This document shows positions 1 through 46,357 of a stretch of DNA of 46,357 bases, one piece after another. The stretch is from Lentisphaerae bacterium GWF2_44_16 (lineage in GTDB: Bacteria > Verrucomicrobiota > Lentisphaeria > Victivallales > GWF2-45-14): contig MHBF01000075.1 in the NCBI GenBank assembly GCA_001803225.1, forward strand, positions 1-46,357, in the 5' to 3' direction. Made by a program: the position numbers and the translations under genes. The notes under the pieces were generated by a model. It did no database searches. It saw only the letters and a list, made by a program, of their open reading frames with translations, and had not been told where the DNA came from. Each line of letters begins with the position of its first letter. Position 1 is the stretch's first letter.

Positions 1-1
1 A

Positions 2-427
2 TACTCCACTATAAATTATACTTCACTTGTACTGTGGTGCCTTCTTAACACTCTTGATGTGATTCCTGAAAAATTCCGCAAGGAACGGACTGTTTTCTGG
101 AATTTTGAAAGTGAAGCACTGACTGGAATTGAAAAGGCGACTTCCTTTTTATGCAGCTGCGTAAATAAAAACGGCGAGATGCTATGGGAAGAAAATGAAA
201 CCAGCACGGCGAAACACACTATTTGGACGTATATACTTACCTTTAATGTTCTGATGAGGGCCGGAGGAATAGAAAATACAAAGACCGCAAAAAAAATAAT
301 GGAATTCCTTCGCAGCAAAAAGACAGCATCAGGGCTTCTCCCTATGAAAGACAAAGGAGAGGAAATTACTGAATGCGCATATAAACAGGCGGATTTTCTG
401 CTTTTCATTCTGCCGTTCATAAAATAA
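2..427 (+). CDS. C-terminal part of a protein of unknown function (5' truncated by window edge)
   Basis: The frame is open from the first bases of the window, so the gene starts upstream; the GTG at 59 is only an internal codon. About 141 residues are visible, rich in helix-forming and aromatic residues, with no transmembrane segment. A stretch around ALTGIEKATSFL and NKNGEMLW, followed by a second helical unit, loosely recalls alpha/alpha-toroid proteins (terpene cyclase or polysaccharide lyase folds), but I do not recognise the family. It ends 12 bases before the GntR-type regulator on the same strand, so the two may be co-transcribed. Function not assigned. Confidence 0.6.
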   Translation, partial: YSTINYTSLVLWCLLNTLDVIPEKFRKERTVFWNFESEALTGIEKATSFLCSCVNKNGEMLWEENETSTAKHTIWTYILTFNVLMRAGGIENTKTAKKIMEFLRSKKTASGLLPMKDKGEEITECAYKQADFLLFILPFIK

Positions 428-439
428 GAGGAGACTGTT

Positions 440-1510
440 ATGGCAAAAGAAAACGACAATACAGATCCGGCATATAAAAAAATATATGAAGGCGTTATCG
501 AGGACATAAAAAACGGCAGCGCAGGAAAAATTTCTGTAAATAATGTCGCTGAGAAATACGGCGTAAACAGGAACACCGCCGATAAAGCGATAAACATGCT
601 CGAACAGAACGGCTGGGTCAGAAGAGTTAAAAGAAAAGGGACTTTTCCGGTAGAGCAGAATTCAGGAAAAATCTACTCTATAAATATCCTTTACGATCAC
701 GACTCGTTCCAGCATAATTTTCTGAACTCATATCCTTTTGTGCATGTCAAACTGATCGACAGCATTTTCAAGAGTGAATTAATGTCAAGGTGCAATCTGC
801 AAATGCTTTTCATGGATTCCACGGAAAGTGTTGACCGCAGAAGACAGAAGCTTCTTTCGCTCGGAGCAAAAAGCGGACTGGTAATACTTGATCCGCTCTA
901 CGGTTTCGATGACATTATGAAAATAATAAAGACAGAACATATTCCATACATCACCTTTACCGATCCTGTTCATGACATCAATACGGTATTTCACAAACAC
1001 TGGAACGGAACGTCCAAAGCCGTTGAGTACCTGATTAAAGCTTCCGGAAGAAAAAAAATAATGTTCCTGTCCAACGAAAGAAAACAGAAAATAATTAAAC
1101 CAAGATACGAGGCTTATCTCAACGCTCTGAAAGCGAATGATATTGATTTCAGTGAAGAATTCGCGTTTGACCTGGATGTGAATAATAATGAAAATGTTCA
1201 GGAATTGGTATCAATACTGAAGTCAAAAAAATTTGACGGCATATTCGCGTCAAGTTTTATCGTAGGAGAAAAAGTTTATCAGATATTGAAAATACTGGAC
1301 ATAAAAATACCGGAAGAAACAGCGCTGATAGTGTTCCACGACACTCCTTCTCTGAGCAATTCCAGCCCAACGGTAACAGCAGTGAAAGCGCCGCTCGAAC
1401 TCATCGGAAAAACCATGCTTGAGAAACTGGTTGAAATGATAGATTTCGGCTATCGCGATGACATAAGAATATTATATGAAGATGAATTAATAATCCGCAG
1501 CAGCACTTAG
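440..1510 (+). CDS. GntR-family transcriptional regulator with LacI-type ligand-binding domain
   Basis: 356 residues. The N-terminal ~70 residues are a winged helix of the GntR type: a helix-turn-helix around NNVAEKYGVNRNTADKAINM and a wing around RRVKRKGTF. Residues ~75-355 resemble the periplasmic-binding-like sensor of LacI/GalR regulators, with the characteristic segments LVILDPLYG, KFDGIFASS, and VFHDTPSLSNSSPTVTAV near the end. Such hybrids are typical one-component sensors of sugars or sugar acids. An AGGAG motif precedes ATG 440. It sits just upstream of three catabolic oxidoreductase genes on the same strand, so it probably controls them; that link is inference. The ligand is unknown. 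Confidence 0.85.
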   Translation: MAKENDNTDPAYKKIYEGVIEDIKNGSAGKISVNNVAEKYGVNRNTADKAINMLEQNGWVRRVKRKGTFPVEQNSGKIYSINILYDHDSFQHNFLNSYPFVHVKLIDSIFKSELMSRCNLQMLFMDSTESVDRRRQKLLSLGAKSGLVILDPLYGFDDIMKIIKTEHIPYITFTDPVHDINTVFHKHWNGTSKAVEYLIKASGRKKIMFLSNERKQKIIKPRYEAYLNALKANDIDFSEEFAFDLDVNNNENVQELVSILKSKKFDGIFASSFIVGEKVYQILKILDIKIPEETALIVFHDTPSLSNSSPTVTAVKAPLELIGKTMLEKLVEMIDFGYRDDIRILYEDELIIRSST

Positions 1511-1554
1511 TCTGCCGCGAATAAATATGAAAAAGAATGGAGAAGCTTAGTTTT

Positions 1555-2664
1555 ATGGATTCAAAAGTTTATTTTCAAGCAGACGCGCTGACAGAATTTT
1601 GCCGGGAAGTTTTTATCCGGCATGGAATGACGGCTGATGACGCCGGAATAACAGCGGATGTTCTGGTAACAGCAGATATGCGCGGGATACCATCTCACGG
1701 CATCGGGCGTTTGCAACGCTATGTCAATGGCCTGAAGACAGGGCAGATGAAAGCGAACGCGGAAACAGAAATCATAAGAGATACCCCTGTATCAACGGTA
1801 ATAAACGCTAACGGCACAATGGGACCGCCCGTCAGCGTGAAAGCAATGGAAAGCGTAATAGAGAAAGCCCGTAACAATGGCGCTTCTTTCGCTTGTGTCT
1901 ATGAATCCAATCATTTCGGGATAGCAGGATATTACGCGATGATGGCCCTGAAACATGACATGATAGGAATTGCCATGACAAATACAGCGGCACTCGGAGT
2001 CCCGACTTTTGGAAGGCAGGTTATGTTCGGCACCAATCCTCTGGCTTTCTGCGCACCGGCAGAGAAGGAAGGCGCCTTCGTCCTTGACATGTCAACAACC
2101 GTGGTCTCCCGCGGCAAGATAGAAGTTTACGACCGGGAAGGCAAAGCATTGCCGCATAACTGGGCCGTCGATAAAACCGGAAAGTCCGCGACAGACGCCG
2201 GAAAGATCCTTGATGACATGTTTCACCGTTACGGCGGCGGCATACTGCCGCTGGGAGGCTTGGGGGAAATGTTCGGAGGATACAAGGGATACGGTCTTGC
2301 GGTAATGGTGGATATCCTCTGTTCTGTATTATGCGGAGCTCCATTCGGCTCGCAAATCAGCGACACAGCCACATCTTCGGCGAGGGTCAGCCACTTTTTC
2401 GGCGCAATCAAAATTGATAATTTCAGGAATGCCGGGGAATTCCGAGGGGATATGGATAAGATGCTCAGTCAACTCAGAAACACACCTGCCGCCGAGGGCG
2501 AAGAGCAAGTATATTTCGCGGGGCAGAAAGAAATGGAGCATGAGAAAAGCGCAAGAAAGAACGGGATACCTTTATCTCCGTCCACTATTAATAATCTCGG
2601 AAAAATAGCCGGAGAGTTGCAGATAGAATTCCCGGCGTCCGTAAACAAAAACAAAGGTGAGTAA
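1555..2664 (+). CDS. LDH2 family malate/L-lactate/ureidoglycolate-type dehydrogenase
   Basis: A cytoplasmic NAD(P)-dependent oxidoreductase of the LDH2 (YlbC/malate-ureidoglycolate dehydrogenase) family, about 369 residues, which is normal length. Visible family blocks are DMRGIPSHGIGRL (substrate-binding His and Arg region), SNHFGIAGYYAM, TNTAALGVPTFG, FGTNPLAFCAP, FVLDMSTTVVSRGKIE and GGYKGYGLAVMVDIL. I chose ATG 1555 because GGAGAAG lies 9 bases upstream. An in-frame ATG at 1537 would add six residues and has only a weak purine tract before it. It is directly followed by an SDR gene with no gap, suggesting joint use in sugar-acid or hydroxyacid catabolism. The exact substrate cannot be read from sequence. 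Confidence 0.88.
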   Translation: MDSKVYFQADALTEFCREVFIRHGMTADDAGITADVLVTADMRGIPSHGIGRLQRYVNGLKTGQMKANAETEIIRDTPVSTVINANGTMGPPVSVKAMESVIEKARNNGASFACVYESNHFGIAGYYAMMALKHDMIGIAMTNTAALGVPTFGRQVMFGTNPLAFCAPAEKEGAFVLDMSTTVVSRGKIEVYDREGKALPHNWAVDKTGKSATDAGKILDDMFHRYGGGILPLGGLGEMFGGYKGYGLAVMVDILCSVLCGAPFGSQISDTATSSARVSHFFGAIKIDNFRNAGEFRGDMDKMLSQLRNTPAAEGEEQVYFAGQKEMEHEKSARKNGIPLSPSTINNLGKIAGELQIEFPASVNKNKGE

Positions 2665-3474
2665 ATGACATATCTTGAAAATCAATTCGGTCTCAAAGAC
2701 AAATTGGCGGTAATAACCGGCGGCGGCGGGGCCCTTTGCGGCGCAATCGCCGGAGGATTTCTGAAGGCCGGAGCAAAAATCGTTCTATGGGGACATAAAA
2801 TGTCAACGCTTGAAGAGAAGAAAAACGAGCTTATTAAGGATGGAGCAAAATCAGAATATATAGAATTATATGAAGTAAATCTTCTTGAAGAGGCACAAAT
2901 AAATTCTGCATTGGAAGCTACAACAGCATCCATGGGCCACGTGGAAATTCTTCTCAACGGAGTCGGGGGCAGCAGCGTAAGAACCGCGCTGACTGAAACT
3001 GACAGCGCCGACTTTGAACGCATCATAAATTTAAATCTGATGGCAGGATGTTTTCTGCCGACTAAATGTTTTGCCTCCTACTGGATAAAAAATAATATCA
3101 GGGGAACTGTCTTAAATATCGCATCAATGGCATCTTTCAATCCCCTTTCCGGGGCGTGGGGATATTCCGCGGCAAAAGCCGCTGTAATGAACCAGACCGT
3201 GGCACACGCGAGGGAACTGGCTGACTTCGGCATCCGGGTAAACGCCATAGCGCCGGGCTTTTTTCTGGGCAAGCAGAATCGCAAACTGCTTCAAAACGAA
3301 GACGGCACACCTACAACACGAGGGCAGAATGTGCTGGCGCATACCCCCGCGCGGCGTTTCGGAAATCCCGAAGAACTATGCGCGGCGGCTATTTTTCTCT
3401 GTTCGCCGGGGGCCAGTTTCATAAACGGGGTAACACTGCCTGTCGACGGGGGATACCTCTGTCATAACATCTAA
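2665..3474 (+). CDS. SDR family oxidoreductase (D-mannonate/fructuronate reductase-like)
   Basis: 269 residues, a classical short-chain dehydrogenase with a Rossmann fold. The cofactor-binding motif TGGGGALCG is near residue 19, NGVGG replaces the usual NNAG, catalytic Ser lies in NIASMAS, and YSAAK carries the catalytic Tyr and Lys. The C-terminal block ends with FINGVTLPVDGGYLCHNI. The length and the small NGVGG variant match SDRs annotated as D-mannonate oxidoreductase, but this substrate is only a suggestion. ATG 2665 begins immediately after the TAA of the LDH2-family gene, so translation is probably coupled. Confidence 0.85.
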   Translation: MTYLENQFGLKDKLAVITGGGGALCGAIAGGFLKAGAKIVLWGHKMSTLEEKKNELIKDGAKSEYIELYEVNLLEEAQINSALEATTASMGHVEILLNGVGGSSVRTALTETDSADFERIINLNLMAGCFLPTKCFASYWIKNNIRGTVLNIASMASFNPLSGAWGYSAAKAAVMNQTVAHARELADFGIRVNAIAPGFFLGKQNRKLLQNEDGTPTTRGQNVLAHTPARRFGNPEELCAAAIFLCSPGASFINGVTLPVDGGYLCHNI

Positions 3475-3500
3475 AGCAGGTAGAGTACCTGCACTCCGTG

Positions 3501-3548
3501 AAAAAACTTTGTTTTTTCCGTACTGCCGCTCAGCTTCGCTTGCGGCAG
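3501..3548 (+). repeat. Two adjacent inverted repeats in the SDR to Gfo/Idh/MocA gap
   Basis: AAAAAAC (3501-3507) pairs with GTTTTTT (3511-3517) around a 3-base loop, and CTGCCGC (3523-3529) pairs with GCGGCAG (3542-3548) around a 12-base loop. Neither hairpin is followed by a T-run on the plus strand, so they are not classic terminators for the SDR gene. They may act as an mRNA processing or stability element inside the operon, or be a dispersed repeat unit; no second copy was seen in this window. Confidence 0.4.
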
Positions 3549-3590
3549 AAAAGAGAGAAAAAAATAACAATTTTCTATAAGGTCAAATTA

Positions 3591-4634
3591 ATGAAAAAAA
3601 TCATCAGATACGGAATTGTCGGAACGGGAATAATAGCGGAAGCACACGCAAACGCCTTGCGCTCGGCAGTGAATTCGAAACTGGTCGCGGTCTATGACAA
3701 AGATCCGGAACGCGCCGGGAAGTTCGCCCAAAGGCATGGAGGCAAAGTTTACAATAACTACAAAGAGTTCCTTTCTGATAACGAAATCGACGCTGTCTCA
3801 ATAGCCGTTCCTTCCGGCCTGCATATGGAAACAGCAATACCTGCGGCTGAGGCCGGAAAACATATTCTCTGTGAAAAGCCTCTTGACGTATCTCTGGTAA
3901 AAGCACAGGCTATAATAGATGCATGCAGAAAAAATAATGTTCAGCTTTCCGTGGTCTTTCAATTACGCTTCGGCGAGAGTGTGCAGAAAATAAAAAAAGC
4001 GTTGGATTTAAAATTATTCGGCCGCATCGTTCTAGTTTCAATGCAGCTGAAATGGTTCAGAACACAGGAGTATTATGACACCGCGAGCTGGCGCGGCACA
4101 TGGGAACTTGGCGGGGGCGGAGTCTTGATGACCCAGGCCATCCATGACCTTGACCTGATGCTCTATCTCAATGGATTTCCATCCGAAGTCACAGCGTACG
4201 CATCGACAATGACACATACCGGAATTGAGGTTGAAGACAATGCCGCGGCTGTTATTCGCTGGCCGGATGGAGCTTTAGGAGTTATTGAAGCAAGTACATC
4301 ATGCGCGCCGGGCTTTCCGCGCCGCCTGGAAATTTCTGGAGAAAAAGGCTCCGTGATTATGGAAGACGGCAAAATTACGCGATGGAAACTGGCCGCTATA
4401 TCTGAAAATAATACCGCGGAAACAGCTAAAAACGAGAGTCTTTCCGGCGGCTCAAGCAATCCTTCCGCAATCAGCGCCGGCGGGCACCAACAACAATTTG
4501 AAGATCTCTCCGAAGCCATACTGACCGGGAAAAAATTGTTTTTGTCCGGGGAAGATGGCCTGCCTTCTCTCCGTTTTCTCCACGGCATTTATGAATCAGC
4601 AAAAAGAGGCATCCCTGTAAAATTCACCGGTTGA
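3591..4634 (+). CDS. Gfo/Idh/MocA family oxidoreductase
   Basis: About 347 residues. The N-terminal Rossmann domain shows YGIVGTGIIAEAHANAL and VAVYDKDPERA, followed by the family marker EKPLDVS (dinucleotide/substrate lysine). A C-terminal alpha/beta domain follows, with SMQLKWFRTQEYYD and the motif GGGGVLMTQAIHDLDLMLYL, where the HDLD block holds the usual catalytic His/Asp region. Members oxidise sugars, inositols or sugar acids with NAD(P). ATG 3591 is the natural start because it begins the Rossmann strand. The open frame extends to GTG 3498, but that extension covers the inverted-repeat gap and has no family match. It likely closes the catabolic operon begun by the LDH2 and SDR genes. 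Confidence 0.88.
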   Translation: MKKIIRYGIVGTGIIAEAHANALRSAVNSKLVAVYDKDPERAGKFAQRHGGKVYNNYKEFLSDNEIDAVSIAVPSGLHMETAIPAAEAGKHILCEKPLDVSLVKAQAIIDACRKNNVQLSVVFQLRFGESVQKIKKALDLKLFGRIVLVSMQLKWFRTQEYYDTASWRGTWELGGGGVLMTQAIHDLDLMLYLNGFPSEVTAYASTMTHTGIEVEDNAAAVIRWPDGALGVIEASTSCAPGFPRRLEISGEKGSVIMEDGKITRWKLAAISENNTAETAKNESLSGGSSNPSAISAGGHQQQFEDLSEAILTGKKLFLSGEDGLPSLRFLHGIYESAKRGIPVKFTG

Positions 4635-4658
4635 CCTTTGGATGACACGCGGTATCTT
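4631..4658 (+). promoter_or_regulatory. Candidate sigma-70 promoter for mtnP
   Basis: TTGACC (4631-4636) and TATCTT (4653-4658) are separated by 16 bases, a moderate match to the -35/-10 consensus. It lies at the stop codon of the preceding oxidoreductase and 31 bases before the mtnP start, consistent with a short leader. Seen in sequence; activity is inferred. Confidence 0.35.
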
Positions 4659-4688
4659 ATCCGCTTATAAAAATCAGGAGATGAAATA

Positions 4689-5573
4689 ATGAAACTCGGA
4701 TTTATAGGCGGAAGCGGTTTATATCAGATCGACGGAATTGAAAAAATTAAAAAGGCCATAGTCAAAACTCCATTCGGAGAGCCTTCAGATGAATTCATCA
4801 CAGGCAAACTCTCCGGCACGGATGTGGTTTTCCTCCCGCGCCACGGCAAAGGCCATACAATACTGCCGGGCGAATTAAATCATAAGGCCAATATTTTCGC
4901 GATGAAAAAACTCGGCGTTACTCATATTTTCAGCATTTCGGCAGTCGGCAGTCTTAAAGAAAAACTCGTTCCCCGCGACGTTGTCATAGTGGACCAGTAT
5001 TTTGACAGGACGAAAAAATCCTTTGAACATACCTTTTTCGGAAACGGGCTTGTCGGGCATATCGCGTTCGGCCAACCCGTATGCCCGGAAGCGGCAAAAA
5101 CAGCTTATGAAGCCGCAAAAGTGTCAATAAAGGAAAGCCCGGAAGCAAAAAGATCCAAGGTCCATAACGGCGGGACTTATATCAATATGGAAGGCCCGGC
5201 ATTTTCAACGAAAGCCGAATCAAACTCCTACAGGTCCCTTGGTTTCGATGTGATAGGCATGACAAATCTGGGTGAGGCAAAACTGGCGCGGGAAGCGGAA
5301 ATATGCTATTGCACAATCGCGATGGTTACGGATTTCGACTGCTGGCATCCCGATCATGATCACGTAACAGTCGAAATGATTGTAGGCAATCTCATCGCCA
5401 ATTCCGGCCTGGCTAAAAAAATCATAAAGAAAATAGCGTCAATGTCAGATATGCTTCAGAGAAAATGCCAATGTCCCGATGCCCTGAAATGCGCCATCAT
5501 CACAAATAAGAACTTCATTCCTTCAAAACTCAAGAGGGATTTGAAACCCATCATAGGCAAATATATCATCTGA
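4689..5573 (+). CDS. mtnP: S-methyl-5'-thioadenosine phosphorylase
   Basis: 294 residues, a family-2 purine nucleoside phosphorylase. It cleaves methylthioadenosine with phosphate to adenine and methylthioribose-1-phosphate in the methionine salvage pathway. Visible motifs are IGGSGLY at the N-terminus, PRHGKGH (phosphate and His region), ELNHKANIFAMKKLGV, NGGTYINMEGPAFSTKAES (methionine-binding loop) and TDFDCWHPDHDHVTVE near the active site. AGGAG lies 7 bases before ATG 4689. The 3' end overlaps the convergent glycosyltransferase gene by 8 bases. No other methionine-salvage genes are nearby. Confidence 0.95.
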   Translation: MKLGFIGGSGLYQIDGIEKIKKAIVKTPFGEPSDEFITGKLSGTDVVFLPRHGKGHTILPGELNHKANIFAMKKLGVTHIFSISAVGSLKEKLVPRDVVIVDQYFDRTKKSFEHTFFGNGLVGHIAFGQPVCPEAAKTAYEAAKVSIKESPEAKRSKVHNGGTYINMEGPAFSTKAESNSYRSLGFDVIGMTNLGEAKLAREAEICYCTIAMVTDFDCWHPDHDHVTVEMIVGNLIANSGLAKKIIKKIASMSDMLQRKCQCPDALKCAIITNKNFIPSKLKRDLKPIIGKYII

Positions 5574-7557
5574 AATCGCCAGGTTTTATCAAGTGTCTGA
5601 AACTGGACGCCCGATATATCAGTATCGAATAACCGATATTGTCATCGGGCCCCGTATTCCTTAATATACTGCAAAGCTTGGCAAAACGGAGAATTTCGTA
5701 AAGCCTGCCCTGCGCCGCCCAATAGGGAGCTCCTTTTTCATTTATGATACGCTTGAAAGCCTCAGGATTTTCTCTTGCCTTCAGCAATACTTTCATTTCA
5801 GAAGAAATCTCTTTCAACGCGGCTTCATGCTTTTCGCTCCAGAGAGCAAGTCCCGGATAGGGGGGCTGCATTTGAAGCATGGTAGCACTTATGCAGAATA
5901 TGCCGTTCTCAAAATCATAATCGAAGATTTCAGTCTGCGGCTGCTCAAGAAAACAGGGAAGCTTTTTCACTCCGAGTTTAAAGCTGTCAATATCAGCCAC
6001 GCCGAAATAGGAAAGATAAACATTCGCTTCCGGTTTCAAATGATTTTTTGAAAGCCATTCCTTTAAACCATAGAGCCCCTGCCCCCAGTCAAGGGAACTA
6101 TCCACAAGATGCCTGTATGCCTGACGCGGACCGCCGGCAATCTGATTGAAATACGCGATATAATGAGGCCATATATTCAGATTTTCGGCAATATACCATA
6201 TTATGAGAATAACAACAAAAATCTTGAGTTTTTTGCAGGAAGTTTTGAACAGGAAAGCGGCAGAACCGCATATAATAAAAATCGGCGGATAGAGCGGCAG
6301 AATATGACGATGCCCTATATTCAGCTTACTGCTCACCGCGAAAGAGGCATAAACTATAATAAAGAGCAGAAAAGGAATTATATTATAAAAATAATCGGGA
6401 AGCGGCCGCCGCCGTTTCAGTAATTTAAGAAGCAGCAAAGAAAAAACACCCGCAGATAAAATCAGAAAGGGTATCGGATTTTTCACCAGCGCGCAATAGG
6501 GGAAAAAATACCTGAAACCGCGTTCGCTGTATTTTCCGTTAATAAAGCCGACACTGGTTTCCGAACGATCGCATACATGAAGAAAACCGAAGAGATACGC
6601 TTCCGGCAATATCTTAGTGTCCCTGGCAAAAGCGACAAGCCCGCTTATAATACCGCTGTTAGTTTTCTGAACAAGTTCCCAGTTTTTATCTATCGACGCC
6701 CTGCCCTGCGCCTCGTTACTGAGCATCGAAAACCTGAACCCATATGCAGCCCAAAGCAAAACATAAACTCCCAGCGCCATCGCCAGCGACGAAAGTGCCA
6801 GAACACGGAATTGCACGTAAGATTTAGAAATACTATGACTGAACTTGAAGAAAACAAGCGGCAATTCCCGTCTAAAAAACAGGCGCACAGCAAACATAAT
6901 TATAAAAAGAGGAACTATCAGTACTCCCGACATTTTCGATGTCAGGAGGATAAAAACCGAGATTGTTGAAAATAAAATATTCCTGATACTGACTTTGTTA
7001 AGAAACTCCCATAAAGCCCAGAGTGAAATTGTAAAACCGAAGGCCACCGCCAGATCTGATGTAACAAGACGCGCGTCTGCCAGCACTGGAGGAGAAAAAG
7101 CATAGAGCAGCAACGATATGCATCCTCCCGCTCTGCCAAATATCCGTTTCGAACAGAAGAAAACAGCCAATCCCAGAAGCACACTCATTATCAACATCAT
7201 TGTCCGAGCCTCTTTAAACATCCTCTCAAAAGGATTTCCGCTCTTATAAAGGAAACTAAAGGCCGTTTTGAACTGGTGATTATCGGCGCTGAACACTCCC
7301 ATATCAGCAATTTTTATATTTTTATCAAATATCAGCGGAAAGGCAGCCCAGCGTTGAGAAAAATTTCCGTTTTCCGGATTTATGCGGTAGTCATTAAAAT
7401 TCCAGTAAGAATATCCGCCAGTCAGATGAAGCGGTTCGTCAAAGGTCGGGGATTCGCGGATAAAACTCGTAAACCCGAGCAGAAAATGAAATATCAGAAT
7501 AGTCAAGACCATCCATACATCATATTTTGCCTTGAAAAATTTATTTAAAAGAAACAT
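5566..7557 (-). CDS. Glycosyltransferase family 39-like (GT-C) integral membrane protein
   Basis: 663 residues with about ten hydrophobic transmembrane segments. The first loop carries RESPTFDEPLHLTGG, the acidic first-loop motif expected in GT-C enzymes that use polyprenyl-phosphate sugars (PMT/ArnT-like). Around residue 490 is DSSLDWGQGLYGLKEWL, a block common in family-39 membrane glycosyltransferases of uncharacterised specificity. It probably transfers a sugar to lipid, glycan or protein on the outer face of the inner membrane. It converges with mtnP, overlapping it by 8 bases, and is transcribed away from the RRM gene. Acceptor and donor are unknown. Confidence 0.75.
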   Translation of the reverse strand: MFLLNKFFKAKYDVWMVLTILIFHFLLGFTSFIRESPTFDEPLHLTGGYSYWNFNDYRINPENGNFSQRWAAFPLIFDKNIKIADMGVFSADNHQFKTAFSFLYKSGNPFERMFKEARTMMLIMSVLLGLAVFFCSKRIFGRAGGCISLLLYAFSPPVLADARLVTSDLAVAFGFTISLWALWEFLNKVSIRNILFSTISVFILLTSKMSGVLIVPLFIIMFAVRLFFRRELPLVFFKFSHSISKSYVQFRVLALSSLAMALGVYVLLWAAYGFRFSMLSNEAQGRASIDKNWELVQKTNSGIISGLVAFARDTKILPEAYLFGFLHVCDRSETSVGFINGKYSERGFRYFFPYCALVKNPIPFLILSAGVFSLLLLKLLKRRRPLPDYFYNIIPFLLFIIVYASFAVSSKLNIGHRHILPLYPPIFIICGSAAFLFKTSCKKLKIFVVILIIWYIAENLNIWPHYIAYFNQIAGGPRQAYRHLVDSSLDWGQGLYGLKEWLSKNHLKPEANVYLSYFGVADIDSFKLGVKKLPCFLEQPQTEIFDYDFENGIFCISATMLQMQPPYPGLALWSEKHEAALKEISSEMKVLLKARENPEAFKRIINEKGAPYWAAQGRLYEILRFAKLCSILRNTGPDDNIGYSILIYRASSFRHLIKPGDFR

Positions 7558-7671
7558 AAACCTTATATAATCCGTTTTAGCTATTCAGAGCTGAAAATTA
7601 GCCGATTATCAGGTAAATAGCAAATTTTTCATATTTTTTCTGTTTTTTTTTGAATATTAACTTGTTTCCTC

Positions 7672-7699
7672 TTGATTATACTTATTTTCATGTCATATT
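7672..7699 (+). promoter_or_regulatory. Weak candidate promoter for the RRM gene
   Basis: TTGATT (7672-7677) and CATATT (7694-7699) with a 16-base spacer are a modest sigma-70 match. If used, the mRNA would carry a leader of ~135 bases containing the two hairpins annotated next. Low confidence. Confidence 0.25.
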
Positions 7700-7742
7700 C
7701 TTACTCATAAGATTGGCGCTTTACATCGCCGGTCCGAAGTTT

Positions 7743-7826
7743 ATGGCATCTGATGTATGATGCCATCGAAATATGTTGCAACGCCATGGACAGATTTTCG
7801 ATATTAAAAAAAGAGTACCCATGGCG
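7743..7826 (+). promoter_or_regulatory. Structured 5' leader of the RRM gene (two perfect inverted repeats)
   Basis: ATGGCATC (7743-7750) pairs with GATGCCAT (7759-7766) around an 8-base loop. CGCCATGG (7782-7789) pairs with CCATGGCG (7819-7826) around a 29-base loop ending just before the AGGA ribosome-binding site (7829-7832). Each stem also contains an ATGGC or GCCAT core, so alternative pairings between the two hairpins are possible. Leaders of cold-shock RNA-binding proteins often fold in temperature-dependent ways; that role here is inference. Confidence 0.5.
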
Positions 7827-7840
7827 ATAGGAAAAAAAGC

Positions 7841-8194
7841 ATGAATATCTATGTCGGCAATCTTGCCTACCAGACCACAGAAGACGAACTCAAAGCAGCA
7901 TTCCAGGCTTACGGGGATGTAGAATCAGCAAGGGTGATCATGGACAGGGAAACCGGTCGTCCAAAAGGTTTTGCCTTTGTTGAAATGCCCAACCGTGAAC
8001 AAGCTATGGCTGCTATTGAAGCACTCAATGGCAAGGACCTCGGCGGCAGAAACATTGCAGTAAACGAAGCACGTCCTAAACCTCAGCGTGAAGGCGGCGG
8101 CGGCGGAAGAGGCTTCGGCGGCGGCGGCGATCGTCGCGGCGGCAACGGCGGCGGCGGACGTCGTGAATTCGGCGGCGGCGGCAAACGCTTCTAA
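7841..8194 (+). CDS. Glycine-rich RNA-binding protein with one RRM domain
   Basis: 117 residues. Residues 1-80 form a complete RNA recognition motif: RNP2 is IYVGNL and RNP1 is KGFAFVEM, with the usual linker NREQAMAAIEALNGKDLGGR. The tail from ~85 is Gly/Arg-rich (runs of GGGGG with RRGG and RREFGG), ending in KRF. This is the layout of cyanobacterial and PVC cold-inducible Rbp proteins, which bind single-stranded RNA and may act as RNA chaperones. AGGA lies 8 bases before ATG 7841. The gene stands alone between a folded leader and a strong terminator. Only the general RNA-binding role is supported. Confidence 0.93.
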   Translation: MNIYVGNLAYQTTEDELKAAFQAYGDVESARVIMDRETGRPKGFAFVEMPNREQAMAAIEALNGKDLGGRNIAVNEARPKPQREGGGGGRGFGGGGDRRGGNGGGGRREFGGGGKRF

Positions 8195-8214
8195 TTTTAT
8201 TTTAGAGTATGCCA

Positions 8215-8251
8215 CGCGGGAAATCGTTTTTCGGTTTCCCGCGTTTTTTTT
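8215..8251 (+). terminator. Rho-independent terminator of the RRM gene
   Basis: CGCGGGAAA (8215-8223) pairs perfectly with TTTCCCGCG (8235-8243), followed by eight T's (8244-8251). It begins 20 bases after the RRM stop codon. Confidence 0.92.
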
Positions 8252-8421
8252 GCACTAATTACTCAAAGGAAAGAGGCATTACATCATAGATATGTAATAC
8301 CCGGCTTGGGTGCCTCCTCAATAATTTTCATTGATAAACTTCATGGCATAATGCGGCGTTAATAATAGGACTTCATCAAAACCGCCGATATCAGGAAAAT
8401 CTTCCAATGATACTCTCGAAT

Positions 8422-8472
8422 AAAAAAACCATCTCAAGGTTTTGCTTTCGCAAAATCGCTCAATGATGGTTT
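8422..8472 (-). terminator. Intrinsic terminator overlapping the 3' end of the STT3-like gene
   Basis: Read on the minus strand, AAACCATC (8472-8465) pairs with GATGGTTT (8433-8426), and a smaller internal stem forms around GATTTTGC/GCAAAACC. A run of T's follows (complement of A's at 8422-8428). The 5' arm lies within the last codons of the gene and the stop codon is inside the loop region. Confidence 0.75.
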
Positions 8473-10614
8473 GGGTATTTTGCCGAAGGCATTGAAATAA
8501 AGCACATAACACGGCTCATAGGCCGGGTCGGTGAAAAAGGCCTCTTCCGCAAGATGTCTGGCCGTATCGGAATTTCCTTTTCTGTAAGCATCCTCCCCCT
8601 GGACACTGAGACGAAGGGCTTTCATTCTGTCAGCCGGACTGATGACCTTGAAAAGCCTGTATGCGTTTTTGGTGAAACTGTACTCGGGAGGGGCTTCGAT
8701 ATAATAGAACCATTTGCATGAAACAGGCTTGTGGTACATGATATAGGCAGGGGATTTGCGGTTGACTTTGGACGCGGCGGCCATATATCTGTTTGAGTAA
8801 ATATGGAGCTGGGCTATATAACTGTAACTATAATCATAAAGCAGAAACTCTATCCCGTTGCGCAGACAGAATTTGTTCAGCTCCTCTTCCGTGCCGTGAA
8901 ACATGATATTGATATAATCTTCAACATATTTTCGTGTTTTTCCAAGTTCGAACTGGGGCTGAAGGAGTATTTTGGCCCCGCAGTAGGCCTTGAGCATTGG
9001 AGAAATGGTCATGTCCGCGAGAATGTTTTTGTCCTTCATGTCTGATTTTCTAAACCAGTCGATAAGCCCGGCGCTTTCCTTGAAGGAACCGCCTATGCCG
9101 TACTTTCTCGAAAGCATGAATGAAAGCTGGATTTCGGCGGAAAGAAAGAAAAGGACAATGATAACGACAACAAGTTTGGCAGTATATCCATTAAAAGACC
9201 TTACACATCTGTAAAGAACAAGAGGCAGAGCGACTGAAAGAAAAAGCACACAGAAAACATGATAGCGCACAATATATATGAACGCGATAAAATAAACTGT
9301 TGTCATGAAAAGAGGAAAAAATGAAGCGCCCAGTCCGCGACGAATGTTTTTTCTCACAAGCGGGGCAAAAACAGACGCGGCAAGAAGAAGCGCAAGCGCG
9401 ATAAGGGGGTAAGGAATAAAATATTTAGTTTCCTGCCAGGTATATTTGTTGACTGAATGCATGGAGGGAGTCCAAAGCATTCTGGCGTCGAAATTGAGTT
9501 TTTCGGGGTCAAGCGGCTTGACGTTCCAGTACTTTATTTTTGCTTTCATCAGCTCGGCGAAATGGCTGTAATTGCCGGAATAGGAATTAAATTTCAGAGT
9601 GGTGTACCATGCGCCGCAGAGAAAAACGAGTGAAATAACAAATACCGTCAATCTCCTGAAATAAGCGCCTTTTCCGAAAAAGTAGATCGACAGTATAAGA
9701 GGAAGAAGGATAATAATCAGAGGAGAGCATAAGAGCCGGTGCGTCTGATGGTACGGCACAAACAATCCGGCCATGACAACGGCAATAAAAATGACTGTCC
9801 AGGCATTCCGCCTTTTGACATTTATAACGGCGCCGCAGAGGAGCCGCACTATCTCGAAAACGGCCCATAGCCCGAAGCATATCTGACATATATCCCATGT
9901 GGCGACCGCAAGAAAAACCGTCATTCCAAGCAATATGAGCTTGAGAGGGGATGAACGCCTGAACGCCCAATACGCCAACATGAAAGAAGCAGTTATAAGC
10001 GGCAGGCAGAATTCGCCCCTGACGAGGTCCTGCGCGGTATAACGGGCAATGGCGGCAGGTGAAAACGCATGGAGCATGGCTCCGATAATCGCGAAATACC
10101 AGGGACAGCGGACTATGATGAGCCATAGGAAAATAAAGCCCGCCGTAAGACTTGTCCAGAGCCGTATCTGAAACCTTATCCAGTTCGTAAAATCAGGGTC
10201 ATCCTCATACAGGCTTGTCGTACCCGAAGGAGTAAAAAACATTTTTTTCAACTTGTAGCCGTAAGCAAGAAAATACTCAAGTCCCAGGGACATCTGTCCG
10301 GCTACGGGAATATCATCCATCCCCAGAAGAGACTTGTCACAGCCGGCAATTGATTTGCCTTTGGCAAGATCATGGGTGTATGAATACATTATGGCGCTTT
10401 CGATGGTGAACGGGACAAAATTATCCCTGAGAAACGGATTGAATCTGTTAAGTATGCCGGAAAGCGGGACCGGTTTATCGCCTATGGCCGCCGCTATGCT
10501 ATCGGCTTCCCCGTTATAGTGCCATGTGCGGGCGAAAAACGCACAGAGCACGGAAAAAAGAAATAGTGTAAAAATCAGAAAAGGATGAAGTTTTTTCAGG
10601 TTCGGGTATTTCAT
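8434..10614 (-). CDS. Large membrane protein, GT-C/STT3-like putative glycosyltransferase
   Basis: 726 residues with roughly twelve transmembrane segments and a soluble C-terminal part (~500-726). The first extracytoplasmic loop is long and acidic, with YEDDPDFTNWIRFQ, and a later segment is RYTAQDLVRGEFCLPL. This order resembles oligosaccharyltransferase STT3 and related GT-C enzymes, but the diagnostic WWDYG motif was not seen, so the assignment is tentative. The last ~70 residues (AYRKGNSDTARHLAEEAFFTDPAYEPCYVLY) look like a TPR-type helical hairpin. Its ATG overlaps the rpoN stop codon (TGATG), so it is translated after rpoN from the same mRNA. A terminator overlaps its 3' end. Confidence 0.65.
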   Translation of the reverse strand: MKYPNLKKLHPFLIFTLFLFSVLCAFFARTWHYNGEADSIAAAIGDKPVPLSGILNRFNPFLRDNFVPFTIESAIMYSYTHDLAKGKSIAGCDKSLLGMDDIPVAGQMSLGLEYFLAYGYKLKKMFFTPSGTTSLYEDDPDFTNWIRFQIRLWTSLTAGFIFLWLIIVRCPWYFAIIGAMLHAFSPAAIARYTAQDLVRGEFCLPLITASFMLAYWAFRRSSPLKLILLGMTVFLAVATWDICQICFGLWAVFEIVRLLCGAVINVKRRNAWTVIFIAVVMAGLFVPYHQTHRLLCSPLIIILLPLILSIYFFGKGAYFRRLTVFVISLVFLCGAWYTTLKFNSYSGNYSHFAELMKAKIKYWNVKPLDPEKLNFDARMLWTPSMHSVNKYTWQETKYFIPYPLIALALLLAASVFAPLVRKNIRRGLGASFFPLFMTTVYFIAFIYIVRYHVFCVLFLSVALPLVLYRCVRSFNGYTAKLVVVIIVLFFLSAEIQLSFMLSRKYGIGGSFKESAGLIDWFRKSDMKDKNILADMTISPMLKAYCGAKILLQPQFELGKTRKYVEDYINIMFHGTEEELNKFCLRNGIEFLLYDYSYSYIAQLHIYSNRYMAAASKVNRKSPAYIMYHKPVSCKWFYYIEAPPEYSFTKNAYRLFKVISPADRMKALRLSVQGEDAYRKGNSDTARHLAEEAFFTDPAYEPCYVLYFNAFGKIPKPSLSDFAKAKP

Positions 10615-12074
10615 CAGAACTCTTTACGTAAATGAGATGGTTGTATGTTCATTTCCTCCCGGTATTTGGCCACAGTCCGCCGTGCTACGGAAAAGCCCTG
10701 CTCTTTCAGGAGATGGGATATTTTTTCATCGGAAAGCGGTTTGGATGAATCCTCTTTTATAATCATATCACGGATTTTTTCCTTAACGCTTTTGGAGGAA
10801 AGCTCTTCGCCGTTCGCGGCTTGATATCCGCCGGAAAAGAAAAATTTGAATTCAAAAAGGCCCATAGGGGTCGTAATATATTTATTGGCAATCGCCCGGC
10901 TTATCGTGGTTTCATGCAAATCGAGTTTGTCGGCTACCTGCTGCATGGTCATAGGTTTAAGGTATTCAATGCCCTTTTCCAGGAACTCATGCTGCTGGGC
11001 GACTATGATTTCGGCAATTCTCCTGATAGTGCTCTGGCGGTGTTCAAGGCTCTTTATGAGCATTTTGCCGTTCAGGAGTTTTTCTTTGATATAACTTCTG
11101 GTTTCTTCCGGAGTCTTCGGGTCCTCAAGAAGCTTCAGATAGAGCTGAGATATCCTGAGACGCGGAAACTGGTCATCGTTTGAAAGTATGTTAAAATTAC
11201 CGCTTTCATCTTTTTCCACAGTCATTTCAGGTATGACGAAAACAGGGTTTTCAGGGGAAACTGCTGAACCCGGATAAGGATTGAGAAGACGGAGTTCTTC
11301 AAGCATAGCGTGAAGCTCTTCCAAACTTATTTTCAGGCGCTTTGCCACTTGCGGAAGATGGTTGCGGGCAATATCATCAAGATGCTCTCTGACAAGTTTC
11401 ATCATACATGGATTGTCCCGGCCCCGGCGCTTCAGCTGGAGTGAAAGACATTCCTTCAGGTCCCTGGCCCCGATACCCGGAGGATCAAATGCCTGAACAA
11501 AGGCGAGCGCCTTTTCCACCTCTCCAAGTTCCACGCCCGTAGTAGTTGCTATGTCAGCGATATGCGTCCTGAGATAGCCGTTGTCGTCAATGCTTCCTAT
11601 TATTTCTTCGGCTATCCTGGCCATACGGGGGTCGAGTTCTGAAAATCTCAATTGCTCAAGCATCTGCTCCTGCAATGAAGACTCTTCCGTCAGCGAATCA
11701 AAGAGATACTGTCTCTTCTCCTCGTCTTCTTCCGAATAAGAACGTCTGCTGTGAGTGGGCGGAAGATAATCCTGCCACGCGTCAGCGTACTGCATCAGTT
11801 CAGTAAGCTCTTCTTCGCTGCCGCCGGAAGTTTCGGCTTTGTTTTCCTCCCTCAAAGCGCCAGTGGCGGAAATATCCGAAATCAAATCTCCGGCAAGTTC
11901 CTCTGCCGCCGCCTTTTCCTGTTCCAGCACAGGATTATCGGCCAATTCCTGCGTGATTTTTTCCTGAAGCTGGAGAAGAGGAGTGACAAGTATTTCCAGA
12001 GACTGTATCTGCTGGGGAGCAAGTATCTGCTCCTGCTTTAATTCCTGAGATTGTGAAAGATTGTATTCAGCCAT
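10614..12074 (-). CDS. rpoN: RNA polymerase sigma-54 factor
   Basis: 486 residues. Region I at the N-terminus is Gln/Leu-rich (LAPQQIQSLEILVTPLLQLQ) and interacts with bacterial enhancer-binding proteins. An acidic region II (~55-130) and the core-binding domain with the GSIDDNGYLRTHIADIA block follow. The DNA-binding domain includes the helix-turn-helix MTMQQVADKLDLHETTISRA and the C-terminal RpoN box ARRTVAKYREEMNI, which reads -24 promoter elements. All regions are present, so the protein should be functional. It is the first gene of a two-gene unit with the STT3-like gene. Enhancer-binding activators were not found in the window. Confidence 0.96.
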   Translation of the reverse strand: MAEYNLSQSQELKQEQILAPQQIQSLEILVTPLLQLQEKITQELADNPVLEQEKAAAEELAGDLISDISATGALREENKAETSGGSEEELTELMQYADAWQDYLPPTHSRRSYSEEDEEKRQYLFDSLTEESSLQEQMLEQLRFSELDPRMARIAEEIIGSIDDNGYLRTHIADIATTTGVELGEVEKALAFVQAFDPPGIGARDLKECLSLQLKRRGRDNPCMMKLVREHLDDIARNHLPQVAKRLKISLEELHAMLEELRLLNPYPGSAVSPENPVFVIPEMTVEKDESGNFNILSNDDQFPRLRISQLYLKLLEDPKTPEETRSYIKEKLLNGKMLIKSLEHRQSTIRRIAEIIVAQQHEFLEKGIEYLKPMTMQQVADKLDLHETTISRAIANKYITTPMGLFEFKFFFSGGYQAANGEELSSKSVKEKIRDMIIKEDSSKPLSDEKISHLLKEQGFSVARRTVAKYREEMNIQPSHLRKEF

Positions 12075-12109
12075 ATACCCCTAATTATGTATCAGTGACA
12101 TTAATATAA

Positions 12110-12126
12110 ATTGTAGTATTTACAAT
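12110..12126. promoter_or_regulatory. Inverted repeat in the rpoN/MBL-fold divergent promoter region
   Basis: ATTGTA (12110-12115), GTATT, TACAAT (12121-12126) form a 6-base dyad overlapping the -35 box (12119-12124) of the rightward promoter. It could be an operator affecting either direction. The dyad is visible; the protein that reads it is unknown. Confidence 0.35.
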
Positions 12127-12147
12127 ATTGCCTCAAGCCTGTATAAT
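12119..12147 (+). promoter_or_regulatory. Strong sigma-70 promoter for the MBL-kinase operon
   Basis: TTTACA (12119-12124) and a perfect TATAAT (12142-12147) are separated by 17 bases, ten matches... the -35 box matches five of six consensus bases. Transcription would start near 12154, giving a ~65-base leader before ATG 12220. Confidence 0.7.
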
Positions 12148-12219
12148 AAAATAAGGAATCGATATTTTTCGAAAAATTAATTGAAGACGCGTTTCAAAAA
12201 AGTGAACGGAGAAAATAAA

Positions 12220-12999
12220 ATGGCATCGGGAATAAGCATTCTCGGGAGCGGAAGCCTGGGAAATTCTATTTTAATACACAACGCGGAGAACGGCATACTG
12301 GTTGATGCCGGTTTCAGCCGCAAGGAGATATTGAACAGGTTAAACTTGTTACAGATAGAGCCATCCATAATAAAGGCGCTCCTCATAACACATGAACATG
12401 AAGATCACGTGAGGGGTTCGCGTATCCTTGCGGACCACCTCGGAATTTCCACCTACCTCACAGACGAAACATTCAGATACCTCCGGAGTTCAAACAAAAT
12501 AGGAGAGAAAAAAGTCCTATTCGACCCGGGCAGTCCATTCCAGATTGAAGGGTTTAATATTGAACCGTTTACGGTCCAACACGACGCGCTTCAGACAGTA
12601 GGCTTCATCATCGGGACGGGCGATCATAAAATAGGCATCGCGACAGACCTCGGGCACTTGAACAGACTCGCCATACAGAGGCTTCGAGGATGTGACGCCA
12701 TAGTACTGGAGTGCAATTACGATACAAGCATGCTGCGTGATTCAGAACGCCCGTTTTTTATAAAAAAACGCATAATGGGAAGACACGGGCATTTGAACAA
12801 TGAGGACGCCATCAATGCTTTCGATGAAATAATAACAGAAAAAACACGCTTTATTTTTCTCGCCCACATCAGTCTGGAATGCAATAGTTATGAACTTGTG
12901 AGAAATTTAGCGCTTGAGAAATTGAAGATAATGCAACGGACTGATATATTACTAAACGTTATAGAACAGTCCCGACCTCTCAATACGGTCTGGATTTAG
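12220..12999 (+). CDS. MBL-fold metallohydrolase of the YycJ/WalJ type
   Basis: About 259 residues. The metal-binding motif THEHEDH (HxHxDH) is near residue 60, followed by further ligands in IATDLGHL and the C-terminal FLAHISLECNSY. The opening SILGSGSLGNSILI matches the SxGSSGNS start of the YycJ/WalJ group, which are putative single-strand or double-strand 5' exonucleases linked in Firmicutes to the WalRK regulon. ATG 12220 is preferred because GGAG lies 8 bases upstream (12208-12211). The upstream in-frame TTG at 12181 has no such site. It is followed after 24 bases by the Ser/Thr kinase gene. Confidence 0.88.
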   Translation: MASGISILGSGSLGNSILIHNAENGILVDAGFSRKEILNRLNLLQIEPSIIKALLITHEHEDHVRGSRILADHLGISTYLTDETFRYLRSSNKIGEKKVLFDPGSPFQIEGFNIEPFTVQHDALQTVGFIIGTGDHKIGIATDLGHLNRLAIQRLRGCDAIVLECNYDTSMLRDSERPFFIKKRIMGRHGHLNNEDAINAFDEIITEKTRFIFLAHISLECNSYELVRNLALEKLKIMQRTDILLNVIEQSRPLNTVWI

Positions 13000-13023
13000 C
13001 ATAGTAGAACTCAAGAGGCTGAA

Positions 13024-15645
13024 ATGGCAGACGAAGATACAGTACCACAAAACAAGGAAAACAGTACAGGCGGCGAAACAACCCCTGAAGCGGGAATAAA
13101 AGCCCAGACAGAAGAGTCACGGTCAGTTGAAAATCCGGAAAATACCGCTCCATCAGAAAGCACAGAAAAAAATCCGGCAGACGCGGAAAACGCCGCTTCA
13201 TCAGAAGGTACAGAGGAAAATCCGCCCCCTCCTCAGCCTGAAGCTGACGGCAACGCAGTACCAAAGGAAAAACGCGTTCTCAAAATATCATGCCACAAGT
13301 GCCAGCAGAAACTTGATGTAACTTCCCTTGAACCGTTTTCACATTTTGCCTGTCCTTCCTGCGAAACAGACATGATAGTGCCGAAATGGTTTGACAACTA
13401 TCTGCTCGAAGAAACAGGCGGAGCAGGCGGCATGGCCACCGTTTACAGAGCGCTTGACCTGGCCCTGGACCGCGAAGTAGCCATCAAAATACTTAACCCG
13501 GAAGTGGCCAGCCAAAAGGAAAGAAGCGAACTGTTCCTCCATGAGGCCCGGACCGCGGCGACAATCAACCATTACGCGGTCATCCCTATTTATACATGCG
13601 GTGAATTTGAAAACCAGCCTTACATGCTGATGCAGTACATGAGCAACGGCTCTCTCGAACAAAAAATAAAATCCCCGCATTATCCCCTCCCCATAAAAGA
13701 TGTGGTAAGATGGATACGCGATACAGCCGAAGGCCTCGATAACGCTAAACGGCACGGAATAATCCACCATGACATCAAGCCCGGCAACATAATGCTCGAC
13801 AACGAAGGCAACGCTAAAATAGGCGACTTCGGTATCGCTCAGGCCATAAATGATTACAGAACAAATAAAATTTTTGAAATAACAAAATCATGGGTCAGCC
13901 CTCACTATGTAAGCCCTGAAAAAATCCTCAACGGCAAAGAGGATTACCTTGGCGACATATACAGCCTCGGCGCGACTTTCTACCATCTTATCACCGGTTC
14001 AACGCCTTTCGACCATGATGATATAAATGAACTGATAAGAATGAGGCTCCACAAAGACCCGGTCCCGCCAATCCAGAAACGCAAGGACATCCCTCCCGAA
14101 ATATCACAGCTCATAGAATCCATGATGAACAGGGAGCCCGACAAAAGACCCGGATACAGAGATATAATAAAAACACTCAATACATTGATAAAAACACTTA
14201 CATCCAACGCAAAAGAAAAATCAATGTACAAAACGTCCAGAACAATTTCAGTAACAAAGTCAGCGATAGAGAAAAGCCAGAAACAGCTTGCGGAAGTCAG
14301 AAAAGAAGTCAAGAAAAAGAAGCAGATATCCATATTCATTTACATAGCCGCCCCTCTTCTCCTCCTTCTCGCAGCCGGAACGTTTGCCGCATGGTACTTC
14401 AAGCCTTTCGGCATTTTTTCTTCAGAAAGCTCCATGGATATCCCCGAAGATCTCATGCCGGAAGTTACCTTGGCATTCTCCGTAGCCAATGTATCCAAAG
14501 CCGAGGAACTCTCCCGTAAATCACTTGAAGACAATGATGAAAGCCTCATCACAAGGGAGCAGGCCGCTCTTCAACTCGCCCTTTCAAATTTCCTGAACAA
14601 CAACAAACACGCCAGAGAAAACTGTTCGTATATCATCGACAAGCTCATGGAAATTGAAATTCCCGAAACAGCCCCCTCCATAGCGCTGCTCAGATTTCTT
14701 GAACGACCGGAGATATCACCGGAAGCATTGTCTCTTCGCCTTTCAGACGAAGGCCCCCTCCTTCTTGTCGGCAAACTGACCGTCTTCCTGAGAAATATGT
14801 ATGACAAGGCCCCTCAGGAAAAAATAATGTTTTCTGTCAGTCTTTATGAAGAGGCCTCCTCTTTATATCCCGACAAATACTGGGGCAATGTATGGAAAAA
14901 AAGACTTGACACATGGAAAAAATGGCTGACACATAAAGAAGGTAATCCCGACTTGCTGGAGCCTCTCATATCCGGCAAAGCAAAAAAAACAGCAGGAAGT
15001 GAAAAAGAAACCGCCCTGAAACCCAAATCTTCCGTTCCCGGAAAACAAAACACGCCAAACGTGAAAAATCTGAAACCCGAACTTACCTTGAACTGGCTTG
15101 CGCCAGCAAGAACTTTTGCGGCATTGCGTCCAAGACCTGCCGACTATTCGATGAAACAGGAATACCTGCCTCCATATCTGCAATCCCTCACTCGGGAACA
15201 ACAACAGATAGAAGAGGCAAGGGCCCGGAGAATCATCTCAATGAAAGCGGACCTTCTGAAAAAAATAAGCAGAATACCCTACGAAGGAAAAAATCTCGAA
15301 CTGAAAAACGGCACGGTTTTTGCCAGCGGTTCTATCAGCGGCAACGCGAATATTCTGATACTCAAAGCCAGTGACGGAAAACACTTCAGATTGAAATGGT
15401 CAGACATTACGTTCAAAACGTTAAGTGAAATATTTGCTTACTATCTCCAAATAAGGGAAGACGCGTTGAAATCAGGTCTCATATCAGGTACATCGGAAAA
15501 AAGCACGATCGCGCAAGGCTATCTGAGCCTTGCTATACTTTGCGACTGGTATGGCTATCTTGAGGAAACCATCAACTTCGCCAGAAAAGCATCTGAAGTG
15601 GACCCCTCTGTTAAAAACGACATTGAAAAATACATTCTAAAATAA
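13024..15645 (+). CDS. Membrane-anchored Ser/Thr protein kinase with N-terminal zinc ribbon
   Basis: 873 residues. Residues 1-85 are acidic and low-complexity, with an imperfect internal repeat (SESTEKNP, SEGTEENP). A zinc ribbon (CHKC ... CPSC) lies at ~90-115. The Hanks-type kinase domain (~126-395) has GGAGGMATVY (Gly loop), VAIKIL (Lys), HEAR (Glu), HHDIKPGNIML (catalytic loop), GDFGIA and SPHYVSPE. The HRD motif reads HHD, so the Arg is replaced and activation-loop control may differ. One transmembrane helix lies at ~437-457 (YIAAPLLLLLAAGTFAAWYF). The ~400-residue extracytoplasmic part is unlike PASTA domains and ends in TPR-like helices. It is followed 20 bases later by the degenerate sensor-kinase gene. 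Confidence 0.92.
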   Translation: MADEDTVPQNKENSTGGETTPEAGIKAQTEESRSVENPENTAPSESTEKNPADAENAASSEGTEENPPPPQPEADGNAVPKEKRVLKISCHKCQQKLDVTSLEPFSHFACPSCETDMIVPKWFDNYLLEETGGAGGMATVYRALDLALDREVAIKILNPEVASQKERSELFLHEARTAATINHYAVIPIYTCGEFENQPYMLMQYMSNGSLEQKIKSPHYPLPIKDVVRWIRDTAEGLDNAKRHGIIHHDIKPGNIMLDNEGNAKIGDFGIAQAINDYRTNKIFEITKSWVSPHYVSPEKILNGKEDYLGDIYSLGATFYHLITGSTPFDHDDINELIRMRLHKDPVPPIQKRKDIPPEISQLIESMMNREPDKRPGYRDIIKTLNTLIKTLTSNAKEKSMYKTSRTISVTKSAIEKSQKQLAEVRKEVKKKKQISIFIYIAAPLLLLLAAGTFAAWYFKPFGIFSSESSMDIPEDLMPEVTLAFSVANVSKAEELSRKSLEDNDESLITREQAALQLALSNFLNNNKHARENCSYIIDKLMEIEIPETAPSIALLRFLERPEISPEALSLRLSDEGPLLLVGKLTVFLRNMYDKAPQEKIMFSVSLYEEASSLYPDKYWGNVWKKRLDTWKKWLTHKEGNPDLLEPLISGKAKKTAGSEKETALKPKSSVPGKQNTPNVKNLKPELTLNWLAPARTFAALRPRPADYSMKQEYLPPYLQSLTREQQQIEEARARRIISMKADLLKKISRIPYEGKNLELKNGTVFASGSISGNANILILKASDGKHFRLKWSDITFKTLSEIFAYYLQIREDALKSGLISGTSEKSTIAQGYLSLAILCDWYGYLEETINFARKASEVDPSVKNDIEKYILK

Positions 15646-15665
15646 GGTAAAAGCAGGTTAAAAAT

Positions 15666-17324
15666 ATGAAAATCGCAAGAAAATTCATGCTCTATGTGGG
15701 CGGAATAGCTACACTGATCACCCTCCTTTCTCTGTTCTTCATATCTTTCAGCCTCAACTCAATCCTCTACGAGCTTGAAGAGCAAAAAGCCAACGAAAAA
15801 AATCAAAACCTCTATCAGATAGTCGAAAAACAAATAAACGGAATGACCCTTGCCACCGGCTTTATGGCGGCTTTCGGCCTGCTTATATTCTTCATTCAGC
15901 TCATTTACATATCAAGAAGAATCGTGGCGCCCCTTAACAAAGCTGTCGATTTCTCGAACAACCTCGCCAAGGGAGACTTCAACGCAAAACTCCCGAAAGG
16001 CGCTTACACCGATGAAATAGGCGAACTTATAAAATCTCTCAATTTTATGAGAGACAGACTCCAGAACTCCATCATCAAACTCCAGAAAAGTCACATGCGG
16101 GAAACTATCGCCAGAAAGGACGCCGAGTCAGCAAATAATCTCAAATCAGATTTTCTCGCCAACATGTCCCTTGAACTTCGCAACCCGTTGAATTCAATAA
16201 TAGGTTTCTCAAGTCTGATAATGAAAGACATAGGCAAAGGCCGCTATGACGATAGCCTCCAGCAGAAAGTTTCAACTATCCACGAAAGTGCCGAGGCCCT
16301 TAACGGCCTTATATCCAATCTCCTCGAATTGTCAAAGCTGGATTCTTCCGAAACATCCATAAGCATATCGAAGTTTGAAACCGCCGCATTAATGAGAGAG
16401 CTCATAAATACAAATATCGCTGCCGCTGAAGATAAAAACATCTCCATTGAAAACCACTTTTCATCAGACGCTCCTCAAAATATAATCTGCGACAGGGATA
16501 TACTTTTCCAGATACTCAATGTATTGATATCCACAATGATAAATTATTCCAACATCGGCAATTCCGTTTCTTTCGGATGCAAATCCAGCGGCACAAAAAT
16601 AGTCTTCTGGCTGAGAACATATTCCTCCTGGCAGTCTATCCCGCTCTCCTCCATATATAATAAATATGTAAATGAGAAAACCGAACAGCTCCCCGTGGGA
16701 ATAGGTGCCGTGCTTCTCAACCTTACCATAGCGAAAACAAACACCACACTATTGGGCGCCGAACTTAAAACCGAGACCGAAAAGGATTCTCATTCGCTTT
16801 TCACCATCACATTCAACAAAGACGATTTGCTTCCACAGGAAGAGGAGGAAACCTCCACTATTCATACGGCCACCAATATAAAGGACAGGCTTACTTCAAA
16901 TAAGGAATTCAAGACAGAAACGTCCAAGTTCAGGGTTATAGCCCCTGCCCCCAAAAGATCATTATCAATACTCCTCACCGAAGACAATGAAGCGAGTAGA
17001 ATGCTTATTGAGCTTACATTGAAAGGTCTTAACTGCACACTGGAATGCGCGGAGGATGGCATCGTCTGTATGGAGAAACTCTCAAAGAAAAAGTTTGACC
17101 TCCTGCTTCTGGATCTCCAGATGCCCAATATGGACGGGTTTACCGTAATAGAAAAATTGAGAAAAGACAGAAATTTCGACAATATGCCCATTATAGTCAT
17201 TTCAGCCTATCTTGAAAACAGTGACAAAAATAAACTCATCCAGGCCGGCGCGACCGACTGTATAATAAAGCCCATAAACATTGATGAACTGCTCAATACT
17301 ATTAAACGCCTGGCAGCCTCCTGA
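15666..17324 (+). CDS. Hybrid sensor-kinase-like protein lacking the phosphoacceptor His, with intact receiver
   Basis: 552 residues. Two transmembrane helices (~8-30 and ~62-83) flank a very short loop, followed by HAMP (~84-136), a HisKA-like segment (~160-225), an HATPase-like region (~260-385) and a receiver (~430-550). The H-box reads FLANMSLELRNPLNS, with Leu (codon CTT) where His is expected. The N-box reads ISTMINYS rather than a form with the catalytic Asn, and no DxGxG box is visible. The receiver is complete: TEDNE, the phospho-Asp in LLLDLQMPNMDG, ISAY, and Lys in IIKPI. So the protein probably cannot autophosphorylate and may be driven by another kinase or act as a scaffold. It follows the Ser/Thr kinase by 20 bases. 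Confidence 0.9.
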   Translation: MKIARKFMLYVGGIATLITLLSLFFISFSLNSILYELEEQKANEKNQNLYQIVEKQINGMTLATGFMAAFGLLIFFIQLIYISRRIVAPLNKAVDFSNNLAKGDFNAKLPKGAYTDEIGELIKSLNFMRDRLQNSIIKLQKSHMRETIARKDAESANNLKSDFLANMSLELRNPLNSIIGFSSLIMKDIGKGRYDDSLQQKVSTIHESAEALNGLISNLLELSKLDSSETSISISKFETAALMRELINTNIAAAEDKNISIENHFSSDAPQNIICDRDILFQILNVLISTMINYSNIGNSVSFGCKSSGTKIVFWLRTYSSWQSIPLSSIYNKYVNEKTEQLPVGIGAVLLNLTIAKTNTTLLGAELKTETEKDSHSLFTITFNKDDLLPQEEEETSTIHTATNIKDRLTSNKEFKTETSKFRVIAPAPKRSLSILLTEDNEASRMLIELTLKGLNCTLECAEDGIVCMEKLSKKKFDLLLLDLQMPNMDGFTVIEKLRKDRNFDNMPIIVISAYLENSDKNKLIQAGATDCIIKPINIDELLNTIKRLAAS

Positions 17325-17421
17325 ACAAAATTCAATCTTTTTTCACTTCAGGACTAAATTTCCTGCCATTTCTGCCGATATGTGGGGATATACGGGGTGG
17401 AGGGCTCTTAATCAAGTCTTT

Positions 17422-17455
17422 CACAATGCAATTAGTCGCGATTAATTGCATTGTG
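17422..17455. repeat. 34-base near-perfect palindrome after the kinase operon
   Basis: CACAATGCAATTA (17422-17434) pairs perfectly with TAATTGCATTGTG (17443-17455). The 8-base centre GTCGCGAT itself contains TCGCGA, leaving only one mismatched pair in the whole palindrome. There is no T-run directly after it on either strand, so it is not a normal terminator. It could be a protein-binding site or a transcript-end structure. Confidence 0.6.
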
Positions 17456-17477
17456 CCGTATTGTTGTTTTGAAAACC

Positions 17478-17500
17478 AGCTCAAATTGCCTGAGCTTTTT
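17478..17500 (+). terminator. Candidate terminator of the kinase operon
   Basis: AGCTCA (17478-17483) pairs with TGAGCT (17491-17496), followed by TTTT and then a T/A-rich stretch. The stem is short, so strength is uncertain. Confidence 0.5.
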
Positions 17501-17531
17501 AATATTTACTTTTTCCTATTCTTTCTTCTAG

Positions 17532-17561
17532 GAATACCCGGTATCTCCCTTCCGGGTATTC
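17532..17561. terminator. Hairpin between convergent genes, possible bidirectional terminator
   Basis: GAATACCCGG (17532-17541) pairs perfectly with CCGGGTATTC (17552-17561) around a 10-base loop, between the ends of the sensor-like gene and the leftward membrane-protein gene. The flanks are pyrimidine-rich on the left but lack a clean U-tract. Confidence 0.45.
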
Positions 17562-17605
17562 TCTTGTAAAAATTCAGCCATCCAGACCTTTCTTCTGTCA
17601 TCTAT

Positions 17606-18172
17606 TCAAGAAGCAGAGCTTCCGTCAAGCTTCGTTTTATTCATATATGGAAGGCAAAGAAAAACTGAAATATCGACTATCAGGTGTCCCGCGACCATCG
17701 GGATTATCCCCTGCGGCAAGACCAGAAGACATAAAAAATATGCGATGAAGAATGTCCCTATGCATGCGTTAAGTGATTTGTACGCGCAATGCGCCGCAGC
17801 AAAAAGGGCCGCCGCGATGAAAGCTGACAATGGGTTTATACCGATATAGAGGAGCGGAAGAAAGAAAAATCCGTCCTCTCCTGGGATAAGAAGTATCTGC
17901 CATGGATTCCGTTTCACCTCGGCTTTTATCTTCATCAAGGCTATTGAAGCGTTCTGCTCATCTTCCTCCAGCTTATCGTCATAGGATTTTGAAAAGTAAG
18001 AAAGGAGGATATTACCGCCGAACCACAGCCCCGCCAAAAGAGCGGTGAAGAGGAGGTAATAGACTATCACAAGCGGTTTAAACTCGTTTTTCTCTGTCAG
18101 CAGATGAAAAATGAGAAAAAGCAATCCAGCTATCTTTCCGGGAATTATCAGCTTATGCAGTAAACGACGCAC
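17606..18172 (-). CDS. CPBP-like intramembrane protease homologue with altered first motif
   Basis: 188 residues with about five or six transmembrane helices. The C-terminal half resembles the CPBP (CAAX protease/bacteriocin-processing, Abi) family: ALFAAAHCAYKS supplies the FxxxH motif and AGHLIVDISV the final HxxxN/D-type motif. The first motif, normally EExxxR, appears as PGEDGFFFLPLL, so one Glu and the Arg are missing. It may be a divergent or inactive member. A six-base gap separates it from the upstream DUF4190 gene on the same strand, so the two form a small operon. Function inferred only at family level. Confidence 0.55.
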   Translation of the reverse strand: MRRLLHKLIIPGKIAGLLFLIFHLLTEKNEFKPLVIVYYLLFTALLAGLWFGGNILLSYFSKSYDDKLEEDEQNASIALMKIKAEVKRNPWQILLIPGEDGFFFLPLLYIGINPLSAFIAAALFAAAHCAYKSLNACIGTFFIAYFLCLLVLPQGIIPMVAGHLIVDISVFLCLPYMNKTKLDGSSAS

Positions 18173-18178
18173 GAGAAC

Positions 18179-18463
18179 TTATACCTGTTTTCCAAGTGTG
18201 CCCACAACGAACAAAGCAATCAGACAAAGCAGGGACATCAGGGAAATAGCGATATTAACATATCCCAGCACAATTCCCGCCATCGCGAACCCTTTTCCGG
18301 AAGCCTCGCCTTTCTTTATGCGGTTGAGCGCGATATGACCGCATATTACAGCAGGTACGGAAAGAAAAAACATCAGACAAAATATGTAACTCAGAATTCC
18401 AAGCACCATGCTGACGATGGCCAGCGTAGCGCTTCCCGCGACAATCTGTTTATTTTCTTCCAT
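18179..18463 (-). CDS. DUF4190-type small membrane protein
   Basis: 94 residues with two hydrophobic helical segments separated by a short loop with GHIALNRIKKGEASGKGFAM, which is the signature of the DUF4190 family (small two-helix membrane proteins of unknown function). I chose the ATG at 18463 because AGGAG lies 7 bases before it; the in-frame ATG two codons upstream would almost touch the same AGGAG. It is co-directional with the CPBP-like gene that follows. Confidence 0.8.
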   Translation of the reverse strand: MEENKQIVAGSATLAIVSMVLGILSYIFCLMFFLSVPAVICGHIALNRIKKGEASGKGFAMAGIVLGYVNIAISLMSLLCLIALFVVGTLGKQV

Positions 18464-18642
18464 GAACATTCTCCTCTTTTAAAACTTAATCTAAGATAGC
18501 TTACACCTTATTACAAGCACATTTTCCTGAATTTGAACATGATGGACTATCTACGTTCCAGAAAAAGTACGTATGTGAAAAATCCTGATACTATTTTTCC
18601 CCCAGCTTGATTAATCAGATTTTCATGCTAGTGTCAATTATT

Positions 18643-18778
18643 GATTTTGATTGATGAAGAACTCCGTGTAAGCCGGAGGCGGTCGCGCCACTGTAAAACC
18701 CGTCGCGTAGGGTAAAAGCCAGACCTTCATCAAAATGAATTATGCTATGATGTCTCCGCGTCAGGGACTGGCTGAAAA
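18643..18778 (+). ncRNA. Cobalamin riboswitch, copy 1
   Basis: The conserved core is visible: AACTCCGTGTAAGCCGGAGG, GGTCGCGCCACTGT, and AAGCCAGACC after a short ACCC/GGGT stem. A closing stem is formed by ATTTTGAT plus TGATGAAG (from 18643) with CTTCATCAAAAT (18724-18735). A CTCCGCGTCAG segment follows near 18753, probably the kissing loop. The compact P6 region suggests the smaller cobalamin class. It is followed by an intrinsic terminator, so B12 binding probably causes premature termination. It shares its core with copy 2 about 200 bases downstream. Confidence 0.9.
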
Positions 18779-18792
18779 ATCTAAGATTTACT

Positions 18793-18826
18793 GCCGATGT
18801 TCCCGCAAAGGACATCGGCTTTTTTA
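18793..18826 (+). terminator. Intrinsic terminator between the two cobalamin riboswitches
   Basis: GCCGATGTTCC (18793-18803) pairs with GGACATCGGC (18810-18819) with one bulged T, followed by six T's (18820-18825). It is the likely expression platform of riboswitch copy 1. Confidence 0.85.
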
Positions 18827-18840
18827 TTTGAATTTTTGTT

Positions 18841-18965
18841 TTGAAATTTATGTGAAGAACTCCGTGCAAGCCGGAGGCGGTCGCGCCACTGTGAAACCCG
18901 TCGCGTCGGGTGAAGCCAGACCTTCACTGGAAAACTGGAATAATGCCCTCCGCGTCAGAGGTAAA
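18841..18965 (+). ncRNA. Cobalamin riboswitch, copy 2
   Basis: Same core as copy 1: AACTCCGTGCAAGCCGGAGG, GGTCGCGCCACTGT, GAAGCCAGACC, closed by TGAAG/CTTCA, then CCTCCGCGTCAGAGG as the likely kissing hairpin. No U-tract terminator follows. Instead ATCCTCCTGA (near 18990) lies before the ribosome-binding site AAAGGAG (19018-19024) and is complementary to its GGAG, so this copy may act on translation initiation. The expression-platform interpretation is inference. Confidence 0.88.
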
Positions 18966-19027
18966 AAGTGATATCTGCAGCCACTTCGATATCCTCCTGA
19001 CGGAGAGTAATTAGTCTAAAGGAGTTG

Positions 19028-19924
19028 ATGTCTGTGGAATTCTTGAAAAATGGCTTTTTAATTGCGCTGGTCGGCCTGCTCTCTTTTTCTGCTTTGGGCG
19101 AAAACAAAAAAGACGATATCAGGATAGTATCCCTTTCGCCCTCTCTTACTGAAATTATCTTCAAACTCGAAAAAGGCAGCGCAATGGCAGGACGCTCCTC
19201 TGCCTGTGATTACCCCGCGGAAATCAAAAAAATTCCGATAGCCGGAAAATATGGGGCACCCTTTCTGGAAACCCTTGTCCATCTGAAGGCGGATATAGTC
19301 GTCGCCTCATCTCTGATGGATATTTCAACGGAAAAATCTATCCAGTCGCTCGGAATAAAATTCCAGATGCTTCCGACCAAGGACATCAATGACTACTTCA
19401 AAGCCGTTGAGAGCCTCGGCGAAATACTCAACTGCAAAGAACAGGCCGCCCTTGAAATAGCGAGAGTCAAAACCGGACTTGCCGGATTTCAATCTGCCCT
19501 TAATGAAATTCCGGAAACTGAAAAACCTCTCGTTTATCTTGAGCTCTGGAACAGTCCCATGATGACCGTAGGCAAGAAGTCTTTTATCAATGACTACATT
19601 GCGTATGCGGGCGGAAAGAATATTGGGGCCTCTGTAGAAAAAGAATATTTCGCGTGTTCAGAGGAATGGGTTATTTCCTCAAATCCTCAGATTATAATAG
19701 CTCCCTCTATGGGGAAAAGTTGTGCAGCTGAAATACGAGGAAGAAAATGCTGGATTAATGTCCCGGCTGTCAAGTATGACAGAATTTATGTCGACCTGAA
19801 CAGCAATCTTATATTCCGCCTTGGCCCGAGAATGCTTGAAGGCATTGAACTGCTAAAAAGCTGTATCCAGGCAGGTAAAGGAACGAATACTGAAAGTAAT
19901 TCACTTAAGAGCAAAGTTCCGTAA
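19028..19924 (+). CDS. Cobalamin/iron-siderophore-type ABC substrate-binding protein (BtuF-like)
   Basis: About 298 residues. An N-terminal signal peptide (FLIALVGLLSFSALGE) has no lipobox Cys, so the protein should be free in the periplasm. The mature part is a class III periplasmic-binding protein: RIVSLSPSLTEIIFKLEKG opens it, and AGRSSACDYPAEIKKIPIAG and VHLKADIVVASS are typical of BtuF/FhuD-type proteins. The position directly behind two cobalamin riboswitches supports corrinoid binding. AAAGGAG ends only three bases before ATG 19028; GTG 19034 has better spacing (9) and may be the true start. No BtuC or BtuD gene is in the window. Confidence 0.88.
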   Translation: MSVEFLKNGFLIALVGLLSFSALGENKKDDIRIVSLSPSLTEIIFKLEKGSAMAGRSSACDYPAEIKKIPIAGKYGAPFLETLVHLKADIVVASSLMDISTEKSIQSLGIKFQMLPTKDINDYFKAVESLGEILNCKEQAALEIARVKTGLAGFQSALNEIPETEKPLVYLELWNSPMMTVGKKSFINDYIAYAGGKNIGASVEKEYFACSEEWVISSNPQIIIAPSMGKSCAAEIRGRKCWINVPAVKYDRIYVDLNSNLIFRLGPRMLEGIELLKSCIQAGKGTNTESNSLKSKVP

Positions 19925-19984
19925 ATTCGTGTTTTATGTTTTAATCCTTGTTTTTATAACACTGAAATAGAAAGAAAATATTTG

Positions 19985-20839
19985 ATGAGAAAAAGCTGGA
20001 AAACTGCTGACGTACTGCTCAGATTAACGACTAATATTTTCACGATGGTCGAGCTGCTTGTGGTGATTGGGATAATTATCATTCTGGCGGGGCTTCTGCT
20101 TGCCGGAGTAAATCGGGCGCGCGAACTTGGCAAGAGGACATCCTGCGCGAATAACCTGAAACAGCTCACACTGGCAAACAGCCAATACGCCTCAACCCAT
20201 CAGGCATACTGTCCGGGACGCTCAGGGGGATATTACACCGGCCAGCACTGGCATGGAAACAGAACAGACAGCAGTTTGCCGTGGAATCCCTCACAGGGTT
20301 TGCTTGTAGAATATCTTGGTGTTTCAGGGGCCATAAAAAGATGTCCATCCACAGCCATGCTCGTAGTCACAAGCACCAGCAATACCAAAAATCTTGGTTC
20401 AGGGGGGTACGGATACAATTTCACCGGAGTAGGCAGCCTCGGTTATCTGAATGGATATGGCGCATGGGAGAGCGGCATGAAACCGGAAAAAATAGAAGAA
20501 CCATCGCGTTGTTTAATGTTCGGCGATGTCGCTCACCTTCTCAATGGGGAACTTGTCGAAGCTGACGAGATGATGGCCCCCTACTCGATTTACGGGGCTA
20601 CCGCGGACAAGCTGAAAACAAAAAAGCCTACGACTACAGCCAATTACGCAAAACTCCATTTCAGACACAACCAGGCTGTTAATGTCTCATGGGTTGACGG
20701 TCACCTGAGCATAGAAAAAGTTACCTACTCAAACGCGGAGGCTGATGACACTGAAAGAGCTGTGCGCAATCTCGGTTTCTTCGGCACTCCTGACAACAGC
20801 CTCTATGATCCCTGGAAAGACGATATCCCAGAAGAATAA
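19985..20839 (+). CDS. Type II secretion pseudopilin-like protein with H-X9-DG motif
   Basis: 284 residues. The N-terminal helix [20 protein letters not shown] is a type IV prepilin-like signal with Glu at the fifth position after the predicted cleavage site. The Gly expected at -1 is absent (preceding residues are Asn-Ile), as in many PVC homologues. [20 protein letters not shown] follows, and near the C-terminus [12 protein letters not shown] gives the H-X9-DG motif of the DUF1559-like/prepilin group expanded in Lentisphaerota and Planctomycetota. ATG 19985 is preferred over the adjacent TTG. It lies between the BtuF-like gene and cbiA; any B12 link is from position only. Confidence 0.85.
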
Positions 20840-20854
20840 AATAGGAGTTTCATT

Positions 20855-21403
20855 ATGACTAAAATGAGAAAAACATTTCTGAATATAGCCTGCAAAATAA
20901 ATGAAAAACGGCAGTTTCAGAAAAATATCTCGACAAAAAAGGAACGCCATTCACGCATTCTTAAAATATCTATTACCGTTTTACTTACAGCGCTAATAAT
21001 ATCTGTCGGAATTTATATATCGAAAGACCTGCTCATTAAGAAAAGAGCGGCTCTTCCGCTCCATGCGCCTAAGTGGACGGAACTTGACACCGCCTCAAGA
21101 GAATATTCCCAGGCGACTCAACTCGTTGATGATATGATCATCCTGATGAGACAGAAAGGAACTGACGGACTCAAGGAAATATGGAGCGCTCATTCATCTC
21201 CCGAGAATATATCGCATTCAGAAAAAACACTTTCTCTCTACAAAGGCGAAGAACTCATCATTCAATCCGTCAGGGAAAAAGCCGATGCCTCAAAAAAATT
21301 CGCCCTCATCTGCAAATCCCCGAACAATGGACACCGCCTTAAAATTTCATTTTGTAAAGAAAACGGTATTGTCAAACTTTCCGGCGCAGACATGATACCG
21401 TGA
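20855..21403 (+). CDS. Small single-pass membrane protein of unknown function
   Basis: 182 residues. A basic N-terminal ~33 residues precede one transmembrane helix (ISITVLLTALIISVGIYI), so the ~125-residue C-terminal part is probably periplasmic. That part is mixed alpha/beta, with TQLVDDMIILMRQKGTDGLKEI and ALICKSPNNGHRLKISFCKE. I do not recognise a family. AGGAG precedes ATG 20855 and the gene follows the pseudopilin by 15 bases, so they are probably co-transcribed and may work together. Confidence 0.7.
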   Translation: MTKMRKTFLNIACKINEKRQFQKNISTKKERHSRILKISITVLLTALIISVGIYISKDLLIKKRAALPLHAPKWTELDTASREYSQATQLVDDMIILMRQKGTDGLKEIWSAHSSPENISHSEKTLSLYKGEELIIQSVREKADASKKFALICKSPNNGHRLKISFCKENGIVKLSGADMIP

Positions 21404-21509
21404 TATCTGAAAACAGAGTTCGTGACATTTTTTCTGATTATTTATCTGTTCAGATTGTAAGTTGAAAATAAATGTTAAAAGTATAGCTTTAATGTGAGAA
21501 AAGGGCATC

Positions 21510-22898
21510 ATGGAGAATTCAGAAAATAAAATCAGTGCGTTCTGCATCGCCGGAACAAGTTCAGGCGATGGTAAAACAACCGTTACCCTGGCCCTTCTGC
21601 GCGCTCTTTACCGCCGGGGGCTGGCCCCTCAGCCTTTTAAGTGCGGGCCAGACTACATAGACCCTTCATTTCATAATATCGCGTCTAAAAAACGTTCCCG
21701 AAATCTGGATTGCTGGATGATGGGAAAGCAAGAAGTCAAAACCTCTTTTGCCAGTGCCGTCCAGAACGCAGGTTCTGCGCTTGTTGAAGGTGTCATGGGA
21801 CTCTTTGATGGGGCAAATCCCGTTTCACTTACAGGCAGTACGGCGGAAACCGCGGCACTTCTTGAAATACCCGTTATTCTCGTTGTCAACTGCCGGGGAA
21901 TGGCCGGGAGCATAGCGGCCATTGTAAAAGGATATTCCGAATACTGCCATGACATAAAGGTAATCGGCGTAATCGCCAATCAGACCGGTTCAGACGCTCA
22001 CGCCGAAATACTTCGCGAAGCATTAAAAGCTTCCGGCATGCCGCCACTGCTGGGCTGCCTGCCGCGCAATGAAAAATGGAAATTGCCGGAAAGGCATCTC
22101 GGGCTCCTTCCCTTCACAGAAAATTCAAAATCAGAGGCATGGTTTGACGAACTTGCCGATGCCGCTGAAAAATATATCGACATCGACCAAATTATGGAAA
22201 TCAGTAAAATTACGCGTCCGTCTGTCCCCGTCAGGAAATGTCCCTCAATTTCAGGACGCCTCGCAATTGCCGATGATGAGGCTTTTCACTTCTACTATGA
22301 GGACAATCTCGATATTCTCAGAGCAAACGGCATTGAGCTTGTGAAATTTTCCCCTTTGCATGACACCGCCCTGCCCGCGGAAATCGGAGGCATATATATT
22401 GGCGGCGGCTTCCCTGAGGTTTTTGCGGAACAGCTTGAAAAAAACTCGGATATGCGCCAGGCAGTAAAAGAATTCGCATCCGGCGGCGGAATAGTCTATG
22501 CCGAATGCGGCGGCTACATGTATCTCTCATCCTCTATCCGCGATAACGGCAGAGAATACGAAATGTGCGATCTGATACCAGCCAAAATACGCATGGGAGA
22601 AAAACTCCGCTCGCTGGGATATCGCGAAGTCAGAAGCCTCTCTGACACTTTTCTCGGCCCTTCAGGGACCCTGATAAGAGGCCATGAATTTCACTGGTCC
22701 GCTGAAGAATTCGACAATAAGCCCCAAGCTTTATGGCTTGCCTCCGACGCAAATAAAAAAGCGCCTGCTTATGAGTGCGGTTATCACAATGGGAATATAT
22801 GCGCAAGTTATATTCACCTGCACTGGGCGTCCTGTCCTGAAGCCGCCGCGAATTTTGCCGAAGCAATCATAAAACAATATCCCATCGGCAGAAAATAA
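21510..22898 (+). CDS. cbiA: Cobyrinate a,c-diamide synthase
   Basis: 462 residues, usual length. It amidates the a and c side chains of cobyrinic (or hydrogenobyrinic) acid with glutamine and ATP in cobalamin synthesis. The N-terminal ATPase domain has GTSSGDGKTTVTLALL (P-loop), FKCGPDYIDPSFH, and VEGVMGLFDG. The C-terminal class I glutamine amidotransferase domain has GGGFPEVFAEQLE, the nucleophilic Cys in VYAECGGYMYLS, and His in HLHWAS near the end. It shares the strand with the riboswitch-controlled BtuF-like gene but is separated from the previous gene by 106 bases, so it may have its own promoter. No other cobalamin-synthesis genes are in the window. Confidence 0.96.
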   Translation: MENSENKISAFCIAGTSSGDGKTTVTLALLRALYRRGLAPQPFKCGPDYIDPSFHNIASKKRSRNLDCWMMGKQEVKTSFASAVQNAGSALVEGVMGLFDGANPVSLTGSTAETAALLEIPVILVVNCRGMAGSIAAIVKGYSEYCHDIKVIGVIANQTGSDAHAEILREALKASGMPPLLGCLPRNEKWKLPERHLGLLPFTENSKSEAWFDELADAAEKYIDIDQIMEISKITRPSVPVRKCPSISGRLAIADDEAFHFYYEDNLDILRANGIELVKFSPLHDTALPAEIGGIYIGGGFPEVFAEQLEKNSDMRQAVKEFASGGGIVYAECGGYMYLSSSIRDNGREYEMCDLIPAKIRMGEKLRSLGYREVRSLSDTFLGPSGTLIRGHEFHWSAEEFDNKPQALWLASDANKKAPAYECGYHNGNICASYIHLHWASCPEAAANFAEAIIKQYPIGRK

Positions 22899-22953
22899 AA
22901 AATACAGATGAAGAAAAGTTGACAAGCTTTCCTTCTTATCCGATATTAACACC

Positions 22954-23805
22954 ATGAACAACAATAATAAAATCAAGACATGGGCGCCGGATAAACTCCT
23001 CTTTCCTCCGTTTAAACATCTGGCTATAGTAGATTATCCGCCGTTCTGCGAAGGCGATTACCATGCGCATGACATATTCCAAGTACTTTTCGTTGTTTCC
23101 GGCACTTTTTATCTGCTTGGGCCCCGAGATAAAAAGCTTGGCGTGAATTCCGGGGAGTTTCTGATAATCCCTCCCGGGAAAACTCATTCATGGAGAATAG
23201 AAAAAAACAGATGTAAAGCTGTTCAGGTTATACACAATTCCATGCTGCCTGAGACATACGGAGATCTTTCAATACTCTTCGGAAATCTCAATTCCGACTG
23301 CCGGAAAATCAGGATAGGAAAAACTGAAACCGACGCCATCGCCAAACGGCTGAAAAGTGAAGCCGCAAAATCGCGTCCCGCCGACTCCATGATGATATTC
23401 ATTTTTCTCATGGAAATTTTCTCAATGGCCTTGAGGATTTTCGCCCAAAATGAAAAAAACCGCTCACTTGGCACAAAACCGGAAACAGCTCTCAAAAAAG
23501 CTCTGGATTACATACAGAAACATTACCGTGAGAAAATCACACTTGAAGAACTCGCCAAGATATCCTGCCTCGGTATCAGCCGTTTCTCTGAAATATTCAG
23601 AGCGCATACAGGCGAAGCGCCGATAAATTATGCAAACAAGCTCAGGATGGAAAAAGCCAAAGCGCTTCTTCAATATTCCCATATGACAGTAGGACAAATA
23701 TCTGAATATCTCGGATTTGAGTCCATACATTACTTCAGCAGGGCGTTCAAAAAGTATTCCGGCACAAGTCCATCCGAATCCAGGCCCGCAAAAATAAAAT
23801 CGTAA
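22954..23805 (+). CDS. AraC family transcriptional regulator with cupin sensor domain
   Basis: 283 residues. The N-terminal ~110 residues form a cupin-like fold, with HAHDIFQVLFVVSGTF and GEFLIIPPGKTHSWRI as the two cupin motifs. The C-terminal ~100 residues carry two helix-turn-helix units: ITLEELAKISCLGISRFSEIF and MTVGQISEYLGFESIHYFSR, with the AraC-type ending RAFKKYSGTSPSE. It lies just before the QueG-like iron-sulfur gene (90 bases) and is a candidate regulator of it. The ligand is unknown. Confidence 0.92.
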   Translation: MNNNNKIKTWAPDKLLFPPFKHLAIVDYPPFCEGDYHAHDIFQVLFVVSGTFYLLGPRDKKLGVNSGEFLIIPPGKTHSWRIEKNRCKAVQVIHNSMLPETYGDLSILFGNLNSDCRKIRIGKTETDAIAKRLKSEAAKSRPADSMMIFIFLMEIFSMALRIFAQNEKNRSLGTKPETALKKALDYIQKHYREKITLEELAKISCLGISRFSEIFRAHTGEAPINYANKLRMEKAKALLQYSHMTVGQISEYLGFESIHYFSRAFKKYSGTSPSESRPAKIKS

Positions 23806-23894
23806 GATTGTGCAAATCATTCGTAATCCATGCTAAAGACATTCCTCCGCTGATGCGCTATAATTTTCTCATAGTCAAAAAGAGGAGTTATACT

Positions 23895-24845
23895 ATGGAC
23901 GCAAAAACAGTAAAAGAATTCGCGAAGGAATGCGGCGCTGATATTGTCGGAATAGCCAATATCGAAAGATTCGAAGGCGCGCCCAAACAGTTCGATCCGA
24001 GATATATAATGCCGGAAGCAAAATCAATGGTGGTTCTGGGCTTTCGTATTTTCAGGGGTCTTTTGAGAGGGATTGAGGAAGGGACGCTTTTTGCCAACTA
24101 TTCCTCAATGGGATACGCGGGAATAAATAAGGTGCAGATGCCGACTGTCCTCTGGAATTTCACAAAGATTTTCGAGGATGAAGGTTATGAAGCGTTACCT
24201 TTCCATAATGATTTTCCATGGAACGCCATATCCACTGCCACCGGAAAGATGAAAGAAAATTGGAGCAGGCCTGTTTCCCCGGATAAACCGGCGCCGGACG
24301 TATTCATACACATGCGCATAGCCGCTTTCTGCGCGGGACTCGGCGAAATCGGCTACAGTAAAGTTTTTCTGACCCCGGAATTCGGTCCGCGCGTCAGATT
24401 CGGATGCGTTCTTACGGAAGCCCCTCTTGACCCTGACCCGTTATATGAAGGCCCTCCCCTTTGCGATAAATGTATGGCCTGCGTCAAGGCTTGTAGCGGA
24501 AATGCCATAAGCGCCACTGAAACAGTCAAAGTCAAAATAGCCGGACGTGATGTGGAATGGGGCAAACTTGACGAACACAAATGCTCTATCGCGTTTCAGG
24601 GCGGGAAAAATGATGTGGCTCCTGACGGCGAAGAATTGAAATATGCTCAATATGACGCAAAACCCAATGAATACAATCCTTTCATTGCAAGCCCCGGCCC
24701 ATTATATGGATACGGAAGGGCTATCGAAGGCGGCAGAGGTTGCGTGAGAGCATGCATGATACATCTGGAACAGCAGGGGAAACTCAAGAATAAATTCAAG
24801 ATGCCTTTTCGCAGACGCAAACCGTGGAAAATGGAAATCGAATAG
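23895..24845 (+). CDS. QueG-like iron-sulfur protein (epoxyqueuosine reductase-related)
   Basis: About 316 residues. The N-terminus (DAKTVKEFAKECGADIVGIA) and the central fold (FCAGLGEIGYSKVFLTPEFGPRVRFGCVLTEAPL, cited in parts) match the QueG/reductive-dehalogenase-related fold that in QueG binds cobalamin. Cluster 1 is complete: CDKCMACVKAC, but followed by Ser rather than Pro. The second site is unusual, with HKCS and GCVRACM. It is probably not true QueG, since family HEAT repeats are absent. ATG 23895 has AGGAG 7 bases upstream; the frame stays open to 23808 but without a ribosome site. A corrinoid link fits the location after cbiA; the substrate is unknown. Confidence 0.75.
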   Translation: MDAKTVKEFAKECGADIVGIANIERFEGAPKQFDPRYIMPEAKSMVVLGFRIFRGLLRGIEEGTLFANYSSMGYAGINKVQMPTVLWNFTKIFEDEGYEALPFHNDFPWNAISTATGKMKENWSRPVSPDKPAPDVFIHMRIAAFCAGLGEIGYSKVFLTPEFGPRVRFGCVLTEAPLDPDPLYEGPPLCDKCMACVKACSGNAISATETVKVKIAGRDVEWGKLDEHKCSIAFQGGKNDVAPDGEELKYAQYDAKPNEYNPFIASPGPLYGYGRAIEGGRGCVRACMIHLEQQGKLKNKFKMPFRRRKPWKMEIE

Positions 24846-24860
24846 TCCTTTCGAGAGGAG

Positions 24861-24892
24861 GAAAAAGGAAAACGGTCTTCAGACCGTTTTCC
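24861..24892. terminator. Bidirectional terminator hairpin between convergent genes
   Basis: GGAAAACGGTCT (24867-24878) pairs perfectly with AGACCGTTTTCC (24881-24892) with only TC between. On the minus strand it is followed by TTTTT (complement of 24862-24866). The leftward methyltransferase stop codon lies at its centre, and the rightward QueG-like gene ends 21 bases before it. Confidence 0.82.
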
Positions 24893-25796
24893 GTCTGACT
24901 TCGAGTACCGCTATTTTGGTGGAATGGTTGAACGGAGCTGGATCAGTAATTTGCTTGGCGGAATATTCATTTGAATAACCCACAAGATCTTTCGGGACAG
25001 GGATTATCTCCGTTATTTTCAAATACCCGTCCGAGGCAAGCCCCTCAAGGGTACGCATGTATTCCACTCCGCTTACATAAAGAGCATTGTTTATCACAAC
25101 CAGATAACCGCCGTCATTGATGAGAGGGCGGACTTTATTAATCATTCTGGCGCTGTTATTCACCATATCCACAACGCATTCCCGATTTACGGCAAAGAAC
25201 GGCGGGTCAAGAAAAACACAATCAAAACGTTCATTTTTCTTTTTAAAATGACTTATCTGCCGCCAGAAATCACCGGCAAGAAAATCTTTATCCGAGAAAG
25301 AAAACCCGTTCATCTCACAGGATTTTTTTGCCAGCTCCAGAAATTTTTTATTTCTGTCAAGCTGCACTACCCGGGCCGCTCCGCCAGCCATTGCGGCAAC
25401 TCCCAGGCTCCCGGTGTACGCAAAGGTGTTCAAAACTGTTTTTCCTCTCATATTCTCCATCGCCCATGTACGCAAATTCCGCGTATCCAGATAAAAACTG
25501 GCGTCACGATTCATCCACAAGTTAATCGCATACCGGATATTATTCTCTACTATCGCCATGGAGGAAGACACGATACCTGAAATTACTCTGCCATTTCGTT
25601 CTTCAGTTATTTCGCTGTCGCGGATTTTCAACATTACAGTCTTTATCCACGGAAGCAGTTTCTGTATGAGAGTCAGAGTCTCATCAACAGCACCCGCGGC
25701 ATTTTCCGCCGGTTTCGCATAGTTGTATATAATCGCAGTCTCCGCATAAACATCGACAAGCAGATGCGGATTCCCTTCCGAGAATCCATTGAACAA
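24879..25796 (-). CDS. Class I SAM-dependent methyltransferase (RlmI/YccW-related)
   Basis: 305 residues from the first canonical start, TTG 25796. The fold resembles the catalytic part of 23S rRNA m5C methyltransferases: ENNIRYAINLWMNRDASFYLDTRN (cited in part), the SAM-binding block VLNTFAYTGSLGVAAMAGG, acidic residue in VVQLDRN, and the catalytic-type motif FDCVFLDPPFF. No PUA domain is present. Coding-like sequence continues upstream in frame beyond TTG (LFDPGHETAFRLFNG) without ATG, GTG or TTG, so the true N-terminus is uncertain. It is convergent with the QueG-like gene. Target presumed RNA by family. Confidence 0.8.
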   Translation of the reverse strand: MFNGFSEGNPHLLVDVYAETAIIYNYAKPAENAAGAVDETLTLIQKLLPWIKTVMLKIRDSEITEERNGRVISGIVSSSMAIVENNIRYAINLWMNRDASFYLDTRNLRTWAMENMRGKTVLNTFAYTGSLGVAAMAGGAARVVQLDRNKKFLELAKKSCEMNGFSFSDKDFLAGDFWRQISHFKKKNERFDCVFLDPPFFAVNRECVVDMVNNSARMINKVRPLINDGGYLVVINNALYVSGVEYMRTLEGLASDGYLKITEIIPVPKDLVGYSNEYSAKQITDPAPFNHSTKIAVLEVRRKTV

Positions 25797-25946
25797 GCGA
25801 AACGCGGTCTCATGACCGGGATCAAACAGATGCGTCCGGGACGCTATTGCCTTTTCGAGTAAGGCGCTCGTAGATTCTTCAGCTGTAATTATTGTCTTTC
25901 TTTTAAATTCTTTGCACGAAGGTAAACAGAAGTCCTTTTGCGCTTT
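25797..25946 (-). other. In-frame coding-like extension of the methyltransferase without a canonical start
   Basis: From just after TAA at 25949-25947 the minus frame is open into the methyltransferase. It reads AEESTSALLEKAIASRTHLF then DPGHETAFRLFNGFSEG, which is what related enzymes show at their N-termini. The only unusual start candidates are ATT at 25889-25887 and CTG at 25829-25827. A frameshift or lost start codon is an equally good explanation. Confidence 0.5.
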
Positions 25947-26052
25947 TTACAATAGCCGCTCAGGTATTTGTTGAAAGAAAGCGTAATGTTAGAGAGACAG
26001 AGACTCAATACCACCATTCACATAGCTTCTTAGGGTACATGCTGAGACAATC

Positions 26053-26268
26053 CTATCCCGCATGCGCGCCTATCCTTGAAATAATTACGACAGGATATTT
26101 TTTCAGTTTTTCAGAATTGAATTTTTCAGTATCATCAACATTTATAATCCTATAATCGCTTCCGATGAATTTGTCCCAAATCCCTTTGATATTTCCATAG
26201 TATGCTATTTCCGAGGCGCTGAGGCCCTGCACGGCAATCAAAAGCAACAAGGCGTTAAAAAATCTCAT
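26053..26268 (-). pseudogene. Truncated secreted protein (N-terminal fragment)
   Basis: 71 codons. The N-terminus is a clean signal peptide (MRFFNALLLLIAVQGLSASE), followed by about 50 residues with alternating strands, YGNIKGIWDKFIGSDYRIIN and KLKKYPVVIISR, ending at a stop after IGAHAG. The fold begins like a larger secreted domain and stops abruptly, and no continuation was found in the other frames before the methyltransferase. It follows the Gfo/Idh/MocA gene by 10 bases. It is either a degraded gene or a very short secreted protein. Confidence 0.45.
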
Positions 26269-26278
26269 TAGATATTCC

Positions 26279-27553
26279 TTATTTTTTCAAACTTTTTCTT
26301 ATTTCTGTTTCAAATTCGCGTATATCTACTACTTCACTTTTTGCGCGTGCGTCTTCAGCGGCAAAAACCAAAAGATGGCCTTCCAAGGATTTTTGAATCG
26401 GTGTTAACAGGATTGACTTATCTCCTGTTTCAATCGCGTCTATGAAATTGTCCATGATGGCGCGATCGCCGCCGCCGTGAGTCCCGTTTACGTTCACCTT
26501 GATTGTGTCTTCAAGAAACGGTTCAAAACTCCATGTTTTCAGAGTTCCCCGTGTACCGTCGTACTCTATTTCGCCGTTTGTCATACTGATTTTAGTCATA
26601 CGGCGCTCAGTACCGTTATGTCCGCACATCGTAAATGAAACATGGACGTCATTTTCAAACTCTATCTGCACGGTCTGATTGTCAACCACATCGTTATCCG
26701 TCTGAAAAACGCATTTTCCGAAACGGTTTTTACGAAGTAATTCCCGTAGCTGGTTTTTATCTTTCACAATACCCATTTGACGCAGATAGGCCGGATCTGT
26801 CGTTTCATCAAAATATAGCTTTAACACATGATACGGGCACGAATGGTAATGTTGACATCCGTCAAGACAGAACTCAGGCGCGCCTTCAGGAGCGTTTTCC
26901 TTCCTGAAATATTTCAAAGATCCAAAAGATGCCACTTTCTTCGCATTGGCTCCGATAAGGTATCTCAGTATGTCCATGTCATGGCATGATTTGGCAAGAA
27001 GCATGGGAGTGAGGCGTGATGAATTAAAGAACCCTCTGACGAATGAATGCGCCATGTGCGAATAGGAGAGGTTTTCACTGTGCTGAATGCAGACTATCTC
27101 GCCAAGGCGTTTTGAGTCGATGATGTTTTTCATCGTACGGAAAATTGGCGTAAGCCTCATCTGATGACAAACTATGAAGATGTTGGAATAATCTTTGCTT
27201 GCGTCATAAAGGCGGATAAGGTCTTCCTTGTTTGTGCACATGGGTTTTTCCATCAGGATATGGAGGCCTTTTTCCATGGATTTCAATGCCGGTTCAAGAC
27301 GCTGATCTTCCAGTGTCGCTATTACTACCCCGTCAAGCTCTTTGCATCCGTTTGTAAAAAACGCCCCTATATCTTTGAAACAACATTCAGGAGATATCTT
27401 ATGTGCCGCCGCAAAAAATTCTCTTTTGTCCTTGTCCGGTTCCACTACTGCCGTAAATTTTACTCTATGAGGCATGTCAAGAGCATACTGTCCGAAAATC
27501 CCCTGCCCTCGATTACCCGCTCCAATAAGCGCCAGTTTGACTTGTCTGTTCAT
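26279..27553 (-). CDS. Gfo/Idh/MocA family oxidoreductase (longer, Cys-rich insert)
   Basis: 424 residues. A Rossmann domain opens with LALIGAGNRGQGIFGQYA and includes VVEPDKDKREFF and the EKPMCTN motif. The C-terminal domain shows the catalytic-type block KSCHDMDILRYLIGA. Residues ~235-260 hold an insert with DGCQHYHSCPYHVLKLYF, typical of a subgroup of these enzymes that act on alpha-linked glycans or amino sugars in Lentisphaerota and Bacteroidota. AAGGAG lies 9 bases before ATG 27553. It follows the GntR-type gene by 94 bases on the same strand and is the likely regulated target. Substrate not known. Confidence 0.88.
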   Translation of the reverse strand: MNRQVKLALIGAGNRGQGIFGQYALDMPHRVKFTAVVEPDKDKREFFAAAHKISPECCFKDIGAFFTNGCKELDGVVIATLEDQRLEPALKSMEKGLHILMEKPMCTNKEDLIRLYDASKDYSNIFIVCHQMRLTPIFRTMKNIIDSKRLGEIVCIQHSENLSYSHMAHSFVRGFFNSSRLTPMLLAKSCHDMDILRYLIGANAKKVASFGSLKYFRKENAPEGAPEFCLDGCQHYHSCPYHVLKLYFDETTDPAYLRQMGIVKDKNQLRELLRKNRFGKCVFQTDNDVVDNQTVQIEFENDVHVSFTMCGHNGTERRMTKISMTNGEIEYDGTRGTLKTWSFEPFLEDTIKVNVNGTHGGGDRAIMDNFIDAIETGDKSILLTPIQKSLEGHLLVFAAEDARAKSEVVDIREFETEIRKSLKK

Positions 27554-27647
27554 TGCCTGAAGACTCCTTTCCAGTCTGAATTATATAGTTTACCATAAGA
27601 AACAACAAGAAATTCAATTAACGTAATTTAATGCCATTCCATTCACA

Positions 27648-28694
27648 TCACGTCTCATTTCTGTTCATAAACTCGAATTTCCATTGAGAATACTCAACTC
27701 TGCACATGGCCCTGCCATCCTGCAAAATATCCCTGAGCATTTTCAGTCCAAGCATACCTGAAGAAGTATCCTTTATTTCTACCACAAGATCGACAAGTTC
27801 GGGATAGGCTATTTTACTCTTCACTGATGAAAATATGATTCGGGGAAACGATTTTTTTGACAACTTCTTTTCAAAATAATATTTTGCGACTCCGAAAAAT
27901 GACTGCACCGTAATATAGAGTAAATCCGGTTTTGTCTCAAGTTCCTCAAGCAGGTACTTTATCCCGGCATATCCGTCTTCATCTATGGAAAAATGCAAGA
28001 GCTTCTCATCGTATTTCAAACCCATTTTTTCGATTGCATTTCTGACACAACCTTTTAACTGTTTGCTTATCAGATAAGAAGGGTTTCCGCCGATAATACC
28101 GACATTCCTGGAATTAAAAATTTTTATGGCCGCAGTCATGGCGTTCTCAAGAGCCGAAATATCCGAAGCTATCCTAAAAACATCTTCTTCAAGCTCATAA
28201 TTTCCTATAACGACAAAGGGGATTTTTTCTTTTTTGACTTTCCTGATAAATGCATCATCAATCAGCCCCGTCAAAAGAACGCCGTCGGGTTTGCGTTCCT
28301 TAATCCACTTGGTGAATGACATTTTAGCGTCGGCGGAGCCGAGTACGATATTATCATTAGTCCGGGAGGCAGCCACTCCGAGACTGGCAAAAAGTTCAAC
28401 ATAGGCAGGGTGGGAAATCAGATGCTTATTAAGCCACAATCCGATTTTATAAGACTTATTTTCAGTCCAGTCGGAGTTTATGAAAGTCCCTCTGCCCACT
28501 TCCTTGGCGATGAACTTCTCATTACTGAGGATATTGAAAGCGGAGAGAACAACCTGCCTGCCGACATCAAATTTATCAGCAAAGGACCTGATACTGTCAA
28601 GACGCGCCCCGGGCTTGAGTCTGCCGGAGATTATCTCCTGCTTTATAAATTGCGCAATTTGCGATGATTTGGGTGGGGCCGCCGTCAGTTCCAT
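27648..28694 (-). CDS. GntR-family regulator with LacI-type sensor domain
   Basis: 348 residues. The winged helix is at ~8-72 (IAQFIKQEIISGRLKPGARL, SIRSFADKFDVGRQVVLSAF, and wing EVGRGTFI). Residues ~80-345 match a periplasmic-binding-like ligand domain, with KPDGVLLTGLIDDAF, IPFVVIGNYE and NVGIIGGNPSYL. Its promoter is a perfect consensus sigma-70 site overlain by palindromes (annotated below), and the ribosome-binding region lies within one of the palindrome arms, strongly suggesting autoregulation. It probably also controls the downstream oxidoreductase gene; inference. Confidence 0.88.
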   Translation of the reverse strand: MELTAAPPKSSQIAQFIKQEIISGRLKPGARLDSIRSFADKFDVGRQVVLSAFNILSNEKFIAKEVGRGTFINSDWTENKSYKIGLWLNKHLISHPAYVELFASLGVAASRTNDNIVLGSADAKMSFTKWIKERKPDGVLLTGLIDDAFIRKVKKEKIPFVVIGNYELEEDVFRIASDISALENAMTAAIKIFNSRNVGIIGGNPSYLISKQLKGCVRNAIEKMGLKYDEKLLHFSIDEDGYAGIKYLLEELETKPDLLYITVQSFFGVAKYYFEKKLSKKSFPRIIFSSVKSKIAYPELVDLVVEIKDTSSGMLGLKMLRDILQDGRAMCRVEYSQWKFEFMNRNET

Positions 28695-28743
28695 GACAAA
28701 GTGTCCTATATTGTTTTACTATATGTCATTATATGACACTTTG
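28695..28743. promoter_or_regulatory. Palindromic operator set around the GntR gene promoter
   Basis: CAAAGTGTC (28697-28705) and GACACTTTG (28735-28743) are perfect inverted arms separated by 29 bases. TGTCA (28724-28728) and TGACA (28734-28738) form a dyad exactly over the -10 box. GACAAAGTGTC (28695-28705) is itself a small palindrome next to the start codon. All share a TGTC/GACA half-site, as expected for a dimeric GntR protein binding two or three sites. Confidence 0.6.
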
Positions 28744-28756
28744 AATGTTTTGTCAA
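28728..28756 (-). promoter_or_regulatory. Perfect-consensus sigma-70 promoter of the GntR-family gene
   Basis: On the minus strand TTGACA (28756-28751) and TATAAT (28733-28728) match the consensus at all twelve positions with a 17-base spacer. Transcription should start near 28721, giving a leader of ~27 bases before ATG 28694. Such a strong promoter implies tight repression. Confidence 0.88.
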
Positions 28757-28795
28757 TACCTGAACTTACTTTTTAAACAAAAAAAGGATTAAGGA

Positions 28796-29518
28796 TTACG
28801 CCTTACACGCCTTGTCGAAATCGGTCTGCGCGGCATGAAGTCCAGCTATGGCGCCGGCATAACCGGCAGGGTTGCGGAATACCGAAGTACCGGCCACTAT
28901 CATATTGGCCCCGGCCCCGGCTATCAGCGATACATTGGACGCGTCTATACCGCCGTCAACCTCCAGATGGACTTTCAGGGAGTTTTTTTCAATGTATTCG
29001 CGGATGGTCTTAACTTTAGGAATCATGTCCGCCATGAAGCTCTGGCCGCCGAAGCCCGGTTCCACAGTCATTACCAGCACCAGATCCACTTTATCAAGGA
29101 AGGGCAAAACAGCGTCAGCCGGAGTTTTGGGCTTCAGAGAAATTCCGGCAGTACAGCCGGCATCCCTTATTGCCTGAATGATTTTAATCGTTTCATCAGA
29201 AGTTTGTGTTTCCACATGAAAGGTTATATGGTCAGCCCCGGCATCGACAAATGACTTTATGTATTTCATCGGGTCTGTTATCATAAGGTGCGTGTCAAAA
29301 ACAAGCGAGGAATGTTTCCTTATGGCCTTTACGAGAGGCGGCCCGACAGTAAGGTTCGGCACAAAATGCCCGTCCATAACATCAAGATGAATTAAATCGC
29401 ATCCGGCCTTTTCAACCTCGCGGACTTCCTCTCCCAGCCTTGCGAAATCAGACGCCAGTATTGAAGGTGAAATCAGTATCCGGTGAAAATCCAACATATT
29501 TATTTTACGCTCTGACAT
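28796..29518 (-). CDS. rpe: Ribulose-phosphate 3-epimerase
   Basis: 240 residues, normal length. It interconverts ribulose-5-phosphate and xylulose-5-phosphate in the pentose phosphate pathway. TIM-barrel motifs are complete: ISPSILASDFARLGEEV, DLIHLDVMDGHFVPNLTVGP with metal-binding His and Asp, DTHLMI, TVEPGFGGQSFM, and LEVDGGI with the catalytic Asp followed by IVAGTSVF. AAGGACGGGA precedes ATG 29518. In-frame ATG at 29497 (MLDFHRIL) is another possible start. The gene has its own transcription unit. Confidence 0.95.
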   Translation of the reverse strand: MSERKINMLDFHRILISPSILASDFARLGEEVREVEKAGCDLIHLDVMDGHFVPNLTVGPPLVKAIRKHSSLVFDTHLMITDPMKYIKSFVDAGADHITFHVETQTSDETIKIIQAIRDAGCTAGISLKPKTPADAVLPFLDKVDLVLVMTVEPGFGGQSFMADMIPKVKTIREYIEKNSLKVHLEVDGGIDASNVSLIAGAGANMIVAGTSVFRNPAGYAGAIAGLHAAQTDFDKACKA

Positions 29519-29616
29519 TAATCCCGTCCTTTTTTTTCAGATGAAAGAATATAAGAAAATACTGCTCTTACTTATTTTTTCAACCCATAACTATTAGTAC
29601 GCAGCACGGGGTTACC

Positions 29617-29622
29617 ATTATA
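29617..29622 (-). promoter_or_regulatory. Extended -10 promoter candidate for rpe
   Basis: On the minus strand TGCTATAAT gives a perfect -10 hexamer with the TGn extension; no good -35 box lies 16-18 bases upstream. Transcription would start near 29610, leaving a leader of ~90 bases. Confidence 0.4.
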
Positions 29623-29649
29623 GCAGCAAAGCGTCAGTGCTTATTTTTT

Positions 29650-29985
29650 TTAATAGATATGGTATTTATTCCAGAATTCTTCCTTTTCAAAGTCTTTTCT
29701 CGAAGGATAATATCCAAAATAATCTTCTCTTACGTGAGATTCAAAAACTTTTCTTATGATATCTTCTGAATACTTGTCCTTAAATATTTCTACGGCCTCT
29801 TCAATGGCTTCTTTACAATGCCGATGCTTTCTATGCTCATAAGGATTAAAATCTCCCAGAGCTCCCTTCAGGCAAAATTCATTGAAACGCTTCTGGTCAA
29901 AAAGTCCGTCTATCCATTCGTGGATATCTTCGGCTTCGACACCCAATTTCTCCATGGTTTTTTTTTTGTGCGTAGCAATTTTCAT
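29650..29985 (-). CDS. Conserved-looking 111-aa protein of unknown function coupled to the sensor-nucleotidyltransferase
   Basis: 111 residues, soluble, charged, mainly helical, rich in Lys, Glu and aromatics (LGVEAEDIHEWIDGLFDQ, FNPYEHRKHRHCKEAIEE, HVREDYFGYYPSRKDFEKEE). I do not recognise the family. ATG 29985 immediately follows the TAG of the sCache-PAS-CBS-nucleotidyltransferase gene with no intervening base, so translation is almost certainly coupled. A His-rich patch (HRKHRHC) could bind metal. The position suggests a partner or target of the nucleotidyltransferase, or an accessory of it; inference. Confidence 0.75.
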   Translation of the reverse strand: MKIATHKKKTMEKLGVEAEDIHEWIDGLFDQKRFNEFCLKGALGDFNPYEHRKHRHCKEAIEEAVEIFKDKYSEDIIRKVFESHVREDYFGYYPSRKDFEKEEFWNKYHIY

Positions 29986-32523
29986 CTATGCGGTCCCCTT
30001 GAAATCAAAGCTTAGTTTCGATTGAAACGCTGTTATCTGTGAAAAGACCTTTTTTAAGATCTCGCGTTCGATGTTGGATAAATCCTTTGGATTTATGTGA
30101 TTGTTTGGTTCTTTTCCTCTTTCAATTAAAAGCGCTTGGTGCTTGAAGCGAAGTCGCATCAGAAAATTATAAACCTGCACTGCTTCATTATGGGTGGAGT
30201 CGGATATTATTCCTTTTTCATGTAGCTCGCCAAGCCTGTAAAAAGTGTTTGTTATTTTGATGTTGTTTTTCAGGCTGTAGATTCTGGCAAAGTTTGTAAC
30301 CGGTTTCATCGCCTCTTTTATGCTGAATGTCTCCGCGTGCTCTCCTTTTGCTTTTACGGAAATATTGCCAAACATTCCGACAGGCGGGTTATAGAGAAGA
30401 CAGTTCTGGGCAAGGTGCAGAAAGAACGGAGGGTTGGCAGGCAGCAATTCATCAATATGGTTTCTCAGGCTATTTGTCAGTTGTTTTTCGCCGTACACAC
30501 TCCTGAAATCGAAGAAAATATTAAATTCAAGTAGATACTGTGGAGTGGCTTCCGTTATCCATTCGGTGAAATATTTTTTCCATTCGGAAAGCGAGCAACG
30601 CCATTTGGGATTGCTTGCCATTATATGGCCTTCGCATTTTTTATAGCCAGCTTTTTCCAGCCAGTCGCAGACCATTTCGCTTAGATTTTTGAAATACTCT
30701 TCAACTTTTTCCTTGTTCCCGGGAGAAACGTCCTCATAGATGATTGCGTTGTCCTGATCAGTTAAAAGCGTTTCCTCCATCCTGCCTTCGCTGCCCATTG
30801 CCATAAAAGAGAACTGAGCAGGCGGTTTTCCCAGTTCTTTAATTGCAAAAGCCACGAATTTCTTGAGTATAATATCTGAAATCCCTGAATTGATTTTAGT
30901 TATATTTTTTGCATCCACTCCGCACTCTATCAGGGTTTTAACAAGGAACGGCAATTTGTTTCGATTGGAAATGATTTCCTCTGCGTTTTTAGTTTTCCCG
31001 ATTTCATGAAACATGGAAGACGGCGAATACCTCTGCACCTGCAAAAGCTCCTTGTTGCCGATAACACTTATAATTTTGTCATCCTTGCCCTTAACCGCAA
31101 GATGACCTACACCTTTTTCCTGCATCTTAATAGCGGCTTCAAAGACAAGCGCCTGTTCGGAAATTGAAAGCAGTGGAAAACTCATAATTTTGCTTACAGG
31201 CGCGTTTGGATCTACGCCATCGGCAAGGGCCTCGGACATGTCTTTGTTTGTTACGATTCCCGAAAAATCTCCATTTTGAGTTTCAAGAAGCAAGGACGTA
31301 CTGTTTTTTTCTTTCATCAGTTGCGCTGCTTCTTTAACAGACGTGCCTTTATTACATGAAACTATTTCTTTAAGACAGCATTTTAATGGCTGGTGCAGAA
31401 AAAGCAGGGCAGTTTGAAGCTCGGTGATAAGACTTTCCCTTTCATCTTCCAGCTTTTTCTGTTCAATCAACTTTTGACCGCTAACGTCTTTGACAATAAT
31501 GACAACTCCCTTTTTCCCCGCGAAAGATATGACTGAGTGGGAAAGAATCGCATCAAAAAGCGAACCGTCTTTTCTTTTAAGCTGTGTCTCATACGGCTCC
31601 GGCAATTCCAATCCATCCAGCAGAGCTTCAAAATAATTATCGCCAGTATCTGAAACTATTTTGCGGAAGTCTGTTTTATGGAGTTCGGCGGCGGAATATC
31701 CCATCATGGTAAGAAAAGCCTGATTGGAGTGAAAAAAAATATCCTCAAGAAACATTATCAATCCCTCAGTAGATGCCTCTACAAGGGCTTTGTATTTTTC
31801 GCGTGATTCTTCCAAGCCCTCTTCAGCTAATTCTTTTTCCCGTTCTATTTTGAAGCTCTGCTGGGCCGCAAAAAAAAGAAGCAGCGAGACAAGGACTATG
31901 ATTCCCAAAGAGAGCATAAATATCTTATTGGTAATCGAAGAAATTTCCTGTCTCACATCCTTAAGGTAAATCCCGGTGCCAAGGATCCAGTCCCACGGCT
32001 TGAAGCCTTTTACATATGACAGCTTCGGCTCCACTCGTTCCGGTTTGTCTTTCCACTGCCACATGTAGGATATAAAACCGTTCCCGCTTTGTCGTACCAT
32101 GTTCACGGATTCCAAAAAAAATTTTTTACTTGTCTGATCTCTGTAGTTTGTCAGGTCTTCGCCTTCAAGCTCCGGCTTGTAGGGGTGGGCAATCATCCTG
32201 GGATGCATATCAATAATCCAGAAATAGTCTTTGCGACTGTTTCCGTAGCGCAGGTCTTTTATGCGCAGTATTGCCCTTTGCTTGGCTTCTTCCATGGTTA
32301 TTTCCCCGTTTCTGCACATTGCCTCAGACTCTTCCAGGATGCTCCACGCAGTGTCAGTCAACTCGCGGAGCATTTCTTTTTTGTCATCCATTATCCTGTT
32401 TTCAAAAGCGGGAATAATAATATCAAAGACTGATACAGAGAAAAGGATTATTGTCAGTAAAACAGGCAAAATTATCTTCAGAAAAAAATTGCGCATTTCT
32501 AGGTTTGCGGATTTTTTTTTCAT
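29986..32523 (-). CDS. sCache_2-PAS-CBS-DUF294 nucleotidyltransferase membrane sensor
   Basis: 845 residues in an unusual order. TM1 (~12-34) and TM2 (~198-220) flank an extracytoplasmic single-Cache-2 domain with RKDYFWIIDMHPRMIAHPYK, GNGFISYMWQWKD and KPWDWILGTGIYLKDV; such domains often bind small carboxylates. A PAS domain follows (~240-360), then a CBS pair (~395-515), then a GlnD-type nucleotidyltransferase (DUF294) with MGSEGRMEETLLTDQDNAII, where GS and DxD are the catalytic features, and DUF294_C to the end. It lies downstream of an acetate-type symporter pair on the same strand. It is likely a carboxylate sensor whose output is nucleotidylation or CBS-ligand control. Partners are unknown. 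Confidence 0.85.
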   Translation of the reverse strand: MKKKSANLEMRNFFLKIILPVLLTIILFSVSVFDIIIPAFENRIMDDKKEMLRELTDTAWSILEESEAMCRNGEITMEEAKQRAILRIKDLRYGNSRKDYFWIIDMHPRMIAHPYKPELEGEDLTNYRDQTSKKFFLESVNMVRQSGNGFISYMWQWKDKPERVEPKLSYVKGFKPWDWILGTGIYLKDVRQEISSITNKIFMLSLGIIVLVSLLLFFAAQQSFKIEREKELAEEGLEESREKYKALVEASTEGLIMFLEDIFFHSNQAFLTMMGYSAAELHKTDFRKIVSDTGDNYFEALLDGLELPEPYETQLKRKDGSLFDAILSHSVISFAGKKGVVIIVKDVSGQKLIEQKKLEDERESLITELQTALLFLHQPLKCCLKEIVSCNKGTSVKEAAQLMKEKNSTSLLLETQNGDFSGIVTNKDMSEALADGVDPNAPVSKIMSFPLLSISEQALVFEAAIKMQEKGVGHLAVKGKDDKIISVIGNKELLQVQRYSPSSMFHEIGKTKNAEEIISNRNKLPFLVKTLIECGVDAKNITKINSGISDIILKKFVAFAIKELGKPPAQFSFMAMGSEGRMEETLLTDQDNAIIYEDVSPGNKEKVEEYFKNLSEMVCDWLEKAGYKKCEGHIMASNPKWRCSLSEWKKYFTEWITEATPQYLLEFNIFFDFRSVYGEKQLTNSLRNHIDELLPANPPFFLHLAQNCLLYNPPVGMFGNISVKAKGEHAETFSIKEAMKPVTNFARIYSLKNNIKITNTFYRLGELHEKGIISDSTHNEAVQVYNFLMRLRFKHQALLIERGKEPNNHINPKDLSNIEREILKKVFSQITAFQSKLSFDFKGTA

Positions 32524-32609
32524 TTAAAGCCTCTGTCAAGCCAGCTTAGTTTAACTTGCAACCTCATAAAACGCCGCAGTCGCAAACACCACGACGTTGA
32601 TAAATAAGT

Positions 32610-34571
32610 TTAGGCTACGGCTTCCTCTGAACTCGTTTTTTCTTCCATGTCTTCATTCAGGCCCATGTTGTCTTTCTGCGTAAGCAGAGAAACGATAACA
32701 AGAGTTATAAAGCTCAATGGAATTGAAATGATCCCCGGGTTGTCAAGGGAGGATGGCGCGTTTGCCGGATTCAGACCGTACTTTTCCCACATGCTTGGAG
32801 ATAAAAGAATTATTCCAATCGCAGTGATTATGCCTACAAATATAGACGCGGCGATACCCTTGGCTGTTGTTTTCTTCCAGAAAAGCAACATCAGAATTGC
32901 CGGAAGGTTTGCGGAAGCCGCCACTGCAAATGCCCAGCCTACAAGAAATGAAACGTTCATTCCCTTGAAGAGGATGCCAAGTATTATGGCTATGAAGCCA
33001 ACCGCTATGGCGGCTATTTTTCCCGCTTTCACTTTTTCTTTGTCCGTGAGTTTAATGTTTAAATAATTGTTCATCAAGTCATGGGCCACAGCGCCGGAAG
33101 CCGCGACTATCAATCCGCTCACTGTTCCAAGAACAGTCGCAAACGCTATGGCTGATACGATGGAAAACAATGCCACTCCGAAATACCTGGCAAGCAATGG
33201 AGCTGACATATTGCTGCTTTCCACGTCAAGTACGCCATAAGCCATTGCGCCTATTCCCATGAAGAGTGTAAGTATATAAAAGAACCCGATTGCCCCGATT
33301 GCCACGATTGTTGATTTGCGCGCATCCTTCTGACTCGGCACAGTATAGTACCTTATAAGGATATGCGGCAATGCGGCAGTCCCGAAAAACAACGCCAGCA
33401 TTAATGAAATAAAGTTAAGCTTATCCATCCACTTGTCACTTCCGATTTTGAATTTTACTCCAGGCTTCATAAGCCTTGCTCCGGAAATTTCTTCGGGATA
33501 CCATATCATGACTTTATTGAGCCCGTCAGTAATGGCTTGCGGAATCTTTTTATAAGTAACAACCGTACTGTTATTGACAGTCGCAAGAAACTGGAATGGT
33601 CCAATGGGGCCTGTTTTCTCAACTTCCTTGCCGTCCATGACAATTTTGCTCAAATTGCCGACAGCATTGAATTTGCCTGCTTCCTTTGGTTCTCCATTAT
33701 AAAGGACATTGCCACTTTCGAGTATAGTTTTTGATTGAGCCTCCTCAAGTACTGCCTGCCCGTCTTTTTTCACCAAGTGCCACCAGGAGACAATACCAGT
33801 TTCATTTGCCAGGCTTACAAATGTATTTTTGCCCTGTTTGTATAGAGAGTTGACTTTGTAAGGATATTTTTTATCCTTCAGCTCCACGTTGCCGTCGTTG
33901 TCCATGACAGCCTGCAATGTTGTATATTTATGAAAATCCTTGGAGGGCGTACTGTTCAAACCATTTTTCAGGAGAAGAAAGACCATAACTGAAGAAAATA
34001 TAATAAGCAGTCCGCCTTTTAAAAACTGCACATAAGTTGTAGATGCCATTCCAGCAGTCGCCACAATTATGGTGACTATAATCCCTACCATTACAACCCC
34101 TACCCAATGAGGAAGCCCAAGCAATGGAACAACAAGATCGCCAGCTCCGACCATCTGCGGAATCAGATAGAAAGCAGACACTATAAGCGTACTTATGGCT
34201 GCCGTAAGCTGAATACTTTTTGAATTGAATTTTGAATCAAGAGCATCGGTAAACGTATATTTGCCCAAACGCTTCATAGGTTCTGCGACAATAAAAAGCG
34301 CAACAACCCAGCCCGCGAGATATCCGATTGAGTAAAGGAAGCCGTCGTAACCGTCGAAAGCAATCATTCCGCATATTCCAAGAAAAGATGCGGCTGAAAG
34401 ATAATCGCCGGCAAAAGCGATGCCGTTCACCCCCCAATTGATCTGTCCGCCAGCCGCAAAGTACCCTTCTGCTGAACGGGTTTTGGACGCAAAATATTTT
34501 GACAGGCCGATAACAAAAACAACAAACAATACAAAAATCATTATAGCAGTCAGATTGGAATGATAAATCAT
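32610..34571 (-). CDS. Sodium:solute symporter, cation/acetate (ActP-like)
   Basis: 653 residues, about 13 transmembrane helices. Family blocks are SAEGYFAAGGQINWGVNGIA, FAGDYLSAASFLGICG (sodium-binding region), GLPHWVG, FFGTAALPHILIRYYTVPSQ and ATVLGTVSGLIVAASGAVAHD. A ~170-residue hydrophilic insertion (~208-385) interrupts the core; similar inserts occur in acetate transporters of Geobacter-like bacteria, where its role is unclear. ATG 34571 overlaps the stop of the small DUF485-like gene by four bases (ATGA), so the two are coupled. Acetate or another short carboxylate is the likely substrate. Confidence 0.9.
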   Translation of the reverse strand: MIYHSNLTAIMIFVLFVVFVIGLSKYFASKTRSAEGYFAAGGQINWGVNGIAFAGDYLSAASFLGICGMIAFDGYDGFLYSIGYLAGWVVALFIVAEPMKRLGKYTFTDALDSKFNSKSIQLTAAISTLIVSAFYLIPQMVGAGDLVVPLLGLPHWVGVVMVGIIVTIIVATAGMASTTYVQFLKGGLLIIFSSVMVFLLLKNGLNSTPSKDFHKYTTLQAVMDNDGNVELKDKKYPYKVNSLYKQGKNTFVSLANETGIVSWWHLVKKDGQAVLEEAQSKTILESGNVLYNGEPKEAGKFNAVGNLSKIVMDGKEVEKTGPIGPFQFLATVNNSTVVTYKKIPQAITDGLNKVMIWYPEEISGARLMKPGVKFKIGSDKWMDKLNFISLMLALFFGTAALPHILIRYYTVPSQKDARKSTIVAIGAIGFFYILTLFMGIGAMAYGVLDVESSNMSAPLLARYFGVALFSIVSAIAFATVLGTVSGLIVAASGAVAHDLMNNYLNIKLTDKEKVKAGKIAAIAVGFIAIILGILFKGMNVSFLVGWAFAVAASANLPAILMLLFWKKTTAKGIAASIFVGIITAIGIILLSPSMWEKYGLNPANAPSSLDNPGIISIPLSFITLVIVSLLTQKDNMGLNEDMEEKTSSEEAVA

Positions 34572-34870
34572 TTTACCACCCCGCCTTCATTCTGCGTCAA
34601 CTTTTTATTGAGCTTATTCTCATAAGCCGTACATATAGAATTGTAAGTAATTCCCATTATGATGGCGAGAAAAATCAATCCGAATCCGTAAATAACAGCA
34701 AGATTCACTCCTGCAAAAATGATTTTACCCATTGTATTCAGCGAAAAAATACTGATTGCGACAAATCCTGCGTAGATGATTAAGTAAACAAAAAACAGGA
34801 TTACACCTAATTTCGATTTGATTGAGGAGGCATTGTCTTTCCCCAATTTTGCGGCCGGACCATGATCCAT
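34568..34870 (-). CDS. DUF485-type small membrane partner of the symporter
   Basis: About 100 residues with two transmembrane helices (KLGVILFFVYLIIYAGFVAI and AVIYGFGLIFLAIIMGITYN). This is the YjcH/DUF485 layout seen next to ActP acetate permeases. ATG 34870 is chosen because AAGGAG lies 9 bases before it. The upstream in-frame start would add 23 residues across that site. The end overlaps the symporter by four bases. Confidence 0.85.
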   Translation of the reverse strand: MDHGPAAKLGKDNASSIKSKLGVILFFVYLIIYAGFVAISIFSLNTMGKIIFAGVNLAVIYGFGLIFLAIIMGITYNSICTAYENKLNKKLTQNEGGVVK

Positions 34871-35184
34871 ACTTTTCTTCTCCTTCAATAATATATTTGT
34901 AATTGAATTGAAAAAACGTCGCCAGCCGGGCTGACTCAATTAAATATCACTACACACAGCTTTCAACTGACTGCTTGTCCGTAATAAATAAAGAAACAAG
35001 AAACTAATGTTGAATAACGCTGAAATCAAGAAAAGCTTTTTTTTATTTACTCTTTTTTTGAAAGCGCTAATTGATTCTACAACTTTTTTTACTTAAATGA
35101 ACATCTTCATTCGATATCTGAGAGTACGGTTTCCATCCGAGGTAAGTATTCAAAAAAAAGAAATGCTCTGTTGAAACATATCTT
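34871..35184. other. AT-rich divergent intergenic region between the two symporter systems
   Basis: About 365 bases lie between the two oppositely directed symporter operons. The stretch is AT-rich with A and T runs (for example eight T's at 35037-35044). No ORF, tRNA or clear sigma-54 element (GG-N10-GC) was found. A rightward sigma-70 promoter is annotated at its right end; I could not place the leftward promoter with confidence. Confidence 0.5.
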
Positions 35185-35214
35185 TCCACAAGTATCTTCA
35201 ACTGTCTGTATAAT
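35185..35214 (+). promoter_or_regulatory. Promoter for the rightward symporter pair
   Basis: TCCACA (35185-35190) and a perfect TATAAT (35209-35214) are separated by 18 bases. The start would be near 35221, just before the strong ribosome-binding site GGGGAGG (35225-35231), giving a very short leader. Confidence 0.5.
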
Positions 35215-35235
35215 TTTTTAAACAGGGGAGGAAAC

Positions 35236-35490
35236 ATGGAAGAAGAAATACGATTTCATCCGGATAAAGAAACCGTAAAGGTTGATATTCGAAAAGATGC
35301 TCAATTTAATTTTAGTCTCTTTGGGGTATTCTTCATTTTCTATCTTGGAGCTGCAATTTTACAGACTCCTCCATGCAAAGATATTGCCACAATATCATTT
35401 TGGGGAATGCCATTGGGACTTCTGTTAAGCTTATCCGTCTTTCCGGTTTCATGGGGGCTGATCACAATTTTCTTTTGGAAGGGACGGTAA
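35236..35490 (+). CDS. Small two-helix membrane partner of the second symporter
   Basis: 84 residues. The N-terminal ~25 residues are charged (EEEIRFHPDKETVKVDIRKD), followed by two transmembrane helices (FSLFGVFFIFYLGAAIL and SLSVFPVSWGLITIFFW). Its shape and position match the small DUF485/DUF4212-like subunits encoded before sodium:solute symporters. GGGGAGG lies four bases before ATG 35236. The second symporter starts seven bases after its stop. Confidence 0.8.
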   Translation: MEEEIRFHPDKETVKVDIRKDAQFNFSLFGVFFIFYLGAAILQTPPCKDIATISFWGMPLGLLLSLSVFPVSWGLITIFFWKGR

Positions 35491-35497
35491 TTCATAT

Positions 35498-37120
35498 ATG
35501 GCAAACAATTTTCTAGTCATTCTTTTTATACTTTTTTTTGTCATTGCAAGCATAGTAATAACGTGGATTACCTCCCGCTCAAATACATCCTCCAAAGATT
35601 TTTTTATTGCCGGCAGCAAAGTCCCATGGATACAAGTCGGCATAGCAATGGTTGGAAGTTATCTTTCCGCTGCGAGTTTTCTCGGATGCGCTGGAGACAT
35701 CGGAGTCTTCGGAATTGACAGCATTTGGTTGTCAATTGGATTTTTCGGGGGATACATGGCGGTTCTACTGCTTATTGCCGGGCCTCTTCGGAATGTCGGC
35801 AGTTATACCGTTGCGGATGCGCTACACTGCCGCTTCCCGGATGATCGGATTAAATTGATAGTGATGATCTCAACATTGATTATTTCCACGTTCTATCTAG
35901 TACCCCAAATGCTTGGAGCTGGCCTGCTTTTCGAGATGCTTCTTGGTTGGAACTTTATCGCGGTAACTGTCAGCGTAGGGGTGTTGATGTCCATTTACAT
36001 TATCTTTGGTGGTATGAAATCCACTCTATATAACCAAGTGCTCCAAGCGCTCTTCCTGTGGATAGCCATGCTCCTAATCACCATCATGGCTTTTTTTATT
36101 TTTGGCAAAGGCTCAATAAACGAGGTACTTGCCGTAGCCCACCGGGCAGTTCCCCCTATGATTGCCGGAAAATCGCCCGAAGTGGTCAAGGCTATCCAAG
36201 GTCTGACTGCAAGTGAAGCGATCGTGACGGCCCGCCAAATGATGCCGAATGCAGAAAACATCATGACTATAGGAGTGAAAACAAACAACACCATAGCCCA
36301 AATAAGTACTGTGATCGCCCTTGTTTTCGGCACCGCCGGGCTTCCGCACATCCTTATCATGTTCTATACCGTCCGCAACGGAAGGGCTGCCCGGAAAAGT
36401 GTTACGCTCTGCATAGTGGCACTGGGGATCTTCTACCTCTGCGCCATTGCTCTTGGTTTCCTTCTCATTCCTTCGATTTATCCCCAGCTTTGTTCGTGGA
36501 TCGCGGAGGGCCCCAAGGGAGTAGGCCTGGCAAAGAATATGGCAGTGCTGGACATCAGCTTGAGAGTTGGGGGGCCTTGTCTTATGGCTTTTTCCGCGGC
36601 AGCGGCAGTAGCAGCCATTCTCAGTACATCCGCCGGGCTGATGATTACCTGTGCCTCGACTATCAGCCACGACCTCTATAAGATTTACATTAACAGGAAT
36701 GCAACCGAGAAGCAGGAAATGGTCATTGCCAAAATCACCACACTGTTGATGTCTACTGTAGCCGTGTTGCTGGCTATACTCCTGAAAAAGGAAAATGTGG
36801 CTTGGTTGGTAACCCTTGGTTTCGGCATTGCAGCCAGTGCTATCTTTCCGGCAATGATGGCAAACCTTTGGTGGCGGCGCGCCACCCGTCAAGGAATAAT
36901 CGCCAGCATGATTACCGGACTGGTTGTCTCAGTATTCTTTATTATTCTGCTTCTTAGCGGAGTTATGTCCTTTATTGGACTGCCGACGTCCGGTGGACCG
37001 GGAATCTTCGGCGTAAGCAGTGCAATAATTGTTCTCGTGGCTGTGAGTCTCCTCACCAAGGATTGCGGCAAAGACGTTGATGATTTCATGTTCAAGGCCC
37101 ATCATCACAAGCATGATTAA
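35498..37120 (+). CDS. Sodium:solute symporter, second system
   Basis: 540 residues, about 13 transmembrane helices. Family blocks include SSKDFFIAGSKVPWIQVGIA, VGSYLSAASFLGCAGD, YLVPQMLGAG, GTAGLPHILIMFYTVRNGRA and AILSTSAGLMITCASTISHD. It lacks the long insertion of the leftward ActP-like protein and ends in a His-rich tail (HHHKHD). The substrate is probably a monocarboxylate, but is not defined by sequence. Together with the small partner it forms a two-gene operon that ends at a GC-rich hairpin. Confidence 0.9.
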   Translation: MANNFLVILFILFFVIASIVITWITSRSNTSSKDFFIAGSKVPWIQVGIAMVGSYLSAASFLGCAGDIGVFGIDSIWLSIGFFGGYMAVLLLIAGPLRNVGSYTVADALHCRFPDDRIKLIVMISTLIISTFYLVPQMLGAGLLFEMLLGWNFIAVTVSVGVLMSIYIIFGGMKSTLYNQVLQALFLWIAMLLITIMAFFIFGKGSINEVLAVAHRAVPPMIAGKSPEVVKAIQGLTASEAIVTARQMMPNAENIMTIGVKTNNTIAQISTVIALVFGTAGLPHILIMFYTVRNGRAARKSVTLCIVALGIFYLCAIALGFLLIPSIYPQLCSWIAEGPKGVGLAKNMAVLDISLRVGGPCLMAFSAAAAVAAILSTSAGLMITCASTISHDLYKIYINRNATEKQEMVIAKITTLLMSTVAVLLAILLKKENVAWLVTLGFGIAASAIFPAMMANLWWRRATRQGIIASMITGLVVSVFFIILLLSGVMSFIGLPTSGGPGIFGVSSAIIVLVAVSLLTKDCGKDVDDFMFKAHHHKHD

Positions 37121-37137
37121 TTCACTATTTCCTTTGC

Positions 37138-37171
37138 CAGGGGGTGTTGTCAAGCTACAACAATCCCCCTG
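37138..37171. terminator. GC-rich hairpin between convergent transcription units
   Basis: CAGGGGG (37138-37144) pairs with CCCCCTG (37165-37171), extended inward by TGTTGT (37145-37150) with ACAACA (37157-37162). No good U-tract on either side, but it lies exactly between the ends of the symporter operon and the leftward rib operon and is probably a bidirectional stop or mRNA end structure. Confidence 0.55.
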
Positions 37172-37196
37172 ATATAAGGAGGTTTATAATCAAAAA

Positions 37197-37994
37197 TTAA
37201 TCAGTCCCCTTCCGGCACGAAAGCATTTCACGCAGATAAGATATTTCGCGAATTAAAGCGTCGGTACCGGAAACGCGCGGATAAAGCACAAGCATGCCGT
37301 CAAACAAAATGTTTTTGAAATATTCTGTCCAGGGATTTATCAGCTTTTTTACCAGCCTGTTCCCCATATCGGCTTCATAAGCAAACCTGACGACGTCCAC
37401 ATCAAAACGATACCATCTCAGAAGCGCTTCAGGAACGAAATCCTTGTTCAGCTGATGAGGATGTATATTTACAGTGAACCTTATTCCCGGAAACATGAGT
37501 TCTCTTAAAAAGTTCAGATGCTTCTCCGAGGAAAGATCAGAAGAAGCCGGAGGTATTCTGACAGGGATGCAAAGCTTTATTCCGCTCTCATAAAGTTTCG
37601 GCATAAGCCTCTTTATGAGTTTCTGGAGAGAGGCATAAATTTCAGGATTGTTCGCGGCGGTATCGAAGGAAAAGTCAACAGTTACGGAAGCGACATCAAA
37701 AGCATGCGCCCTGTCAAGCAGGGCATTAAAATTATTAACAAACTCAGTTATCATGGATGAAGACTGTTCGGCAATCCTGCGTGAAAGGGAAATATCCATA
37801 AGCTCAGTCAGATGAATATATCTCCAGTCATGCTCCAGAAGAACAGCGGGGCCTTTTTCAGTTTCAAGCATGGAGAGGGGAAGCTCTATTCCCGTAAAGA
37901 TATCAGCGTCCATGCTCTCAATGACCTTCAGCGGTTCATCGCATGTGGATGAAAGGCCGAGGCCTAAAATATTTTCATGTTTTTCTTTTTTCAT
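37197..37994 (-). CDS. Unknown protein, TIM-barrel sugar-isomerase-like
   Basis: 265 residues, soluble. The start (NILGLGLSSTCDEPLKVIES) and the alternating strand-helix pattern (IFTGIELPLSML, VASVTVDFSFDTA, IRFTVNIHPHQLNKDF, DVVRFAYEADMG) resemble xylose-isomerase-like TIM barrels, but the usual metal ligands are not obvious. It is the last gene of the FMN-riboswitch operon, four bases after ribE. A role in flavin metabolism is not supported beyond position. Confidence 0.6.
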   Translation of the reverse strand: MKKEKHENILGLGLSSTCDEPLKVIESMDADIFTGIELPLSMLETEKGPAVLLEHDWRYIHLTELMDISLSRRIAEQSSSMITEFVNNFNALLDRAHAFDVASVTVDFSFDTAANNPEIYASLQKLIKRLMPKLYESGIKLCIPVRIPPASSDLSSEKHLNFLRELMFPGIRFTVNIHPHQLNKDFVPEALLRWYRFDVDVVRFAYEADMGNRLVKKLINPWTEYFKNILFDGMLVLYPRVSGTDALIREISYLREMLSCRKGTD

Positions 37995-37998
37995 AATA

Positions 37999-38655
37999 TC
38001 ACCAGCCGGCTTTCCTTAAAAGATCCATATCGACAACAGTTTTCCGTTCCTTAATATAATTCGCTGAAAAAAGCTGCCTGTGAACATATTTACCGATAAT
38101 GTCAGCCTCAAGATTTACCATCTCGCCTTTTTTCCTGAACTTCAGTGCTGTCCCCTCAAGGGTCGTGGGAATTATATGTACGGTGAAAAAATCTTCCGTC
38201 AGTTCAACCAGCGTCAGGGATATACCATCAACAGCGATGCTTCCTTTTTCAACAAGCCAATGAGAGATTTCCTGAGGCAATTGAACGGCGAGCTCCCAAT
38301 CGGCTCTTTTTTTTCTAAAGTCTCTGATCGGCGCGACGGCGTCAATATGCCCGCTGACAATATGTCCGCCGATACGGTCTCCAAGAGACATGGCCCTTTC
38401 GATATTTACAGGCGATGAAAGAGGCAGTAGTCCCAAATTAGTTCTTTTCAGAGTTTCTTCCAGAACATGAAAAACCAGAGTGCGCCCATTACCCTCGCCA
38501 TGTTCCAACGTAAGACATGCTCCATTAACCGCTATGCTTTCACCGGGGACGAGTTTTCCAAGAGGTTTTTCCGTGCTTATCTTGAAGACGCCGGCCCCTC
38601 CTGAAATATTTCGCGCCCTTATTTTTCCTGTAGTTTCCACAAGTCCTGTAAACAT
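37999..38655 (-). CDS. ribE: Riboflavin synthase, alpha chain
   Basis: 218 residues. It dismutates two molecules of 6,7-dimethyl-8-ribityllumazine to riboflavin. Two tandem lumazine-binding barrels are visible: the first begins MFTGLVETTGKIRARN with VNGACLTLEH, the second has GGHIVSGHIDAVAPI and IAVDGISLTLVEL. All expected blocks are present. It starts 11 bases after ribD and precedes the TIM-barrel-like gene by four bases. Confidence 0.96.
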   Translation of the reverse strand: MFTGLVETTGKIRARNISGGAGVFKISTEKPLGKLVPGESIAVNGACLTLEHGEGNGRTLVFHVLEETLKRTNLGLLPLSSPVNIERAMSLGDRIGGHIVSGHIDAVAPIRDFRKKRADWELAVQLPQEISHWLVEKGSIAVDGISLTLVELTEDFFTVHIIPTTLEGTALKFRKKGEMVNLEADIIGKYVHRQLFSANYIKERKTVVDMDLLRKAGW

Positions 38656-38666
38656 AAAAACCCCGG

Positions 38667-39707
38667 TTATTTTTTCTTAATATACCCCGAAACCGCGATA
38701 TCGCATCCATATTTTCTGATGGAAACATCTGAAATATTCAAAGCATCCGCAAGTGAAAGCGGATTTTCGCCCCCTACAGACGAACGGCTGTTCCGCCCGC
38801 CCAATATCTTGGGAGCGATATGAAATTCCACTTTATCGACAATCCCCGCGTTCAGAACGGAAGACGCGAGCTCTCCACCGCCTTCAACGAGAAGTGAAGT
38901 TACATTTTCGGCCCCGAGTTTTTTTAAAAACCGCTGCCATTCTTTTAGGGAAAGCGGCAATACCAGTTCAGGGGCCCTGCCTTCCGGCATCATAGCTGTA
39001 AGCTTTTCAACTGTCATCGTTTTTGAACAAACAATTCTGCGCGGCTGACGCTTCCAGTCATCAGGCTCTCTGACAGTCAGCGAGGGCGCGTCCCTGCGTA
39101 CAGTCTCCCCTCCGACCATTATGGCATCGGCCCATCTGCGGAGCGTCTGTACCCGGCGTCTTGCCGAAGCTCCGGTAATCCATTTTGATTCGCCTCCGGC
39201 CGTCGCAATCTTTCCATCAAGAGTCGTTGCCAGCTTCAAGAGAACAAAGGGGGTTCCTGAAACAATCCATTTGAAAAACGACTCGTTAAGTTCGCGACAT
39301 TTTTTTTCTGCTATCCCAACTGTAACAGCTATTCCATTTTCCTCAAGTATCTTCACGGCCCTTCCGGCATGACGGGGATTCGGGTCCAAGACACCGATAA
39401 CAACCCTTGATATTTCAGCTTTTATTATCGCATCGACACAGGGCGGAGTGCGCCCGAAAGTCGAACACGGCTCAAGTGTCACATAGAGAGTCGAACCTTT
39501 AAACGGCGCGGAAGCGTCACTCATGGCATTGATTTCAGCGTGCGGCCCTCCGGCCTTGCGGTGAAAACCCCGGCCTATGACTTTGCCCTTTCTGACGATA
39601 AGCGCGCCAACCATCGGATTGGGGCTTACGAGGCCCCAGCCTTTTTTTGCCAGAGCAAGCGCCGTCCGCATGAACGCCGCATCAGTCTTTTCTGAAAATT
39701 CAGACAT
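38667..39707 (-). CDS. ribD: Bifunctional diaminohydroxyphosphoribosylaminopyrimidine deaminase / 5-amino-6-(5-phosphoribosylamino)uracil reductase
   Basis: 346 residues. The N-terminal deaminase domain has the zinc motif HAEINAM and PCSTFGRTPPCVDAII. The C-terminal reductase domain has LKLATTLDGKIAT, SKWITGASARRRVQTLR and LLVEGGGELASSVL. Together they catalyse the second and third steps of riboflavin synthesis. It lies 16 bases after the C39-like peptidase gene within the operon. Length and motifs are normal. Confidence 0.96.
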   Translation of the reverse strand: MSEFSEKTDAAFMRTALALAKKGWGLVSPNPMVGALIVRKGKVIGRGFHRKAGGPHAEINAMSDASAPFKGSTLYVTLEPCSTFGRTPPCVDAIIKAEISRVVIGVLDPNPRHAGRAVKILEENGIAVTVGIAEKKCRELNESFFKWIVSGTPFVLLKLATTLDGKIATAGGESKWITGASARRRVQTLRRWADAIMVGGETVRRDAPSLTVREPDDWKRQPRRIVCSKTMTVEKLTAMMPEGRAPELVLPLSLKEWQRFLKKLGAENVTSLLVEGGGELASSVLNAGIVDKVEFHIAPKILGGRNSRSSVGGENPLSLADALNISDVSIRKYGCDIAVSGYIKKK

Positions 39708-39723
39708 AAGGGAAAGAGTTCCG

Positions 39724-41124
39724 TTAGCGGTTTTTTCTCGGCATAAAGAGAATTGAATTTACAGTGATGGCCCATGCGTTATCATAAGGCATTTTCTTGA
39801 ACTCATGTCCATCGCCCCAACTGTCCGAATATATCAATTCACTGGTTTTATCATTATACCCTATAATAAGTCGCATGTGACCGCCGCCAGTCTGAGAATT
39901 TCTTTTTTCTTCTTTGACTATTCCCAAGCGAACACTCCACGCGACGGGCAATCCAGCGTTTATTTCCTCTTTTACCTCTTTGAGGAAGCGCTTATAGTCA
40001 CTTCTGTCGCGGTCTGCCCTGTATTTCACGTATATGTCAGGATCCAGGTCGTCATATATTTTAGACACATCATAAAAGATAGTGTTTCCCTCCTGATACT
40101 TGTAGTTATTGATGTCAATACCTTTTTTCTTATCTTTTTTGGCAACACTGTTATAACCGTTCAGGAATTTCTGGAACTTGGTAAAGTCATTGCAATTTTT
40201 GTCGAAATATAAATCTTTTACTTTTACTCTAAAAAGCGTACCCGCTTTTTTCATGGAACTGAGCATATCGCTGTAATAGGTTCCACCGCGTCCATTGGCC
40301 GCGGTATTTGCGAGCTGCGCCAGGAGATGCTGATCGACATCCATACCGTAATATCTCAATATTCTTTCAACAGTCGCGACGACGCAATAACCTTTCTGTC
40401 CCTGATCAACCATTGGTATTCCGTCAATATGAACGTCCCCATTTTCATCCTTTTTAATATTTTTCGGCAAGTCGGCGACATCCGCTATTTGGGCTTTTTC
40501 AGGTTGAAGACTCTGGCTTTTTTTGCGGGGATCGTTCTGCGGGTCGAATTTTGAAACATCCATCTGGATATATTCAGCCCTGAAATCCTTCTGGGCTTTG
40601 CCGGTAGCGCTCCATTTACATGTCATGCAGTAAGGGCCTTTGACCCATATTTTCTGCTGGATGTTCTTATCAGATACCCTCTGTTTTTTCAGTTCAAATC
40701 CTTCCGCGCCGGTCCATTCATTCAGTTTTTTTTCCAGTTCCTCGATTTTCTTTTCAAACTGCTCCTTGTTCAAATCCCCGGCATCGCCACGGTTGTAAAT
40801 GGAAATATCCATATTGCTGATTTTGTCTGAACTGAATCTGACAATTACTTCACAGACCCTCATATCAAGAAAATTCATCTGAGGACTGTTTCCATAAGCA
40901 GGGGCTTTTGCTTCATTTTTCTTCTCTGAAGAAAGCCATTTGAAAGAAGGCTTTGTAGTTTTCGTTATAAATTTATCACTGGAAATCTCCCAAAAAGCGC
41001 CCTTGTCGTCCAGCATGGGGTCTATTTTCAGAGGAGGGAAATTGGCAGGTGACTGCGCGATGGAAACTGAAATGAAAACAAAAGCAAAAAAGAACACAGA
41101 CAAAAAACGATTGAACCGATTCAT
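39724..41124 (-). CDS. Secreted C39-like cysteine peptidase
   Basis: 466 residues. The N-terminal signal peptide (FLSVFFFAFVFISVSIAQS) is followed by ~220 residues of unknown fold, rich in Lys and with a coiled-coil-like stretch (EQFEKKIEELEKKLNEW). The C-terminal ~240 residues form a papain-like C39 family domain: GIPMVDQGQKGYCVVATVER supplies the oxyanion Gln and Cys nucleophile, GGGHMRLIIGYN the His, and YSDSWGDGH the third residue. A strong AAAGGAGG precedes ATG 41124. It sits between ftsY and ribD in the FMN-riboswitch operon, an unexpected place for a secreted peptidase. Substrate unknown. Confidence 0.8.
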   Translation of the reverse strand: MNRFNRFLSVFFFAFVFISVSIAQSPANFPPLKIDPMLDDKGAFWEISSDKFITKTTKPSFKWLSSEKKNEAKAPAYGNSPQMNFLDMRVCEVIVRFSSDKISNMDISIYNRGDAGDLNKEQFEKKIEELEKKLNEWTGAEGFELKKQRVSDKNIQQKIWVKGPYCMTCKWSATGKAQKDFRAEYIQMDVSKFDPQNDPRKKSQSLQPEKAQIADVADLPKNIKKDENGDVHIDGIPMVDQGQKGYCVVATVERILRYYGMDVDQHLLAQLANTAANGRGGTYYSDMLSSMKKAGTLFRVKVKDLYFDKNCNDFTKFQKFLNGYNSVAKKDKKKGIDINNYKYQEGNTIFYDVSKIYDDLDPDIYVKYRADRDRSDYKRFLKEVKEEINAGLPVAWSVRLGIVKEEKRNSQTGGGHMRLIIGYNDKTSELIYSDSWGDGHEFKKMPYDNAWAITVNSILFMPRKNR

Positions 41125-41155
41125 AACGAAAAACCTCCTTTAAAAAACATTAAAA

Positions 41156-42109
41156 TTAAACTGTCTCCGTGACTGAATTTTCCAAATTCTGCTTACCTAA
41201 AACGGCATCAGAATAATATTCCGGATCAAAGGGCTGAAGATCATCGGGTTGTTCTCCGAGGCCCACAAAAAAGACAGGCAGTTTCAATTTATCCTGAATT
41301 GCGACTGCGATTCCGCCCCTGCCGGTGCCGTCAAGCTTGGTAAGCACAAGACCGCTGACACCTGCGACAGAAGAGAACTCAGAGGCCTGGTTAAGGGAAT
41401 TTGATCCCATGCTCCCATCAATGGTAATCCATACTTCATGAGGCGCGTCAGGATAAACCTTGACAACGGTACGACGCATTTTCGCGAGTTCGTCCATAAG
41501 ACTTTTCCTTGTGTGCTGCCGTCCGGCTGTATCAATAATAAGTATGTCCATTTTCCGGGCAAGAGCGGCTTCCACTGCGTCAAAAGCTACAGAAGAAGGG
41601 TCCGCACCCTGTCTGGCGCTTACAACCTGAGCGCCAGTCCTGCCGCCCCACAGCTTAAGCTGTTCCACCGCGGCAGCCCTGAAAGTATCACATGCGGCAA
41701 GCATAACCTTCCTGCCTTCATTTGACCAATAATAAGCAAGCTTTCCGGCCGTAGTTGTCTTACCGCTTCCGTTGACGCCGACAAGCATTATCACTGTAAG
41801 TTTCCCGGGTACCGCGAACTTGACAGGTCTCATGTTTTTTTTCAGAATTTCACAGACGTCTCTTCTGACAATCTGAAAAATATCTTCAGTCATTTTTATC
41901 TGCCCGCACTCATAACGGTCCTTTATATCGGCGACAATGCGAACACTTTCCTCAATTCCGAAATCGGCGGCTATAAGGGCAGCTTCAAGCTCCTCGTAAG
42001 TATGGATGTCCCATTTCTTCGCTCCGGTAAAGACATCAGCAAATGTTCTTGTAATTGAAGTGGCCGTCTTCTGAAGGCCTTTCTGGAATATCGAAAACAG
42101 CGATTTCAT
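41156..42109 (-). CDS. ftsY: Signal recognition particle receptor FtsY
   Basis: 317 residues, the NG domain without a long acidic N-terminal region. It guides ribosome-SRP complexes to the membrane. GTPase motifs are complete: GVNGSGKTTTAGKLA (G1), DTFRAAAVEQL, DTAGRQH (G3), and TKLDGTGRGG (G4 and following). It follows nusB by three bases and is part of the riboflavin operon. Confidence 0.96.
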   Translation of the reverse strand: MKSLFSIFQKGLQKTATSITRTFADVFTGAKKWDIHTYEELEAALIAADFGIEESVRIVADIKDRYECGQIKMTEDIFQIVRRDVCEILKKNMRPVKFAVPGKLTVIMLVGVNGSGKTTTAGKLAYYWSNEGRKVMLAACDTFRAAAVEQLKLWGGRTGAQVVSARQGADPSSVAFDAVEAALARKMDILIIDTAGRQHTRKSLMDELAKMRRTVVKVYPDAPHEVWITIDGSMGSNSLNQASEFSSVAGVSGLVLTKLDGTGRGGIAVAIQDKLKLPVFFVGLGEQPDDLQPFDPEYYSDAVLGKQNLENSVTETV

Positions 42110-42112
42110 ATT

Positions 42113-42613
42113 CTAACGGCACGCCTCTCTCGGAGAACGCGTCAGGCCGTCTTTAACTCCATTTAAAATGCCGTTGATAAAAAGGCCTGATTTTTCAGAA
42201 CTGAAGTCCTTGGCAATCTCAACAGCCTCGTCAATGCTCACGACTGGCGGCACATCCATGCAATGGCACATTTCATATACGGCAACCCTCATGACATTTC
42301 TGTCAACCACAGCCATCCTTTTCATATCCCATTTCTCGGAATGTTCACTTATTACTTTATCTATTTCTTCAATATTTTCGATAACACCACTTATAAGGGT
42401 TACCGCATATTCCCGGCCTTTTCTGAAAACACGGTTCTTGGGAAATGCCCCGGAATTTTCAGCCTGTTCCCAAAAAAGTTCCAAGTCGTCGGGCGATCTC
42501 GCGCCAAGAACGTCAAGTTGAAAAAGGAACTGCATCGCAAGCTCCCTGCCGAGGCGTTTAAAATGAGTCGGCGCACGCTTCTCTGTTTTTCTATTACTAA
42601 AAGCAGTCATCAT
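42113..42613 (-). CDS. nusB: Transcription antitermination factor NusB
   Basis: 166 residues, all-helical. Family markers are RELAMQFLFQLDV at the N-terminus and VVSIDEAVEIAKDFSSEKSGLFINGIL (cited in part: SIDEAVEIAKDFSSEKSG) at the C-terminus. NusB binds boxA RNA with NusE for rRNA antitermination. Its place next to ribH is common in bacteria. It starts 7 bases after ribH. Confidence 0.95.
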   Translation of the reverse strand: MMTAFSNRKTEKRAPTHFKRLGRELAMQFLFQLDVLGARSPDDLELFWEQAENSGAFPKNRVFRKGREYAVTLISGVIENIEEIDKVISEHSEKWDMKRMAVVDRNVMRVAVYEMCHCMDVPPVVSIDEAVEIAKDFSSEKSGLFINGILNGVKDGLTRSPREACR

Positions 42614-42620
42614 AATTCCA

Positions 42621-43109
42621 TTACTTTCCGGACGGCATTACTTTGTTCAGGTTTGCCATTTCAATAGCGGCCATGGCGGCATCGGAACCGCGGTTTCCGG
42701 CTTTGGTGCCGCTGCGTTCGATAGCCTGTTCGATGTTATCAGCGGTGATAACGCCGTAACTTACAGGCGTCCCGGACTCCAGTGATATCTGGGCGAGGGC
42801 CTTCGAAACTTCGCTGTTTATGTAATTGGCGTGAGGCGTCGCGCCCTGTATGACAACGCCTAAAGCTATGAGAGCGTTATACTTTTTCGTCTGAATGAAT
42901 TTTTTCACCGCGAAAGGAAGCTCATAGGAACCGGGCACCCAGGCTATATCAATATCATCGGCCTTTCCTCCGTGACGCACTATGGCGTCAACCGCGCCCT
43001 GCATGAGTTTGCTAACGAAAAATTCATTGAATCTGCCGCACACTATGGCAAAACGCAATCCCTTCGCGTCGAGCGAACCTTCATAAACATTTTTTACTGT
43101 TTTATTCAT
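42621..43109 (-). CDS. ribH: 6,7-dimethyl-8-ribityllumazine synthase
   Basis: 162 residues, normal length. It condenses the ribityl pyrimidine and dihydroxybutanone phosphate. Motifs are GRFNEFFVSKLMQGAVDA, WVPGSYELPFAVK, ALGVVIQGATPHANYI with the catalytic His, and ERSGTKAGNRGSDAA with phosphate-binding residues. The usual VIRG and H(F/Y)(D/E) positions read VIQG and HAN, a modest divergence. Located 24 bases after ribBA. Confidence 0.95.
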   Translation of the reverse strand: MNKTVKNVYEGSLDAKGLRFAIVCGRFNEFFVSKLMQGAVDAIVRHGGKADDIDIAWVPGSYELPFAVKKFIQTKKYNALIALGVVIQGATPHANYINSEVSKALAQISLESGTPVSYGVITADNIEQAIERSGTKAGNRGSDAAMAAIEMANLNKVMPSGK

Positions 43110-43133
43110 AATTTTTCCTCCAATTGGTTTCTT

Positions 43134-44333
43134 TTATAAAATATGTCCGAGCTTTTCTTTTTTCGTCTTCAAGTACTTTTCATTGTGAGTATGAGGCTGA
43201 ATAACAATAGGTATCCTTTCGGCTATTTTCAATTTATAACCATCGATTCCCACAATTTTTTTAGGATTATTTGTAAGCAACCTTATGCTGCCGACTCCCA
43301 GGTCCAGCAGTATCTGCGCGCCTATTCCATATTCTCTCAAATCCGGTGCAAAACCAAGTTTTTCATTTGCCTCTACAGTGTCAAAGCCCTCATCCTGAAA
43401 ACGGTAAGCGCGTATTTTATTGCCTAACCCTATCCCCCTGCCCTCCTGGCGCATATACACCAAAATCCCGGAACCTTCCTTCTCTATCATCTTCAAGGCT
43501 GTATGAAGCTGACTGCCGCAATCACATCTGCGCGAGCCGAAAACATCCCCGGTAAGACATTCGCTGTGAACGCGGACAAGGACATTTTCCTTTCCCTGCA
43601 CATCCCCGCAAACCAGCGCGAGATGTTCGGCGTTATCAAGCAGCGAGCGGTAAAGATGCAACTTGAAAAATCCATAATCCGTCGGAAAATCAATAATTTC
43701 TTCCCGTTTCACAAGCCTTTCATTTTTTCTTCTGAAATTAATCAGGTCAGCGACAGAACACCACTTGAGGCCATGTTTTTTTCTGAACTTCTCAAGGTCG
43801 GAGATACGCGCCATTGAGCCGTCATCATTCATGATTTCGCAGATAACGCCGGAAGGGTAAAGCCCCGCTATCCTCGCCAGATCAACGGAAGCTTCCGTAT
43901 GTCCCGCCCTCTGCAAAACGCCGCCGGGACGGGCTTTCAGAGGAAACACATGTCCGGGTATTACAAAATCTCCCCTGACACTGTCCACATCAATCAGGGC
44001 CGATACCGTCCTGGCCCTGTCAAAGGCAGAAATGCCGGTACTTGTACCGTCCTTCACGTCCACGCTCTGAAGAAAAGCCGTCTGATAAGGGTCGCGTTTG
44101 ACCGCGGCTGCCTCCGTCAGATCAAGCTCCCGCGCCCGCTCCTCCGTCAAAGAAACACAGACAAGCCCGCGTCCGTGGGTTACCATAAAATTGATTTTTT
44201 CAGCCGTTATTTGGGCAGACGCGGCCACGAGGTCGCCTTCGTTTTCCCTGTTCTCGTCATCTGTTATGATGACTATTTCGCCGCGCCTGATCGCCTCGAC
44301 AACATCCTCAACCTTGTCAAACATTTTCGACAT
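43134..44333 (-). CDS. ribBA: 3,4-dihydroxy-2-butanone-4-phosphate synthase / GTP cyclohydrolase II
   Basis: 399 residues. The N-terminal RibB half has [26 protein letters not shown], and [21 protein letters not shown] (cited in parts) with the metal and catalytic residues. The C-terminal RibA half has [20 protein letters not shown] (zinc Cys residues), [17 protein letters not shown] and LTNNPKKI. Both halves look complete, so it feeds both branches of riboflavin synthesis. AGGAGG lies just before ATG 44333, and the attenuator hairpin of the FMN riboswitch lies directly before that. Confidence 0.97.
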
Positions 44334-44349
44334 TTTTCAACCTCCTGTC

Positions 44350-44380
44350 AAAAAAAAAGCCCTGACGTTAAAATCAGGGC
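44350..44380 (-). terminator. Attenuator of the FMN riboswitch
   Basis: On the minus strand GCCCTGA (44380-44374) pairs with TCAGGGC (44365-44359) around an 8-base loop, followed by nine T's (complement of 44350-44358). It lies immediately before the ribBA ribosome-binding site and is the obvious expression platform. Confidence 0.93.
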
Positions 44381-44401
44381 ATAAATAGACAATGCAGAAA
44401 G

Positions 44402-44560
44402 ACAGCATCCTCTTTCATCCAGACTTTACTGTCGGTTATGGATTTGCACCATATCAGTTCCCCGTATGCGTAACGGAGAAGTCGCGGACTTTTACCGCCG
44501 GTCAGGAATTTTTCTTTCCTTCTACTAAAGGAAAGAAATCACCTTGCCCTGAAGATTTTC
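44402..44560 (-). ncRNA. FMN riboswitch (RFN element)
   Basis: On the minus strand the conserved blocks appear in order: ATCTTCAGGGCAAGGTGA, a variable hairpin with CTTTCC/GGAAAG, TTCCTGACCGGCGGTA, AGTCCGCGAC, a variable CCGT/ACGG stem, TGATATGGTGCAAATCCAT, AACCGACAGTAAAGTCTGG and ATGAAAGAGGATGC closing the first stem. When bound by FMN it should promote the downstream terminator and shut the riboflavin operon. Confidence 0.96.
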
Positions 44561-44572
44561 TCAAAATACAAT

Positions 44573-44602
44573 TAAAAAAGAACAATTCAGCAAAATGCTG
44601 AA
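44573..44602 (-). terminator. Terminator of the UgpC-type gene
   Basis: On the minus strand TTCAGCA (44602-44596) pairs with TGCTGAA (44592-44586) around TTT, followed by a T-rich stretch (complement of 44574-44579). It separates the ABC ATPase gene from the FMN riboswitch. Confidence 0.75.
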
Positions 44603-44603
44603 A

Positions 44604-45704
44604 TTATATAAGCAATTTTTCTGTGACACCATCAAACACATGCGCCTTGGGCATATAGACTTTCAGAACAAGCCCCTGATTCACATGCGCTTTTTTGTGA
44701 GCGTCAACCCTGGCTATAAAAGACTGAGTGCCGGTATTCAGATACAGAAATGTTTCCGCGCCCATCGGCTCTATAACTTCAACATTTGCATTGACGCTCG
44801 GCATTCCCGGAGTTTTTTCAGCCTGTTCGGAACCTATGTCTTCGGGCCTTATCCCAAATACAATATCTTTTCCATCATAAACATCGAGCTTGGATTTCCA
44901 CTCTTCCGGCATCTCTATTTCAACGGTTTCTTCCTTGAAAAAGAGTTTTCCGTCTTTTTTTACAATCTGCCCTCTGAAGAAATTCATGGGAGGAGTGCCG
45001 ATAAAACCGGCAACAAAAACATTCACAGGCCTGTCATAAAGGTTCAGCGGCTCATCAACCTGCTGTACCAGACCATCTTTCATCACAACTATACGATCCC
45101 CCATCGTCATGGCTTCAACCTGATCATGGGTAACATATATCATAGTAGTTTCGAGACGGGTATGGAGCTTGCTTATTTCAGTCCTCATCTGAACTCTCAT
45201 TTTAGCGTCAAGATTGCTCAGAGGTTCGTCAAAGAGGAAAGCTTCGGGCTTTCTGACAATAGCGCGGCCCACAGCCACCCTCTGTCTCTGACCGCCGGAC
45301 AACGCCTTCGGTCTTCTATGCAGATAATCATGAAGCCCAAGTATATCCGCGGCTTCTTTTACACGTTTATCAATATCAGCCTTTTTGAACTTTCTCAACT
45401 TCAATCCGAATGCCATATTATCATATACAGTCATGTGCGGATAAAGGGCATAATTCTGGAACACCATGGCTATGTCCCTGTCTTTAGGCGGAACATCGTT
45501 CACCACGCGGGAACCTATGCTTATAGTGCCGCTGGAGATTTCCTCAAGACCGGCAATCATGCGCAGGGTTGTAGATTTGCCGCAACCGGAAGGCCCGACC
45601 AGAACCACAAATTCGCGGTCTCTTATATGAAGGTTAACATCATTTACTGCTTTTACGCCTCCATCGTAAACCTTACAGACATTCGTCAAAATTACTTCAG
45701 CCAT
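44604..45704 (-). CDS. ABC transporter ATP-binding protein, UgpC/MsmX type (carbohydrate import)
   Basis: 366 residues. The nucleotide-binding domain has [18 protein letters not shown] (Walker A), Q-loop [29 protein letters not shown] (signature), [12 protein letters not shown] (Walker B) and [11 protein letters not shown] (H-loop). The C-terminal ~120 residues form an OB-type regulatory domain as in UgpC, MalK and MsmX. Such ATPases often serve several sugar ABC importers encoded elsewhere; no permease or binding protein is adjacent here. GGAAGGGA precedes ATG 45704. Confidence 0.93.
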
Positions 45705-45837
45705 GAAACATTCCCTTCCAAGTAAAATATAATAATAAACTAAAAAATTATAAAGTTGTTTCCCAACTTACTAAGTTAATACATAAGCCAAATTTTGCCA
45801 ATAGCAAAAATAAAAAAAAATCCATTTATTCCCAATA

Positions 45838-46357
45838 TTATCTTAAACCCAACCTTATATACTGCTCATTCGGCGCGTCATTTTCCCGCATCAAACAGAG
45901 TATATGATTGATTAACTTAGTTTCCACGGCTGGATTATTTACTGCTTGGGCCTGACAAGGGTCATTGTTCAAATCATATAACAAATTCCCGAATTTATAC
46001 GCCTGCGCCATAAATGCCCTTCCCCGGGTTTTCAAAACTTTCATTCCTTTCGTAAATTCAAACGCCCCCGAAAGTTCGGCCGTTTCAAACTCTTCCCTGG
46101 AAAAGAAACCCCTCATGTGGGTTGGCATCAGAGTATAATTATGCAACGGCGTATTTTCTTCCGAAACAGGCGCTCTCATATATACATATCTGCCGTCTGA
46201 ACAGTTCACATGCCCCCCGAATACTCCGAAAATACAGGCTTCACGTACTGGCTTGTCTTCCGCGACTGTCTCCCGCAGGACCTTGCCCTGCATGTCTTTA
46301 GGTATTGGAACACTAAAAAACTCCAATACAGTGGACGGAATATCATGGGTCTGAACC
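45838..46357 (-). CDS. Sulfatase, C-terminal part (truncated by window edge)
   Basis: The frame is open to the right window edge, so the gene starts outside; a TTG at 46326 is only internal. About 173 residues are visible. VQTHDIPSTVLEFFSVPIPKDMQG at the edge (cited in part: DIPSTVLEFFSVPIP) is the sulfatase block that follows the active-site region. EACIFGVFGGHVNCSDGRYVYM and KFGNLLYDLNNDPCQAQAVNN match the C-terminal subdomain of alkaline-phosphatase-superfamily sulfatases, where LYDLxxDPxE is characteristic. The catalytic Cys/Ser motif is outside the window, so subtype and activity cannot be judged. Confidence 0.85.
   Translation of the reverse strand, partial: VQTHDIPSTVLEFFSVPIPKDMQGKVLRETVAEDKPVREACIFGVFGGHVNCSDGRYVYMRAPVSEENTPLHNYTLMPTHMRGFFSREEFETAELSGAFEFTKGMKVLKTRGRAFMAQAYKFGNLLYDLNNDPCQAQAVNNPAVETKLINHILCLMRENDAPNEQYIRLGLR

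Follow-up and report, generated by a model that had tools for sequence, protein, structure and literature searches.

Tandem riboswitches are rare natural experiments on the ways in which RNA can make gene control sharper or add layers to it. Among SAM riboswitches, bi-mechanism tandems are known as SAM-II/SAM-V and SAM-II doublets, as described in the survey by Sherlock et al. (2022, PMC9481103). The same survey reports 26 AdoCbl doublets and places them under pseudo-cooperative systems, their platforms not having been comprehensively assessed, and an AdoCbl doublet of mixed transcription/translation output receives no separate mention in the text consulted; tandem arrangement is found in <1% of AdoCbl leaders (PMC2258182). 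The term 'dual expression platforms' has been applied to terminator hairpins that contain the ribosome site (PMC2258182). In this report, we describe a leader from a 46,357-nt contig of Lentisphaerae bacterium GWF2_44_16 (hereafter the window, meaning this whole stretch of DNA), which we consider likely to be a homotypic tandem cobalamin riboswitch whose copies differ in output but are both switched OFF by ligand, acting in series before btuF.

Two cobalamin aptamers before a btuF-like gene

An earlier sequence-only reading had placed two complete cobalamin aptamers with nearly the same core in series at this site, and the covariance search bore this out. By cmscan, RF01482 (AdoCbl) scores both copies and not only one, each as a full-length, significant match covering model positions 1-149 of 149 (copy 1, 39.9 bits, E 8.7e-6; copy 2, 35.1 bits, E 1.1e-4; whole-genome E-values of 1.5e-5 and 2.0e-4, respectively; Table 1). 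Both scores lie 10-15 bits under the RF01482 gathering score (50 bits), and for this reason the default Rfam scan of the window reported no cobalamin riboswitch at 18632-18973, while a scan by E-value recovers both copies. For RF00174 (Cobalamin), copy 1 scores 28.2 bits, below the gathering score of 31.5 bits, and copy 2 is absent among the matches listed. A Gut-1 match at 18889-19016 (E 3.2) was set aside as chance. The window copies share with RF01482 (clan CL00101, together with RF00174) the alignment over the full length, the GCCACUGU and AGYCAG blocks and P13; they differ from it in L5, which reads UCGCG and not UCCCG, the general L5 consensus (PMC10653944), and in L13, which is altered to CGCG. 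L5-L13 kissing complementarity, UCGCG with CGCG, is present in both copies. Over 62 nt (18655-18716 and 18853-18914, a spacing of 198 nt), the two copies agree at 94% of positions, and a second block of 14 nt, AAGCCAGACCTTCA, is identical between them. In an alignment of 19 aptamers, the nearest relative of each copy is the other (81% across the aligned core, compared with 71-73% for the next), which fits duplication within this lineage. Both copies are complete aptamers of the AdoCbl type and are predicted to bind cobalamin.

The sub-cut-off Rfam scores are explained by a lineage variant of the aptamer. A covariance model, R1, was built from a seed of the two window copies plus 17 aptamers from elsewhere, and among the 137 genomes in the order 132 gave R1 matches, spanning all of its 48 genera, as did 163 of the 198 genomes of the class at E <= 1e-9; because both window copies are in the seed, their own R1 scores are circular, and RF01482 supplies the independent evidence. 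With aptamer positions in relatives taken from covariance alignments, UCGCG proved to be the commonest L5 in the lineage among 117 aptamers, the window L13 carrying the matching CGCG, and L5 and L13 co-change at three positions in a compensatory manner (Table 1), in support of the kissing pair. The same 117 aptamers include two exceptions that are not Watson-Crick, UCCCG with CGAG and UCGAG with CCCG.

Table 1. Features of the tandem leader and its gene run (positions in the window), with loci of related leaders
Feature	Position or locus	Strand	Remarks
Aptamer copy 1, including P13 hairpin	18632-18780	+	core 18651-18734; RF01482; R1 84.2 bits (copy in R1 seed)
Antiterminator strand GATGTCT	18749-18755	+	overlaps P13 5' arm; partner GGACATC 18810-18816
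P13/L13 hairpin, copy 1	18752-18768	+	GTCTC-CGCGTCA-GGGAC; L13 5'-CGCG complements L5 UCGCG; hairpin kept in relatives
Intrinsic terminator	18793-18825	+	stem 18793-18819 plus U-tract
Aptamer copy 2, including P13 hairpin	18834-18973	+	core 18849-18931; RF01482, likeness to copy 1
P13/L13 hairpin, copy 2	18947-18961	+	CCTC-CGCGTCA-GAGG
Anti-sequestor strand CTCCGCGTCAG	18948-18958	+	P13 5' arm and L13; alternative partner 18997-19005; inverted repeat I12
Sequestor strand GATATCCTCCTGAC	18988-19001	+	partner 19014-19032 (Shine-Dalgarno and start region)
Shine-Dalgarno AGGAG (19020-19024) and ATG (19028)	19020-19030	+	from sequence; alternative start GTG 19034
BtuF-like periplasmic binding protein	19028-19924	+	PF01497, E 2.1e-23; apparent signal peptide (by eye)
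Prepilin-like DUF1559 protein	19982-20839	+	PF07596, E 2.1e-8; same gene run as btuF
CobB, cobyrinate a,c-diamide synthase	21510-22898	+	NF002204, 517 bits, cut-off 254
L5 UUGCG with L13 CGCA	L120, L126
L5 UCACG with L13 CGUG	L124
L5 UCGUG with L13 CACG	L141
L5 UGGCG with L13 CGCU	L075
P13a (loop CGCGUCA), terminator, second matching-loop hairpin	L008, L010, L012, L018, L043, L052, L129, L158
Both L13 hairpins, no terminator	L022, L103, L105, L114, L130

Downstream of the tandem, the gene order is BtuF-like, DUF1559 prepilin-like, a protein without assigned function and CobB; the BtuF model NF002894 matches the first of these with E 2.6e-18, under the model's cut-off. The nearest BtuF homologue (genome G087, 64% identity) stands behind a single aptamer with only a ribosome-site hairpin, and the homologue in a sister genus (genome G001, 51%) behind a single aptamer with only a terminator (L074 and L075, respectively). 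Compared in this way, the window appears to combine both control kinds of its btuF relatives, one per aptamer, and the leaders together provide a matched btuF set (terminator only, ribosome site only, both) for asking why there should be two decision points. Among the matches listed for the 198 genomes of the class, there is no other same-strand aptamer pair within 500 nt. At one locus (L034, G012:C24), aptamers of the same type lie back to back on opposite strands, at 1535-1615 (-) and 1784-1862 (+), and apparently serve divergent genes. In the window's own genome, a canonical RF00174 riboswitch (94.9 bits; L001 1501-1689, G000:C115) has a second BtuF-like gene on one side and, on the other, a radical SAM-like gene assigned by eye. 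Elsewhere in the window, an iron-sulfur protein near the B12 genes (23808-24845) is weakly like reductive dehalogenase/QueG models and is possibly a corrinoid enzyme, and an ordinary FMN riboswitch (44403-44560, - strand, 91.9 bits) precedes RibBA and RibH; further downstream are NusB and an SRP54-type GTPase (FtsY-like).

A prepilin signature (F-T-L-I-E-L-L-V-V type, DUF1559-like) occurs within 420 nt after 66 of 113 (58%) R1-matched aptamers, compared with 18 of 1181 control chunks, which suggests a B12-controlled prepilin-like family. When the prepilin-like gene of the window was compared with 69 prepilin-like homologues from its own genome, only one was close (G000:C77:38748-39554; 52%, 265 bits, the next reaching 122), and this is the other riboswitch-linked gene, behind CbiZ. 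Because close likeness is confined to the riboswitch-linked pair, the B12-linked prepilin-like proteins look like a distinct subfamily. The aptamer-prepilin link hints at a surface or uptake system under B12 control, of which we found no description in the literature searched.

Candidate outputs of the two copies

The folding energies given here are thermodynamic only; cobalamin, the kissing loop, co-transcriptional folding and ribosomes lie outside the model. After the first aptamer, where the sequence-only reading had seen an intrinsic terminator, a 10-pair stem (18793-18819) is followed by TTTTTTATTT, and its energy of -15.9 kcal/mol is far below that of shuffled sequences (mean -5.4, sd 2.1). 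In the unconstrained ensemble, 18749-18755 pairs with 18810-18816 and disrupts the terminator; when P13 (18752-18768) is forced, the terminator becomes the best structure. The antiterminator duplex of the window alone (-13.2 kcal/mol) is marginal, being matched by 54 of 1000 shuffles, and the pairing of the P13 5' strand with the terminator 3' half in relatives gives a pooled Fisher P of 7e-6 over 12 other loci, two of which are close relatives. These folds point to an action of copy 1 on transcription, through a terminator under P13 control.

Inspection of the sequence after copy 2 revealed no intrinsic terminator. The segment described earlier as able to pair with the Shine-Dalgarno sequence, ATCCTCCTGA (18991-19000), is present and turns out to be the mid-part of a longer helix, in which GATATCCTCCTGAC pairs with 19014-19032 and covers AGGAG and the start region. 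The start site needs a correction: TTG at 19025 abuts the Shine-Dalgarno sequence, and ATG 19028 or GTG 19034 is more plausible as the start. The fold of copy 2 affects the ribosome site, in favour of the earlier reading: in RNA that ends at 19045 or 19060, opening the Shine-Dalgarno sequence and start takes 10.2-12.7 kcal/mol when P13 is forced, compared with 5.1-5.5 kcal/mol when the anti-sequestor helix is forced instead. The anti-sequestor duplex (-13.5 kcal/mol) is equalled by just 5 of 1000 shuffles, and the sequestor (anti-SD) duplex (-16.3 kcal/mol) by 43 of 1000, which makes the latter marginal. In RNA lengthened to 19075, the unconstrained fold hides the ribosome site even when P13 is absent, and the ON state therefore depends on co-transcriptional folding or ribosomes. 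For RNA ending at or before 19060, the in silico data suggest that copy 2 governs access to the ribosome site. By eye, one relative (L123) has AAACTTTCC opposite GGAAAGTTT at the Shine-Dalgarno sequence and CTGAC opposite GTCAG of P13, and a similar translational platform logic with other sequences was recognized at L080/L081, L105/L111 and L103.

A proposed serial OFF switch and its alternatives

In silico, both aptamers, the terminator and the mutually exclusive pairings are supported. A serial transcription-then-translation OFF switch is the best reading because copy 1 has a terminator and an antiterminator and forcing P13 of copy 2 buries the Shine-Dalgarno sequence and start; the two-stage switch anticipated from the sequence is thus supported by the forced folds and by the same platform logic in relatives. 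For the window RNA, we infer ligand binding, stabilisation by the kissing loop and the following order of events. Without cobalamin, the P13 5' strand of copy 1 would pair downstream and break the terminator, leading to read-through, and that of copy 2 would occupy part of the sequestor, making the ribosome site easier to open. Once cobalamin is bound, L5 UCGCG would kiss L13 CGCG and lock P13; the terminator would form at copy 1, and in transcripts that escaped it the copy 2 sequestor would cover AGGAG and the btuF start codon. When B12 is plentiful, synthesis of the transporter mRNA would stop and mRNA already made would be silenced too. The tandem is predicted to give a steeper B12 dose response, sharper or graded.

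It is also conceivable, but in our view unlikely, that only copy 1 is functional and that copy 2 is a recent duplicate with a decaying platform, which leaves the ribosome site permanently semi-hidden or usable. Such decay would be expected to break the core, P13/L13 or the alternative pairing of copy 2, yet copy 2 retains the core positions, a P13 carrying the correct L13 and an alternative pairing that is significant (5/1000 shuffles), and against these stand its lower RF01482 score (35.1 vs 39.9 bits) and the longer RNA, which hides the ribosome site without copy 2 P13. The tandem is found in no relative among the matches listed, which also fits a recent duplicate, and therefore no direct covariation is available for the copy 2 platform. 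Instead of plain translational repression, copy 2 might act at the RNA level, ribosome exclusion being followed by Rho-dependent termination or decay of the mRNA, or it might be an ON switch. We regard this as improbable: although copy 2 has no intrinsic terminator and the local hairpin CTCC-TGAC-GGAG (18994-19005) looks like a terminator stem that lacks its U-tract, the probability of this hairpin in the ensembles is 0, and the sequestor covers the Shine-Dalgarno sequence and start codon, with relatives of the same logic also putting their sequestor on the Shine-Dalgarno sequence. Least probable of all is a promoter between the copies, producing separate transcripts and no serial action, since the U-tract and copy 2 are only ~8-28 nt apart, even if this spacer (18826-18850) is AT-rich. 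No sigma-70-like site was found in 18460-19060, either between the copies or before copy 1, and this test is weak because it found none ahead of copy 1 either.

Related leaders and known systems

The serial switch of the window may have a counterpart in leaders with one sensor. In at least 13 of 117 relatives, a single aptamer is followed by two L13 hairpins able to pair with L5; in eight of these a terminator stands between the hairpins (Table 1). The second hairpin, UUGUGCGCGCAACACA or similar, ends 0-12 nt ahead of the Shine-Dalgarno sequence. Two or more L13-type hairpins are present in 11 of 74 leaders, where shuffles predict 0.14, and a second hairpin adjoins the Shine-Dalgarno sequence at 7 of 12 terminator loci, against 0.05 expected. 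At unrelated gene starts, the second hairpin occurs in about 1 of 166; this control at first gave 13 of 210, and 11 of 12 distinct cases, being genes behind aptamers missed by the text pattern, were excluded. Aptamers from other orders (L163 and L166) have only the second hairpin type, close to the start, and this type may therefore be older. We see an even chance that one aptamer serves two outputs here, L5 pairing with either P13a, directly behind the aptamer (terminator, at least eight loci), or P13b, UGUGCGCGYAACACA (0-12 nt before the Shine-Dalgarno sequence). The single sensor would then decide termination first, and kissing of the second hairpin would afterwards block ribosomes. That both hairpins kiss L5 is a prediction; if true, these relatives extend the kissing-loop mechanism, because one L5 must choose between two L13 during transcription. 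The window tandem would be an alternative route to this logic, by duplication of a whole aptamer.

Two expression platforms on one aptamer were not encountered in the literature searched, which includes few subscription journals; the predicted two-hairpin leader is more novel than the tandem. It shares with the dual expression platforms (PMC2258182) a single leader that controls transcription and, failing that, translation; unlike them, it uses two separate L13 hairpins, the first ahead of the terminator and the second by the ribosome site. The logic of the corrinoid riboswitch of P. megaterium metE (PMC10653944) is also common to the window, in that P13 is locked by a kissing loop and the terminator then forms, while the unbound RNA adopts an antiterminator. 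With the AdoCbl doublets (PMC2258182 and PMC9481103), the window shares two serial cobalamin aptamers, each with its own platform, and mixed-output pairs of this class are not singled out in the literature searched. Similarly to the SAM bi-mechanism tandems (PMC9481103), one leader here holds two complete aptamers for one ligand class, the first followed in silico by an intrinsic terminator under P13 control and the second controlling in silico the access to the ribosome site without a terminator, with a caveat for RNA beyond 19060; the differences are that the ligand class is cobalamin and that both aptamers belong to one class, their cores being 94% identical. Since both AdoCbl doublets and bi-mechanism tandems are known, the window tandem combines known kinds in a new way and is not in itself a new kind.
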